Source of the DNA: Saprospiraceae bacterium
GTDB taxonomy: Bacteria; Bacteroidota; Bacteroidia; Chitinophagales; Saprospiraceae
DNA: 47,681 nucleotides
Reading direction: 5' to 3'
Assembly (NCBI GenBank): GCA_020436835.1
Contig: JAGQWZ010000021.1
Span: 1-47,681 of the forward strand
Shown: piece by piece, positions 1 through 47,681 of the stretch
Layout of the letters: every line of letters begins with the position of its first letter
Numbering within the stretch: position 1 is the first letter of the stretch
Made by a program: the position numbers and the translations under genes
The notes under the pieces: generated by a model
Seen by the model: only the letters and a program-made list of their open reading frames with translations
The model's database searches: none
Told to the model about the DNA's origin: nothing

Positions 1-160
1 AACTACGAGTTTGAGAGACTTAAAGTGGAAAGCCAGGTCACAACCGGCACTGATTCTGCTCATTTCCTCACCAGCAAGGTGGAGAGTTTTTTATTCCGTT
101 ATGAGGAATTTCACCTGCCTTTTCTCTCAACTTTTCAGATCTTTGCAACTCGATGTCAGG
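1..160. other. Left edge, no confident gene
   Basis: This is the stretch downstream of the minus-strand glycosidase gene. A plus-strand frame is open from base 1 to about 285, but its last 125 bases run antisense to the end of the glycosidase and its translation resembles nothing I know. On the minus strand an ATG at 63-61 opens a frame that runs off the left edge and could be the start of the next gene, but about 20 codons are too few to judge. I see no hairpin terminator here. Confidence 0.3.
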
Positions 161-1795
161 TTATTCACTGGCGTTGCCTGACTGATCCACCGCGATCACC
201 CGATAGTGAAATTCTGGAAGCCCATGTACAGACTTATCAATATACTCTGTCGCTATGGTTACCGCCAGCTGTCGTTCCGGACTGATCTCCACTTCCGGCA
301 GCTCTGAACGGTAAATCCGGTAATAGCAAAAGTCAGCTTCAGCACTTGGTTCCCATTTCAGAAAGGTCCGGTCTCGTCCTTCAGACTTGCGGTTTTCTAC
401 ATTTAGCCCAGTCACAGGTGCCGGTGGAACTTCATCATATAGCGTGGTGTAAACCACCAGGCTGAAGGGAGGTAAATCGTCTGAGAACTGACCGTCTTCC
501 ACCTTGATGATCCGGCTGGGTGCCGGCAGATCACCAAAATAGTTGAAAGGTGGTTCAGCCGGATCAAACAAATAGCGCCGCAAAGGTCGATCAGCTTGTA
601 AAGGACCGGTATGCAACTTTAATGTTCTCGAATGGCGATGCCGGTTAATCACTGCAATCGAAATTGTTCCAGTCTCAAGATTTCTCGTAGCAGCCGTCCG
701 TATTAGTGAATCGGTCGATACCAGTCCCAATGCCTCAGAGGGACCCCGGAAGTATTTGGTCAGCAGACCAATGCAGTAATAACCTGGCTTTGTCATGAAG
801 TTGTCCACTTCCCAGCGAAATAGTCCCCACTTATTAATGTAGTTGGGCCGGTAGTTTGAAGGAAAATCGCTAAAAGTCCAGTAATTAAATCCATACACTC
901 CGGCATTAATCATAGCAATGATCGCCTCTGCACTCTGAATTGCGGCATAAGATTCGAGGGGAGTATTATTATATAACATGGCATCATGCCTCACTCCTTC
1001 GATATTGTTACTATTCTGCTTTGAGCCGAACTCTCCAACGATAAAGTGTTTACCTTTGCTTTTAGCCAGATCGGCTCCCCATTTCATTTTGTTATAAAAG
1101 AAACGGTAGAAAGAAGCATCAAAAAGGTCGTGCTGATTGATATAGTGATGTCCTCCATAAACTCCCGTGATATTATCCATGTGTTCCGCTGCCCATTCTA
1201 TGGTAGGCCAATTGCTGAAGGGAGAAGCATCAGTAGCCAATAAATCAATATCCAGTTCCCTGCTTTTGAATTCCTCATAAAAAAGAGACTGGACTTCCTT
1301 GAAATATTCGAGACTATCCAGCATAGAAGCCCAATGATCAAGACTAAGCTCATTGGCCATGCAGTAGTAGTTAATGCGATCAAATCCTTTGGTTTGCTTC
1401 AAGTAGGCAATATTATCTACTTCATGAGTGACATAATCATTCTTGTCTGGATAATTGTGAATAACCTGAGTACCCCATGAGGTCAGATACATTTCAGTCT
1501 CGGTATCTTTCATTACCTCCAGGTAAGAGGCTACTGAATCCAACCTGGCGGTACTCCAGTCAGGGTCGTCATTAATTCGAACAAACGAAGGGTTAAGTTC
1601 CCGCCAGCGTTTAGCAAACACTTGCTCATAATGCCAGCGAGGTGCGTTGTGTACATGATAGAATACATGGAAGCCCACTCCTCCCAGATGTTCATTCACC
1701 ACACTGTCCGTAATCTCAACGCTAACTTCAGGAAATCTCCCTGTTTGATGACAAGCAATAAAAGAGAGGCACAACAATAAATAATAGGCATTCAT
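161..1795 (-). CDS. Lipoprotein glycoside hydrolase, clan GH-A TIM barrel with C-terminal fibronectin type III domain
   Basis: This is a 544-residue exported sugar-cleaving enzyme, probably anchored by lipid at Cys15 (a hydrophobic N-terminus ending in FIAC). Residues about 35-350 read as a clan GH-A barrel. CMANE (E149) matches the acid/base Asn-Glu pair at the end of strand 4, and FIVGEFG (E255) matches the nucleophile on strand 7. The NYWTFSDF segment fits a substrate-lining strand 8. A beta-sandwich segment follows, and residues about 455-544 look like a fibronectin type III domain (PPAPVTGLNV, then FLKWEPSAEADF). It is closest in feel to GH39/GH5/GH30-type enzymes. The exact family and substrate cannot be told from sequence alone. 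It lies upstream of no obvious sugar operon. Confidence 0.75.
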   Translation of the reverse strand: MNAYYLLLCLSFIACHQTGRFPEVSVEITDSVVNEHLGGVGFHVFYHVHNAPRWHYEQVFAKRWRELNPSFVRINDDPDWSTARLDSVASYLEVMKDTETEMYLTSWGTQVIHNYPDKNDYVTHEVDNIAYLKQTKGFDRINYYCMANELSLDHWASMLDSLEYFKEVQSLFYEEFKSRELDIDLLATDASPFSNWPTIEWAAEHMDNITGVYGGHHYINQHDLFDASFYRFFYNKMKWGADLAKSKGKHFIVGEFGSKQNSNNIEGVRHDAMLYNNTPLESYAAIQSAEAIIAMINAGVYGFNYWTFSDFPSNYRPNYINKWGLFRWEVDNFMTKPGYYCIGLLTKYFRGPSEALGLVSTDSLIRTAATRNLETGTISIAVINRHRHSRTLKLHTGPLQADRPLRRYLFDPAEPPFNYFGDLPAPSRIIKVEDGQFSDDLPPFSLVVYTTLYDEVPPAPVTGLNVENRKSEGRDRTFLKWEPSAEADFCYYRIYRSELPEVEISPERQLAVTIATEYIDKSVHGLPEFHYRVIAVDQSGNASE

Positions 1796-2028
1796 ATCCT
1801 CAAATTTTCACCAAAAGATATAATTTTCCAGGAGTTAAATATTTATTACAATAAATCCAGGATCAATGAATGACGTTGACAGCAATCACCATAGGAATTA
1901 AATGCCGTTAATTAAAAAAACTTTTCGGAAAGCCCTTTGAAAAGTGAACGGATCGTTACTATAATTTCCATTACCAACTGCCAATTCTCGATCAAATTTC
2001 GCAGACCGCAAAGCAGAGACGAATCCGG

Positions 2029-2952
2029 CTAATCATCCAGCCAATGAATTATGTTGAGGAGTAACTGATAATTTTTTGCCGCGTCTGGGTGGTTCATTCC
2101 CATCTTCATTTTTTGAGGTCCGGCTAGCTGAGCGGTAAACATTGCGGCTTCACCAAAGGCCACCACTTTCCCCTTACCGAATTCTTTATACGCTCCCTGA
2201 CACCAGCCCTTGGCACTCATAGTTGGGGTTTCTTCATGGAATACCCAGGCAGTATCGGGTAGCAGATTAACAAAATTACCGTCAAACTGAAGAACAGGAT
2301 GGGCATCTGAAGGGATCTGAAAGGCCTGTCCGGTAAAGGTGGCGACCCGGTCGACATTTTCACTTTTATTCCGACCCTGAGAAATTGGATTTTGCCATAG
2401 ACGCTGGTTTTCAAGAGAAAAAATAGAAGGCCCATTTTGGGTAGTGTCGACCGCAAAGCCATTAGTAAAATTAAACCCAAACACCTCTGCCAATTCAACG
2501 GCAGCACCGCCCAAAGGCATATGATCAGCAATGAGGAAAAGACTTCCACCCTCCCTTACCCAGTCCTTCACCTGGGATATTTCAGATTCAGTGAAGGCAG
2601 AATAAACCGGTTTAAACCATCTTTCCACATTGAATTTATTCAGGGCATTAGAAATTACCAGAATTTTCCCTGCATTCAACTGCTCTCTGACAAATCTCCC
2701 CTTAAAGTCTTGCACCCGGTATCCATCTCTTTCCAAAAGATGTGCAAATGCCCAATACCTGCCATCTTTTGTATGAAAATTATAATGCCCGGCATCGATC
2801 CATACGATAGGTCCCTCCCCTGAAGGATACTCCGGTTCCCCTATTTTCGGTTTATATAAAGTATCGGCGATTTGTTGACCATAAGCCACATTAATGATTA
2901 AACAATAAAGTAAAAAGAACACTAACCGCATCAGATTTATTCTTTCCTTCAT
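2029..2952 (-). CDS. Secreted protein with class I glutamine amidotransferase-like (DUF4350-type) fold
   Basis: This is a 307-residue exported protein of unknown function. An internal Met at residue 8 (2931) gives a cleaner signal peptide (MRLVFFLLYCLIINVAYGQ), so the true start may be there. The body has the alternating strand/helix pattern of flavodoxin-like amidotransferase folds. IVWIDAGHYNFHT is followed by KILVISNAL, a helix with VKDWVREGGSLFLIADH, and later KGKVVAFGEAAMF. The GGSLFLIADHMPLGG segment (about 135-149) resembles the conserved core of DUF4350 and GldG-like periplasmic domains. No catalytic Cys-His-Glu triad is evident, so an enzymatic role is not claimed. A 7-bp inverted repeat (2961-2985) lies just upstream of the start. 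It is transcribed in the same direction as the flanking peroxidase gene but 194 bp from it. Confidence 0.6.
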   Translation of the reverse strand: MKERINLMRLVFFLLYCLIINVAYGQQIADTLYKPKIGEPEYPSGEGPIVWIDAGHYNFHTKDGRYWAFAHLLERDGYRVQDFKGRFVREQLNAGKILVISNALNKFNVERWFKPVYSAFTESEISQVKDWVREGGSLFLIADHMPLGGAAVELAEVFGFNFTNGFAVDTTQNGPSIFSLENQRLWQNPISQGRNKSENVDRVATFTGQAFQIPSDAHPVLQFDGNFVNLLPDTAWVFHEETPTMSAKGWCQGAYKEFGKGKVVAFGEAAMFTAQLAGPQKMKMGMNHPDAAKNYQLLLNIIHWLDD

Positions 2953-2960
2953 TTAAGCAT

Positions 2961-2985
2961 CATACTTCCAGTCACAGAAAGTATG
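2961..2985 (-). promoter_or_regulatory. Inverted repeat in the leader of the DUF4350-like gene
   Basis: CATACTT (2961-2967) and AAGTATG (2979-2985) are perfect complements with 11 bases between. The repeat sits 9 bp upstream of the minus-strand start at 2952. It could be an operator or a leader hairpin. A TAATTTTG box that fits the Bacteroidota -7 consensus lies a little further upstream on the minus strand, without a well spaced TTG. Confidence 0.3.
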
Positions 2986-3086
2986 TTTTTTCCCAAATTG
3001 CAACAAAATTATATCAAAGGATAGAAGAAAAAAAGTTCAACTACAAACTCCATAATTGATCTATCGTTAAAAGAGGAATTAAATAA

Positions 3087-3117
3087 AAATTAAAAGGGTG
3101 ACCCCCATGGATCACCC
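3087..3117 (-). terminator. Rho-independent terminator of the cytochrome c peroxidase gene
   Basis: On the minus strand GGGTGA and TCACCC (3096-3101 and 3112-3117) form a 6-bp stem around a 10-base loop, followed by a T-rich tail (TTTTAATTTTT). It lies about 30 bp after the stop codon of the peroxidase gene. Confidence 0.7.
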
Positions 3118-3146
3118 ACCCTATTTTACTACTTCAAATTATTTCA

Positions 3147-4502
3147 TTAATTACATCCGAGATCGTTCTTCGTAAAATTATCATTATTGGGAAAACAGAA
3201 ACCCGAAGGCAATGTGATGGGATTATAGCGGTTGAGATTTGCATCATAAAGTGCATTCTCGATAAAACGGGTCAGTTGAGCGATTTCTTCACCGGTTAAT
3301 CCAAGGGGCACAAATTCATCGGATAGTTGTGATTGCGGCACCCGGTCGTTTTCCGGGATAGCCTGGTTTTTATATTCTATTACTTCCTTCACACTTTGGA
3401 AGTTACCGCCATGGCCATAAAACGGACTGTCCTTTAAGTTATAAAGTTGGGGAACCTTAAACTTGTAGTTATCATCGGGATTATTGGTAAATCCTCCTCG
3501 GCCCCGATTTTCAACTTTGTCAACCGCCGTACCATAGATACCAGGTCCATCCAGATCTTTCATGCCCAATCCGTGAAAGTTCATTTCATTCAGGGCAGGT
3601 CCTGTATGACAATTGACGCACTTAGCCTTGCCAAAGAACAGGATGGCACCCCGTTTTTCATCATCAAACATGGCGTTGCCATTTCCTTTCAGCCATTGTT
3701 GAAACGGTGCCTGATTGGAGATCATCGTTCGTTCGAAGGCAGCTATCGCTAAGCCTGCATTTTCTTTCGTATATAAGTCCTTGTCGGCAAGGCCGGGATA
3801 AGCCTCTGAAAACAATTGTTTGTACGTATTTGAATTACAAAAGTCTTCATCTATTCCCATGCGGTGTACGGAAAGACCGGCAATCGCCTGTGTCTCCAGA
3901 CCTTCGTAACCCAGAAAGTTGTTAAACTTAGGCGTTTCTTCGGTCCAGGAAGCCTCTGTACCTTCGTTTAGATGGGTGGCACCAAATTGTCCATTCCAGA
4001 GTTGGTTGGTTTGCCAGGCTCCATTCATTGCAGAAGGTGTACGGATCGGTTGCACATCCAGATCGGAAATCTCATAAACATTGTTTGGATTACGACCCTC
4101 TCCACTTTGACCGAAACCGGATCCTCCTTCACCAATTCCCTGCTTTCGGCCGGCCTGGAATCCTGCTCTTGAGTGGTGGCATGAAGCACATGAATAGGTG
4201 AACTTGCCTTCAGGACGCATCGGATTGATGGCCAGTCCTGTCTCGTGGTAAAGATTTCTTCCCAATTCCACCTTGGCCGTGGTCAGCAGATTTCTAGGAT
4301 CCTGAGGTATGTTTGCAAAGTCATCACTCGCCGGCATGATGAAAAAATCCAATCCTTCCCCTTTCGAGGCAGTGATTAGAAGGTCCTTCAATTGCCGGTC
4401 TAAATCAGATCCCGTTCCACTTAAGTCATCTTTTTGGCATGCAGTAATTGCGACGATCAGAAAAAGGGTGAAGAGTGCGTCTAATTGAATATTCCTTCTC
4501 AT
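3147..4502 (-). CDS. Di-haem cytochrome c peroxidase / MauG family lipoprotein
   Basis: This is a 451-residue periplasmic peroxidase-like protein. In its family, one haem passes electrons to a second haem that reduces hydrogen peroxide, or oxidises a protein partner in MauG types. The N-terminus is a lipoprotein signal with ITAC (Cys22). Two c-type haem sites are visible: CASCH at 105-109 and CVNCH at 295-299. The latter is followed by the family-typical TGPALNE segment, and a later GHGGNFQSVKEVIEYKN block matches the conserved region after the second haem site. Length fits the family. It has its own promoter (4541-4573) and terminator (3087-3117), so it is probably monocistronic. Role in peroxide detoxification is an inference. 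Confidence 0.9.
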   Translation of the reverse strand: MRRNIQLDALFTLFLIVAITACQKDDLSGTGSDLDRQLKDLLITASKGEGLDFFIMPASDDFANIPQDPRNLLTTAKVELGRNLYHETGLAINPMRPEGKFTYSCASCHHSRAGFQAGRKQGIGEGGSGFGQSGEGRNPNNVYEISDLDVQPIRTPSAMNGAWQTNQLWNGQFGATHLNEGTEASWTEETPKFNNFLGYEGLETQAIAGLSVHRMGIDEDFCNSNTYKQLFSEAYPGLADKDLYTKENAGLAIAAFERTMISNQAPFQQWLKGNGNAMFDDEKRGAILFFGKAKCVNCHTGPALNEMNFHGLGMKDLDGPGIYGTAVDKVENRGRGGFTNNPDDNYKFKVPQLYNLKDSPFYGHGGNFQSVKEVIEYKNQAIPENDRVPQSQLSDEFVPLGLTGEEIAQLTRFIENALYDANLNRYNPITLPSGFCFPNNDNFTKNDLGCN

Positions 4503-4540
4503 CTCCAGATTGTTTGGAACTATAAATGTCTTCTATAAGA

Positions 4541-4573
4541 CAAATATAGTACCACACGATGGATCATCCCAAA
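4541..4573 (-). promoter_or_regulatory. Bacteroidota-type promoter of the cytochrome c peroxidase gene
   Basis: On the minus strand TTTG (4573-4570) is followed after 21 bases by TATATTTG (4548-4541), an exact match to the TTG-N17-23-TAnnTTTG consensus. Predicted start of transcription is near 4534, about 30 bases before the ATG at 4502. Confidence 0.65.
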
Positions 4574-4603
4574 AATGTTAAAGTGATTCTCCAAAAGCGA
4601 AGA

Positions 4604-4631
4604 AAGGCCGATGAATTGTTTCACCGGCCTT
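4604..4631. repeat. Strong hairpin (12-bp arms, 4-base loop)
   Basis: AAGGCCGATGAA (4604-4615) and TTCACCGGCCTT (4620-4631) pair with one mismatch around TTGT. Neither strand has a T-tract directly after it, so it is not a simple intrinsic terminator. It lies upstream of the peroxidase promoter. Confidence 0.6.
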
Positions 4632-4688
4632 CAGAACAGTATGCTTATTCTTCAAAATTATTGGGCCTGAAATCCAGCCGATCCTGAT

Positions 4689-4730
4689 ATTCTGAAGAAA
4701 TAGCGGGAAAGTGTAGCTATACTTCAGAAT
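4689..4730. repeat. Strong hairpin (about 15-bp arms)
   Basis: ATTCTGAAG plus ATAGC on the left pairs with GCTAT plus CTTCAGAAT on the right, with a small bulge in the stem and an 11-base loop. It stands 58 bases from the hairpin at 4604-4631. There is no T-tract. It may be part of a structured RNA or a protein-binding dyad. Confidence 0.55.
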
Positions 4731-5315
4731 ACTTACAATCTCCTAAAACGTGATTTGACGGTACTCATAAGGTTTTCTTTAATTCATTTACCAAGTATAG
4801 TACGAATGTTCAACGCAAAAGGTTGGGCAACTCGTCTGTGTTTTATGGAAATATTCATTTCTTCTCCTCTTTGATTATACTAAAGCTTATAGAGATGCTA
4901 GTTCAAAAATATTTAAACATAATCCGCACCTTAACCTCAAGACTGGTCACCCCCAAATATCAGGTAGCCACGATTCCCGAACCACCTGTCCGCTCTGAAG
5001 AGTATTTCCTGGGTGGCGAGTCCAAGCCCTATATTGCCCTAAATCAATCTGGCTCCCCGCGATTTGAATAAATCTCCCATGAGATATCATGTCTTAATGG
5101 TTGCATTCATTATCTTGCCATGGATACCGGACTATGTTTTGCATGCCATTTTACACGGAAAGAGAAGTATTCCACCCCGTACACCTGTTTTTTTATTGCC
5201 TCTGTATCCTTGCCTTCACTGAGCAGAGGTGCAAATCAAACCCTGATCCCTTTTCTCTTCCCCAAACTTTGCTCCAACTGAATTTTCCGGTTTTTGATAA
5301 ACTTGCATTGCTCCG

Positions 5316-6137
5316 ATGAAACTCAACGCCACTCAATTCGGTCAGCGGGTTATCACCGCACTCCTGTTTGGCATAGCACTACTCGTTCCCTTGTTTATTG
5401 GAAAAGTAACCGGTCTTCTCATTTTGGGTGTACTTTGTTTACTTACCATCATGGAATACCTGCAATTGCAGGGACTGTCCGGCTACCGGCTGCTATTTTC
5501 AACCGGTTTGGCGATGCTCATGTATCTTGGATTGACGCTAATTACCTTAAAGGACGGGGTAGGTCTTCCGGTAAAATATGGAACCTACCTGGCGCTGGCT
5601 TTTTCAGTCTTGTTACTATACCGACTTTACCGGAGAGATGATCCGTTCTTGTTTTCGCTTCAGGTGCTACCGGCCACACTTTACGTAGCTATTCCATTTG
5701 CCCTGCTCTATGCAGTGGCCATTTGGTCCGGCTCTTACAAACCGATCTGGCTGGTTGCCATTCTACTCTTTGTCTGGATTAATGACATTATGGCCTATCT
5801 GGTGGGAAGGAGTATCGGCAGAAGGCCCTTTTCCCGTCAGATATCACCCAATAAAACCTGGGAAGGGACGATCGCCGGTTGGCTGGGGTGCCTTATTATG
5901 GCATTATTGCTTTGGAAATTCCTGGGCCTGCTCACCCTTTTTGCATGGGTCATTCTGGGATCTCTGGTGGGAATTACCAGTTCCATAGGCGATTTAGTCG
6001 AGTCACTTTTCAAACGAAAAAAAGAGATTAAAGATTCGGGTACTTTCTTACCTGGCCATGGTGGATTCCTGGACCGGCTTGATTCCCTGCTCTTTGCCGC
6101 TCCATTCATCGCGCTTTTTTTTATAATATGTATGTAG
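5316..6137 (+). CDS. cdsA: Phosphatidate cytidylyltransferase (CDP-diglyceride synthase)
   Basis: This membrane enzyme joins CTP and phosphatidic acid to make CDP-diacylglycerol, the precursor of all bacterial phosphoglycerides. The 273 residues contain about eight hydrophobic segments. The C-terminal family signature runs over residues 230-256 with the order SLFKRKKEIKDSG, then PGHGG, then DRLDS, which carries the conserved acidic residues for metal and nucleotide. NKTWEG (179-184) is the other conserved motif. The start chosen (MKLNATQFG) gives the usual short cytoplasmic lead before the first helix. The gene sits 45 bp ahead of the phosphatidylserine decarboxylase gene on the same strand. 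That arrangement is common in Bacteroidota and fits a shared lipid synthesis role. No promoter consensus was found directly upstream. Confidence 0.95.
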   Translation: MKLNATQFGQRVITALLFGIALLVPLFIGKVTGLLILGVLCLLTIMEYLQLQGLSGYRLLFSTGLAMLMYLGLTLITLKDGVGLPVKYGTYLALAFSVLLLYRLYRRDDPFLFSLQVLPATLYVAIPFALLYAVAIWSGSYKPIWLVAILLFVWINDIMAYLVGRSIGRRPFSRQISPNKTWEGTIAGWLGCLIMALLLWKFLGLLTLFAWVILGSLVGITSSIGDLVESLFKRKKEIKDSGTFLPGHGGFLDRLDSLLFAAPFIALFFIICM

Positions 6138-6182
6138 CTCTTTTTTGTATCTTTACAGACTTCGATCACCCAATTATGACAA

Positions 6183-6836
6183 ATGTTTCGCATCCATAAG
6201 GAAGGTCGTAATATCATTTTGATAGCCTGTCTTGCCGTTTTTGTTGTCGGGCTCTTGCTGATCAACTTTGCCCCCGGATGGTTAAGGATTATCGGTGGCT
6301 TGACCTTACTGGTACTATTTTTTTTGATTATCTACTTCTTCCGGATTCCCAACAGAACCCTGGAAGTGGACAAGGAGGGACAAATTATCGCTCCTGCAGA
6401 TGGAAAAGTGGTTGTGATTGAAGAGGTGGAAGACACAGAATATCTTCAAGCCCGGTGTAAACAGATATCCATTTTTATGTCTCCACTCAATGTACATATT
6501 AATTGGTATCCAATTCGGGGTAAGGTAGTCTATAAGCATTACCATCCAGGAAAATACCTGGTCGCCTGGCACCCAAAGTCATCTCTGGAAAATGAGCGCA
6601 CAACCATTGTACTTCAATATAATGAAGTCAATATTCTAATTCGTCAGATAGCTGGCGCTATGGCCCGTCGAATTATCAACTACTCGAAGGTGGGAGATGA
6701 TGTGAAACCCGGAATGGAGATGGGTTTTATCCGTTTTGGATCCCGGGTGGATGTCTTATTGCCTGTGTCAGCTGTGGTCAAGGTCGATCTAAACCAGACC
6801 GTGAAGGGTGGTAAGACAGTACTGGCACAACTTTAA
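6183..6836 (+). CDS. psd: Phosphatidylserine decarboxylase, short pyruvoyl type
   Basis: This enzyme converts phosphatidylserine to phosphatidylethanolamine in the inner membrane. The protein is made as a proenzyme that cuts itself between Gly186 and Ser187 (FGSRVDV), the serine becoming the catalytic pyruvoyl group of the small subunit. Two N-terminal hydrophobic helices (about 10-30 and 36-53) anchor it. APADGKVV (70-77) and the NVHINW block with His105 are conserved family motifs. At 217 residues it belongs to the short form found in Bacteroidota and other groups rather than the roughly 320-residue enterobacterial form. A sequence close to a -7 box (TATCTTTA, just after the cdsA stop) could give it a private promoter, but co-transcription with cdsA is likely. 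It ends 27 bp from the convergent lysS gene. Confidence 0.93.
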   Translation: MFRIHKEGRNIILIACLAVFVVGLLLINFAPGWLRIIGGLTLLVLFFLIIYFFRIPNRTLEVDKEGQIIAPADGKVVVIEEVEDTEYLQARCKQISIFMSPLNVHINWYPIRGKVVYKHYHPGKYLVAWHPKSSLENERTTIVLQYNEVNILIRQIAGAMARRIINYSKVGDDVKPGMEMGFIRFGSRVDVLLPVSAVVKVDLNQTVKGGKTVLAQL

Positions 6837-6863
6837 GGAACATCGCTTACAATTCCCGCAAAT

Positions 6864-8384
6864 CTACTTTTCCTTTCGCATCTGGGGAAAGAAGATGACT
6901 TCCTGAATCGAAGTCTGATTGGTCAGCAACATTGTCAAACGGTCGATACCAATTCCCAGACCACTCATAGGTGGCATTCCATATTCCATTGCTCTCAGAA
7001 AATCCTGATCCAATGCCATTGCCTCTAAATCTCCTCGCTTAGCCAGTTCCAGTTGTTCTTCAAACCGCTTCCTTTGATCAATCGGATCATTGAGTTCTGT
7101 ATATGCATTGGCTATCTCATTGCAATTGATAAAGAGCTCAAATCTTTCTACAAAACCTTCCTTATCCCGGTGGCGTTTTGCCAGGGGTGTCATCTCAATC
7201 GGGTAGTCAATGATGTAGGTAGGTTGTACCAGATGGTCCTCCACTTTTTCAGAGAATATTTCGTCAATCAATTTGCCTTTACCCATACTTGGATCCACTT
7301 CAACGTGGAGATCCTTGCATACCTTACGAAGTGATTCCTCCGTCATTCCTTCGATATCGATACCGGTGTACTCCTTGATAGCCTCCATCATACTTAACCT
7401 CCTGAATGGTGGGGTGAAATCGATTTCTTTATCTCCTACCGTGGCGACCGGGCCTCCTAAAACAACCTTAGCAATTTGATGCAAGAGTTGCTCGACCATC
7501 TCCATCATCCAGTTATAATCCTTGTAGGCTACATAGATTTCCATCGAAGTGAATTCAGGATTGTGGCTGCGATCCATCCCTTCATTGCGAAACATCTTTC
7601 CGATTTCATATACGCCATCAAAACCACCGACAATCAGCCTCTTGAGATATAGTTCGTTTGCTATCCGCATAAACAACTCCATCTCGAGGGTGTGATGATG
7701 CGTCTTGAATGGCCGGGCAGCAGCTCCTCCATGTACAGGCTGCAATACAGGTGTTTCCACTTCCAACCAACCCTTTTCATCGAAAAAACGGCGCATCTCC
7801 CGAATGACGGTGGCACGTGTCTTAAAGATCTTTCGATACTGAGGATTAACTACCAAATCAACATAGCGTCGACGATAGCGAAGATCAGGATCCGTGAAGG
7901 CATCATAGGTCCTGGTCTCCCCAGTCTCTTCATCAACCTTAGTCTTGACTACCGGTAATGGTTTAATGGATTTGCTCAATAAGACCAATTCTTTCACATG
8001 CAAGGAGATCTCTCCTACCTTCGTTCGGAACACGAATCCTCTCACTCCAATGAAATCACCGATGTCAAGTAGCTTCTTAAAAACCGTGTTGTACAGATCC
8101 TTGTTTTCATCCGGACATATATCATCACGCGAAACATAGAGCTGAATTCTGCCGGAGCTATCCTGCAACTCCGCGAATGAGGCCTTTCCCATGATGCGCT
8201 TCATCATAAGTCGCCCGGCCAGGGTCACATCCTGGAAGGTTTCATCATCTTCCTTATAACTGGATTTAATCTGGGCTGCGAAGGCATTTACCGGATAATC
8301 AACCGGTGGGTAAGGATCAATCCCCAGGTCCCTTATTTTCTGGAGGTTTTCACGTCGCACCAATTCCTGTTCGCTGAGATGCAT
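6864..8384 (-). CDS. lysS: Lysyl-tRNA synthetase, class II
   Basis: This enzyme charges tRNA-Lys with lysine using ATP in the cytoplasm. It is 506 residues long, normal for the bacterial class IIb enzyme. Residues about 60-165 form the OB-fold anticodon-binding domain (VTLAGRLMMKRIMGKASF to LHVKELVLLSK). The catalytic domain shows motif 1 (FFDEKGWLEVETPVLQP), motif 2 (FRNEGMDRSHNPEFTSME) and motif 3 (GLGIGIDRLTMLLT) near the C-terminus. The start MHLSEQELVRRENL fits the family. It is convergent with psd and divergent from the giant SprB gene, so it is transcribed alone. Confidence 0.97.
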   Translation of the reverse strand: MHLSEQELVRRENLQKIRDLGIDPYPPVDYPVNAFAAQIKSSYKEDDETFQDVTLAGRLMMKRIMGKASFAELQDSSGRIQLYVSRDDICPDENKDLYNTVFKKLLDIGDFIGVRGFVFRTKVGEISLHVKELVLLSKSIKPLPVVKTKVDEETGETRTYDAFTDPDLRYRRRYVDLVVNPQYRKIFKTRATVIREMRRFFDEKGWLEVETPVLQPVHGGAAARPFKTHHHTLEMELFMRIANELYLKRLIVGGFDGVYEIGKMFRNEGMDRSHNPEFTSMEIYVAYKDYNWMMEMVEQLLHQIAKVVLGGPVATVGDKEIDFTPPFRRLSMMEAIKEYTGIDIEGMTEESLRKVCKDLHVEVDPSMGKGKLIDEIFSEKVEDHLVQPTYIIDYPIEMTPLAKRHRDKEGFVERFELFINCNEIANAYTELNDPIDQRKRFEEQLELAKRGDLEAMALDQDFLRAMEYGMPPMSGLGIGIDRLTMLLTNQTSIQEVIFFPQMRKEK

Positions 8385-8554
8385 AAAGCTGAATTTTAAA
8401 TGATTGTTTTTTTTCGCGGCAGCAAAAATAAGGGATTAGATTGGAAGCTAGGTCTTTTACTCTCCGGGATCGTCATGCAACTTTTTCAGACACATTTCTG
8501 GCTTCGATTGACCGAAATCTCAAATTATTCCCGAAATTAGGCAAGACCGAGGAT

Positions 8555-11500
8555 ATGACCATTGACAGACATCCCCCATCCATTGACCTCCGGTATATCC
8601 TGGCCGTTGTGGTCATGCTCAGTTTTGGGTATCTCAAAGCTCAAACTGATTTGTTTATATCGGAGTATCTTGAATCCCCCGGTAGTAAATGTATCGAGAT
8701 CTTTAACCCCACCAATAGCACCATCAACTTAAGCGGAGTTTACCGCCTCAGAATGGGATTTAATGGCGGGACTCTTATCACCAAAAGCAATCTTACCGGA
8801 AGTATCTCCCCCAAACAGACACATGTGGTTTGCACCAGCGGCTCCTCTTTCTCCTATGATCAAAGCATGGGGGCAGTGGGTCACAATGGAAATGATGTGG
8901 TGGTCCTTGAAAAAAATATGATCCCGATCGATATCCTTGGCAACATAGGGTGTGATCCCGGAGGGGCATGGACTGCTCCCGGGTTGTCAACTATGGGCAT
9001 GTCCCTGGTCAGGAAGGGATGTGTTACGGATGGCATGAGCAACGATCCACCGGATTCCCCTTGCACCTTTCCAAGCTTATCATTCGAATGGGTTGGCTTT
9101 TCAGCCGGTACTTCGCGACTTGGAACCCACGGCTTTTTGTACGGAGGACTGACAATAAATGAAATTGATCCCGCCAACTGCGGAGGTGATGACGGAGAAA
9201 TCATCATTCAGGCGAATGGAGAAGGCCTGGAGTATTCAATCAATGGAACAGCAGGACCTTTTATTACATCAGGGATTTTCAATGATTTAATGGCAGGCTC
9301 TTATGACGTTATAGTAAGAGTCTCCGATGATCCCGGGTGCTTTTTGACCGGCCAGGCAACTTTAATTGAAGGGCCCTTGCCGGTGATACAAGATATTCAG
9401 TCTTACGATCCGACAGATTGTAATCTGAATGATGGGTCAATCCTAATCACCGCCTCAGGAGTTAACCTGGAGTACAGCATTAATAATGGAAGCTCGTTTC
9501 AGTCCAGCCCAACCTTCACCGGACTGGCTCCGGACAGTTATGATCTCGTGATCCGAGAAGTAAGCGCAGTAAATTGTTTTGTTAATAATACCGCAGTCAT
9601 ATCTGCACTATCGGATCCTGAGGTACAATCTATTAATCTCAATGATGTATCCGACTGTGGAACCCAAGATGGTTCTATTATAATCAATGCAACTCCGGCA
9701 GGCCTGGAATATTCCATAGATAACGGATCGTCCTGGAATGCTACCCCAACATTTGCAAATCTACCCGGTGGAGTCTACCAGATCGTGGTGCGCAAGTCTT
9801 CTGCTCCGGCATGCCGGGAGACCGCAACAGCTTCGATCAATGCTCCTTCACCTCCGCTAGCCCAGATCAGTTCGATAGACAATGCCGATTGTAAAGGCTC
9901 GGCAAATGGTCGTATTACCCTCAGTGTCGCCGGTGGTACGGGAAGTTACCAATATAATTGGTCTGGTCCGTCCGTGGTTGGTAATGTGGCCACTGCTCTT
10001 AATCTGGCGGCAGGAGATTACTATGTTACCGTATCGGATTTGAGTTATCCCGGATGCCAGGATATGGTTGATCAAATCCGGATCGCAGAACCAACCAACG
10101 ATCCTCCGATTCCCAATTTGATGCCTTTTTCTGATCTATGTGAATTGGGAACCCCCATACCACTAGATCCCAATCCGGATGGTTTCACCGGGAGCTGGTC
10201 CGGGCCAGGTGTCAATGGCAACCAGTTTTCTCCGGAAGGATTGCAGGGGTCCCTCGAATTGACGTTCCAGCCGGCAGCGGGAGTCTGCGCTCAAGCTACA
10301 AGTACATCCGTGTTTGTTGTCGCCGCTGTAACCCCCGATCTCCAGGTAATACCCAATCTTTGTGCGAATGAATCTCCGATTGCTCTGGATATGATTCAAG
10401 GTGGTATAAGAGGAATCTGGACAGGCCAGGGAGTCTTAAATAATATCTTCTCTCCTCTTGGTCTCAATGGTAACATTGCATTAGATTTCATTGTAGATGC
10501 AGATCAGTGTGCCAATAATGCCGGGAAGATTGCCAAGGTATTTCCGGTCCAAATTCCTTTTCTGGATCCCTTCTCTACTATCTGTAATGATGATCCTCCA
10601 CTACCCCTCCCGCGACTTCAGGATCAAATCCTGGGAGATTGGTACGGCCCTGGCGTCGACAATAACCTATTTGATCCAACGGATCTATCCGGTATCATAA
10701 CCCTGGAATTTTTGCCTGCAGCCAATCAATGTGCAGAACCAAACCGCCAGACTATTGAAGTTGGTACCAATCCCGAAGTCTCAATAATCGCAAACAATCC
10801 TACCTGCTTTGGTCAGGCAAATGGCAAGTTGGAACTGATTATTGACGGAGGTAAAGCCCCATATTTGATAGACTGGGACCATGATGGCTTCGGCGATTTC
10901 AATGATCCATTCATTCTTACAGATCTGGATATCGGTAATTATTCCGCGAGAATCATAGATGAAAACAGATGCCTCACTGAGATGACAGCGGATCTGGAGC
11001 AACCTGACGCACTCAGTGTGAGCCTGGTTACGATACACGAAAGTCAAGCTGGTGTCAGAGACGGAGAGATCAAAGCTCATGTGAGTGGAGGGACTCCACC
11101 GTATAAATTTGAGTGGGATACCGGAACAACCGGGGATTTCATTTCAAACCTGGGTGAAGGAGAATACCGGATCACGATTACAGATGACAACGGTTGTCAG
11201 GTTTCAGAACTTGCTACGATAAATTCCGGCAATTGTGCTTTGAGTGCATCGATCCAAAGCACAAACCCAAGTTGTCATGGCTCAATCGATGGATCTGCTG
11301 AAATTACTGTGCAGGGAGGATTATCACCTCTCCATTTCCAATGGTCTCACATACCCACCACGGATACAAACCGGGTCACAGACCTTCCAGCTGGAAATTA
11401 CGAGGTGACCATCTCCGATGCCGGTGGTTGTGAAGAAGTACAATCACTGCAAATTGATCAGCCTGATACACTCGTAAGCCTTCTCAATGTCTTTCCCCAA

Positions 11501-14065
11501 TCAACAGCAGGATCTTCGGATGCCATGATATCCGTAAAAACAACAGGCGGCACAGAACCTTACCGGTGGCAATGGAGTAATGGTGATTCAACAGATCTTA
11601 TTACCGGTTTGTTACCAGGCATCTACCGTCTGACCACGACGGATGCTCTCGGCTGTATTCATTTGGAGGAGACTCAGATCGAAGGTTTTGACTGTGCGGT
11701 AAACCTCCAGATTTTGACAAAACCGGCATCCTGTGCCCTTAGTCTGGATGGAGAGATTGAGGTAACAGTCATTGGTAGTACACATCCTGTTAAGTTCAGC
11801 TGGAGTCATGATAACACCCTTGATACAAATATTGTAACCGGTCTTCCTGGCGGAATCTATCAAGTGACGATGGTAGACGCCAATGATTGCATCGCCTCAG
11901 ACACTGTGACCGTAATGGCACCAACACCCCTTGATTTGTCTTTTTCGACGACCACTCCGGGTGCAGATCAAAAGGATGGTCAGATTATGAGTCAGGTGTC
12001 CGGGGGTACCCCACCCTACATCTGGAGCTGGAGTACCGGTGACATTTCCCAGGATATTGACCAATTGGATTTTGGTACCTATCACCTGACAGTGACTGAT
12101 GCCGGTGGTTGTTCAATCGTTGAATCAGTAATCCTCTCCGGTCAAATCGATCAGGACTGTGACCTTGGATTTACCGTGATCACTGATTCGGTAAGCTGTG
12201 CCGGCAATAAAAATGGAGTGGCGCAAGTCGTGATCAGCTCAGGTACAAGCCCATTTTCGGTGAGTTGGAGTCATGACCCGGGCGAACATCAGATGAAGAT
12301 CGAAGACCTGGCTGCCGGCACTTATGCGGTGACCGTAACTGATAGAGACATGTGTGAAGAAAATCAGGTTTTTGAAATTGGGGAACCCGAGCTCTTAAGA
12401 TTGTCGTTTGATGCAGAGAATGAGACCGCAATTGGGGCAAAAGATGGCTATATCGTGGTAACCCCATTTGGAGGCACACCTCCCTATACTTTTGAATGGA
12501 ACACCGGACAGGCTCTCGATAGTATAGGCAGCCTGAAACCCGGTACCTACAGTGTGACCGTAACTGATTCGCATGGATGTGTCTGGTCGAGATCGACAAT
12601 GATCAATGCAGCTGATTGTACCTTACTGAGCAATGTGTCCGCCCGCCCGGCAAAATGCTATGGAGAAGCCAGTGGGACCGCCAGACTTGACATCACCACG
12701 CTCGATTTTCCAGTGAGTATCCAATGGTCTCACGATACAACACTCACCAGAAATGTCGCTGAAAGTCTGCCTGCCGGAAACTACAGTGTTACGATCACTG
12801 ACCAAATTGGATGCCGGCATACCTGGTCTTATGCCATCGCAGAACCAGATTCTTTGAGCCTGGGGTTCTTTGTCAATCACCAATCTGAAAAAGGTAAGGA
12901 TGACGGATCTGCCCAGGTTTTGATCCAGGGAGGTACACCCGGTTATTCCATTTTTTGGGACAACGGATCAAATAATAAATTGATTGAGGACCTGGCTCCC
13001 GGAACGTATTTCGTCACAGTCGTGGATGATAATGGATGCAGCAAGGAAGATTCGATCGAAATCTTCAGCTCGGAGCAATGCCGGTTGGAAGCAAACCTTT
13101 CGGCGACTGCGTCCGGTTGTGACATGGCCAGCGGTAGTGTAATGGCCCAACCAGTGAATACGCGCGGTGCACCGGCATTCCGTTGGAGTACTTCGGATCT
13201 GGACAAGGGTCCCTTTGTTGAAAACCTGGCACCCGGCACCTATTGGGTCGAAGTAGAGGACGACTTCTGTTTGGCCAGGGACACTATATCCATCGAAGTC
13301 AATGACATCAGGTCGATTTCTTACAACCTCAAACAATCGGTATGTGATCCAACCGCCAACGAATTGATCATAGGAGCTGTATCTGGTGGTCAGCAGCCTT
13401 ATGAATACTACCTGGACGAAGATCAAACAAAGGTGGATCAGCCCATCCTAATGCAGCCGGGAATCCATATGCTACAGGTTGTTGATGGCACCGGTTGCGT
13501 CCTTACGGACACATTTACCGTACAAAGTGACCAACTTCAAATAACGCGGGATACAACGATTAAGAAAGGGGCCACTATTGTATTGGAGGCTGAATACTCC
13601 GCCGATTCCACCAGGGCACAATATGGTTGGAGAGCCCGGACGGGCGAGCTTTGCCGGTCTTGTCTATCCACTTCTGTCAGTCCATTGGAGTCAGAGACTT
13701 ATACATTCTTTTACCGGGAAAGCGATGGCTGCCGGTTTGAAGAAAAGTTGAGAGTCACTGTGTCTGAGCAAGATCTGTTTTATATCCCTAATGCTTTCAC
13801 CTTGAATGGAGATGGATTAAACGATGCCTTCATCATATTTGATACCTATGACCTGATTGAAGAAGTAGCGAGCCTGGAAATCTTTGATCGTAGGGGAGTC
13901 CGGATCTACCAGACCATACACCTGCCTGGTAATGAGGAAGCTCCGGGATTTTCCCAAATCATGCAAGATGCGATCGCTCCGCAAGTTTATATTTATCGGG
14001 CCCATATCAGATTTAAGCAGGGATTTGAAAGGATCGTAACCGGCGATTTCACTCTCCTAAAATGA
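8555..14065 (+). CDS. Giant T9SS-secreted adhesin: lamin-tail domain, alternating SprB repeats, gliding-motility-associated C-terminal domain
   Basis: The frame opens at TTG 8441, but ATG 8555 gives a real signal peptide (YILAVVVMLSFGYLKAQ), so I use that start; the protein is 1836 residues. In order it shows: a lamin-tail-like domain (DLFISEYLESPG, about 30-200); three repeats around LEYSI(N/D)NGS; one SprB repeat; three repeats with G-x-W-x-G-x-GV and LxF; then about eleven SprB modules. In these, a Cys-containing type (CHGSIDG ... WSH) alternates with a type lacking that Cys (GGTPPYxFEW). A Cys-poor linker domain leads to the C-terminal CHU_C domain starting YIPNAFTLNGDGLNDAF. That domain marks export by T9SS and surface attachment. 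Likely roles are adhesion or gliding, as for SprB in Flavobacterium johnsoniae; this is inference. Confidence 0.92.
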   Translation: MTIDRHPPSIDLRYILAVVVMLSFGYLKAQTDLFISEYLESPGSKCIEIFNPTNSTINLSGVYRLRMGFNGGTLITKSNLTGSISPKQTHVVCTSGSSFSYDQSMGAVGHNGNDVVVLEKNMIPIDILGNIGCDPGGAWTAPGLSTMGMSLVRKGCVTDGMSNDPPDSPCTFPSLSFEWVGFSAGTSRLGTHGFLYGGLTINEIDPANCGGDDGEIIIQANGEGLEYSINGTAGPFITSGIFNDLMAGSYDVIVRVSDDPGCFLTGQATLIEGPLPVIQDIQSYDPTDCNLNDGSILITASGVNLEYSINNGSSFQSSPTFTGLAPDSYDLVIREVSAVNCFVNNTAVISALSDPEVQSINLNDVSDCGTQDGSIIINATPAGLEYSIDNGSSWNATPTFANLPGGVYQIVVRKSSAPACRETATASINAPSPPLAQISSIDNADCKGSANGRITLSVAGGTGSYQYNWSGPSVVGNVATALNLAAGDYYVTVSDLSYPGCQDMVDQIRIAEPTNDPPIPNLMPFSDLCELGTPIPLDPNPDGFTGSWSGPGVNGNQFSPEGLQGSLELTFQPAAGVCAQATSTSVFVVAAVTPDLQVIPNLCANESPIALDMIQGGIRGIWTGQGVLNNIFSPLGLNGNIALDFIVDADQCANNAGKIAKVFPVQIPFLDPFSTICNDDPPLPLPRLQDQILGDWYGPGVDNNLFDPTDLSGIITLEFLPAANQCAEPNRQTIEVGTNPEVSIIANNPTCFGQANGKLELIIDGGKAPYLIDWDHDGFGDFNDPFILTDLDIGNYSARIIDENRCLTEMTADLEQPDALSVSLVTIHESQAGVRDGEIKAHVSGGTPPYKFEWDTGTTGDFISNLGEGEYRITITDDNGCQVSELATINSGNCALSASIQSTNPSCHGSIDGSAEITVQGGLSPLHFQWSHIPTTDTNRVTDLPAGNYEVTISDAGGCEEVQSLQIDQPDTLVSLLNVFPQSTAGSSDAMISVKTTGGTEPYRWQWSNGDSTDLITGLLPGIYRLTTTDALGCIHLEETQIEGFDCAVNLQILTKPASCALSLDGEIEVTVIGSTHPVKFSWSHDNTLDTNIVTGLPGGIYQVTMVDANDCIASDTVTVMAPTPLDLSFSTTTPGADQKDGQIMSQVSGGTPPYIWSWSTGDISQDIDQLDFGTYHLTVTDAGGCSIVESVILSGQIDQDCDLGFTVITDSVSCAGNKNGVAQVVISSGTSPFSVSWSHDPGEHQMKIEDLAAGTYAVTVTDRDMCEENQVFEIGEPELLRLSFDAENETAIGAKDGYIVVTPFGGTPPYTFEWNTGQALDSIGSLKPGTYSVTVTDSHGCVWSRSTMINAADCTLLSNVSARPAKCYGEASGTARLDITTLDFPVSIQWSHDTTLTRNVAESLPAGNYSVTITDQIGCRHTWSYAIAEPDSLSLGFFVNHQSEKGKDDGSAQVLIQGGTPGYSIFWDNGSNNKLIEDLAPGTYFVTVVDDNGCSKEDSIEIFSSEQCRLEANLSATASGCDMASGSVMAQPVNTRGAPAFRWSTSDLDKGPFVENLAPGTYWVEVEDDFCLARDTISIEVNDIRSISYNLKQSVCDPTANELIIGAVSGGQQPYEYYLDEDQTKVDQPILMQPGIHMLQVVDGTGCVLTDTFTVQSDQLQITRDTTIKKGATIVLEAEYSADSTRAQYGWRARTGELCRSCLSTSVSPLESETYTFFYRESDGCRFEEKLRVTVSEQDLFYIPNAFTLNGDGLNDAFIIFDTYDLIEEVASLEIFDRRGVRIYQTIHLPGNEEAPGFSQIMQDAIAPQVYIYRAHIRFKQGFERIVTGDFTLLK

Positions 14066-14103
14066 AATTAGGTGAGATCCATTTTCTGTTAACAAAAACC
14101 TAT

Positions 14104-14181
14104 CGTTTCCGAAACGGAATCATAATTTCCTAAAATCACCCGAACGGGTGAGTAATGAACTTAACGGGCATTGTACTTTTG
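14104..14181 (+). promoter_or_regulatory. Two palindromes and a -7 box upstream of the crystallin-like gene
   Basis: CGTTTC-C-GAAACG (14104-14116) and CACCCG-AA-CGGGTG (14137-14150) are perfect dyads. They are followed by TACTTTTG (14174-14181), an exact TAnnTTTG -7 box, about 40 bases before the ATG at 14222. No TTG is found at the right distance, so the promoter may need an activator; the dyads are candidate operator sites. Confidence 0.45.
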
Positions 14182-14221
14182 AGAAATCAAAATATATCAT
14201 CAACGTCTAACACCAAAAATC

Positions 14222-15700
14222 ATGAAATCAATTTATATTTTATTTTTTGCATTAGTTGCCGCAATATCATTTCCTCCCCTGGTTGAGGCAGGAAATTTTA
14301 ATGACGATTGGACCTGCTACACTTCCAATAATTACCGGGGAAGTAAGAAAATGATGAACGCAGGGGAATACGAAAACTGCAGTAATTGGAAATACTACTC
14401 ATGGAAATCCAACTGCTGTGTAAAATTCTATTTCTACTACCGGGATGGGAATAAAGGAGAAAAAGTACTCTGTGGAGATGTACGCGATCTAAAAAATGAA
14501 ATGCGTCAGTGGGGAAATTTAAAGTATGGATACCAGGGAGGATGGAGAAATATTTATAAGGCTGTTTTTTATTGTGAGGGAAATAATGATTATGCTGAAA
14601 ATAATAATCACAACAACCATAACAATAATAATAACGGCAATCACAATAATAATCGCGGAGGCAACTACAATGACATGTTACGTAAAGGACAGTGTGTGGT
14701 TTGGCGGGACCAGGGATACAAGAATGACTATGAAGGTTTTATGCCGGAAAAGAAATACTATCCTCGCAATTTAAGATACAAATTCTGGAGCCTGCAGTGT
14801 CCTGATAATTATGAGGTGTATTGGGTTTACAAGTCACGGAATGGCCGCGAGGAAGAGTATACCTGTGATGGTAAAATATCTGACCTTCGTTCTCATTTTA
14901 ATCGCTGGAATGTGAACAATAAAAATAATGCCTGGGACTACGTACAGTACTTTGAAATCCGTAAAAAAGGCATGGGTGGAAATAATCATGCCGGCAATAA
15001 TAACCATAACAATAACAACGGCGGCGGAAATTACAACGAATTGTTGCGCAAAGGTCAATGTGTAGTCTGGCAAGATCAGGGGTATAAGAATAATTATGAA
15101 GGATTTATGCCTGGCAAAAAGTATTATCCTCGTAATCTAAATTACAAATTCTGGAGCCTGCAGTGCCCCGACAACTACGAAGTATATTGGGTATATAAGT
15201 CAAGAAATGGACGAGAAGAAGAATATACCTGTGATGGTAAAATATCTGACCTCCGATCTCATTTCAACCGCTGGAATGTAAATAATCGAAATAACGCCTG
15301 GGACTATGTCCAGTATTTTGAAATCCGTAAAAAGGGCATGGGTGGAAACAACTATGGCAAAGAGGAAGATTACAAAAATAAGGACTGGTACAACAAATAT
15401 CGAAATGGAGGCTATATCGTCTTTACTCAATATAGATATTACGACGGCAGATATGCCGGTAAGACTCCAGGGGACTATGACCACCGAAAATTGGGATTTT
15501 ATCCCCAATCGATATTCATACCGAGTTACTCCATATATCTTGTACTTGAGTACAAGGCACGGAACGGACGCAATGAAAGTATCACAATAAAAGAAAGTAT
15601 CGCTGATCTGGGTAAATACCTTTATGACAAAGGAGTATATCGAGACTACGAGAAAGATCCCTATAAAGCGATCACTCGCCTGGCAGTGATCCGGCAGTAG
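14222..15700 (+). CDS. Secreted four-module protein resembling beta/gamma-crystallin domains, with Asn/His-rich linkers
   Basis: This is a 492-residue exported protein with a signal peptide ending near residue 23 (PPLVEA-GN). Four related modules lie at about 26-120, 149-251, 271-373 and 385-492. Each reads as paired Greek-key halves: an aromatic-rich strand then YxxxYEG or NYRG, a (G/P)xxYxxR turn, a strand, then a YKSRNGRxE turn and a (K/E)(I/S)(S/A)DL segment. This pattern is that of beta/gamma-crystallins, although the calcium motif (N/D-N/D-X-X-S/T-S) is degenerate. Modules 2 and 3 differ at only 7 of 107 residues. Between modules 1-2 and 2-3 run Asn/His/Gly-rich linkers (about 121-148 and 252-270). 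Cys residues (C158, C193, C215 in module 2) recur. No T9SS tail is seen, so it may go to the periplasm or outside by another route. Family assignment is inference. Confidence 0.65.
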   Translation: MKSIYILFFALVAAISFPPLVEAGNFNDDWTCYTSNNYRGSKKMMNAGEYENCSNWKYYSWKSNCCVKFYFYYRDGNKGEKVLCGDVRDLKNEMRQWGNLKYGYQGGWRNIYKAVFYCEGNNDYAENNNHNNHNNNNNGNHNNNRGGNYNDMLRKGQCVVWRDQGYKNDYEGFMPEKKYYPRNLRYKFWSLQCPDNYEVYWVYKSRNGREEEYTCDGKISDLRSHFNRWNVNNKNNAWDYVQYFEIRKKGMGGNNHAGNNNHNNNNGGGNYNELLRKGQCVVWQDQGYKNNYEGFMPGKKYYPRNLNYKFWSLQCPDNYEVYWVYKSRNGREEEYTCDGKISDLRSHFNRWNVNNRNNAWDYVQYFEIRKKGMGGNNYGKEEDYKNKDWYNKYRNGGYIVFTQYRYYDGRYAGKTPGDYDHRKLGFYPQSIFIPSYSIYLVLEYKARNGRNESITIKESIADLGKYLYDKGVYRDYEKDPYKAITRLAVIRQ

Positions 15701-15720
15701 ATTCCTAACATCATCATTAA

Positions 15721-15756
15721 AAAAAAGAGTACCAGCAATCCGGTGCTCTTTTTTTT
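15721..15756 (+). terminator. Rho-independent terminator after the crystallin-like gene
   Basis: AAGAGTACC and GGTGCTCTT pair (one G-U) around AGCAATCC, followed by eight T. An A-run on the left makes it work in either direction. It lies about 20 bp after the stop codon. Confidence 0.85.
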
Positions 15757-15783
15757 GCCTGTATACAGGGCATTGGTATTAAA

Positions 15784-15799
15784 TCTCTAACTTTAGAGA
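15784..15799 (+). promoter_or_regulatory. Dyad operator candidate before the gluconolactonase-like gene
   Basis: TCTCTAA and TTAGAGA are perfect complements separated by CT, 12 bases before the ATG at 15812. The dyad contains TAACTTTA, a near match to the -7 box, so a bound protein would cover the promoter. Confidence 0.35.
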
Positions 15800-15811
15800 A
15801 AACAGACCCTC

Positions 15812-16843
15812 ATGCGGACTTTGTTGTATTTTTCACTTCTGGTATTCATAGGATGTCAACCAAAGCCTGGCTCTGATAAAAACGAAGGTTCTCCGGCTGA
15901 ACAATCAGATGCTCCACCATTCGGTCACATCGAACGTCTCGATCCTGAATTGGATCAACTGATCCCGCAAACCGCAGAAATAGAAGTCCTTTCCGAAGGC
16001 TACGATTGGACAGAGGGACCGCTATGGCTAAAGTCAGAAAATATGCTACTCTTCAGTGACATCCCAAAGAACTCAATTTTCAAATGGAAGGAAGGCGAGG
16101 GAGCCAGCCTCTACCTGAAGCCTTCGGGTTATACAGGCAATTCGCGACGTGAAGGAGAACCAGGGTCGAATGGACTGCTGCTTAATCAGCAAAATCAGTT
16201 GATCCTTTGTCAGCATGGTGATCGGCAGATCGGCAGAATGACGAGTGCTGTCGACAACCCTCAAGCCTCTTTTGAAACGATAGTGGACAGTTATAAGGGT
16301 AAAAGATTCAACAGTCCCAATGATGGGACTTTTAGTAATTCCGGAGATCTGTATTTCACCGACCCGCCCTATGGCCTGGAGGGTAATATGGACGATCCCT
16401 CCAAGGAAATACCCTTTCAGGGAGTTTATCGAGTGAAAGCTGGCACGAATGAAGCCGAATTGTTGATAGACAGCATTACCAGACCCAATGGAATCGCCCT
16501 TTCACCGGATGAAAGCAAGCTATATGTCGCTTGCAGTGATCCTGAAAAGGCAGTGTGGTACGTTTATTCCCTTGAAAACGGTTCACCGGGTCAGGGAAGT
16601 ATTTTTTACGATGCTACCGGTTTGGTTGGTTCGGAGAAAGGGTTGCCAGACGGTATGAAAACCCACAGCTCGGGCGCTATTTTTGCCACAGGACCAGGCG
16701 GTGTCTGGATCTTTAATGCCGGTGGGAAAGTGCTGGGTAAAATAAAGACGGGCCAGGCTACTGCAAACTGTGCCTTTGACACGGCCGAAAACTATCTTTA
16801 CATCACGGCCGACATGTACATCTTACGAGTGAAATTAACCTGA
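15812..16843 (+). CDS. SMP-30/gluconolactonase family lipoprotein
   Basis: This is a 343-residue six-bladed propeller enzyme. Family members hydrolyse sugar lactones, such as glucono-1,5-lactone, using one divalent metal. The expected ligands are visible: Glu68 in TEGP, Asn170 in SPND, Asn226 in RPNGI and Asp280 in LPDGM. A lipoprotein signal with FIGC (Cys15) is followed by a charged, Ser/Pro-rich tether, so it should act outside the cytoplasm on the outer or inner membrane. The YFTDPPYGL segment is typical of the family. A strong terminator before it and the palindrome at 15784-15799 suggest it has its own control. The actual lactone substrate is unknown. It is followed by the ada gene on the same strand, 86 bp on, with a separate promoter. 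Confidence 0.87.
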   Translation: MRTLLYFSLLVFIGCQPKPGSDKNEGSPAEQSDAPPFGHIERLDPELDQLIPQTAEIEVLSEGYDWTEGPLWLKSENMLLFSDIPKNSIFKWKEGEGASLYLKPSGYTGNSRREGEPGSNGLLLNQQNQLILCQHGDRQIGRMTSAVDNPQASFETIVDSYKGKRFNSPNDGTFSNSGDLYFTDPPYGLEGNMDDPSKEIPFQGVYRVKAGTNEAELLIDSITRPNGIALSPDESKLYVACSDPEKAVWYVYSLENGSPGQGSIFYDATGLVGSEKGLPDGMKTHSSGAIFATGPGGVWIFNAGGKVLGKIKTGQATANCAFDTAENYLYITADMYILRVKLT

Positions 16844-16881
16844 TAGTCGAATCTTTCTGGAAATGGTCGTTCATTTTTCGG

Positions 16882-16912
16882 TTGACCGGTTCTTATGAAT
16901 GAAAGAACTTTG
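16882..16912 (+). promoter_or_regulatory. Likely promoter of the ada gene
   Basis: TTG near 16882 is followed about 20 bases later by GAACTTTG, one mismatch from the TAnnTTTG -7 box. The ATG at 16930 is about 20 bases further on. Confidence 0.4.
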
Positions 16913-16929
16913 TCGTAAAAACCTAGCAA

Positions 16930-18003
16930 ATGTCGAAATCAGCTTCCTTGCCACCCGAAAATGAAATGTATAAGGCGCTAGTCCGGCGAGATACTTCTTA
17001 TGAGGGCGTCTTTTTTGTTGGTGTTAAGACCACTGGAATATTTTGCCGACCAACGTGCCGGGCAAGAAAACCTAAGAGACAAAACACCGAGTTCTTCCGG
17101 ACAACAAAAGAAGCATTGGATCATGGCTATCGTGCCTGCAAAGTTTGCGATCCGATGCTCAACCCGGGTACTACCCCCAGTTGGATCTCCAACCTGATCC
17201 ATGAGATTCATCAACATCCCGATAAAAATATCCGGGATTGGCAGTTGCGTGAACGTCAACTTGATCCGGTCAAGGTAAGACGTTGGTTTCATAAAACCCA
17301 TGGGATAACCTTCCACGCGTATCAACGTTCTCTCAGACTGAACCATGCTTTCGGGAGGCTGCAAAAGGGTGAAAAAATTACGGATACGGCTTACGATTTG
17401 GGATATGAGTCTTTGAGTGGTTTCACTGATGCTTTCAAGAAGAAGCTGGGATTTTCTCCAGGAGAAAGTGGTAATCAAATCATCGTGAATATGATTCGTT
17501 TTGACACGCCTCTGGGACCAATGGTAGGAGGAGCCACCAGTCAGGGCATATGCCTCCTGGAGTTCGCCGACCGTAGGATGCTGGAAACTCAGATTAAAAA
17601 GATCAAACGATACTTCGCTGCCCAGTTTATTCCCGGGATGAATCCCCATCTGGAATCACTCTCCCGGCAACTTAAGGAATATTTTATGGGCCAAAGAAGT
17701 GATTTTGAAGTACCTCTGCTATACCCGGGGACCGAGTTTCAGATGAAAGTGTGGGAAAACCTGTGCAAAATTCCCGTCGGCCAGACTCGATCTTATACGC
17801 AACAGGCTATTGCCTGTGAGCGACCGAATGCCGTGCGAGCAGTGGCACATGCAAACGGCGATAATCGAATCTCGATCCTCATTCCCTGTCACCGGGTGAT
17901 CGGCGCGGATGGCTCCCTGACGGGATATGGTGGAGGGATATGGCGAAAAAAATGGTTATTGGAGCACGAATCGAGGATGCTCCAAAACCAAACAAAAGGT
18001 TAA
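16930..18003 (+). CDS. ada: Bifunctional Ada-type alkylation-damage regulator and O6-methylguanine-DNA methyltransferase
   Basis: This protein of 357 residues senses and repairs DNA alkylation. The N-terminal Ada domain has the zinc-binding cysteines C39, C43, C70 and C73 (FCRPTC and ACKVC). In E. coli Ada the first of these takes a methyl group from phosphotriesters and switches the protein to an activator. Residues about 85-185 form an AraC-type helix-turn-helix region (VRRWFHKTHGITFHAYQRS, then AYDLGYESLSGFTDAFKKK). Residues about 190-357 are the methyltransferase, with acceptor Cys320 in IPCHRVIG. All three parts are complete. As in E. coli it probably activates its own gene when methylated; that is inference from the family. 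No alkB or alkA gene is next to it. Confidence 0.95.
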   Translation: MSKSASLPPENEMYKALVRRDTSYEGVFFVGVKTTGIFCRPTCRARKPKRQNTEFFRTTKEALDHGYRACKVCDPMLNPGTTPSWISNLIHEIHQHPDKNIRDWQLRERQLDPVKVRRWFHKTHGITFHAYQRSLRLNHAFGRLQKGEKITDTAYDLGYESLSGFTDAFKKKLGFSPGESGNQIIVNMIRFDTPLGPMVGGATSQGICLLEFADRRMLETQIKKIKRYFAAQFIPGMNPHLESLSRQLKEYFMGQRSDFEVPLLYPGTEFQMKVWENLCKIPVGQTRSYTQQAIACERPNAVRAVAHANGDNRISILIPCHRVIGADGSLTGYGGGIWRKKWLLEHESRMLQNQTKG

Positions 18004-18101
18004 ATCTCTGGAATCAAGGGGATTATCGGCAAGAAACGCATCTCATTCCAAACTACCGGGCTTTCATTTGCGTTTAAGAACCGGATGTAAAGCAAATAAA
18101 T

Positions 18102-18827
18102 ATGCGAATCTTAACAATAATCGTCTTTAGCCTTCTCATTACCCCGCTTTCCCAGGCTCAAAAGCTGGGTGATCTCATGAAAAAAGCCAAGAAAGTTATC
18201 AACGGGGAAGGTCTTTCAGATGAAGAAATGGGCATGGGTTTGAAGGAAGCTCTCAACATAGGTACAGGAGAAGCAGTTGATTTTTTATCGGCAGAGGACG
18301 GGTTTTATAAGTCCGTGTATAAAATCGCATTGCCGGAAGAAGCACAACAAATTGTCAGTAAGATTTCAACACTACCTGGTTTCGGTGATTTTGAGTCTAA
18401 ATTGGTGGAAAGAATGAACCGGGCCGCAGAATTGGCAGCGAGTAAAGCCAAGCCAATCTTCCTGTCTGCTATCAAAGGATTAACCTTCAAAGACGTTACT
18501 AACATCCTGATGGGTGAGAAAGACGCGGCGACCCGCTACCTCGAGAGCACCACACAAGAGCAATTGTATGCTGAATTTCAGCCCGTTATCGCATCAGCCT
18601 TAGATGAGGTGAATGCGAGAAGCTTATGGAAGGATGCCGTGACCGCCTACAACAAGATACCTTTTGTAAAGAAGACTAATCCCGAACTGGATGATCATGT
18701 AACCAACCGGTCCCTGTTTGGACTTTTTAGTCTTATCGAGAAAAAGGAGGAGGGTATCCGGTCAGATGTAGGACAACGATCTTCTGAACTACTGAAGAAA
18801 GTTTTTGCCAAACAAGACAATTCCTGA
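18102..18827 (+). CDS. DUF4197 secreted protein
   Basis: This is a 241-residue protein with a signal peptide (MRILTIIVFSLLITPLSQA) and the full DUF4197 pattern. A helix-rich body contains GLKEALNIGTGEAVDFLS, then the loop YKSVYKIALPEE, and the sequence AIKGLTFKDVTNILMGEKDAATRYL with the conserved GLTFKD and D/G-x-x-AAT(R/D)Y features. The C-terminal half ends with LFGLFSLIEKKEEGIR, which is the family's conserved end. The family is common in Bacteroidota and Proteobacteria, exported, and of unknown function. It stands 98 bp after ada and about 140 bp before the SprB-OmpA gene, on the same strand. No terminator separates it from either neighbour. Confidence 0.88.
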   Translation: MRILTIIVFSLLITPLSQAQKLGDLMKKAKKVINGEGLSDEEMGMGLKEALNIGTGEAVDFLSAEDGFYKSVYKIALPEEAQQIVSKISTLPGFGDFESKLVERMNRAAELAASKAKPIFLSAIKGLTFKDVTNILMGEKDAATRYLESTTQEQLYAEFQPVIASALDEVNARSLWKDAVTAYNKIPFVKKTNPELDDHVTNRSLFGLFSLIEKKEEGIRSDVGQRSSELLKKVFAKQDNS

Positions 18828-18867
18828 TCTCCCGGTAATCTACAAATTATACTTTTTTCATAGATAT

Positions 18868-18875
18868 TATCTTTG
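18868..18875 (+). promoter_or_regulatory. Possible -7 box before the SprB-OmpA fusion gene
   Basis: TATCTTTG matches TAnnTTTG exactly, about 90 bp before the ATG at 18965. No TTG lies at the expected 17-23 base distance, so support is partial. Confidence 0.3.
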
Positions 18876-18964
18876 GCACCAACAATGAGTGCCTTGGCGT
18901 TATTATTGATGATTAACCGGAAGTGGTAACTTCAGATGCGTAGCACACTAAAATTAAATTTTCG

Positions 18965-21900
18965 ATGATTCGATTGATTACGATAATTCTTCTTCTCTTT
19001 TCCCAGCACCTGGCATCAATAGCCCAGGATGAACCCATGCGAGTGGAAAGAACTTCCGCCGTCAATCCCGATGCACCGGTCTATAATGTCCATGTGGACA
19101 AGGAAGGGGAGAAATGGGTCAGTAATTCGGAGGGATTGTGGCAGGTACACGCGGCAGACCTGGCTACCCCCGTCGTTGTGGGCAGTGCAGAAGAGTCATT
19201 ATTGAACCTGCCGGGTGGCAACGCAGATATCCGTTGGTTAAAAGGAGCAATCAATGATGAGTTAGGTGGAATCATCAGTGGAACGAATGTAATCAGTGCC
19301 GCCTACTATAACGAAGTTCAGGATCATCTTTGGATTGGTACGTCAGAAACCGGGATCTTCCTGTTTAGAACTCAACCCAACCTCAAATGGATCAAAGAAA
19401 TCAATAAACGGATGCCCAAACTCCGTTCGGAAAAAATAAACATGATCTATGTAGACGGTGAGGATGACCGTCATTTTATTGGAACAGACCAGGGAGTAAT
19501 CGCAGGAAGAGATGGCCGATGGGGTCTGGAGGAGCGCTATTTTCGATTTCAGGCAGTGGCAAACCGGGGGAAGGAAATATGGCTGCTTGCTGAGGACCTG
19601 ATCTGGGTAATCAGCCCGGAGGATCGTTGGCGAACGGTTGAAATAGACCCCGAAAAAGTTAGTGGCCCGATCAAGGACATCGCCTTTGACCGGGATGGAA
19701 AACTCTGGATCGCATCGGAATATCTCACCATGTTTGATGTGGACAACAATAAATACAAAGTATTCGATGGTGGTGACTATTTTACCAGCAGCGATGTGAA
19801 TTGTATCGCCGTGGATCCCGAAGGTGCCGTATGGGTAGGGACGCAGGACAAAGGACTGTATGTCATTGAGAAAGAATCGGCAATGACGGTCACCTGTTTG
19901 GTTGAAAAGGAGCTTTCTTGTGATCCAAATGTCAACGACGCTTCCCTCGTGGTCAAGATTAATGGTGGCCAACCACCTTATACGTACCAGTGGGATCAGG
20001 GACTCACGGGAGAAAATCCACAAAACCTGGCTGTCGGAACTTATTTGGTGACTGTGACGGATAGTCGGGGACAAGCCAAGGTAGCGGAAGGTGTGGTTCC
20101 GGATACCCGTCTCAGATTGACCGCTGCCCAAAATCGTGCACACAGTGAAGAGAAAAGGGGTGCCGCTCAGGCAACCGTGGAAGGAGGCAAACCCAAGTAC
20201 ACTTTCGTCTGGGACAACGGAGAAGTTGGACCTCAAGCCGAGCGTCTTGAGGCAGGTACTCACAGTGTGACAGTGACCGATGTCAATGGCTGTAAAGCCG
20301 AAACAACCGTCGAAATCAGCCGGGATGCCGCCGTACTCGCTGCCAATATTGTTCGTATTGGTGATGATCGCTGTGCAAAAAGTGACGTACACAGTATACA
20401 GGTCAACATTTCAGGAGGAATTTCTCCATATGATATTGCCTGGAGTGATCCTTCAATTTCCGGTGAGAAAGGAGAGGGAATAAAATCTGGAACTTATTTC
20501 GCTACGGTGACCGATGCACAGAATAATTCCGTGCAGGCATCAATTAATCTCCAGGAAATTGAAGTAATGAAAGCCAGCGCATCCCAGTTGCAGGCTGCAG
20601 ACCTGGAGGGGAATGATGGATCAGGATTGGTAGAAGTGACCGGAACAGAAGGTCGTCTTAAGTACCAGTGGGATAATGGAGAGTCAAAAGCAAGAGCACA
20701 GAAGCTGACGGCCGGTAGTCATAGTGTAACCGTCACTGATCAGAACGGGTGTACAGCCACTGCGACCGTTGAAATCACCCGGGAGGTTGCCGAACTTGCC
20801 TTATCCCTGGCACAAACATCAAAGAGCAAATGTGCCGGCGATGGCGGTAATAGCTTGCAGGCCATGGTGAAAGGAGGATCCGGCCCTTACAGCTATCAGT
20901 GGAGTGATAGCCAGCTATCGGGAACGGAAGTTTCGGGGGTCAAGGCGGGAGTCTATCATCTGACCGTTACCGATTCAAGGGGAGAAGCAATCACAGCATC
21001 AGTCAATGTGGAGAAAGTCGAACCTCTGACCGTGGAGGCTTCAGTGCATTCTGCCGCTACGGCAAATAATAATGATGGAAGAGCATCGGTTAGAGCATCC
21101 GGTGGGACGGGAAATTACACCTATGCCTGGAGTAATGGTGAAAGCAATCGTGAGGCAAACAGCCTGGCTCCGGGAACCCATCACGTGATGGTTACAGATG
21201 AAGCCGGTTGTGAAGCAAGTGCTACGGTGGAAATCGATGAAAACATTTCCGCAATGTCAGTCGTACTCAATCTCACCAGAGATTTGAAATGCAACGGAGC
21301 GAATAATGCAGCCCTTGAAGTCGTCGTCAAGGGAGGAAAAAGTCCATTTTCTTTCAACTGGAGTGATGCAGCTATCGCCGGAGAGAAAGCAGAAGGGCTG
21401 GGGAGTGGACAATATGCTGTAACAGTTTCCGATGCGGCAGGAAATGCGGTCAATGCCAGTATCGATGTGGTGGAACCGGAACCTTTGGTGGCTGAAGTTG
21501 TCGAGCAGAGAGGGGTAACGGATGAGGCCAGTAAGGACGGTAAGGCAGAAGTGAGAGTGAGTGGTGGTGCCGGAGGATATCAATTTCAGTGGGACAATGA
21601 GTTCACGGGGCAGAAGGTAGAAAATCTATCGTTGGGCGCCCATGAGGTGACGGTAACGGATGGCAATGGTTGTGAAGAAGTGGTCGCTTTTGAAACCAAA
21701 CAAAAGATCTTGCCCCAGCTCTCCCTCAACAGGCTACGCAGCGGACAGGTTGTTCAAATGCAGATGCTGCAATTTGATGCGGATAGCGTCAAAATAAATG
21801 AAAGCGCTGAACCTATCCTCGATGAAGTTTATGAATTCCTGAAGGATAATCCGGGTATTGTCATACGCATTGAAGGACATACAAACAATGTACCTCCTGA

Positions 21901-22105
21901 TGAATTCTGTGATAAATTGTCTACGGCCAGAGCCAAATCAGTTGCTGAATATATCGTACAGCAGGGAATTGCAGGTGAGCGGGTCTACTACCGGGGATAT
22001 GGAAAACGCCAACCGTTATATTCGAATCTGACCCCGGAAGGCAGGCGTCTGAATCAGCGGGTAGAAATCAAGATCCTGAATATCGGCGAAGACGATTCCG
22101 GTTGA
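18965..22105 (+). CDS. Surface protein fusing an N-terminal propeller, eight SprB repeats and a C-terminal OmpA domain
   Basis: This is a 1046-residue exported protein (signal peptide ending LASIAQ). Residues about 35-310 contain short WxSNSEGLW, HLWIGTSETG, KLWIASEYL and AVWVGTQDKGLY strands, typical of regulator-propeller (two-component-like) repeats. Eight SprB modules of roughly 75-80 residues follow (about 315-915), in four pairs. Within a pair a module with a conserved Cys (ELSCDPN, DRCAK, SKCAG, LKCNG) is followed by one without it. Residues about 930-1046 are an OmpA/Pal-like domain: LQFDADSVKINES, IRIEGHTNN, LSTARAKSVAEYI and GRRLNQRVEI. The usual Asp for diaminopimelate is Asn here (GHTNN), while the Arg is kept (STARAKS). 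The C-terminus should bind peptidoglycan, so the propeller and repeats are probably periplasmic or reach through the outer membrane. No T9SS tail is present. Confidence 0.85.
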   Translation: MIRLITIILLLFSQHLASIAQDEPMRVERTSAVNPDAPVYNVHVDKEGEKWVSNSEGLWQVHAADLATPVVVGSAEESLLNLPGGNADIRWLKGAINDELGGIISGTNVISAAYYNEVQDHLWIGTSETGIFLFRTQPNLKWIKEINKRMPKLRSEKINMIYVDGEDDRHFIGTDQGVIAGRDGRWGLEERYFRFQAVANRGKEIWLLAEDLIWVISPEDRWRTVEIDPEKVSGPIKDIAFDRDGKLWIASEYLTMFDVDNNKYKVFDGGDYFTSSDVNCIAVDPEGAVWVGTQDKGLYVIEKESAMTVTCLVEKELSCDPNVNDASLVVKINGGQPPYTYQWDQGLTGENPQNLAVGTYLVTVTDSRGQAKVAEGVVPDTRLRLTAAQNRAHSEEKRGAAQATVEGGKPKYTFVWDNGEVGPQAERLEAGTHSVTVTDVNGCKAETTVEISRDAAVLAANIVRIGDDRCAKSDVHSIQVNISGGISPYDIAWSDPSISGEKGEGIKSGTYFATVTDAQNNSVQASINLQEIEVMKASASQLQAADLEGNDGSGLVEVTGTEGRLKYQWDNGESKARAQKLTAGSHSVTVTDQNGCTATATVEITREVAELALSLAQTSKSKCAGDGGNSLQAMVKGGSGPYSYQWSDSQLSGTEVSGVKAGVYHLTVTDSRGEAITASVNVEKVEPLTVEASVHSAATANNNDGRASVRASGGTGNYTYAWSNGESNREANSLAPGTHHVMVTDEAGCEASATVEIDENISAMSVVLNLTRDLKCNGANNAALEVVVKGGKSPFSFNWSDAAIAGEKAEGLGSGQYAVTVSDAAGNAVNASIDVVEPEPLVAEVVEQRGVTDEASKDGKAEVRVSGGAGGYQFQWDNEFTGQKVENLSLGAHEVTVTDGNGCEEVVAFETKQKILPQLSLNRLRSGQVVQMQMLQFDADSVKINESAEPILDEVYEFLKDNPGIVIRIEGHTNNVPPDEFCDKLSTARAKSVAEYIVQQGIAGERVYYRGYGKRQPLYSNLTPEGRRLNQRVEIKILNIGEDDSG

Positions 22106-22181
22106 TGATCTTGGCACATCAGTATATTGGCAAGGTTTAGCTTGTGATCGATGATACCGATACCAGGCAAGATCAGTGTAG

Positions 22182-23081
22182 TTAACCATCAAAAGAAAAG
22201 TTTGAATACCAGGCAAAGTGCTCGTCCGTGATCTTGTCCTTGTTTGACCTCAAATACTCCAAATAAGCATTGGCAACCGGGGATAATTTTTTGTTCTTAA
22301 GCCAGATCAACCGCCAGTGGGTTACTAAAGGAAGCCCCTTAGCAGAAATAATAAACATTTGTTTACTCTTTAATTCATTCTTTATTCCAATAAGAGGAAT
22401 GATGGAATATCCAAGATCCGCTATCACTGCTTGTTTCACTGCCTCATTTGAAGTCAACTCGATACTCTTTCGGGCGGTATGGTCTTCAAAATATTTATCC
22501 ATGGCACTCCGGGTAGCGGAACCCGGTTCACGATAAATGAGCGATCGGTTTTTCTGTAGTTTCGGAGTACTACTCACCAGAAAGAGTTTATTTTCGAGCA
22601 GTAATTCCTCCTGAATTTCAAGGCCTCGGGGCAATACCGAAACCAAAGCAAAATCTATTTCATTATTTTCTAAATGCTTTAGAACGGTGGTTTTATTAGA
22701 CACATCCAAGGTTAAATCTATATCTGGATGCTTGTGTAAAAATCCACTGAGAAAGTACGGTATAACATATTTTCCCGTCGAGGCGGAAGAAATTCTCAAA
22801 TTGCCGGTTAGTAAACCCCGAAAATCCTTCGTCTTATTGATGAGGGCATCTGCCTCTTTAAGTACATTTTCTGCAATTTCCGCGATTGATTTTCCAAAAT
22901 CGGTCACATAGAGCTTCTTACCAATGACCTCTGTAAGCGGGATATCAAATTGTTTCTGAAAATTTTTGAGCTGAATAGACACAGCCGGTTGGGTCATATG
23001 CAATTTCTCGGAAGCTTTGGTGATGCTTTCTTGCTTTACGACTTCAAGGAATATCTGTAACTGATGCAGGGTATAGTTCAT
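22182..23081 (-). CDS. LysR-family transcriptional regulator
   Basis: This is a 299-residue DNA-binding regulator. I start it at ATG 23081 (MNYTLHQLQIFLEVV); two more codons upstream open only on TTG. The N-terminal winged helix is clear (VVKQESITKASEKLHMTQPAVSIQLKNFQ), and residues about 88-299 form the two-lobed effector domain (GNLRISSASTGKYVIPYFL, then DIDLTLDVSNKTTVLKHLENNEIDFALVS). Effector specificity cannot be told. The gene is divergent from a small membrane protein, a coiled-coil protein and isocitrate dehydrogenase. A 14-bp perfect dyad (23087-23100) ends 5 bp before its start codon and recurs before icd. This suggests autoregulation and control of icd; it is inference from position. 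Confidence 0.92.
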   Translation of the reverse strand: MNYTLHQLQIFLEVVKQESITKASEKLHMTQPAVSIQLKNFQKQFDIPLTEVIGKKLYVTDFGKSIAEIAENVLKEADALINKTKDFRGLLTGNLRISSASTGKYVIPYFLSGFLHKHPDIDLTLDVSNKTTVLKHLENNEIDFALVSVLPRGLEIQEELLLENKLFLVSSTPKLQKNRSLIYREPGSATRSAMDKYFEDHTARKSIELTSNEAVKQAVIADLGYSIIPLIGIKNELKSKQMFIISAKGLPLVTHWRLIWLKNKKLSPVANAYLEYLRSNKDKITDEHFAWYSNFSFDG

Positions 23082-23086
23082 AGCCA

Positions 23087-23100
23087 ATACTTATAAGTAT
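23087..23100. promoter_or_regulatory. Putative LysR operator, site 1 (perfect 14-bp dyad)
   Basis: ATACTTATAAGTAT is its own reverse complement and resembles the ATAC-Nx-GTAT form known for LysR-family sites such as those of BenM and CatM, which have a 7-base spacer rather than 6. It lies 5 bp upstream of the lysR start. A copy with one mismatch precedes icd (24038-24051). Confidence 0.55.
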
Positions 23101-23399
23101 GTCCTGGGAGACCGTAACATTCAAATTGAGTGTCTAGAATGTGTCTTCTCATCTAATTAAAGGTAGAGATAATGCTGGATTCAGGCGTGGAGATTCGTCC
23201 ATGAGGAAATTTACCGGCATACCCTTTCACGATTACATCCTGCTCCAGGAAACCCACCTGCTGACAAAATACAACCGGCTGTCATCAATTTTCGTGTGGC
23301 ATTCTAATCATAAACAATATTTATGTTAATCATAATAAAGATAAATTTATTTTATGTTTAATAAATGCCATTTTTGCTTCAGAAATTGAAAAACACAAT
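23101..23399. other. Divergent region between lysR and the small membrane protein gene
   Basis: This gap of about 300 bp holds a 23-bp relic of the MITE end at 23110-23132 and a CATAAA-N5-TTTATG inverted repeat at 23309-23325. It then becomes very AT-rich up to the ATG at 23400. A 62-codon frame at 23141-23329 has no family resemblance or export signal and is not called. Confidence 0.4.
23110..23132 (+). repeat. Relic of a MITE terminal repeat
   Basis: This 23-base stretch matches 28166-28188, the left end of the palindromic element, at all but one position (GACCGTAAC instead of GACTGTAAC). The sequence beyond it diverges and no right end is found nearby, so this is a solo end or decayed copy. 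Confidence 0.55.
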
Positions 23400-23675
23400 A
23401 TGAAAAAAGAAACGAGCAACTATCAACAAACACTTCAAAAGCCACTCAGTGGCGTTCCGGGTTTGCACCGGCTAAACCTGATCAAATTTGCAGTCCCGGG
23501 CAAATCCTGGCTAAACCTGATCGGTCACATCGGTATATTTCTCACCTGGTGGATACTGATTGCAATGAATGACTACCTCTTCTGGGAAGAGGCTTTGATA
23601 TGTTCAGCCATCATTTTCAGTCTGCTGTTCTTTAGGGCAGTCGAGCAAAATGATCCTTTTAGACCTTTGAATTAA
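23400..23675 (+). CDS. Small membrane protein of unknown function
   Basis: This is a 91-residue protein with a polar, Lys/Gln-rich N-terminus of about 35 residues and two hydrophobic helices (about 39-58 and 63-80), so both ends should lie on the same side of the membrane. I recognise no family. An exact 14-bp direct repeat (23470-23483 and 23509-23522) lies in frame and gives RLNLI then WLNLI, a local duplication in the run-up to the first helix. It is the first of three genes running toward isocitrate dehydrogenase, 31 bp before the next, and is divergent from lysR. A role tied to that regulon is a guess from position. Confidence 0.6.
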   Translation: MKKETSNYQQTLQKPLSGVPGLHRLNLIKFAVPGKSWLNLIGHIGIFLTWWILIAMNDYLFWEEALICSAIIFSLLFFRAVEQNDPFRPLN

Positions 23676-23706
23676 TCACATTTCCTAAATCAAATAAATT
23701 TTAATC

Positions 23707-24027
23707 ATGATTTCAAACGAAGTAATACAAGGAGTAAATGTTGTTAATGAAACACTCAGAACTTCTGAAGCAAGGGATATTATATCCGGCATAATTGATA
23801 AGCAAATTAATTTCTACAAACTGCAGCACTTCAGAGAGTGGATCGGTAATCACTACACAGAAAGTTATCAGTTAGATGAGAAAATAAACCAATTGGAGGA
23901 GCAGAAGCAAAATCTTATGGAGATGATTGAAGAGGCCACCCGAGCCAAAAAAGAAGTACACATTAACTGCCTTATTGAGTTGGAAATAGAATATGAGCCG
24001 GAATTCAGTCTGTTGAAATCGGCATGA
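23707..24027 (+). CDS. Small coiled-coil protein of unknown function
   Basis: This is a 106-residue, mainly helical, acidic, soluble protein with no signal peptide. Residues about 55-85 (LDEKINQLEEQKQNLMEMIEE) look like a coiled coil. The N-terminal half has a helix pattern (VVNETLRTSEARDIISGIIDKQINFYKL) that could be a helical hairpin. His occurs at several places (KLQHFREWIGNHYTES). I recognise no family. It lies between the small membrane protein and icd, 50 bp before icd, and the LysR-type dyad sits in that last gap. Its C-terminal tail (LIELEIEYEPEFSLLK) is very acidic. Confidence 0.6.
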   Translation: MISNEVIQGVNVVNETLRTSEARDIISGIIDKQINFYKLQHFREWIGNHYTESYQLDEKINQLEEQKQNLMEMIEEATRAKKEVHINCLIELEIEYEPEFSLLKSA

Positions 24028-24037
24028 TTACTTTCTG

Positions 24038-24051
24038 ATTCTTATAAGTAT
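24038..24051. promoter_or_regulatory. Putative LysR operator, site 2, upstream of icd
   Basis: ATTCTTATAAGTAT differs at one position from the perfect dyad at 23087-23100. It ends 26 bp before the icd start and begins 10 bp after the preceding gene's stop codon. Two such rare matches flanking the same cluster support a shared regulator. Confidence 0.55.
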
Positions 24052-24077
24052 TTCACCAAAAAAAATAGAAATTAAAT

Positions 24078-25592
24078 ATGAGCACAGGCTTATTATATAG
24101 AGAAATAAGTAAAACGAAATCCGAAAAAGCAGTTAAAATTGCTGTTTCCCAGGGTGATGGTATCGGACCTGAAATAATGCAGGCTACCCTCAACATCCTG
24201 CAAGCGGCTGGCGCTAACATTGAACCTGAATTTATTGATCTGGGACAGAAAGTGTATTTAGCCGGAAATTCAGCAGGGATAGATTCAGAAGCGTGGGATA
24301 TTATCAAACGAAACAAGGTCATTCTCAAAGCGCCCATCAGCACTCCCCAGGGAAAAGGCTACAAGAGCCTAAATGTGACTTTGCGGAAATCCCTAGGCTT
24401 ATTTGCCAATGTAAGACCGGTAGCCGCTCTGGATCCATTCATTTCTACTGGTCACCGGAATATGGATGTAGTAATTATCAGAGAGAACGAAGAGGACCTT
24501 TACGCCGGTATCGAGCACCAACAGACGAGTGATGTGGTGCAGTGTTTAAAACTGATTACAAGACCCGGTTGTGAGAGGATCATTCGATATGCCTTTGAAT
24601 ATGCCCGGGTCTATCGTCGAAAAAAAGTTACCTGCATGTTGAAAGATAACATCATGAAGCTGACTGATGGCCTCTTCCACCGGGTTTTTGATGAGATTGC
24701 TCAGGAATATCCGGAAATCAAGAGCGAGACTCAAATTATAGACATCGGTGCAGCCAAGCTGGCAGCAAATCCTGAAAACTATGATGTGGTCGTCACCTCG
24801 AATCTATATGGAGATATTATTTCTGATATCGTCGCCGAAATTGCAGGATCAGTGGGACTGGCAGGCTCTGCAAACATCGGGAGGGAGGCCGCCATGTTTG
24901 AGGCGATCCATGGATCCGCTCCGGATATTGCCGGATTTAATATAGCCAATCCTTCCGGACTTATTAACGCCGCGGTGATGATGCTGGCCCACATAGGTCA
25001 AAATGAAATTGCCGATAAGGTGCGAAATGCATGGCTGGCTACGATTGAAGATGGGTACCATACGGCAGATATATTTAAGGAAGGTCGAAGTAAAAAATGT
25101 GTAAATACCCAGGAATTTGCCGACGAAGTGATCCGAAGATTAGGGGATGTTCCGAGAGTGCTGGAGGTAAGCCATCTTGGCAATGGGACAGGTAAGATAC
25201 GGATGAAAGAATATCAGCGACCAAAGATGCACAAATCGCTGGTTGGTACCGATGTCTTCCTGGATTGGCAGGGATCGGACCCCAACGAACTCGGTTCAAA
25301 ATTGGCCAATCTCGATACTCCGGGAATTAAACTGAAAATGATCACGAACCGGGGGGTCAAAGTTTATCCAGGAGGTATGGATCAGACTTACTGCACGGAT
25401 CATTGGCGGTGCCGTTTTGTATCACGGGAAGCAAATACTTCGACATCAGGTCTCTCTTATCCTGGTATAAGCTACCTCCAGGTATTGTCCTTGCTCACAA
25501 AACTAGTAATAGACGGATATGATATTATTAAGACAGAAAATCTGTACGAATTTGATGGCCAACCGGCTTTTTCCCTGGGCCAGGGTGAATAG
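24078..25592 (+). CDS. icd: NADP-dependent isocitrate dehydrogenase, Thermus-type with C-terminal extension
   Basis: This enzyme of the tricarboxylic acid cycle oxidises isocitrate to 2-oxoglutarate and CO2. Residues about 18-350 form the dehydrogenase core: GDGIGPEI (27-34), the substrate-binding TLRKSLGLFANVRP (101-114), the RENEEDLYAGIEH segment (135-147), NLYGDIISDIVAEI with the metal-binding Asp residues, and the EAIHGSAPDIAG nucleotide loop. The protein is 504 residues, with about 150 more at the C-terminus than the isopropylmalate dehydrogenase type. This matches the Thermus thermophilus/Rickettsia group. NADP rather than NAD use follows from that group and is not proved here. It is the last of a three-gene run, has a strong terminator (25630-25667), and is preceded by the LysR-like dyad. 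Confidence 0.94.
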   Translation: MSTGLLYREISKTKSEKAVKIAVSQGDGIGPEIMQATLNILQAAGANIEPEFIDLGQKVYLAGNSAGIDSEAWDIIKRNKVILKAPISTPQGKGYKSLNVTLRKSLGLFANVRPVAALDPFISTGHRNMDVVIIRENEEDLYAGIEHQQTSDVVQCLKLITRPGCERIIRYAFEYARVYRRKKVTCMLKDNIMKLTDGLFHRVFDEIAQEYPEIKSETQIIDIGAAKLAANPENYDVVVTSNLYGDIISDIVAEIAGSVGLAGSANIGREAAMFEAIHGSAPDIAGFNIANPSGLINAAVMMLAHIGQNEIADKVRNAWLATIEDGYHTADIFKEGRSKKCVNTQEFADEVIRRLGDVPRVLEVSHLGNGTGKIRMKEYQRPKMHKSLVGTDVFLDWQGSDPNELGSKLANLDTPGIKLKMITNRGVKVYPGGMDQTYCTDHWRCRFVSREANTSTSGLSYPGISYLQVLSLLTKLVIDGYDIIKTENLYEFDGQPAFSLGQGE

Positions 25593-25629
25593 AGCTTCTG
25601 AAGAGGTTGAAAATCAGGGATAGATCTTA

Positions 25630-25667
25630 GTGTCACAAACAATTAGCCTGTTTGTGACACTCTTTTT
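25630..25667 (+). terminator. Rho-independent terminator after icd
   Basis: GTGTCACAAACA (25630-25641) and TGTTTGTGACAC (25649-25660) form a perfect 12-bp stem with a 7-base loop, followed by TCTTTTT. Confidence 0.9.
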
Positions 25668-25697
25668 GGCTAAGTCTTGTCTTGCATACTTTATCAC

Positions 25698-25731
25698 AAA
25701 AAAAAAAACCTGATAATCAATGATTACCAGG
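25698..25731 (-). terminator. Rho-independent terminator of the initiator tRNA
   Basis: On the minus strand an 11-bp stem (one mismatch, one-base loop in the DNA dyad) at 25709-25731 is followed by eleven T (25708-25698). It lies 10 bases after the tRNA 3' end. Confidence 0.85.
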
Positions 25732-25740
25732 CTGTCTTTG

Positions 25741-25813
<73 letters not shown>

Positions 25814-25840
25814 ATATTAATCCTTCCTCTGAAGGGATGG

Positions 25841-25871
25841 CAAATATATAACTTTTTTCCGACTGGAAAAG
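25841..25871 (-). promoter_or_regulatory. Promoter of the initiator tRNA
   Basis: On the minus strand TATATTTG (25848-25841) matches the -7 box exactly, with TTTT at the -33 position 19 bases upstream. The predicted transcript starts about 20 bases before the mature 5' end. Confidence 0.6.
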
Positions 25872-25902
25872 TTCAGCTGAAATATTCCTTTAAATATCCG
25901 AT

Positions 25903-25937
25903 CTGGCAAAATTCAGAAAGATGTACGATATTGCCAG
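25903..25937 (+). repeat. Inverted repeat before the secreted two-lobed protein
   Basis: CTGGCAA (25903-25909) and TTGCCAG (25931-25937) are perfect complements 21 bases apart, ending 15 bp before the ATG at 25953. This could be an operator or a leader structure. Confidence 0.3.
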
Positions 25938-25952
25938 ACAAATGCTCATTAT

Positions 25953-26669
25953 ATGTTAATCAAGCGATTTTCTCCAGTTTTACTTTGGGTGTTCCTCTGT
26001 TTGATCTATGCACCAGTCTTCTCCCAGTCTGAAGGTATAGGAGCCTGGCAGACTACGCAGGATGACGCTAACGTAGTAAGTATTGTTACTGATCAATATT
26101 TTTCAGTCGCATTTTATAAACCTGATATGTTTATTGGCACGTTTGGCGGAGCCTGGAAGGAAGTTGCTCCCGGCAAGATGGAAGTAACGATTGAATTTGA
26201 CACTTTTGACAGTACCAATGTTGGCACAACCTCGGAAATGTCTTTCAGTCTTGAAGGAGATAAGTTGATGATCGAAGACAATGCCTGGACCCGGATTGAT
26301 GATGGGACTCCCGGCGCACTCAATGATGCCTGGTTGATGACCGGCCGAAAAAGGGATGGGGAAGGTGAAATCCAAACGCGGCAGATCGGACCTCGTAAAA
26401 CCATGAAAATTTTGTCGGGCACCCGGTTTCAGTGGATTGCCTACAACACGGAAACAAAACAGTTTTTTGGAACCGGAGGTGGTACTTATACTTCTGTTGA
26501 CGGAAAATACACGGAGAATATCGAATTTTTCTCGCGCGATAATAAGAGGGTCGGTGCCTCACTACCGTTCAACTATGATCTGGTAGAGAAGGCCTGGCAT
26601 CATTCAGGCAAAAGTAGTAAAGGGGATCCCATGTATGAGGTTTGGAGCCGTCGATCCACCCTGGAATAG
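25953..26669 (+). CDS. Secreted protein of two related lipocalin-like halves, function unknown
   Basis: This is a 238-residue exported protein with a signal peptide (VFLCLIYAPVFS-QS). The mature part seems to be an internal duplication. Half 1 (about 30-140) has YFSVAFYKPDMFIGTFGG, a GKMEVTIEFDTFD strand and VGTTSEMSFSL. Half 2 (about 145-235) has FQWIAYNTETKQFFGTGGG, DGKYTENIEFFSRD and VGASLPFNY at matching spacing. Both end in a Trp-rich WxxxGR or WSRR strand. The strand-rich order is that of small lipocalin-like barrels in Bacteroidota secreted proteins; I do not assign a function. It converges with the DUF2254 gene, with 28 bp between stops. Confidence 0.65.
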   Translation: MLIKRFSPVLLWVFLCLIYAPVFSQSEGIGAWQTTQDDANVVSIVTDQYFSVAFYKPDMFIGTFGGAWKEVAPGKMEVTIEFDTFDSTNVGTTSEMSFSLEGDKLMIEDNAWTRIDDGTPGALNDAWLMTGRKRDGEGEIQTRQIGPRKTMKILSGTRFQWIAYNTETKQFFGTGGGTYTSVDGKYTENIEFFSRDNKRVGASLPFNYDLVEKAWHHSGKSSKGDPMYEVWSRRSTLE

Positions 26670-26697
26670 TGTTCCCAGCCTTCTTTACCCGGAAAAG

Positions 26698-27999
26698 TCA
26701 GGAAATAAAGTCGCTTCGTCTCTGAAGGTCCTCCAAATCATTTTTTTCCTCGAATGATTTTTCCGCCAGATTTAATATCATCTGGGCGTGTTTGGTTACT
26801 GCCTCCTTACGGTCATCATGACAGAATTGATAGATCGTACGAAGTGATTCCATCATGCGAATAGCTACCGAAGGATTTCCCCGCGAAAATTGGCGAATCT
26901 GGTTAAACGCAGCATCCAACATTCCTTCAAAAGTAAGTACATCGGCAATTACCCTTACCGCACCCTCCTCATCAGCAAGATACGGTGCGGGAAATTCCTT
27001 TTTAACCAGCGACGACATAATGGACGAAAGGTGATTAATACAAGAAATAGCGGTATACGGATCATTAATGCCTGGTGATAAGGCTCTTGACGCAATTTCC
27101 ACCAATTGATGGATCGAATGTTCTAGATCCTGCTCCTTCGAACGGGTTTTACCAAAAATGAATTGACGCTGGTAAGCTTCCAAATCTTCATCAGTGGTTT
27201 CTTCGTGGCTGTATACCATGCCTAGCTTTTGATCCTTGACGACAAAATCACCAGGACGAAAATATATCTCAATCAGCATATCTTTTTCCTTTGCAATCTC
27301 CAGCAGACTCTGCCGGTCTAGGTACCGGAGGTAGCCATACTTCTCTGCACTGATTTCCTTCTGATAGGCAAAGGTTTCCTTCAAAGATTTGGGAGACACG
27401 TCTCTGGCATTTTCCAGGTTGCTGTTTACATCTCCCGAAAAAAGTGAATCAAGATTTTTTGACATGTCACTCGAAATGTCCGATATGATATTATCCGCCT
27501 GAATATTCATCGTGATGTGATGAAAGAAGATTACCAACAAAATAATATTTACAATAGTGGCAATTAATGCGAAAAGGATGGAAAAGGAAGGTATGAAGCT
27601 AAATTGATCATTTTCCTTTATCGTGTTGAGCACAATCAAACAATAGACGTAGGTTGCAGCATAAGAACCCAGCACAATTTGGTTTAATTGATCATACATA
27701 AAATTGCGGATCAAACGGGGTCCAAATTGAGATGAAGCCAATGTCAAGGCGACGAGGGTAATCGAAAAAACAGTACCGGCAACTCCGATCATTGCTCCGG
27801 AGATGGTAGATAAAATTTGGTGGGCTGCACTGGCGCTCCCAGGAAAAATAAGTTGCGTAATTCCTTCCGGTCTGTATTCTATCAGATTATCTAAATACAA
27901 AAGAGAGAGCGAAAGGATTATAGCAATACTGATAAGCAATACCGGTATAAACCAGAAGGTGGCTTTTAATTCTCTCCAGAAGAATAGTAGTTTTTTCAT
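26698..27999 (-). CDS. DUF2254 integral membrane protein
   Basis: This is a 433-residue protein with four hydrophobic helices in the first 180 residues and a soluble C-terminal half. The family hallmark SSQFGPRLIRNFMYDQLNQIVLGSYAATYVYCL lies around residues 88-120, and FRPGDFVVKDQ appears in the soluble part, followed by RALSPGINDPYTAISCI. These match DUF2254 throughout. The function of the family is unknown; members are inner-membrane proteins in many phyla. The last 100 residues are helical and charged. A GGCTTA-ATA-TAAGCC dyad lies about 30 bp upstream of the start (28027-28041). The gene converges with the secreted protein gene before it. Confidence 0.9.
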   Translation of the reverse strand: MKKLLFFWRELKATFWFIPVLLISIAIILSLSLLYLDNLIEYRPEGITQLIFPGSASAAHQILSTISGAMIGVAGTVFSITLVALTLASSQFGPRLIRNFMYDQLNQIVLGSYAATYVYCLIVLNTIKENDQFSFIPSFSILFALIATIVNIILLVIFFHHITMNIQADNIISDISSDMSKNLDSLFSGDVNSNLENARDVSPKSLKETFAYQKEISAEKYGYLRYLDRQSLLEIAKEKDMLIEIYFRPGDFVVKDQKLGMVYSHEETTDEDLEAYQRQFIFGKTRSKEQDLEHSIHQLVEIASRALSPGINDPYTAISCINHLSSIMSSLVKKEFPAPYLADEEGAVRVIADVLTFEGMLDAAFNQIRQFSRGNPSVAIRMMESLRTIYQFCHDDRKEAVTKHAQMILNLAEKSFEEKNDLEDLQRRSDFIS

Positions 28000-28162
28000 G
28001 TAGCGATTTTAAGACCTTTCATCTCAGGCTTAATATAAGCCAATATTTGAAATGTCAATTTCTGATGCCTCACCCATTAAGTTAAGCGTTAAAAAGTCAA
28101 TTCACTACCTCTAACTCCTCCCAAGGATAAATGTTTGAGCCAACACTGAAATGAAATAACTA
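28000..28162. other. Upstream region of the DUF2254 gene
   Basis: This is the first part of a 448-bp gene-free gap. Apart from the GGCTTA-ATA-TAAGCC dyad at 28027-28041 nothing stands out. The MITE-like element follows at 28163, and the terminator of the oxidoreductase gene at 28361-28391 closes the gap. Confidence 0.5.
28027..28041 (-). promoter_or_regulatory. Dyad upstream of the DUF2254 gene
   Basis: GGCTTA and TAAGCC are perfect complements 3 bases apart, 28 bp before the start codon at 27999. It could be an operator or a leader hairpin. Confidence 0.3.
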
Positions 28163-28323
28163 GTGGACTGTAACATTCAAATTGAGTGCATAAATTGACT
28201 TCTTTTGCACCAGTTCTTCATCATCAACAGCCTTACGTAGCTTAGGCTACGTGCGGTATTGCTTCTTCGATCTGATACAAAATAACTCCAATTTATACTA
28301 CTCATTCAAATATTACAGTCCAC
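28163..28323. mobile_element. 161-bp fully palindromic MITE-like element
   Basis: The whole element is one imperfect inverted repeat. The outer ends begin GTGGACTGTAA and end TTACAGTCCAC. The arms continue through ATAAATTG...CAATTTAT and CAG...CTG blocks to a perfect inner stem ACGTAGC/GCTACGT with the 4-base loop TTAG (28242-28245). The loop is exactly central. No frame is coded. A copy of the end sits at 23110-23132, so the ends are mobile or repeated. The transposase that would move it is not in the window, and no target-site duplication is clear. Confidence 0.65.
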
Positions 28324-28360
28324 ATGGAAATTGAATAATGCCTCTTCTGCGGGATGTCTC

Positions 28361-28391
28361 AAAAAAAAAATGGGCTGTCGGAACAGCCCAT
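28361..28391 (-). terminator. Rho-independent terminator of the Tat oxidoreductase gene
   Basis: ATGGGCTGT (28370-28378) and ACAGCCCAT (28383-28391) form a perfect 9-bp stem with a 4-base loop. On the minus strand it is followed by a run of ten T. Confidence 0.9.
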
Positions 28392-28447
28392 GATCTTAAA
28401 AGTGATTACGTTGAAAAAACCTTTTACCTAATAATCAGGAGAAAGGG

Positions 28448-29683
28448 TTACTTCATGGAATAAGCCATCTTCAAATCCATTCTTTCCTCTTTTTGCATCG
28501 CTTCATTGGCTTTTGCCACACAGATCGCAGAGTTTTTACCATTTTCATAATTAGAGAGCGGGCTCTTATCTTCCCGGATACAATCAGCAAAACCAGCCAA
28601 TGCCTTTCCAGTGGGTTCGGCATCATCTTCCGGACGGTCACCGGCAGCAATGGGTATCGGTTTTCCCGGGTCCATGGTTTTCAGGGTCGCACCTGATACA
28701 CCATCGACTTCGTCAGGTTTTTGCATACCGCTCAGCCAGGAAGGTTCGACATACAGAAATGCCTTGTGTCCTTGTTCGCCTGTCACCTGAACAGTGGCAT
28801 TTTTTCCATAAAACAACATTTGATATCCCATATGGGCATTGGTAGTCAGACAGGTATAGGATGCCTGGACGCCATTTCCGTATTTGAAAACACTGTGTAC
28901 ATGGTCATAGGTCTCCCGTCCGTCTTTCCAGTAATCGATGCCACCATACCCGGTCACCGAGGTAGGCAGATCTTCCAAAATCCAGTTGACAATATCCAGT
29001 TGGTGAGAAGATAGTTCTGCCATTAGCCCACCGGAAAATTCACGATACATACGCCAGTTTATAATCCGTTCCCACTTTGGATTGTCCACCGGTCGCCGCC
29101 AATCACCATTCCGGTTCCAATAACATTCGATGTGGGACAATTCTCCAAAATCTTCATTCTGGATGATACCCTTAATATTATTGTATAGCGGATTATACCG
29201 GTGTTGATATCCAACCTGGAATTTAAGCCCTGATTTATTCACTATATCACCCAGTTTGAGCGCCTGATCAGTGGTAAAACACATGGTCTTTTCACAATAA
29301 ACATGTTTACCTGCTTCCAGGGCGGCAACGGCTACTTCATAGTGTAATGAGAGTGGCACTGAGACAATAACCGCATCAATATCCTTGTTCTCCAGAAGTT
29401 TCCGATAGTCAGAATATCCTTTGCTACGTGGGGCTGACAGCTCCAATCCTTTTTTCAGGCGCTCCGGAATAATATCACAACCGGCAATGACCGATGCATT
29501 GGGAATATCCTGGAGTAGTTTGATAAGCCAATTTCCCCGGCTGCCGGTGCCAATAACTCCTAAATTTACCTGATCACTGGCATTAGATAGATGACTGAAT
29601 ACCGACCCTACCGGCATGAATCCGGCTAAAGCGGCTTTACTGGTGTTTTCCAGAAATTTCCGTCTTTTCAATAGATTACCCAT
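28448..29683 (-). CDS. Gfo/Idh/MocA family oxidoreductase with Tat-type signal
   Basis: This is a 411-residue NAD(P)-dependent sugar or polyol dehydrogenase-like protein. The N-terminus carries a twin-arginine signal (RRKFLENTSKAALAG, Arg7-Arg8), so it should be exported folded with its cofactor. The Rossmann fold begins at about residue 40 (NLGVIGTGSRGNWLIKLL) and is followed by AGKHVYCEKTMCFTTDQA, with the conserved EK pair. The C-terminal domain includes YNPLYNNIKGII and SSHQLDIVNWIL. Periplasmic members of this family are common in Bacteroidota and often act on unusual glycans. No sugar locus surrounds it. A TAGCTTTG -7-like box lies at 29699-29706, just upstream of the start. Confidence 0.88.
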   Translation of the reverse strand: MGNLLKRRKFLENTSKAALAGFMPVGSVFSHLSNASDQVNLGVIGTGSRGNWLIKLLQDIPNASVIAGCDIIPERLKKGLELSAPRSKGYSDYRKLLENKDIDAVIVSVPLSLHYEVAVAALEAGKHVYCEKTMCFTTDQALKLGDIVNKSGLKFQVGYQHRYNPLYNNIKGIIQNEDFGELSHIECYWNRNGDWRRPVDNPKWERIINWRMYREFSGGLMAELSSHQLDIVNWILEDLPTSVTGYGGIDYWKDGRETYDHVHSVFKYGNGVQASYTCLTTNAHMGYQMLFYGKNATVQVTGEQGHKAFLYVEPSWLSGMQKPDEVDGVSGATLKTMDPGKPIPIAAGDRPEDDAEPTGKALAGFADCIREDKSPLSNYENGKNSAICVAKANEAMQKEERMDLKMAYSMK

Positions 29684-29698
29684 CCTTCCGATTATTTA

Positions 29699-29706
29699 CA
29701 AAGCTA
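29699..29706 (-). promoter_or_regulatory. Possible -7 box of the Tat oxidoreductase gene
   Basis: On the minus strand TAGCTTTG matches TAnnTTTG, 16 bp before the start codon at 29683. No well spaced TTG is present, so the call is tentative. Confidence 0.3.
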
Positions 29707-29785
29707 ATCTTGCAACGTTAACGATGTTCTTACCATTCTATGATGATTCTCCTTAGTCCAGACCATGCTTTTGCTCATCCGGGAT

Positions 29786-30073
29786 CTAATGGATCAACAG
29801 GAAGGTTGAATCTTTTTCCGCTGAGACCTTATGGGTCACATGGGGTGGTATCTCCACGGTGTCCATATTCTCTTCTAACAATACCGCTCTTTGTTCTTCT
29901 TCGTAAAGAGCCTTACCTGATATGAGGATTAGCAAGGCATGTGAAATACTTTGATGTTCTTTCAAAGTTTTTCCCTCTCTAATTTTCATCAGGATAACCG
30001 TGCCCCGGTCCTTTAAGATGGATTTTGACTCAATATCTTTTACGGTATCCCTCATTAGTTTTTTCAAATTCAT
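29786..30073 (-). CDS. Small cupin-like protein
   Basis: This is a 95-residue protein starting at ATG 30073 (MNLKKLMRDTV); the three upstream codons open only on a non-ATG codon. The body is a single small cupin barrel: LKEHQSISHALLILISGKALYEEEQ, then EIPPHVTHKVSAEKDS. The His residues in KEHQSISH and in HVTHKV lie where cupin metal ligands are expected. Many such small cupins bind a metal or a small effector. It has no signal peptide and no operon partner on the minus strand nearer than the Tat oxidoreductase gene about 100 bp downstream. Function unknown. Confidence 0.7.
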   Translation of the reverse strand: MNLKKLMRDTVKDIESKSILKDRGTVILMKIREGKTLKEHQSISHALLILISGKALYEEEQRAVLLEENMDTVEIPPHVTHKVSAEKDSTFLLIH

Positions 30074-30232
30074 TATTAGCAATCTTTATTGGTAAAAAAG
30101 CGAGATAATCAGGTACAAAATTAAACTGAATTATTCGAGAGAATCACTATTTGTCGTCTTTCCCACCATTTCCCCATCGAACAGTTTTATGCTAAATCGG
30201 GTTTTTATGACGAACCTTACAACAATTTCGAA

Positions 30233-30916
30233 ATGAAAACATCACTTCGGTATTTTAAGACAATTCCATTTATCGCGTTGATCATTTTCTCAACAATCCT
30301 GCCCTCCTGCAATTCATCTCGCCGTACACAGGGTACGATCATCGGCGCGGCCGTAGGCGCGGCTACCGGTGCCGTTGCAGCAAAGAAAAATCGTGCTGCC
30401 GCCATCCTGCTGGGAGCCAGTATAGGAGGTGTTGCAGGCAATCTCATCGGGCAGTATATGGACAAACAAGCAGAGGAAATTCGTCGTGACCTCGAAGGTG
30501 CAAAGGTGGAACGAATCGGAGAAGGCATCGTCGTCACGTTTGATTCCGGATTATTGTTCGATTTTGACTCTGATGCACTACGGCAGAGCACGCGGGAAAA
30601 CCTGGCACAACTCGCAACCACCTTGAAAAAATACGATGATACCGAAGTCATTATCTTCGGACATACTGATAGTATAGGTGACACGGCATATAATCGCAAC
30701 CTGTCCGAAAGAAGGGCCGATTCCGTCGAGAACTATCTGACCGGTCTCCACATTGATTCGCAACGGCTGGAACCGCAGGGAATGGGGGAATCCGATCCCT
30801 TAGCTTCAAATGACACGGAAGAAGGCCGGCAATTAAACAGGCGGGTGGAGGTCACAATCATGGCTAATAAAAAGCTAATCCGCGATGCTAAAAAAGGTGA
30901 TATTCCACAGGTATAA
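30233..30916 (+). CDS. OmpA-family lipoprotein with glycine-zipper (YiaD-like)
   Basis: This is a 227-residue outer-membrane lipoprotein with lipobox LPSC (Cys26). Residues about 35-80 form a glycine zipper (GTIIGAAVGAATGAVAAKKN and LLGASIGGVAGNLIGQYM) that could insert in or pack against a membrane. Residues about 100-215 form the OmpA/Pal domain. It has FDFDSDALRQSTRENL, then FGHTDSIGDTAYNRNLSERRADSV with the Asp and Arg that bind diaminopimelate both kept, then NRRVEVTI. It should tether the outer membrane to peptidoglycan. It sits 36 bp ahead of a barrel protein gene on the same strand. Confidence 0.93.
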   Translation: MKTSLRYFKTIPFIALIIFSTILPSCNSSRRTQGTIIGAAVGAATGAVAAKKNRAAAILLGASIGGVAGNLIGQYMDKQAEEIRRDLEGAKVERIGEGIVVTFDSGLLFDFDSDALRQSTRENLAQLATTLKKYDDTEVIIFGHTDSIGDTAYNRNLSERRADSVENYLTGLHIDSQRLEPQGMGESDPLASNDTEEGRQLNRRVEVTIMANKKLIRDAKKGDIPQV

Positions 30917-30952
30917 TCACCGCTTCCTTTTAATTAAAAAAAATCAAATAAA

Positions 30953-31525
30953 ATGAAAAAGATCCTTTTTCTCAGTATGATTTTTGCTCTGATTCATTCA
31001 GTGAGTTTTGCTCAATTGGAAAATCGCTTTTCAATCGGTCCCAGGCTAGGCATTAATTTCTCTAACATAAATTCATCCTCAACCAAGAATTTGACTGGTG
31101 TAGCAGGTGGAATAACCTCGACCTACAGTATTAATGAAAAATCAGGAATTACATTGGATGTTTTATATTCTGCCGAAGGACATAAGAACGGAAATCTGGA
31201 AGTAGAGAGAAATTATCTGAAAATACCAGTCATCTATAATACGTTCTTTGGTAGACTGGGAGAGGCCTTCCGTCCCAAAATATATTTGGGATTTGCGCCT
31301 GGATTTTTACTGGATGCTCAGGTAAACGATGTTGAAACCACAGATGATCATAAATCAACCACTCTTGACCTTGTCGGTGGACTGGGCTTTAACCAAAGAA
31401 TCAGTAATCGAATCTGGTTAAATGCGGACTTGCGGGCTCTTTGGGGAATTACTCCAATTCAGGAGTCCGGTGATTTTAAAAATCGAACCATCCAGGCCAC
31501 CCTGGGAATTGCTTACGGAATCTAA
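30953..31525 (+). CDS. Outer-membrane beta-barrel protein
   Basis: This is a 190-residue protein with a signal peptide (MKKILFLSMIFALIHSVSFAQ). The mature part alternates hydrophobic and polar residues (RFSIGPRLGINFSNI, GVAGGITSTYSI, SGITLDVLYSAEG, IYLGFAPGFLLDA, TTLDLVGGLGFNQRI), the pattern of a small eight-stranded barrel of the porin/OmpX-like kind, and ends in TLGIAYGI. It probably forms a unit with the upstream OmpA lipoprotein gene. Its stop lies 4 bp from the stop of the convergent carboxypeptidase gene. Confidence 0.85.
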   Translation: MKKILFLSMIFALIHSVSFAQLENRFSIGPRLGINFSNINSSSTKNLTGVAGGITSTYSINEKSGITLDVLYSAEGHKNGNLEVERNYLKIPVIYNTFFGRLGEAFRPKIYLGFAPGFLLDAQVNDVETTDDHKSTTLDLVGGLGFNQRISNRIWLNADLRALWGITPIQESGDFKNRTIQATLGIAYGI

Positions 31526-31529
31526 AATC

Positions 31530-33893
31530 CTAGCGATTGATTACAAGCTTCTTAACGGCAGTACGATTTCCCTGCTGGTCCAAAAGGCGGTAAAAGTATA
31601 GTCCGGGACTCCAGGAGGAAATATCTACGGACGTTCTATCAGAGACAGGATTACGGTAAATAGTCTGACCCAAATTATTGATGATCTCAATCTGATTTAG
31701 GCCTTCTTGTATATCCTGATCCATAGATTCGAACTGCACTGAATAGTTTGCCGGATTAGGATAAAGGATACTTTCAAACGATTTTTGAAGTTCGTTGCTT
31801 GAAGTTATATCACCCTGATTATATTCCAAAATTCGAATATCATCGAGGTAGATTCCATCACGGGTATCGTCTTTGGTGGACTGCATTAAAAACCGGATGG
31901 TCACTTCTTCTCCTACGTATTCTGACAAATCAATCCGCTCGATAATCCACTTTAACTGGCGACCGGTATAAATGGGCAGATCTTTATTTATATTTAATCG
32001 ACCTGCCACTGAATATCTGCCACAAAGAGGAGAAAAATTATTTCCGTCAGTAGATATTTCAACCAACATGAAATCAAACTGATTTTGAATATCCCAAAAG
32101 GCCCGGAAAGAAAGTACTGCAGAATCACCGTTGGATATAAAGACCGGATTTTTCAGTGTGAGGTAATTCTTGGTATAGGGAATGGTATTGCCATTTGGGC
32201 TATCGGTCAAACTGGTTGGTTCGGAAATAAATTCCTTATCGGTCTCATCCCATTGAGAAACGATGGTATTAGTGATCCAATCTGAATTATTCCCGGGATT
32301 ATTGAGAAGGAATCTGGAATTCCGGTAATATTTTATGATGGTATCCGTATGACTGAAAGATCCGTTGTCAATCGTATAACTTATCTTAATTCTTTCTCCG
32401 TCCTGAATACCCGGTGAAAGTGTGTAACGCAGATTATCTTTTTGATTCCGAAACAGGTCCAGAATATACAACTTGGAAGGACTTTCGAATTCAATGTTAG
32501 GGGTTACCGGTTTAAATTTTACTGCAAAAGCTACATCTTCAAATCCCAATTTAGTGATGGAAAAAGGCAATTGTCCCTGCACCTCTGTCAGGTAGCTCTC
32601 TGACTCATCAAAGATCATGGCAGAATTTAATAGAAAAAAAGCGGCAGAAAGATTTTGGTTAAGTGAAAGCTGGCACAAATATTCTACATCGCCTTCGTCA
32701 GGCCAGAAGCTATGTTCTTCGGTTCCGATCTCCGGAGTCATTGAAAAGATACTTTGCTTTTCTTCACTGCCATACATCCAGTCGTCGGCATCACCATTTG
32801 TTGGGTAGGCGATGGTCTCCAAACCTGTACCGTATACATACCGGCTTTCCCTGGTCAGGAGATTTCCCAGTGACTGGAAGATCTCTTCATCCTCAGCCGG
32901 TTGAGGGGTATAGCCAAAGGGATACACCAAAAAACCACCCCAGGCGTGATAATTGAGCGCCAATTTAAAATTATGATTCAGGACAAAAGAACGCACCGCC
33001 TGTGTTTCGGGCTCTGAAAATGGTGAAGGTCCCCGGTATACCTCAGACTGAGAAGCTCCCGATGATCCCGCATTATCATAGCCCCACTGATGACCATAGT
33101 TGCGATTCAGGTCGACTCCGAATGTGCCATCGCCGTTGTCACTTCGATTTTTTCTCCACAAGCCACCGCCCTCCGGTCTGATGGTTTCATTATATACATA
33201 TCCATCCGGATTTACACAGGGTATAAAGTATAATTCGACATTGTCCAACAAATATTTGATCTCTGAATCGGTAGAATATCGCTCCAGGATATACCACATG
33301 AAATAAATCAATTGAGTCATGCTGACCGGTTCACGTGCATGATGCAGCGCCGTAAACAACATTTGCGGCTCTTCGTCTTCCAATTCACCGGGATTATCAG
33401 AGATTTTCAACCATTCGATCGGGCGGCCTTCTTCCGTCTGGAAGTCTCCTATAGGCTGTCGTTTCGAAATCAAATGGGGGAAAAGGCTGGTCATCTTATC
33501 CAATTCTGCCAGCATCTGGTCATAGGTATAATGGCCTTTATAAGTGCCGGGAGTAAAGTTTTGTGGTGTAGAATAATCGAGTTGGTCCAGCGCATCTATA
33601 CAGGCCTGAATGCTGCGCATACTCCTGGTGCGGTTTTTACTGTAAGCCAGTTCCGCATCTTGTTCCATAATTTTCAGGTCAAAACCTGCCTCACGAGCCA
33701 GCTCCAGTTCATACCGGGAAAAGTCACCTTCGATATAAGAGCCTCCATCGTGCACATGATCTACAGCCACGCCTAATTTTCCCAGATCTTCCTTTTTTGC
33801 GTAGACCTTTGCCTTGCTATAATTCTGGGAAAAACCAGCTCCGAGACAGAAAAAAGTGAGTAGGAAAACAAGGTACGGTTTTCGAAAATTCAT
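31530..33893 (-). CDS. M14 zinc carboxypeptidase with T9SS C-terminal sorting domain
   Basis: This is an exported metallopeptidase of 787 residues from ATG 33893 (MNFRKPYLVFLLTFF). An ATG five codons upstream (33908) is also possible, but the promoter at 33920-33927 favours the later start. The catalytic domain (about 120-425) has zinc ligands in HHAREP and NYHAWGG, substrate residues in DLNRNYGHQWG, and the acid in MTPEIGTEE. It should remove C-terminal residues from peptides. Residues about 590-690 form a jelly-roll-like domain. The last 75 residues are a type A T9SS domain (LYPNPANYSVQF ... LVINR) directing export to the cell surface or medium. Confidence 0.93.
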   Translation of the reverse strand: MNFRKPYLVFLLTFFCLGAGFSQNYSKAKVYAKKEDLGKLGVAVDHVHDGGSYIEGDFSRYELELAREAGFDLKIMEQDAELAYSKNRTRSMRSIQACIDALDQLDYSTPQNFTPGTYKGHYTYDQMLAELDKMTSLFPHLISKRQPIGDFQTEEGRPIEWLKISDNPGELEDEEPQMLFTALHHAREPVSMTQLIYFMWYILERYSTDSEIKYLLDNVELYFIPCVNPDGYVYNETIRPEGGGLWRKNRSDNGDGTFGVDLNRNYGHQWGYDNAGSSGASQSEVYRGPSPFSEPETQAVRSFVLNHNFKLALNYHAWGGFLVYPFGYTPQPAEDEEIFQSLGNLLTRESRYVYGTGLETIAYPTNGDADDWMYGSEEKQSIFSMTPEIGTEEHSFWPDEGDVEYLCQLSLNQNLSAAFFLLNSAMIFDESESYLTEVQGQLPFSITKLGFEDVAFAVKFKPVTPNIEFESPSKLYILDLFRNQKDNLRYTLSPGIQDGERIKISYTIDNGSFSHTDTIIKYYRNSRFLLNNPGNNSDWITNTIVSQWDETDKEFISEPTSLTDSPNGNTIPYTKNYLTLKNPVFISNGDSAVLSFRAFWDIQNQFDFMLVEISTDGNNFSPLCGRYSVAGRLNINKDLPIYTGRQLKWIIERIDLSEYVGEEVTIRFLMQSTKDDTRDGIYLDDIRILEYNQGDITSSNELQKSFESILYPNPANYSVQFESMDQDIQEGLNQIEIINNLGQTIYRNPVSDRTSVDISSWSPGLYFYRLLDQQGNRTAVKKLVINR

Positions 33894-33919
33894 ATTCAAT
33901 GGGATCATAAGAGAGGCGG

Positions 33920-33954
33920 CAAATATAACAGTTTATCCATACCAGACCGTCCAA
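33920..33954 (-). promoter_or_regulatory. Likely promoter of the M14 carboxypeptidase gene
   Basis: On the minus strand TTG (33954-33952) is followed after 24 bases, slightly longer than usual, by TATATTTG (33927-33920). The transcript would start near 33913, so the ATG at 33893 gives a normal leader. Confidence 0.45.
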
Positions 33955-34068
33955 TGGCCGGCTAAGTTATCAACAACAAAAATATTAAAATTATTTATAA
34001 TATGATAAGAATTGAGGCCCAGAGGTTAGATGAGGATCCGGGTTCTCAAAATGTGTAACTCCCTCTCA

Positions 34069-35487
34069 TTATTTTCCCTTTCCCTGAAGAAGCACCAGAA
34101 GGGTGTAGAATAAAATCTTAAAATCCAGTGCCAGGGATGCATTTTCGATATAGAGGATATCAAACTTAAGCCGCTGGATCATCTGCTCCACCGTACTGGC
34201 GTACCCATATTTTACCTGGCCCCAGGAGGTGATACCCGGCCTTACTTTTAACAGATGTTTATAGTGTGGGGCTCTTTGCATAATCTTTTGAATGTAGTAG
34301 GATCTTTCCGGTCTGGGCCCTACCAGTGACATTTCTCCCTTTAATACATTCCAAAACTGGGGTAATTCATCTAAGCGCCATTTTCGCATGGTCGCTCCAA
34401 AGGGGGTACAACGTTCGTCCAGATCATGCGAAAGCTGAGGGCCGTTATTCTCTGCATCCTGGTACATGGACCGGAATTTATAGATGGTAAATGGTTTTCC
34501 TCCATAACCTATTCTTTCCTGCTTATAGATGATGGCCCCGGGAGAAGTCAGTTTAATTCTGATGGCGATATAAAGATATATCGGTGCCAGAAGCAGCATT
34601 AAAATAAATGATATCAGGACATCAAAGACCCGCTTAAGCAATCTTTGCCACCGCGGCATCAATCCCTGCTGTATTTCAATCAGCACCGCACCGTAGACGT
34701 GATTCATCTTTACGGTCCCGAGCATGATATCATACATATCCGGTATGATTTTCACCAGGAGCCGGTCTTCGTAATCGAAGAGGATGTCCAGAATAGACTT
34801 CAACTTACCATGTTCGGAGGTTTCGATTGCAATGATCACCTCTTCCACCTCATATTCTTCGATGACCCTTCCAATATCCTGGATATCACCTAATTTCGGT
34901 AAAAATTGAATCAGATCATTGGTAGACTGGCCATTGGCATCAATGAATCCCAAAAATTTGTATCCCAATCCTTTTCTCAATCCACTCACTTCCTCGTACA
35001 TCTCCATGGCCCTTTCATTTCCACCAATAATGATCGTTGGATACTGAACTAACCCGGCTTTCAACCGGCGACTGGCCCGGGTTAAAAGAACTGACCGGGA
35101 AGACACCGTTAATATGAACTGCAGGAAAAATAATACGATAAAGGATTCTATATATCCGGTATAGTTAACGACCGTATCATCAAGGATCAGGGTGAAGAAG
35201 AGAAACAAGACACCAACGAAGATTAACCAGAACGTGCGGGCGAAAGTCTTGATCCGGGATTTTCGATATAGATCCTTATACTCATCAAAAATTGAATAGA
35301 GAAGCACCCAGCCGAGGGGAATAAGAACGATGCCGATATAAAAATTACGGTCCTCCAGCATATCCAGAGAGAAAAAACCATTTTCCTCACGCTTCCGGTA
35401 CGCGAAGAAGCAACCCCAGGCAAGCATTGCCATCACAAAGTCGAAGACTCCGTAGATGATGATATCACGAGTTCGTTTTTCTCTCAC
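34069..35487 (-). CDS. Polyprenyl-phosphate sugar-1-phosphate transferase for surface polysaccharide synthesis
   Basis: This is a 472-residue membrane protein of the WcaJ/EpsE type (exopolysaccharide biosynthesis polyprenyl glycosylphosphotransferase). It starts on GTG at 35487. Four or five helices in residues 10-130 are followed by a Rossmann-like cytoplasmic domain (about 145-250, PTIIIGGNERAMEMYEEV). The conserved transferase domain comprises VFDVLISFILMLLLAPIYL, GGKPFTIYKFRSMY, LDELPQFWNVLKGEMSLVGPRPER and RPGITSWGQVKYGYA. It starts chain assembly by moving sugar-1-phosphate to a lipid carrier. The gene overlaps the previous one by 4 bp (GTGA) and is last in the operon from 37620. Confidence 0.92.
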   Translation of the reverse strand: MREKRTRDIIIYGVFDFVMAMLAWGCFFAYRKREENGFFSLDMLEDRNFYIGIVLIPLGWVLLYSIFDEYKDLYRKSRIKTFARTFWLIFVGVLFLFFTLILDDTVVNYTGYIESFIVLFFLQFILTVSSRSVLLTRASRRLKAGLVQYPTIIIGGNERAMEMYEEVSGLRKGLGYKFLGFIDANGQSTNDLIQFLPKLGDIQDIGRVIEEYEVEEVIIAIETSEHGKLKSILDILFDYEDRLLVKIIPDMYDIMLGTVKMNHVYGAVLIEIQQGLMPRWQRLLKRVFDVLISFILMLLLAPIYLYIAIRIKLTSPGAIIYKQERIGYGGKPFTIYKFRSMYQDAENNGPQLSHDLDERCTPFGATMRKWRLDELPQFWNVLKGEMSLVGPRPERSYYIQKIMQRAPHYKHLLKVRPGITSWGQVKYGYASTVEQMIQRLKFDILYIENASLALDFKILFYTLLVLLQGKGK

Positions 35488-36329
35488 GAGCGGAAATGTA
35501 GTAATTTTATATTATCCAATATCACCAACTGTTCCGGTTTACCGGCCGTTTGATCGTAAGTAGAAAGGAATGTAATTCGTAAATCTTTGGCTTTGGCAGC
35601 TTCGATCTCAGCCGTAAAATTCACATAAATTTTTTGAGGTACCAAATCATTGGCGAAGAGTAATAATTTGTAGGTCTTGTTCCCATCTTCTGTCTTCAGT
35701 CCTACCGCCAGATTTGTCTCTGATGCATACTCCATTTCCAGGTAGACAAGTGACCCGTTGTCCGGTAGATTACTGAGAGGAAAATTACTGGCCACCTCGA
35801 ATAACGGATGCCCGGAAGTCAACATAGCTCTGGCGGATTTACCTTCTATAGCCGGTTCTCCGACCACTTCAAAGCGGGTAAGGGTATCGCCGTCCAAATC
35901 TTCCCTGAAAAGATTACTGGACTCAAAATCCTCCACCAGGGGAAATCGAAGATCTCCACGATATCTGAACAAGGGAGTGAGAGAGATGGTAGATGCTGGT
36001 TCGACACTGACAGTGGTACTCCAGGGAGTCAGCATGGAATAGATCGTGGGGGAAGCAGCTTGTCCGTTTTCCCGGATGCCGGGGAAGATATCCAGACGGA
36101 CAGACGGACCTCCCAGGAGAGGGACCAGGGAGGGCACCGGATAAGCGCCGATCAATTGGCTGTCGGAATAAATCCAAACCTCGCTGATTAGTTGATGCTC
36201 CGTCCCCTGTCCGGAGGCTGATTGAAATTGAACCTCCTGGATAGAGATGAATGCGGGAACCGGAGCCAAATTATCTTTTCCACATCCGATCAAAAGTAAG
36301 GCTAAAGCCAAAGCTCGAAACCAAATCAT
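35484..36329 (-). CDS. Lipoprotein of unknown function in the polysaccharide operon
   Basis: This is a 281-residue lipoprotein (MIWFRALALALLLIGC, Cys16) with a Lys/Asp tether. The body is strand-rich, with FPLVEDFESSNLF and later LPDNGSLVYLEMEYASETNLAVGL, a beta-sandwich-like pattern reminiscent of carbohydrate-binding jelly rolls. I recognise no named family. It overlaps the upstream dehydrogenase gene by 4 bp (ATGA) and the downstream transferase gene by 4 bp. Translational coupling is likely and it probably works with polysaccharide synthesis or surface attachment. Confidence 0.75.
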   Translation of the reverse strand: MIWFRALALALLLIGCGKDNLAPVPAFISIQEVQFQSASGQGTEHQLISEVWIYSDSQLIGAYPVPSLVPLLGGPSVRLDIFPGIRENGQAASPTIYSMLTPWSTTVSVEPASTISLTPLFRYRGDLRFPLVEDFESSNLFREDLDGDTLTRFEVVGEPAIEGKSARAMLTSGHPLFEVASNFPLSNLPDNGSLVYLEMEYASETNLAVGLKTEDGNKTYKLLLFANDLVPQKIYVNFTAEIEAAKAKDLRITFLSTYDQTAGKPEQLVILDNIKLLHFRS

Positions 36330-37324
36330 GGCAGCGCCTTATCTAGATTCTGCTGGATCTCATTCGATATTTGGAAAGCCAATTTTAAGGCTTCCAGGGC
36401 TTCTTCGATCCCTACCTCAGGTGGGCTTCCGGTCAGGATGGAATCGGCGAAACAGGCTAACTCCATTTGAATCGCATTAACCGGTTTTGTTTCCGGCATA
36501 TCGATCTTAACCGTTTTCACTCCATCGGCTGTCTCCAGTTCAAACACATTGATATCGTCTGAGTCGCCAACAAGAGGCCCCTCCTCCATCCGAATGATCT
36601 GTGCAGAACGGTCCAGAAAATCAAGACCAATATAGGCATCCGGTTGAAAAATGCGCATTTTACGCATGTTCTTAAATGACATGCGGCTGGAGGTGACATT
36701 GGCGACACAACCATTTTCCCATTCAATCCTCGCGTTACCAATATCTGGTGTCTTACTCACCAGACAGACACCATTGGCAAAAATCCTCTTTATTCTGGAG
36801 GGAACCAATTTTAAGATAATATCGAGGTCGTGGATCATTAAATCGAGAACAACCGAGACATCCGTACCACGCGGATTAAAATTAGCCAGACGATGTACCT
36901 CAATAAATTTTGGGTCGACCTTGAGATGTTCAATAGCCAGCATAGCAGGGTTAAAACGCTCGACATGTCCTACTTGTGCAATGACCCCATGCCTTTTCTG
37001 CAGTTGAAGCAATGATTCTCCCTCCGTCACACTAGCGGTAACCGGCTTTTCAATAAAGACATGTTTTCCCAGTCCAATCGCACGCTGTGCCAGGGCATAA
37101 TGGTGCATTGTGGGGGTCACAATATCCAATGCATCGACGGCATCAAGAAGATCATCCATATTGGCAAAGGCTATAACCCCCAATTCGCTGGAAATCTCCC
37201 TGGACCGGTCCTTGTCGACATCGTAGAAACCGACTAACTGCAACTCGGGAATATCCTGGATACATTTCAAATGTATCTTGCCAAGATGCCCGGCTCCGGC
37301 AACGCCAATTTTAATTTTTTTCAT
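36326..37324 (-). CDS. Gfo/Idh/MocA family dehydrogenase in the polysaccharide operon
   Basis: This is a 332-residue cytoplasmic oxidoreductase. The nucleotide loop is at the N-terminus (KIGVAGAGHLGKIHLKC), the conserved GKHVFIEKPVTASVTEG lies around 88-104, and residues about 120-300 hold the substrate domain (HVERFNPAMLAI, DLMIHDLDIILKLVP). No signal peptide. Relatives include oxidases and dehydrogenases of UDP-sugars used for surface glycans, for example UDP-GlcNAc 3-dehydrogenase types, but the substrate cannot be fixed here. It overlaps both neighbours by 4 bp. Confidence 0.88.
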   Translation of the reverse strand: MKKIKIGVAGAGHLGKIHLKCIQDIPELQLVGFYDVDKDRSREISSELGVIAFANMDDLLDAVDALDIVTPTMHHYALAQRAIGLGKHVFIEKPVTASVTEGESLLQLQKRHGVIAQVGHVERFNPAMLAIEHLKVDPKFIEVHRLANFNPRGTDVSVVLDLMIHDLDIILKLVPSRIKRIFANGVCLVSKTPDIGNARIEWENGCVANVTSSRMSFKNMRKMRIFQPDAYIGLDFLDRSAQIIRMEEGPLVGDSDDINVFELETADGVKTVKIDMPETKPVNAIQMELACFADSILTGSPPEVGIEEALEALKLAFQISNEIQQNLDKALP

Positions 37325-37620
37325 CGATATCGCATTAAGAGAAGCCCCAGGACGGTCACTAAAAACAAAAGTGCCGATGCCATTTTGACCGAGAAGTGAA
37401 TATAATTGACGAAAGTGAGAATTTCTTTTTCCGAATCGGGATACCGGGGAATGATCTCCTCTCTCAACTTCTTACGATTAAAGATATGTTCTGCCTTAAA
37501 CTCAATTTGGTGGCGAGTGAGATAGTGGTATACTCTAATTACTTTCCACCGGAAATAGAAATTAACAAAAAGTAATGCTGCGAAGAGGCCTAAGACCAGG
37601 GAGATACCCAATACATACAT
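37321..37620 (-). CDS. Small membrane protein, first gene of the polysaccharide operon
   Basis: This is a 99-residue protein with a helix at about 3-22 and another at about 76-95. A basic and acidic cytoplasmic or periplasmic segment between them is rich in Lys, Arg and Glu (FNRKKLREEIIPRYPDSEKE). No family is recognised. Its stop overlaps the start of the next gene (ATGA). The promoter at 37643-37671 lies 23 bp upstream. Its place at the head of the operon suggests a part in the membrane side of polysaccharide assembly. Confidence 0.7.
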   Translation of the reverse strand: MYVLGISLVLGLFAALLFVNFYFRWKVIRVYHYLTRHQIEFKAEHIFNRKKLREEIIPRYPDSEKEILTFVNYIHFSVKMASALLFLVTVLGLLLMRYR

Positions 37621-37642
37621 GGACCATTCATATTATCCGCTG

Positions 37643-37671
37643 CAAAAATATAAATCTGAAGCTAATAGCAA
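37643..37671 (-). promoter_or_regulatory. Promoter of the four-gene polysaccharide operon
   Basis: On the minus strand TTG (37671-37669) and TATTTTTG (37650-37643) are separated by 18 bases, a full match to TTG-N17-23-TAnnTTTG. It lies 23 bp upstream of the first start codon. Confidence 0.7.
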
Positions 37672-37771
37672 CAGAGATCCGCCCACCTATCAACCATATG
37701 AGATATGATTACCTCCCTAACCGAAGTTCCTGGCTCAGTTGATAAAAAGATATTTGCAACTTTTCAATATG

Positions 37772-38989
37772 CTACCTGACAGTCGGATCTTCAATCTTTC
37801 CGGCAAAAACAAGGGTTTTGGTGTTTCGGTTCCTCAACAAAAAGACAAATGGCCGGTCAAATCGAAGGGGAGGAGGTGCAGAAGTGACGCCAACACCCAC
37901 ACTGGTGACAGCGGCACCTTCAGCACCTTTCTCATCAATCTTGAGAAAAGTCTTGTGATTAACCCTGGATATGTACAAGTTACCTTCAGGCGCAACTCCC
38001 AGATTTGAAAAGTCGGCATTGAAGGGATCAAATGCCAATTCCATTCCCATATCTTTCAATACGTCATTGAGCAGAATCTTGTATTCAATTTCAAAGCGCG
38101 GCACATCCAGGTAGATCCGGCCGATCTCCATATCCTGTTCGAACAATTGTGACAACCGGTTGTCATCCAATTCGGAAATCAATTGATCGGGATTGGATCC
38201 AGGTCTTGGCAATAAAAGAACCATACTGTAAGACGTATCTGCAAAAGGCATTTCCACAGACGAAAAATCGTCACCATGGTAGTATTTTAACGTATTTATA
38301 TCCTGAAACATCATATCTGCCTCTACTTCAGAACCCGAGGCAAGAGTGAATTTTACTTTTCGTGTACTCTCCTCTGGAAAAGGATAAATCCAATCGTCCT
38401 TAAAATATAGTGCATTGATTAAAAACATGATTTCTTCAGAATTAATCTGATCAATAATCTTTTCAATACGATCATTTGTACTTGATTTTACCCAATCATT
38501 TATCGCTTCCAAAGCGGATGGATCCTGAAATTCAAGGTCAAATTGTTTTGCTTGAAAATGATCACTGGTATAATTTAAAAAAGCATCATTTGGGTCCATG
38601 CGATTTTTATCCCAAAAGATGGCATTTTCGGTATGGAGCGATGAAGAATTTTCGAGCTCTTTCATCATATTTTCATACGCAGCCCCCAAATTAATGGTGA
38701 GACCGGCCGTGGGAAGTTCCAAAGTGCTCGAAATTTTGTCGCGGGTTTCTGCTTCTGCACCTTCGTGTGCCATATACAGAGCAGCGGCGATACTTAGTGG
38801 TGATATATTTAAATTAGCCGTCGTATCCTCTGAAGCCACTACTTGTTGGAAAAGATTCCACTGAAATGATTCAAGGCTCGCTTCTAATTCAGCCAGCTCT
38901 AACTCATCTGCCGGACTTAAAGGCTCATCATCACTCTTCTGACAGGAAACGAGTGTAAGCAATGAAAAGAAAAATACTTTTTTCAACAT
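37772..38989 (-). CDS. Serpin-family protease inhibitor lipoprotein
   Basis: This is a 405-residue serpin with a lipoprotein signal (FFSLLTLVSC, Cys16). Residues about 45-405 cover the serpin fold: FQQVVASEDTTANLNISPLSIAAALYMAHEGA (the NxxxSPxSxxxAL motif), FLINALYFKDDWIYPF, and the C-terminal DRPFVFLLRN with VFAGKI. The reactive loop starts at the hinge EKGAEGAA (about 353-360). Counting from the hinge places P1-P1' near Thr369-Ser370, suggesting an inhibitor of serine proteases of broad or elastase-like kind. The hinge keeps small residues, so it should be an active inhibitor. It should act at the cell surface or in the periplasm and may protect against proteases of prey, host or its own secretion. 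Confidence 0.92.
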   Translation of the reverse strand: MLKKVFFFSLLTLVSCQKSDDEPLSPADELELAELEASLESFQWNLFQQVVASEDTTANLNISPLSIAAALYMAHEGAEAETRDKISSTLELPTAGLTINLGAAYENMMKELENSSSLHTENAIFWDKNRMDPNDAFLNYTSDHFQAKQFDLEFQDPSALEAINDWVKSSTNDRIEKIIDQINSEEIMFLINALYFKDDWIYPFPEESTRKVKFTLASGSEVEADMMFQDINTLKYYHGDDFSSVEMPFADTSYSMVLLLPRPGSNPDQLISELDDNRLSQLFEQDMEIGRIYLDVPRFEIEYKILLNDVLKDMGMELAFDPFNADFSNLGVAPEGNLYISRVNHKTFLKIDEKGAEGAAVTSVGVGVTSAPPPLRFDRPFVFLLRNRNTKTLVFAGKIEDPTVR

Positions 38990-39082
38990 GATTTATAGAA
39001 TAGTCTAAATATATAGACGGTATTCCGGTGGTATACGTTTGGTTCGACTTTTTTCTTTTATCCTACCTTCATGCTAGCGATG

Positions 39083-41917
39083 TCAGTTTTTCTGAACTGA
39101 TACTACTTTTTCCATTTTCTCTTTGAGATATTTAGCCGTATACGATTTGCTGTTATTTATGAGATCTTCCGGAGTACCCTGAAACAAGACTTCCCCACCA
39201 TGCCTGCCACCACCCGGGCCCAGATCGATCACCCAGTCCGCACTTTTAATGACATCGAGATTATGTTCAACAATAAGCACGGTATGTCCTTGTTCTACCA
39301 ACGCATTCAAGGCATCCAGCAATCGGTTGACATCGTGAAAATGTAAACCGGTAGTAGGTTCATCAAAAATGAAAAGAATATGTTCATTTGATCGTTCGCG
39401 GTTTAAAAATGAAGCCAGTTTCACTCTTTGAGCTTCCCCGCCTGACAAGGTACTGGAAGATTGCCCCAATTTGACATAACCAAGTCCGACATCATCCAGC
39501 GGTTTGAGTTTATAAACCACTTCATTCTGTCCTTCAAAAAAACTTATAGCTTCTTCAATCGACAGATTTAAAATATCGGAAATATTTTTTCCATTATATT
39601 TTACCTCCAGAATTTCATTTTTAAATCGGTGTCCCTTGCAATCTTCGCATTGCAATCTCACGTCTGCAAGGAACTGCATTTCCACCACAATCTCTCCTTC
39701 TCCCTGACAGGTGTCACAACGCCCTCCTTCCACATTAAAAGAAAAGTGTTTAGGTTGATATCCCCGGATCTTGCTCAATTGTTGATTTGTCATGAGCTTC
39801 CGGATCGCATCATAGGCCTTTACATACGTGACCGGGTTGGAGCGCGATGACTTTCCAATCGGCTGTTGGTTGATGAGTTCAAGTTGGGTGATGACAGGAA
39901 GATCACCTGTAACTGACTGGAAATTCCCCTTGAGCTTGCGGGTAGGGTCTTCTATATAATTCTTAAGGGATTTGTAGACAATCTCATGGACCAATGTGCT
40001 TTTTCCCGAACCGGAGACACCGGAAACGACAGTCATAGTGTTGAGGGGAAAATCTACATCGACATTGCGCAGATTGTGCTGCCGCACTCCCTTGAAGCTG
40101 ATTTTATTGGTGCCCTTACGTCTCTTGTCCGGAATGGGAATGAACTTTTTATACTGCAGATAATCAGCAGTGAGGCTGTCCTTATTCTTTCCGTTCAATT
40201 TTGAAAAAGGCCCGGCAAATACCACTTTACCTCCGTGTATACCTGCCTCCGGACCCATGTCCACCAGAAAATCTGCATTGCGAATCACATCTTCCTCATG
40301 TTCGACGACGATCACCGTATTATGAAGGTCTCGCAATTCTTTTAATACCTGAACGAGCTTTTCCGTATCCCGGGCATGCAAGCCGATACTGGGTTCGTCC
40401 AGTATATACATGGAGTTGGTGAGATTACTTCCAATGGATTTGGTCAGGTTGATTCGTTGGGTTTCTCCCCCACTCAGTGTTGAAGAGATCCGGTCCAGGT
40501 GAAGATAATCGAGACCCAGGGCACATAAATTCTTCAACCGGCTGACTATTTCGATCAGAAGCCGGTTGGCAATGACCTGGTCGTGTTTGGAAAGTTTGAT
40601 CTTTTCGAAAAATTCCAATAATTGATCAATGGGCAGATTAATCAGCTCATTTATACTGTGATCAGCCACCTTGACATAGGATGCTTCCTCCCTCAATCTT
40701 GAGCCCCGGCATTGACCGCAAATGGTTCTGCCCCGATAACGGGCGATCATCACCCGGTTTTGAATTTTATATGACTTTTTCTCGAGATGGTCAAAGAAAT
40801 CATTGATGCCGGCAAAATACTCATTCCCATCCCAGAGCAGATCCTTTTGCTCATCATTAAGATCTTCATAAGCCCGGTGGATGGGGAAGTCAAAATGGTG
40901 GGCTGACTGCAGTAGCCTGTCCAAATATATACCACTCTTTTCACCCTTCCAGCAATGGATTGCCCCTTCATATACGGAGGCGGAGGGGTCCGGTATCACC
41001 TTATCTTCATCAATACCCATCACCCGGCCAAAGCCTTCACAACGGGGGCATGCACCAAAAGGATTATTGTAATTGAACAGGTGTTGATTCGGCTCAATAA
41101 AGACAATCCCATCTAGTTCGAACTTATTGTTGAAGAAGGCCTCTTCGTCTTTTCCGGAATGGATGTAGCACTCACCACCGCTTTCGTTGAAGGCCGTCGC
41201 AACGGAATCGGCAATTCGCTTACGGTTGTCCTCATTTTCATGATCTACGACAAATCGATCGATGACCACCCTGATCATAGCCTTGTCGATATCGGCTATT
41301 TTTTTCTTAAGTACCTTATCCTTAGACTGCAGGAGATCTTCGATATAAAGCTGTTCTTCATTATAGAGAACCCTGGAGTACCCCTTCTGTAACAATAAAG
41401 TCAGTTCCTGATGTATTGTCCGCTCTACATACTGTTGATGCAGGGGAATCAGGAGCATGACCTTTGTACCCTGTGAAAGTCCATCGATATAGTCCACCAC
41501 ATCGTGCACCTCGTGCTTCTTCACCAATTCTCCGGTCACCGGAGAATACGTCTTGCCGATACGGGCGTACAGTAAACGGATGTAATCATATATTTCGGTC
41601 AGAGAGCCTACCGTACTACGGGCATTACTGGTCGTGACCTTTTGCTCAATCGCTATGGCCGGGCATATCCCCTTGATATAATCTACTTCCGGTTTCTTCA
41701 TCCGGTTGAGGAATTGCCTGGCATAAGAGGACAAACTTTCTACATATCGTCGCTGACCCTCGGCGTAGAGCGTGTCAATAGTGATGGATGACTTACCCGA
41801 ACCAGAGACTCCGGTCACCACAATCAATTGATTCTTAGGGAGTTCAAGGTCAACATTTTGCAAATTGTTAGCCCGGGCTCCCTTGATCGAAATAGTATCT
41901 TTTAACGATTTTGTCAT
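39083..41917 (-). CDS. uvrA: Excinuclease ABC subunit A
   Basis: UvrA scans DNA for bulky damage and loads UvrB in nucleotide excision repair. The protein has 944 residues, the usual length. Two ATP-binding units are present: VTGVSGSGKSSITIDTLY then STLSGGETQRINLTKSIG, and VSGVSGSGKSTLVHEIVY then STLSGGEAQRVKLASF. Walker B segments are MYILDEPSIGLHARD and LFIFDEPTTGLHFHD. Zinc sites are CPRCEGFGRVMG with CGQCRGSRLR, and CDTCQGEGEIVV with CEDCKGHRF. It is complete and alone; uvrB is not in the window. A TTG with an AT-rich near -7 box lies upstream. Confidence 0.97.
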   Translation of the reverse strand: MTKSLKDTISIKGARANNLQNVDLELPKNQLIVVTGVSGSGKSSITIDTLYAEGQRRYVESLSSYARQFLNRMKKPEVDYIKGICPAIAIEQKVTTSNARSTVGSLTEIYDYIRLLYARIGKTYSPVTGELVKKHEVHDVVDYIDGLSQGTKVMLLIPLHQQYVERTIHQELTLLLQKGYSRVLYNEEQLYIEDLLQSKDKVLKKKIADIDKAMIRVVIDRFVVDHENEDNRKRIADSVATAFNESGGECYIHSGKDEEAFFNNKFELDGIVFIEPNQHLFNYNNPFGACPRCEGFGRVMGIDEDKVIPDPSASVYEGAIHCWKGEKSGIYLDRLLQSAHHFDFPIHRAYEDLNDEQKDLLWDGNEYFAGINDFFDHLEKKSYKIQNRVMIARYRGRTICGQCRGSRLREEASYVKVADHSINELINLPIDQLLEFFEKIKLSKHDQVIANRLLIEIVSRLKNLCALGLDYLHLDRISSTLSGGETQRINLTKSIGSNLTNSMYILDEPSIGLHARDTEKLVQVLKELRDLHNTVIVVEHEEDVIRNADFLVDMGPEAGIHGGKVVFAGPFSKLNGKNKDSLTADYLQYKKFIPIPDKRRKGTNKISFKGVRQHNLRNVDVDFPLNTMTVVSGVSGSGKSTLVHEIVYKSLKNYIEDPTRKLKGNFQSVTGDLPVITQLELINQQPIGKSSRSNPVTYVKAYDAIRKLMTNQQLSKIRGYQPKHFSFNVEGGRCDTCQGEGEIVVEMQFLADVRLQCEDCKGHRFKNEILEVKYNGKNISDILNLSIEEAISFFEGQNEVVYKLKPLDDVGLGYVKLGQSSSTLSGGEAQRVKLASFLNRERSNEHILFIFDEPTTGLHFHDVNRLLDALNALVEQGHTVLIVEHNLDVIKSADWVIDLGPGGGRHGGEVLFQGTPEDLINNSKSYTAKYLKEKMEKVVSVQKN

Positions 41918-41988
41918 ATAAATAGCCCCTAAAGAATCAAAAACTTAAATGTTAAAAAATGTCAAATCTGAAAAAGTTGGTCTGATTC

Positions 41989-42020
41989 TTGTAAAAATTA
42001 GAAATGAATCTATATTTTTG
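41989..42020 (+). promoter_or_regulatory. Promoter of the ECF sigma factor gene
   Basis: TTG (41989-41991) is followed after 21 bases by TATTTTTG (42013-42020), an exact -7 box. The start codon is about 200 bases downstream. Confidence 0.5.
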
Positions 42021-42122
42021 ACTTGCGTTCGATTTAGGTTGAGTGCAAAATTAAGAGTCTAGTTAAACAATAGTTAATAAACAAGACTTTTAAAGGTTAG
42101 TTAAATTTGATTCATTATTTTA

Positions 42123-42137
42123 GAGATCATTGATCTC
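42123..42137 (+). promoter_or_regulatory. Perfect dyad in the leader of the sigma factor gene
   Basis: GAGATCA and TGATCTC are perfect complements around one T. It lies between the promoter and the start codon, where a repressor or an attenuating RNA structure could act. Confidence 0.35.
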
Positions 42138-42224
42138 CTTAGCTTCACAAAAAAACTGGATTGCTTATAGAGTAAAACTTATACACGACAAACATTATTG
42201 ATAACTAAACCAAATTGTAGTCGT

Positions 42225-42806
42225 ATGCAAGTTACTCCATTTAGCGACCAGGAACTTATCCAACAATATTTAGACGGCAACGAGAGAGCCTTTGAAGAGC
42301 TCCTTAATCGCCATCGCAGCAAGATCTATACTTCTATCTATCTTTTCGTCAAGGAACAGAGCCTGGCAGAAGACATATTTCAGGAAGTATTTATAAAAAT
42401 CATCAATACGCTTAGGAGTGGAAAATACAATCACGAAGGTAAATTCGTGCAGTGGGCGATGCGAATCGCCTACAATATGTGTGTAGACCAGTTCCGTCGT
42501 AAGAAACGTCGTCCTCAGGTAGCTCCAACCGAATCATTTGACATTTTTGATGTGTTGCATGTATCGGAAGAGAATATGGAAACGACGATGATCAAGAGTC
42601 AAACTCATGAGCGAATCCGCCATCTGGTTGATAGCTTACCTCCCGAACAACGCGAGGTGGTCATTTTGCGACACTATGCAGATATGAGCTTCAAAGAAAT
42701 ATCCCAGCTTACCCGCGTAAGCATTAATACCGCCCTGGGCCGGATGCGATATGCGTTAATCAACATTCGCAAGATGGTCGAGGAAAAAGAAATTATTCTA
42801 CAGTAA
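42225..42806 (+). CDS. ECF-type RNA polymerase sigma factor
   Basis: This is a sigma-70 family factor of 193 residues from ATG 42225 (MQVTPFSDQELIQQYLDGNE); nine codons upstream open only on TTG. Region 2 covers about 22-95 (LLNRHRSKIYTSIYLF, EDIFQEVFIKII, FVQWAMRIAYNMCVDQFRRKKRR), and region 4 covers about 130-185 (LPPEQREVVILRHYADMSFKEIS, then TALGRMRYALINIRK). It directs RNA polymerase to a special promoter set. No anti-sigma gene is next to it, unlike many ECF factors. The long leader with a dyad suggests control at the level of transcript or translation. A terminator follows (42839-42871). Confidence 0.92.
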   Translation: MQVTPFSDQELIQQYLDGNERAFEELLNRHRSKIYTSIYLFVKEQSLAEDIFQEVFIKIINTLRSGKYNHEGKFVQWAMRIAYNMCVDQFRRKKRRPQVAPTESFDIFDVLHVSEENMETTMIKSQTHERIRHLVDSLPPEQREVVILRHYADMSFKEISQLTRVSINTALGRMRYALINIRKMVEEKEIILQ

Positions 42807-42838
42807 CCCCACTCACTTTCGTAGTTATCAAGATCGAC

Positions 42839-42871
42839 AGCCTGGCCGGATGATTTCCAGCCGGGCTTTTT
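42839..42871 (+). terminator. Rho-independent terminator after the sigma factor gene
   Basis: AGCCTGGC (42839-42846) and GCCGGGCT (42860-42867) pair with one G-U, followed by TTTTTATT. Confidence 0.8.
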
Positions 42872-42931
42872 ATTAGCATAACCCTCCCACCCCAAATCCG
42901 GGTCGCCCGCACTCGTACCTAAGTTGTTAAA

Positions 42932-42981
42932 GTTTGGATTGTCACAAGAAAGGATTATAACTTTAGGAGAAATCCTGTGAC
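42932..42981 (+). promoter_or_regulatory. Promoter and inverted repeat of the tandem T9SS gene pair
   Basis: TTTG near 42932 and TAACTTTA (one mismatch to the -7 box) about 21 bases on form a likely promoter. Around it GTCAC and AGGATT (42941-42956) pair with AATCCT and GTGAC (42971-42981), so the start-codon region could be folded or bound by a regulator. Confidence 0.4.
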
Positions 42982-42982
42982 G

Positions 42983-44626
42983 ATGAAGTTGTCATTACCG
43001 TTCTATATCTTTTTAATCCAGTTGAATTATAGTTTTGCGCAGCAATTCGAATATGCGCTGACCCAGCCGGAATACATCGGTTCCGAAATGAACGACGTTG
43101 TTCCTTATCAGGGATATATCTATATCGCGGGTGGTATGAGCTGGTGCCACCAACCGGCTATTTGGCAATTTGATACTTCTGGAAATCTCATCAATACATT
43201 TAATTTCAGTTCGGAGGGTACGTATGGATCCATTCAGCAACTTCTGATTCGGCCGGAGTCAGGGGAGGCCATTGTGCTGGTAAATGAAAAAACCAAATTT
43301 GACCAGAAAAGCAACCGGGTCAGTGTCATCAAGCTGGATCGAAATTTTGAGGTACAGGATGTGCATGATTTTCCTGAGCTTTCTAACAACGAAAAGCCAC
43401 AGTCTGCCGTCCTAACCGACAGCAGCATCCTTATTTTAGCGCACGACCATTTGCATATCTACGACCACGACTTTATTGAGGTCAATCAAATAAAACTTGA
43501 AGATCCTATACAAAATGAGGCTGTCATTCTTCTCCGGGACGAGCAGATCATTTATTATGACGCTCTGTTGCGGAATACCATATATAATATCGACTATCAG
43601 GGAAATCTACGGGCGGAGGTACACGCACCTGTATTTGATCAGCTGGTGATTTACCAGGATTTTATTTTTATCTCTAAAGACAACAGAATAATAAAATACG
43701 ATCTACAACTTCTTAGTCCCATCGAAGAAACCACCTTTGACATCTATGAAAGCATGGAACTTCAGGTGATCAATGAAGGCTTTCTCGTCATTATTGGCCA
43801 TCGTGAAAACGCTCCTTCCACCATTGCCTATTACGATGAAAATCTCAAAATCGTTTTGGACGAAAAAATTACACCCGAATACGAGAGGAACTTTCGGGGA
43901 GCGATCGACAGTGATTTAGAAATTTTCCAGACAAGCTCTTATCGCCGGCAGTGGCCGATACCTCAAAATGAGTATTCCAGCCAAGACTTTCTTCCGGTGA
44001 TACGGAAAAAACATATTATTTCCCCGCTGGAAATTCAGCGTCCCAGCATGGCTATCGAAAATGTTGAGTTGCTCAATACATTGGAACCTTTTCATTGTGA
44101 CACCAGCCATGCAACCATACCCTATTGCGTTTTTTCTTCAGAATATCTCACTTATGCGATAACGATAAAAAACAGTGGTACACAAACAATTAACAATTTT
44201 GGTTACTACACCAACAACGTAGAAAATCTACTGTGTTATTTTTATACGGGATATCATTATGTAGACAATATTAATCTGGAACCTGGTGGTACCATTACCA
44301 TTATTGATTCGATGCAATTGCATACGATCCTTAACTTTCCCAACCTCGAATTTTATATAGTAGCCCCAAATCATATTATTTCCAATATTCCCACCAGTAC
44401 ATTTTCCTTTGAACAATCTTTGACATCGAGCCGGGAAAGGCACTGGGAGGAGGCACTTAATGTTTTTCCTAATCCTGTGTCAGACATTTTAGGGATTCAA
44501 AGAACCCTTTTAAAGGGATCCAGATATAAAATTTTCGATTGGACTGGAAGAAATGTACGATCAGGGCAATTATCAGAAAATGAACTTGACGTTTCTGACC
44601 TTCCGGAAGGTACTTACACACTCTAG
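42983..44626 (+). CDS. T9SS-secreted protein with a premature stop in its sorting domain
   Basis: This protein starts at ATG 42983 (MKLSLPFYIFLIQLNYSFAQ, a signal peptide; GTG two codons earlier is the alternative). Residues about 20-350 are strand-rich with DTSGNLI and DRNFEVQD repeats, propeller-like. The C-terminus reads as a type A T9SS domain (VFPNPVSDILGIQ ... LPEGTYTL) and stops on TAG at 44624-44626. The frame continues in register as ISEGRKGHFARFIKF and ends at TAA 44672-44674, exactly the missing final strands of the domain. The paralog that follows ends LRIQDGKKQYFNSFIKME at the same place. This looks like a recent nonsense change, or a stop that is read through. Confidence 0.85.
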   Translation: MKLSLPFYIFLIQLNYSFAQQFEYALTQPEYIGSEMNDVVPYQGYIYIAGGMSWCHQPAIWQFDTSGNLINTFNFSSEGTYGSIQQLLIRPESGEAIVLVNEKTKFDQKSNRVSVIKLDRNFEVQDVHDFPELSNNEKPQSAVLTDSSILILAHDHLHIYDHDFIEVNQIKLEDPIQNEAVILLRDEQIIYYDALLRNTIYNIDYQGNLRAEVHAPVFDQLVIYQDFIFISKDNRIIKYDLQLLSPIEETTFDIYESMELQVINEGFLVIIGHRENAPSTIAYYDENLKIVLDEKITPEYERNFRGAIDSDLEIFQTSSYRRQWPIPQNEYSSQDFLPVIRKKHIISPLEIQRPSMAIENVELLNTLEPFHCDTSHATIPYCVFSSEYLTYAITIKNSGTQTINNFGYYTNNVENLLCYFYTGYHYVDNINLEPGGTITIIDSMQLHTILNFPNLEFYIVAPNHIISNIPTSTFSFEQSLTSSRERHWEEALNVFPNPVSDILGIQRTLLKGSRYKIFDWTGRNVRSGQLSENELDVSDLPEGTYTL

Positions 44627-44674
44627 ATATCAGAAGGTCGAAAAGGACATTTTGCACGGTTTATTAAATTCTAA
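44627..44674 (+). pseudogene. Cut-off end of the T9SS sorting domain, in frame after the amber stop
   Basis: The 15 codons after TAG 44624-44626 read ISEGRKGHFARFIKF and end at TAA 44672-44674, 9 bp before the next gene. They restore the expected end of the type A sorting domain. Replacing the TAG by a sense codon would join both parts, with Arg expected from the paralog (YYLRIQDG). Confidence 0.7.
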
Positions 44675-44683
44675 AACAACCCT

Positions 44684-46408
44684 ATGAGAAAGTACTACCT
44701 ATTACTAATCATCTTCATGCTGTTTTTACCCAAGTCAGGACTTCTGGCTCAGGATTTTGAATATGCCATGACCGAGAAAGATCTGGCCGGAGCAAAAATC
44801 AGCGACCTGCTTCTGGTCAATGACCGGATTTATGTAGCCGGCCGGACGAAAGATGAAGGCAACCCGCTAATCATCGTGTTTGATACCTTAGGAAATCTGC
44901 TGGATTACCAGACTTTTTTACCGGAAGTGGATGAGCTTTACTATGGGTATATAAGCGATATCCTTTACGATGACAGCACCGGCAATCTGACGGCTATTAG
45001 TGCTATTTCGCCTGCATGTGATGTGGGTGGGTCTACCATTTTCAAATGGACTATCAGCACCGATCTTGAAAAGTTGGATGAGTTTAAATACACTATCCCG
45101 GGAATGGACGGTCTATCAGATCCTTCAGCCAATCTCGACGATAGTCTTATCGCCATTTCCGTACAGAGCAAAACAGTTATTTATAACCTGCAAAATGAGC
45201 TTCAGCAGGAAATCTCCCTACCTGTGGCACTCTCCAATCCACAGGTCATAATGCACGAGGATCAACTGATCACCTTTGACCGTTACCATAACGATAGTCT
45301 CTTTTTAATTACTCAGGACGGGTTAATAAATCTGAAAAAAAAGACTACTCATTTTAGCCGGATAGAGCTTGTGGAAAACAAATTAATTTCTGCCGGCTCA
45401 GATGGAAAAATCAGAGTCCTTGATCCTGCTTCCCTGGAAATTCTTGACAGCCTGGAAAATGATAATTATTCTACGGTGGAATTCTCCCAACTGGGTCAGG
45501 GACTGCTTCAAGTCATCTTTTCAGACATTGGAAAACAAACCTCGATCGAAATATATGATCTTGATTTAAATTTCATCCGGGCGATCCCCTCCTTTACCAA
45601 TTATGAGTCAAATTTCATCAGTCAGCTGGACGAACATCAGAATCTTTATCAAATGTCCAGCTATTATAATATTAATTTTCCCGACGCGAGTAGTGGCGGT
45701 CTGATCCCTGTACTCCGAAAGTTTCCATCAACTGGAATGCCATCCATTCTGAGACCTTCCCTTGAGATCACTGATGTTCAGGTCATCAATCCCGGAGAAA
45801 TAAATGACTGTTTGTACGACAGTTTATCAGGCATTTGTACTTACTCATTCCCATCTGCCAGTGCTCTAAAATACCAGCTTACAATCAAAAACACCGGTGA
45901 AACAGATATTATCAATATTGGCCATTATGTCGGCACCGTAAGTCCATCATTTTGTGGTTATCTCTACCAGGACTACCGGTATTACGAAAATCTAAATATT
46001 CCTCCCGGAGAAAGTATATCGATCACCGATTCGGTTCAGATGGGATCGGTAGCTGATGCAAAAGCATTAAATTTTTACCTGGCCGGACCGAATCATCTAC
46101 TGGCAGCGGGACAGGATTCGACTTTTTACACCATTGATAATATTTCAACCTCAACCTTTGCCAAAAACGGTCCTGAATTGCTAAGAATATATCCCAATCC
46201 TGTATATGATAAATTGAATATTTCTAATCCCTCGATAAATAATCCTTCTACGACAATCGAAATCATATCGATGACCGGACAAATAATTATGAACATCAAA
46301 ATTAGTGATACCCAGATTGATCTACGAGGATTGAATCCCGGCATATATTACCTTAGAATTCAAGATGGCAAAAAGCAATATTTTAACTCATTTATTAAAA
46401 TGGAATAA
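44684..46408 (+). CDS. T9SS-secreted protein, intact paralog of the preceding gene
   Basis: This is a 574-residue exported protein (MRKYYLLLIIFMLFLPKSGLLA signal). It is related to the preceding protein throughout: FEYAMTEKDLAG and FEYALTQPEYIG start both mature parts, and YVAGR and VFDTLGNL correspond to YIAGG and QFDTSGNL. Later KNTGETDIINIGHYVG corresponds to KNSGTQTINNFGYYTN. A propeller-like region (about 25-350) is followed by a sandwich domain (about 370-480) and a complete type A T9SS domain (RIYPNPVYDKLNIS to IKME). The pair arose by tandem duplication. Function is unknown; a surface sensor or binding protein is possible. It is probably co-transcribed with the first copy. Confidence 0.88.
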   Translation: MRKYYLLLIIFMLFLPKSGLLAQDFEYAMTEKDLAGAKISDLLLVNDRIYVAGRTKDEGNPLIIVFDTLGNLLDYQTFLPEVDELYYGYISDILYDDSTGNLTAISAISPACDVGGSTIFKWTISTDLEKLDEFKYTIPGMDGLSDPSANLDDSLIAISVQSKTVIYNLQNELQQEISLPVALSNPQVIMHEDQLITFDRYHNDSLFLITQDGLINLKKKTTHFSRIELVENKLISAGSDGKIRVLDPASLEILDSLENDNYSTVEFSQLGQGLLQVIFSDIGKQTSIEIYDLDLNFIRAIPSFTNYESNFISQLDEHQNLYQMSSYYNINFPDASSGGLIPVLRKFPSTGMPSILRPSLEITDVQVINPGEINDCLYDSLSGICTYSFPSASALKYQLTIKNTGETDIINIGHYVGTVSPSFCGYLYQDYRYYENLNIPPGESISITDSVQMGSVADAKALNFYLAGPNHLLAAGQDSTFYTIDNISTSTFAKNGPELLRIYPNPVYDKLNISNPSINNPSTTIEIISMTGQIIMNIKISDTQIDLRGLNPGIYYLRIQDGKKQYFNSFIKME

Positions 46409-46451
46409 AAGGCAATGAAGGGTTAACTGCATGTCAAATTTTATATGAAAA

Positions 46452-47423
46452 TTACCTTTTAACCAGAGCAGCATAATCCCGGGCAAAATAGGTGATGATC
46501 ACATCTGCTCCTGCTCTTTTTATACTCAAGAGCACTTCCGGCATTGCCTGTTCATAATTCAACCACCCTTTTTGACAGGCAGCAATAAGCATGGCACATT
46601 CTCCGCTGACATGATACGCAGCAATTGGCAACTGGCTGTGCTCTCTCAATAAGTGTATAACGTCGAGATAATTCAAAGCCGGTTTTACCATGAGAAAATC
46701 AGCGCCCTCTGCCGCATCGAGATCGGCCTCTATCAAGGCTTCTCTTTTATTGGCGGGATTCATCTGGTATGTTTTTTTATCTCCAGCCTTCGGTGCGGAG
46801 TCGAGGGCATCCCGGAAAGGTCCATAAAAAGCACTGGCATATTTAGCGGTATAACTCATAATCCCGGTATCGGAATAGCCGGCGTCATCCAGCGCTTCTC
46901 TGATTGCTCTTACGCGGCCATCCATCATATCGGAGGGTCCGAGAATATCAAATCCGGCTTGTGCCTGCGCAACCGCCATATTTGCCAGGATTGGTAAGGT
47001 TTTGTCGTTATCTATTTTGCCTTCAATGACATATCCGTCGTGTCCATCCGAACTATACGGATCCATCGCTACATCACTAATTAAAGTCGTATCCGGAAAT
47101 TCCCTTTTAATAGAACCGGCAACTTTCAAATAAAAATTCTCGTCGTTCCAGCTATAGGTAGCTCTTTTGTCTTTTAATTCCTCCGCAATGGAAGGAAATA
47201 AAATAAAATTCCCCAGATTAAGTTTGAGGCATTCTTCAACAGTCCGCAACGCCTCATCCATCGATAAACGATAATTTCCCGGAAGAGAGGACACTTCATT
47301 TTTTATCCCCTTTCCATCCACTAAAAATAAAGGGTACACCAGCTGACTTACGTCCAGCCTGGTTTCCTGTACCATGCTGCGAATCGATTCCGATCTTCTA
47401 TTTCTCCGAGGTCGAATTAACAT
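46452..47423 (-). CDS. hemB: Delta-aminolevulinic acid dehydratase (porphobilinogen synthase)
   Basis: This enzyme joins two molecules of 5-aminolevulinate to form porphobilinogen in haem synthesis. The 323 residues contain both substrate-binding lysines: Lys194 in SYTAKYASAFYGPFRDA and Lys247 in MVKPAL. The metal site reads SDVAMDPYSSDGHDG (116-130), with Asp in place of the three Cys of zinc-dependent enzymes, so it belongs to the magnesium or potassium-dependent group. FDILGPSDMMDGR is also conserved. The gene converges with the second T9SS paralog gene. Haem from this pathway would serve the di-haem peroxidase in the same window, but no direct link is shown. Confidence 0.96.
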   Translation of the reverse strand: MLIRPRRNRRSESIRSMVQETRLDVSQLVYPLFLVDGKGIKNEVSSLPGNYRLSMDEALRTVEECLKLNLGNFILFPSIAEELKDKRATYSWNDENFYLKVAGSIKREFPDTTLISDVAMDPYSSDGHDGYVIEGKIDNDKTLPILANMAVAQAQAGFDILGPSDMMDGRVRAIREALDDAGYSDTGIMSYTAKYASAFYGPFRDALDSAPKAGDKKTYQMNPANKREALIEADLDAAEGADFLMVKPALNYLDVIHLLREHSQLPIAAYHVSGECAMLIAACQKGWLNYEQAMPEVLLSIKRAGADVIITYFARDYAALVKR

Positions 47424-47460
47424 GGAAATAATTAATTATTATCTATCAATATATTTTATT

Positions 47461-47496
47461 AATCGGCGATCCTTCGACAGGCTCAGGATTCGCCAC
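47461..47496. repeat. REP-like palindromic sequence
   Basis: GGCGATCCT and AGGATTCGCC form an imperfect dyad around CTTCGACAGGCTC. The core resembles the CCTTCGACAAGCTCAGG-type sequence often found between genes of many bacteria. It may be one copy of a dispersed intergenic repeat. TGACCAC and TGAATAC are each repeated in tandem just after it (about 47529-47556). Confidence 0.45.
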
Positions 47497-47558
47497 TCTT
47501 ATTGGTGATCAATACTTAAGGTCATTTCTGACCACTGACCACTGAATACTGAATACTC

Positions 47559-47672
47559 TTATATAACCACTTTTGCAGTGGCCTGATTTTCAGTTAGTTG
47601 ACTTTTTAGTTTGGCAGTCAGTTGCTCTAAGTAAATGATTTTATTCTGAATGTTTCGATCTATATGCTTCAT
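47559..47672 (-). CDS. Short reading frame at the right edge, possibly the end of a longer gene
   Basis: A 37-residue frame (ATG 47672, stop 47561-47559) reads MKHIDRNIQNKIIYLEQLTA and ends in TENQATAKVVI. It is Lys/Gln-rich and looks like one helix, perhaps a coiled coil. The frame stays open upstream to the window end, so it could be the C-terminus of a larger protein. No family is recognised. Confidence 0.3.
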   Translation of the reverse strand: MKHIDRNIQNKIIYLEQLTAKLKSQLTENQATAKVVI

Positions 47673-47681
47673 TATTTTAGA

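What the first reader, a model, noticed from the sequence alone, without database searches (positions are those of the whole stretch)
44600..44674. Amber stop inside the T9SS sorting domain of one of two tandem paralogs
The first protein's sorting domain is cut by TAG after TYTL. The next 15 codons, in the same frame, are exactly the expected end (ISEGRKGHFARFIKF), matching YYLRIQDGKKQYFNSFIKME of the intact paralog. Loss of these residues should stop T9SS export or surface anchoring. The possibilities are a fresh pseudogene, a strain variant, a sequencing error, or deliberate read-through that makes two forms of the protein.
Basis: partly seen in the sequence, partly recalled or inferred. Interest (0 to 1): 0.72.

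Follow-up and report, generated by a model that had tools for sequence, protein, structure and literature searches.

The report
Broken export tag in one paralog
A gene for a secreted propeller-shaped protein in an uncultured Saprospiraceae bacterium carries one early stop signal that cuts off the end of its export tag; everything tested points to an ordinary, recent gene-breaking mutation (or, less likely, an assembly error) and not to a special decoding trick.

Summary
TAG at 44624-44626 interrupts a 563-codon frame (42983-44671), and the next 15 codons, closed by TAA at 44672-44674, complete a T9SS type A sorting domain (TIGR04183: 21 bits truncated, below cut-off; 30.3 bits read through). 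A same-genus Saprospiraceae MAG holds the syntenic ortholog: 563 codons, colinear without a gap, intact. The stop is therefore a derived change. In the AlphaFold2 model it falls inside the sixth strand of the sorting domain and removes the seventh. Published Porphyromonas deletions show that smaller losses block export.

Read-through or recoding is not supported: TAG ends 32 of 100 sampled sorting-domain genes here, no CTA-anticodon tRNA was found among 34 tRNA hits, release factor 1 is present, and the RNA after the stop folds unremarkably. Of about 135 sorting domains in the genome only this one is interrupted; no sampled one naturally ends there. The tail still scores like an intact tail, so the stop is young relative to the species split, or an error.

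Best reading: a recent nonsense allele (fixed or strain-level) disabling export of this paralog while its neighbour stays intact. Assembly error cannot be excluded without reads. Low interest.

The parts
42983..44626 (+). First paralog: predicted exported beta-propeller protein as the standard code reads it (547 aa, stop TAG at 44624-44626). N-terminal signal-peptide-like stretch, propeller, Ig-like domain, truncated T9SS sorting domain. The ORF tool starts it at GTG 42977; the ATG at 42983 matches the start of the ortholog.
44624..44626 (+). In-frame premature TAG (codon 548 counted from the ATG), where the ortholog and the paralog have a sense codon for a basic residue
44627..44671 (+). 15 in-frame codons after the stop (ISEGRKGHFARFIKF): the rest of strand six and all of strand seven of the sorting domain
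44672..44674 (+). TAA, the probable original stop, 9 bases before the start codon of the second paralog
44462..44668 (+). T9SS type A sorting domain (TIGR04183 positions 1-71) if the stop is read through; its last third is cut off by the TAG
44609..44635 (+). Predicted strand six of the sorting domain (residues 543-551), interrupted by the stop
   Evidence: AlphaFold2 model
44642..44668 (+). Predicted strand seven of the sorting domain (residues 554-562), wholly lost
   Evidence: AlphaFold2 model
44684..46408 (+). Second tandem paralog (574 aa, 29% identical to the first), intact sorting domain
42198..42806 (+). Sigma-factor-like gene upstream; identical at protein level in the same-genus genome, anchors the synteny

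Best explanation
The first paralog encodes a T9SS cargo protein: a signal peptide, a beta-propeller, an Ig-like domain and a type A C-terminal sorting domain. A single recent nonsense change put TAG inside strand six of the sorting domain. Ribosomes should end there, giving a 547-residue protein without half of strand six and all of strand seven, the part the T9SS translocon needs. The protein should be made, cross the inner membrane and stay in the periplasm or be degraded, so this paralog is a fresh loss-of-export allele (fixed in the species or present in the sampled strain), while the neighbouring paralog remains export-competent. Shown: the stop, the intact syntenic ortholog, the undecayed tail, the strand lost in the model, TAG as a normal terminator. 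Inferred: failure of export, and that the base is real and not an assembly error.
For: In-frame stop and tail. Syntenic same-genus ortholog, 563 codons, colinear, intact end. About 135 sorting domains over cut-off in the genome, only this one interrupted; 100 sampled ones all have the final strand, none ends where this does. The truncated product falls below the TIGR04183 cut-off (21 against 23 bits) and the read-through frame passes (30.3). Stop inside strand six and strand seven lost in the model. Removing two residues of RgpB blocks export; replacing the last six of PorU makes it accumulate in the periplasm (PMC11285876). The genome has SprA, a T9SS translocon component. TAG ends 32 of 100 sampled cargo genes and 8 of 28 large genes of the window; RF1 present; no CTA tRNA found. 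Simulated neutral decay: an open, equally good tail has probability 0.34 at no change, 0.16 at 0.1 and 0.012 at 0.5 substitutions per site, while synonymous sites between the orthologs are saturated.
Against: No reads were available, so the base itself is unverified in a 691-contig assembly with 5.65% estimated contamination. Only one direct ortholog was found, so the polarity of the change rests on one relative plus paralogs. Failure of export is inferred from P. gingivalis; no Saprospiraceae cargo was tested.
Confidence: 0.75

Rival explanations
1. Assembly or sequencing error: the organism has a sense codon and the gene is intact.
For: The rest of the gene and the tail are undamaged and full length; the genome is fragmented and its contigs are consensus sequences of a population (691 contigs).
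Against: Only one of about 135 sorting domains in the genome is interrupted and all other large genes of the window are open, so the error rate is not high. Real nonsense alleles are generally expected to be commoner than consensus substitution errors (general knowledge, not measured here).
Confidence: 0.19
2. Deliberate read-through of TAG makes a minor full-length, exported form and a major truncated, retained form.
For: The frame after the stop is open, reaches exactly the ancestral end and keeps the conserved final strand, which continued translation would also produce. Low-level leakiness at TAG exists in E. coli (mean reporter signal well under 1% of wild type at all tested temperatures; PMC11126739).
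Against: Not conserved: the syntenic ortholog has a sense codon. No CTA-anticodon tRNA found. RF1 present. RNA after the stop folds no better than shuffles (z 0.65). TAG ends a third of the sampled cargo genes without a cargo-like continuation. A young stop explains the intact tail equally well.
Confidence: 0.03
3. TAG is reassigned to an amino acid in this lineage.
For: Nothing beyond the single interrupted frame.
Against: 32 of 100 sampled cargo genes and 8 of 28 large genes of the window end with TAG at the expected end of the protein; RF1 present; no CTA tRNA found; only one interrupted sorting domain of about 135.
Confidence: 0.005
4. The truncated protein is a selected variant that works in the periplasm, so loss of the tail is adaptive and not decay.
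For: The body of the gene is uninterrupted, which a young lesion also explains.
Against: No relative with a naturally short end was found; no sign of age or selection since the stop.
Confidence: 0.025

Closest known systems
T9SS type A cargo proteins (TIGR04183 / Pfam PF18962 sorting domain)
   Same: Signal-peptide-like N-terminus, PNP motif at the start of the sorting domain, and a FIK-type final strand if the stop is read through; many such genes in the same genome.
   Different: As read by the standard code, the sorting domain lacks part of strand six and all of strand seven.
C-terminal truncation mutants of P. gingivalis RgpB, PorU, PPAD (PMC11285876)
   Same: Loss or replacement of the last residues of the sorting domain; those mutants are not exported.
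   Different: Laboratory deletions of a few residues; here a natural nonsense change removing the last 16 codons of the frame.
Nonsense alleles and young pseudogenes of bacterial genomes
   Same: One in-frame stop in an otherwise intact gene with an intact syntenic ortholog.
   Different: The lesion lies very close to the end of the gene but inside the export signal, so most of the protein remains.

Membership tests
T9SS type A cargo | C-terminal sorting domain over the curated cut-off (TIGR04183, 23 bits) | tested here: not met
   Product ending at TAG: 21 bits; the frame read through: 30.3 bits. The Pfam model PF18962 passes even for the truncated form (34.5 against 27), covering 1-60 of 75.
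T9SS type A cargo | Complete seven-strand sandwich with final conserved strand | tested here: not met
   Strand 543-551 cut at 548, strand 554-562 absent.
T9SS type A cargo | Organism has a T9SS | tested here: met
   SprA, 2425 bits; about 135 sorting domains.
T9SS type A cargo | Sec signal peptide | tested here: inconclusive
   Hydrophobic N-terminus MKLSLPFYIFLIQLNYSFAQ seen in the sequence; no signal-peptide predictor was run.
Young pseudogene / nonsense allele | Intact ortholog in a relative | tested here: met
Young pseudogene / nonsense allele | Sequence after the stop not decayed | tested here: met
Young pseudogene / nonsense allele | Stop supported by reads or by a second strain | not testable with these tools
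   No reads; no second genome of the species held.
Programmed stop-codon read-through | Stop and tail both conserved across relatives | tested here: not met
   The only syntenic ortholog has a sense codon.
Programmed stop-codon read-through | Suppressor tRNA or stimulatory element | tested here: not met
   No CTA anticodon in 34 tRNA hits; RNA fold z-score 0.65.
Programmed stop-codon read-through | Full-length product detected | not testable with these tools
   Needs proteomics.

The most novel reading that the evidence does not exclude
The amber codon works as a leaky or switchable stop that divides one T9SS cargo into a retained and an exported form.
Probability: 0.03. Interest if true: 0.6.

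Novelty: new member of a known kind. Interest (0 to 1): 0.12.

Why it matters
Little beyond annotation. It gives one natural example of an export signal cut within its last two strands, which could serve to test the Porphyromonas rules for T9SS export in another lineage, and it warns that truncated sorting domains can fall below family cut-offs and be missed.

Tried and rejected
TAG reassignment: rejected by stop usage, RF1 and tRNAs. Structure-stimulated read-through: no unusual fold. Naturally short sorting domains that end after strand six: none among 100 sampled, chosen to include 20 whose profile match ended early. A genus-wide excess of interrupted sorting domains: two in about 465 over four genomes; the other (G001 C114) is a decayed orphan remnant with no cargo body. 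A phage origin: no match in phage records. dN/dS as a dating tool: synonymous sites saturated over the gene, and 15 codons are too few. Literature searches for premature stops in T9SS cargo and for the source of HKST-UBA22 gave nothing relevant.

Full report
What is there. The window is contig C680 of a 7.28 Mb, 691-contig genome whose nearest named relative found is a Saprospiraceae MAG. Downstream of uvrA and a sigma-factor-like gene lie two tandem paralogs, 29% identical. The first, read from ATG 42983, runs 547 codons to TAG at 44624-44626. The same frame then stays open for 15 codons (ISEGRKGHFARFIKF) to TAA at 44672-44674, nine bases before the start of the second gene. The second paralog is intact.

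What the protein is. An AlphaFold2 model of the read-through frame (mean pLDDT 70.5, five aligned sequences, so only moderate confidence) shows many short strands over residues 35-345, then an Ig-like region, then a C-terminal sorting domain. Foldseek matches for the body are beta-propellers; the top hit is PorZ, itself a T9SS surface component, but at low TM-scores, so only the general fold is claimed. By sequence the sorting domain resembles solved T9SS sorting domains such as 8glk. Its sequence family is TIGR04183 / PF18962.

Is the tail really the missing end? The read-through frame raises the TIGR04183 score from 21 bits (positions 1-55, below the 23-bit cut-off) to 30.3 bits (positions 1-71). 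I took 100 other sorting-domain genes from the same genome. All continue to a final strand, 17-27 residues after the GxY motif where that motif could be placed properly; three shorter values in the raw count come from a second GxF inside the tail. The truncated product ends five residues after that G. On a PSSM of the last eight residues the post-stop tail beats 65% of intact tails, and none of 100 in-frame stretches after true stops does as well. In the model the stop (residue 548) lies in strand 543-551, and strand 554-562 is wholly lost.

Relatives. Of six genomes held for the genus, one (G003; contig JAGQWV010000923.1, MAG HKST-UBA22) has the same order of uvrA, sigma factor, first paralog, second paralog. 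Its first paralog is 48% identical, 563 codons long, aligns without a gap, and has a sense codon at the stop position. The more distant homologs in G005 and elsewhere in the window's genome also have complete ends. The stop is therefore derived.

How old. Synonymous sites between the two orthologs are saturated. If the tail had drifted neutrally since a stop of that age it should be unrecognisable: in simulation, the chance of an open tail scoring at least as well falls from 0.34 with no change to 0.16 at 0.1, 0.04 at 0.3 and 0.012 at 0.5 substitutions per site. So the stop is young, or the base is wrong, or the tail is still translated. The simulation is coarse: equal base exchange, one PSSM, 15 codons.

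Read-through and recoding. In this genome TAG ends 32 of 100 sampled cargo genes at the expected protein end, and 8 of 28 large genes in the window. RF1 is present. Among 34 tRNA hits no CTA anticodon appears; the first look scored 150 of 351 candidates and the genome is 97.9% complete, so a missed tRNA is possible. RNA after the stop folds no better than shuffles. Only one of about 135 sorting domains over the cut-off is interrupted. Together with a sense codon in the ortholog this leaves no positive evidence for a programmed event. Basal leakiness, as measured in E. coli (PMC11126739), is likely but would be small.

Consequence. In P. gingivalis, removing two residues of RgpB keeps it in the periplasm, removing four of PPAD affects its secretion, and replacing the last six of PorU makes it accumulate in the periplasm (PMC11285876); the last two strands are regarded as the primary recognition signal (PMC4804311). 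SprA is present here. Loss of strand seven should therefore stop export. This is inference from another lineage.

Base rate. Across four genomes of the genus, two of about 465 sorting domains over the cut-off have a stop inside. The other, in G001, is an orphan fragment with no cargo body and a disturbed end. Loss of cargo genes in this genus is thus infrequent but ordinary.

Verdict. A recent nonsense allele is the best reading (0.75), assembly error next (0.19), read-through unlikely (0.03). Reads would decide between the first two. I do not name which base would restore the gene; intact copies exist.

Noticed in passing
L167 (G001:C114), contig positions 1461-1637, minus strand: An orphan sorting-domain remnant with an in-frame TAG and no cargo body upstream: an older stage of decay of a T9SS cargo gene in the same genus.
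   Followed up: yes
window 42198-42806: Sigma-factor-like protein identical over all 202 residues to that of the same-genus genome, although 92 of 202 third codon positions differ and the neighbouring cargo protein is only 48% identical: very strong protein-level constraint.
   Followed up: partly
window 14222-15700: Protein with three similar repeats separated by runs of Asn and His (HNNHNNNNNGNHNNN type linkers).
   Followed up: no
window 18965-22105: 1046-residue protein combining propeller-like repeats, repeated domains with GGxxPYxYxWD motifs, and an OmpA-like C-terminus.
   Followed up: no
window 8441-14065: 1874-residue multi-repeat surface protein with a gliding-motility type (not type A) C-terminus, FTLNGDGLNDAF motif.
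   Followed up: no
L013 (G000:C186), 991-2487: A third, more distant paralog elsewhere in the same genome, with an intact sorting domain.
   Followed up: partly
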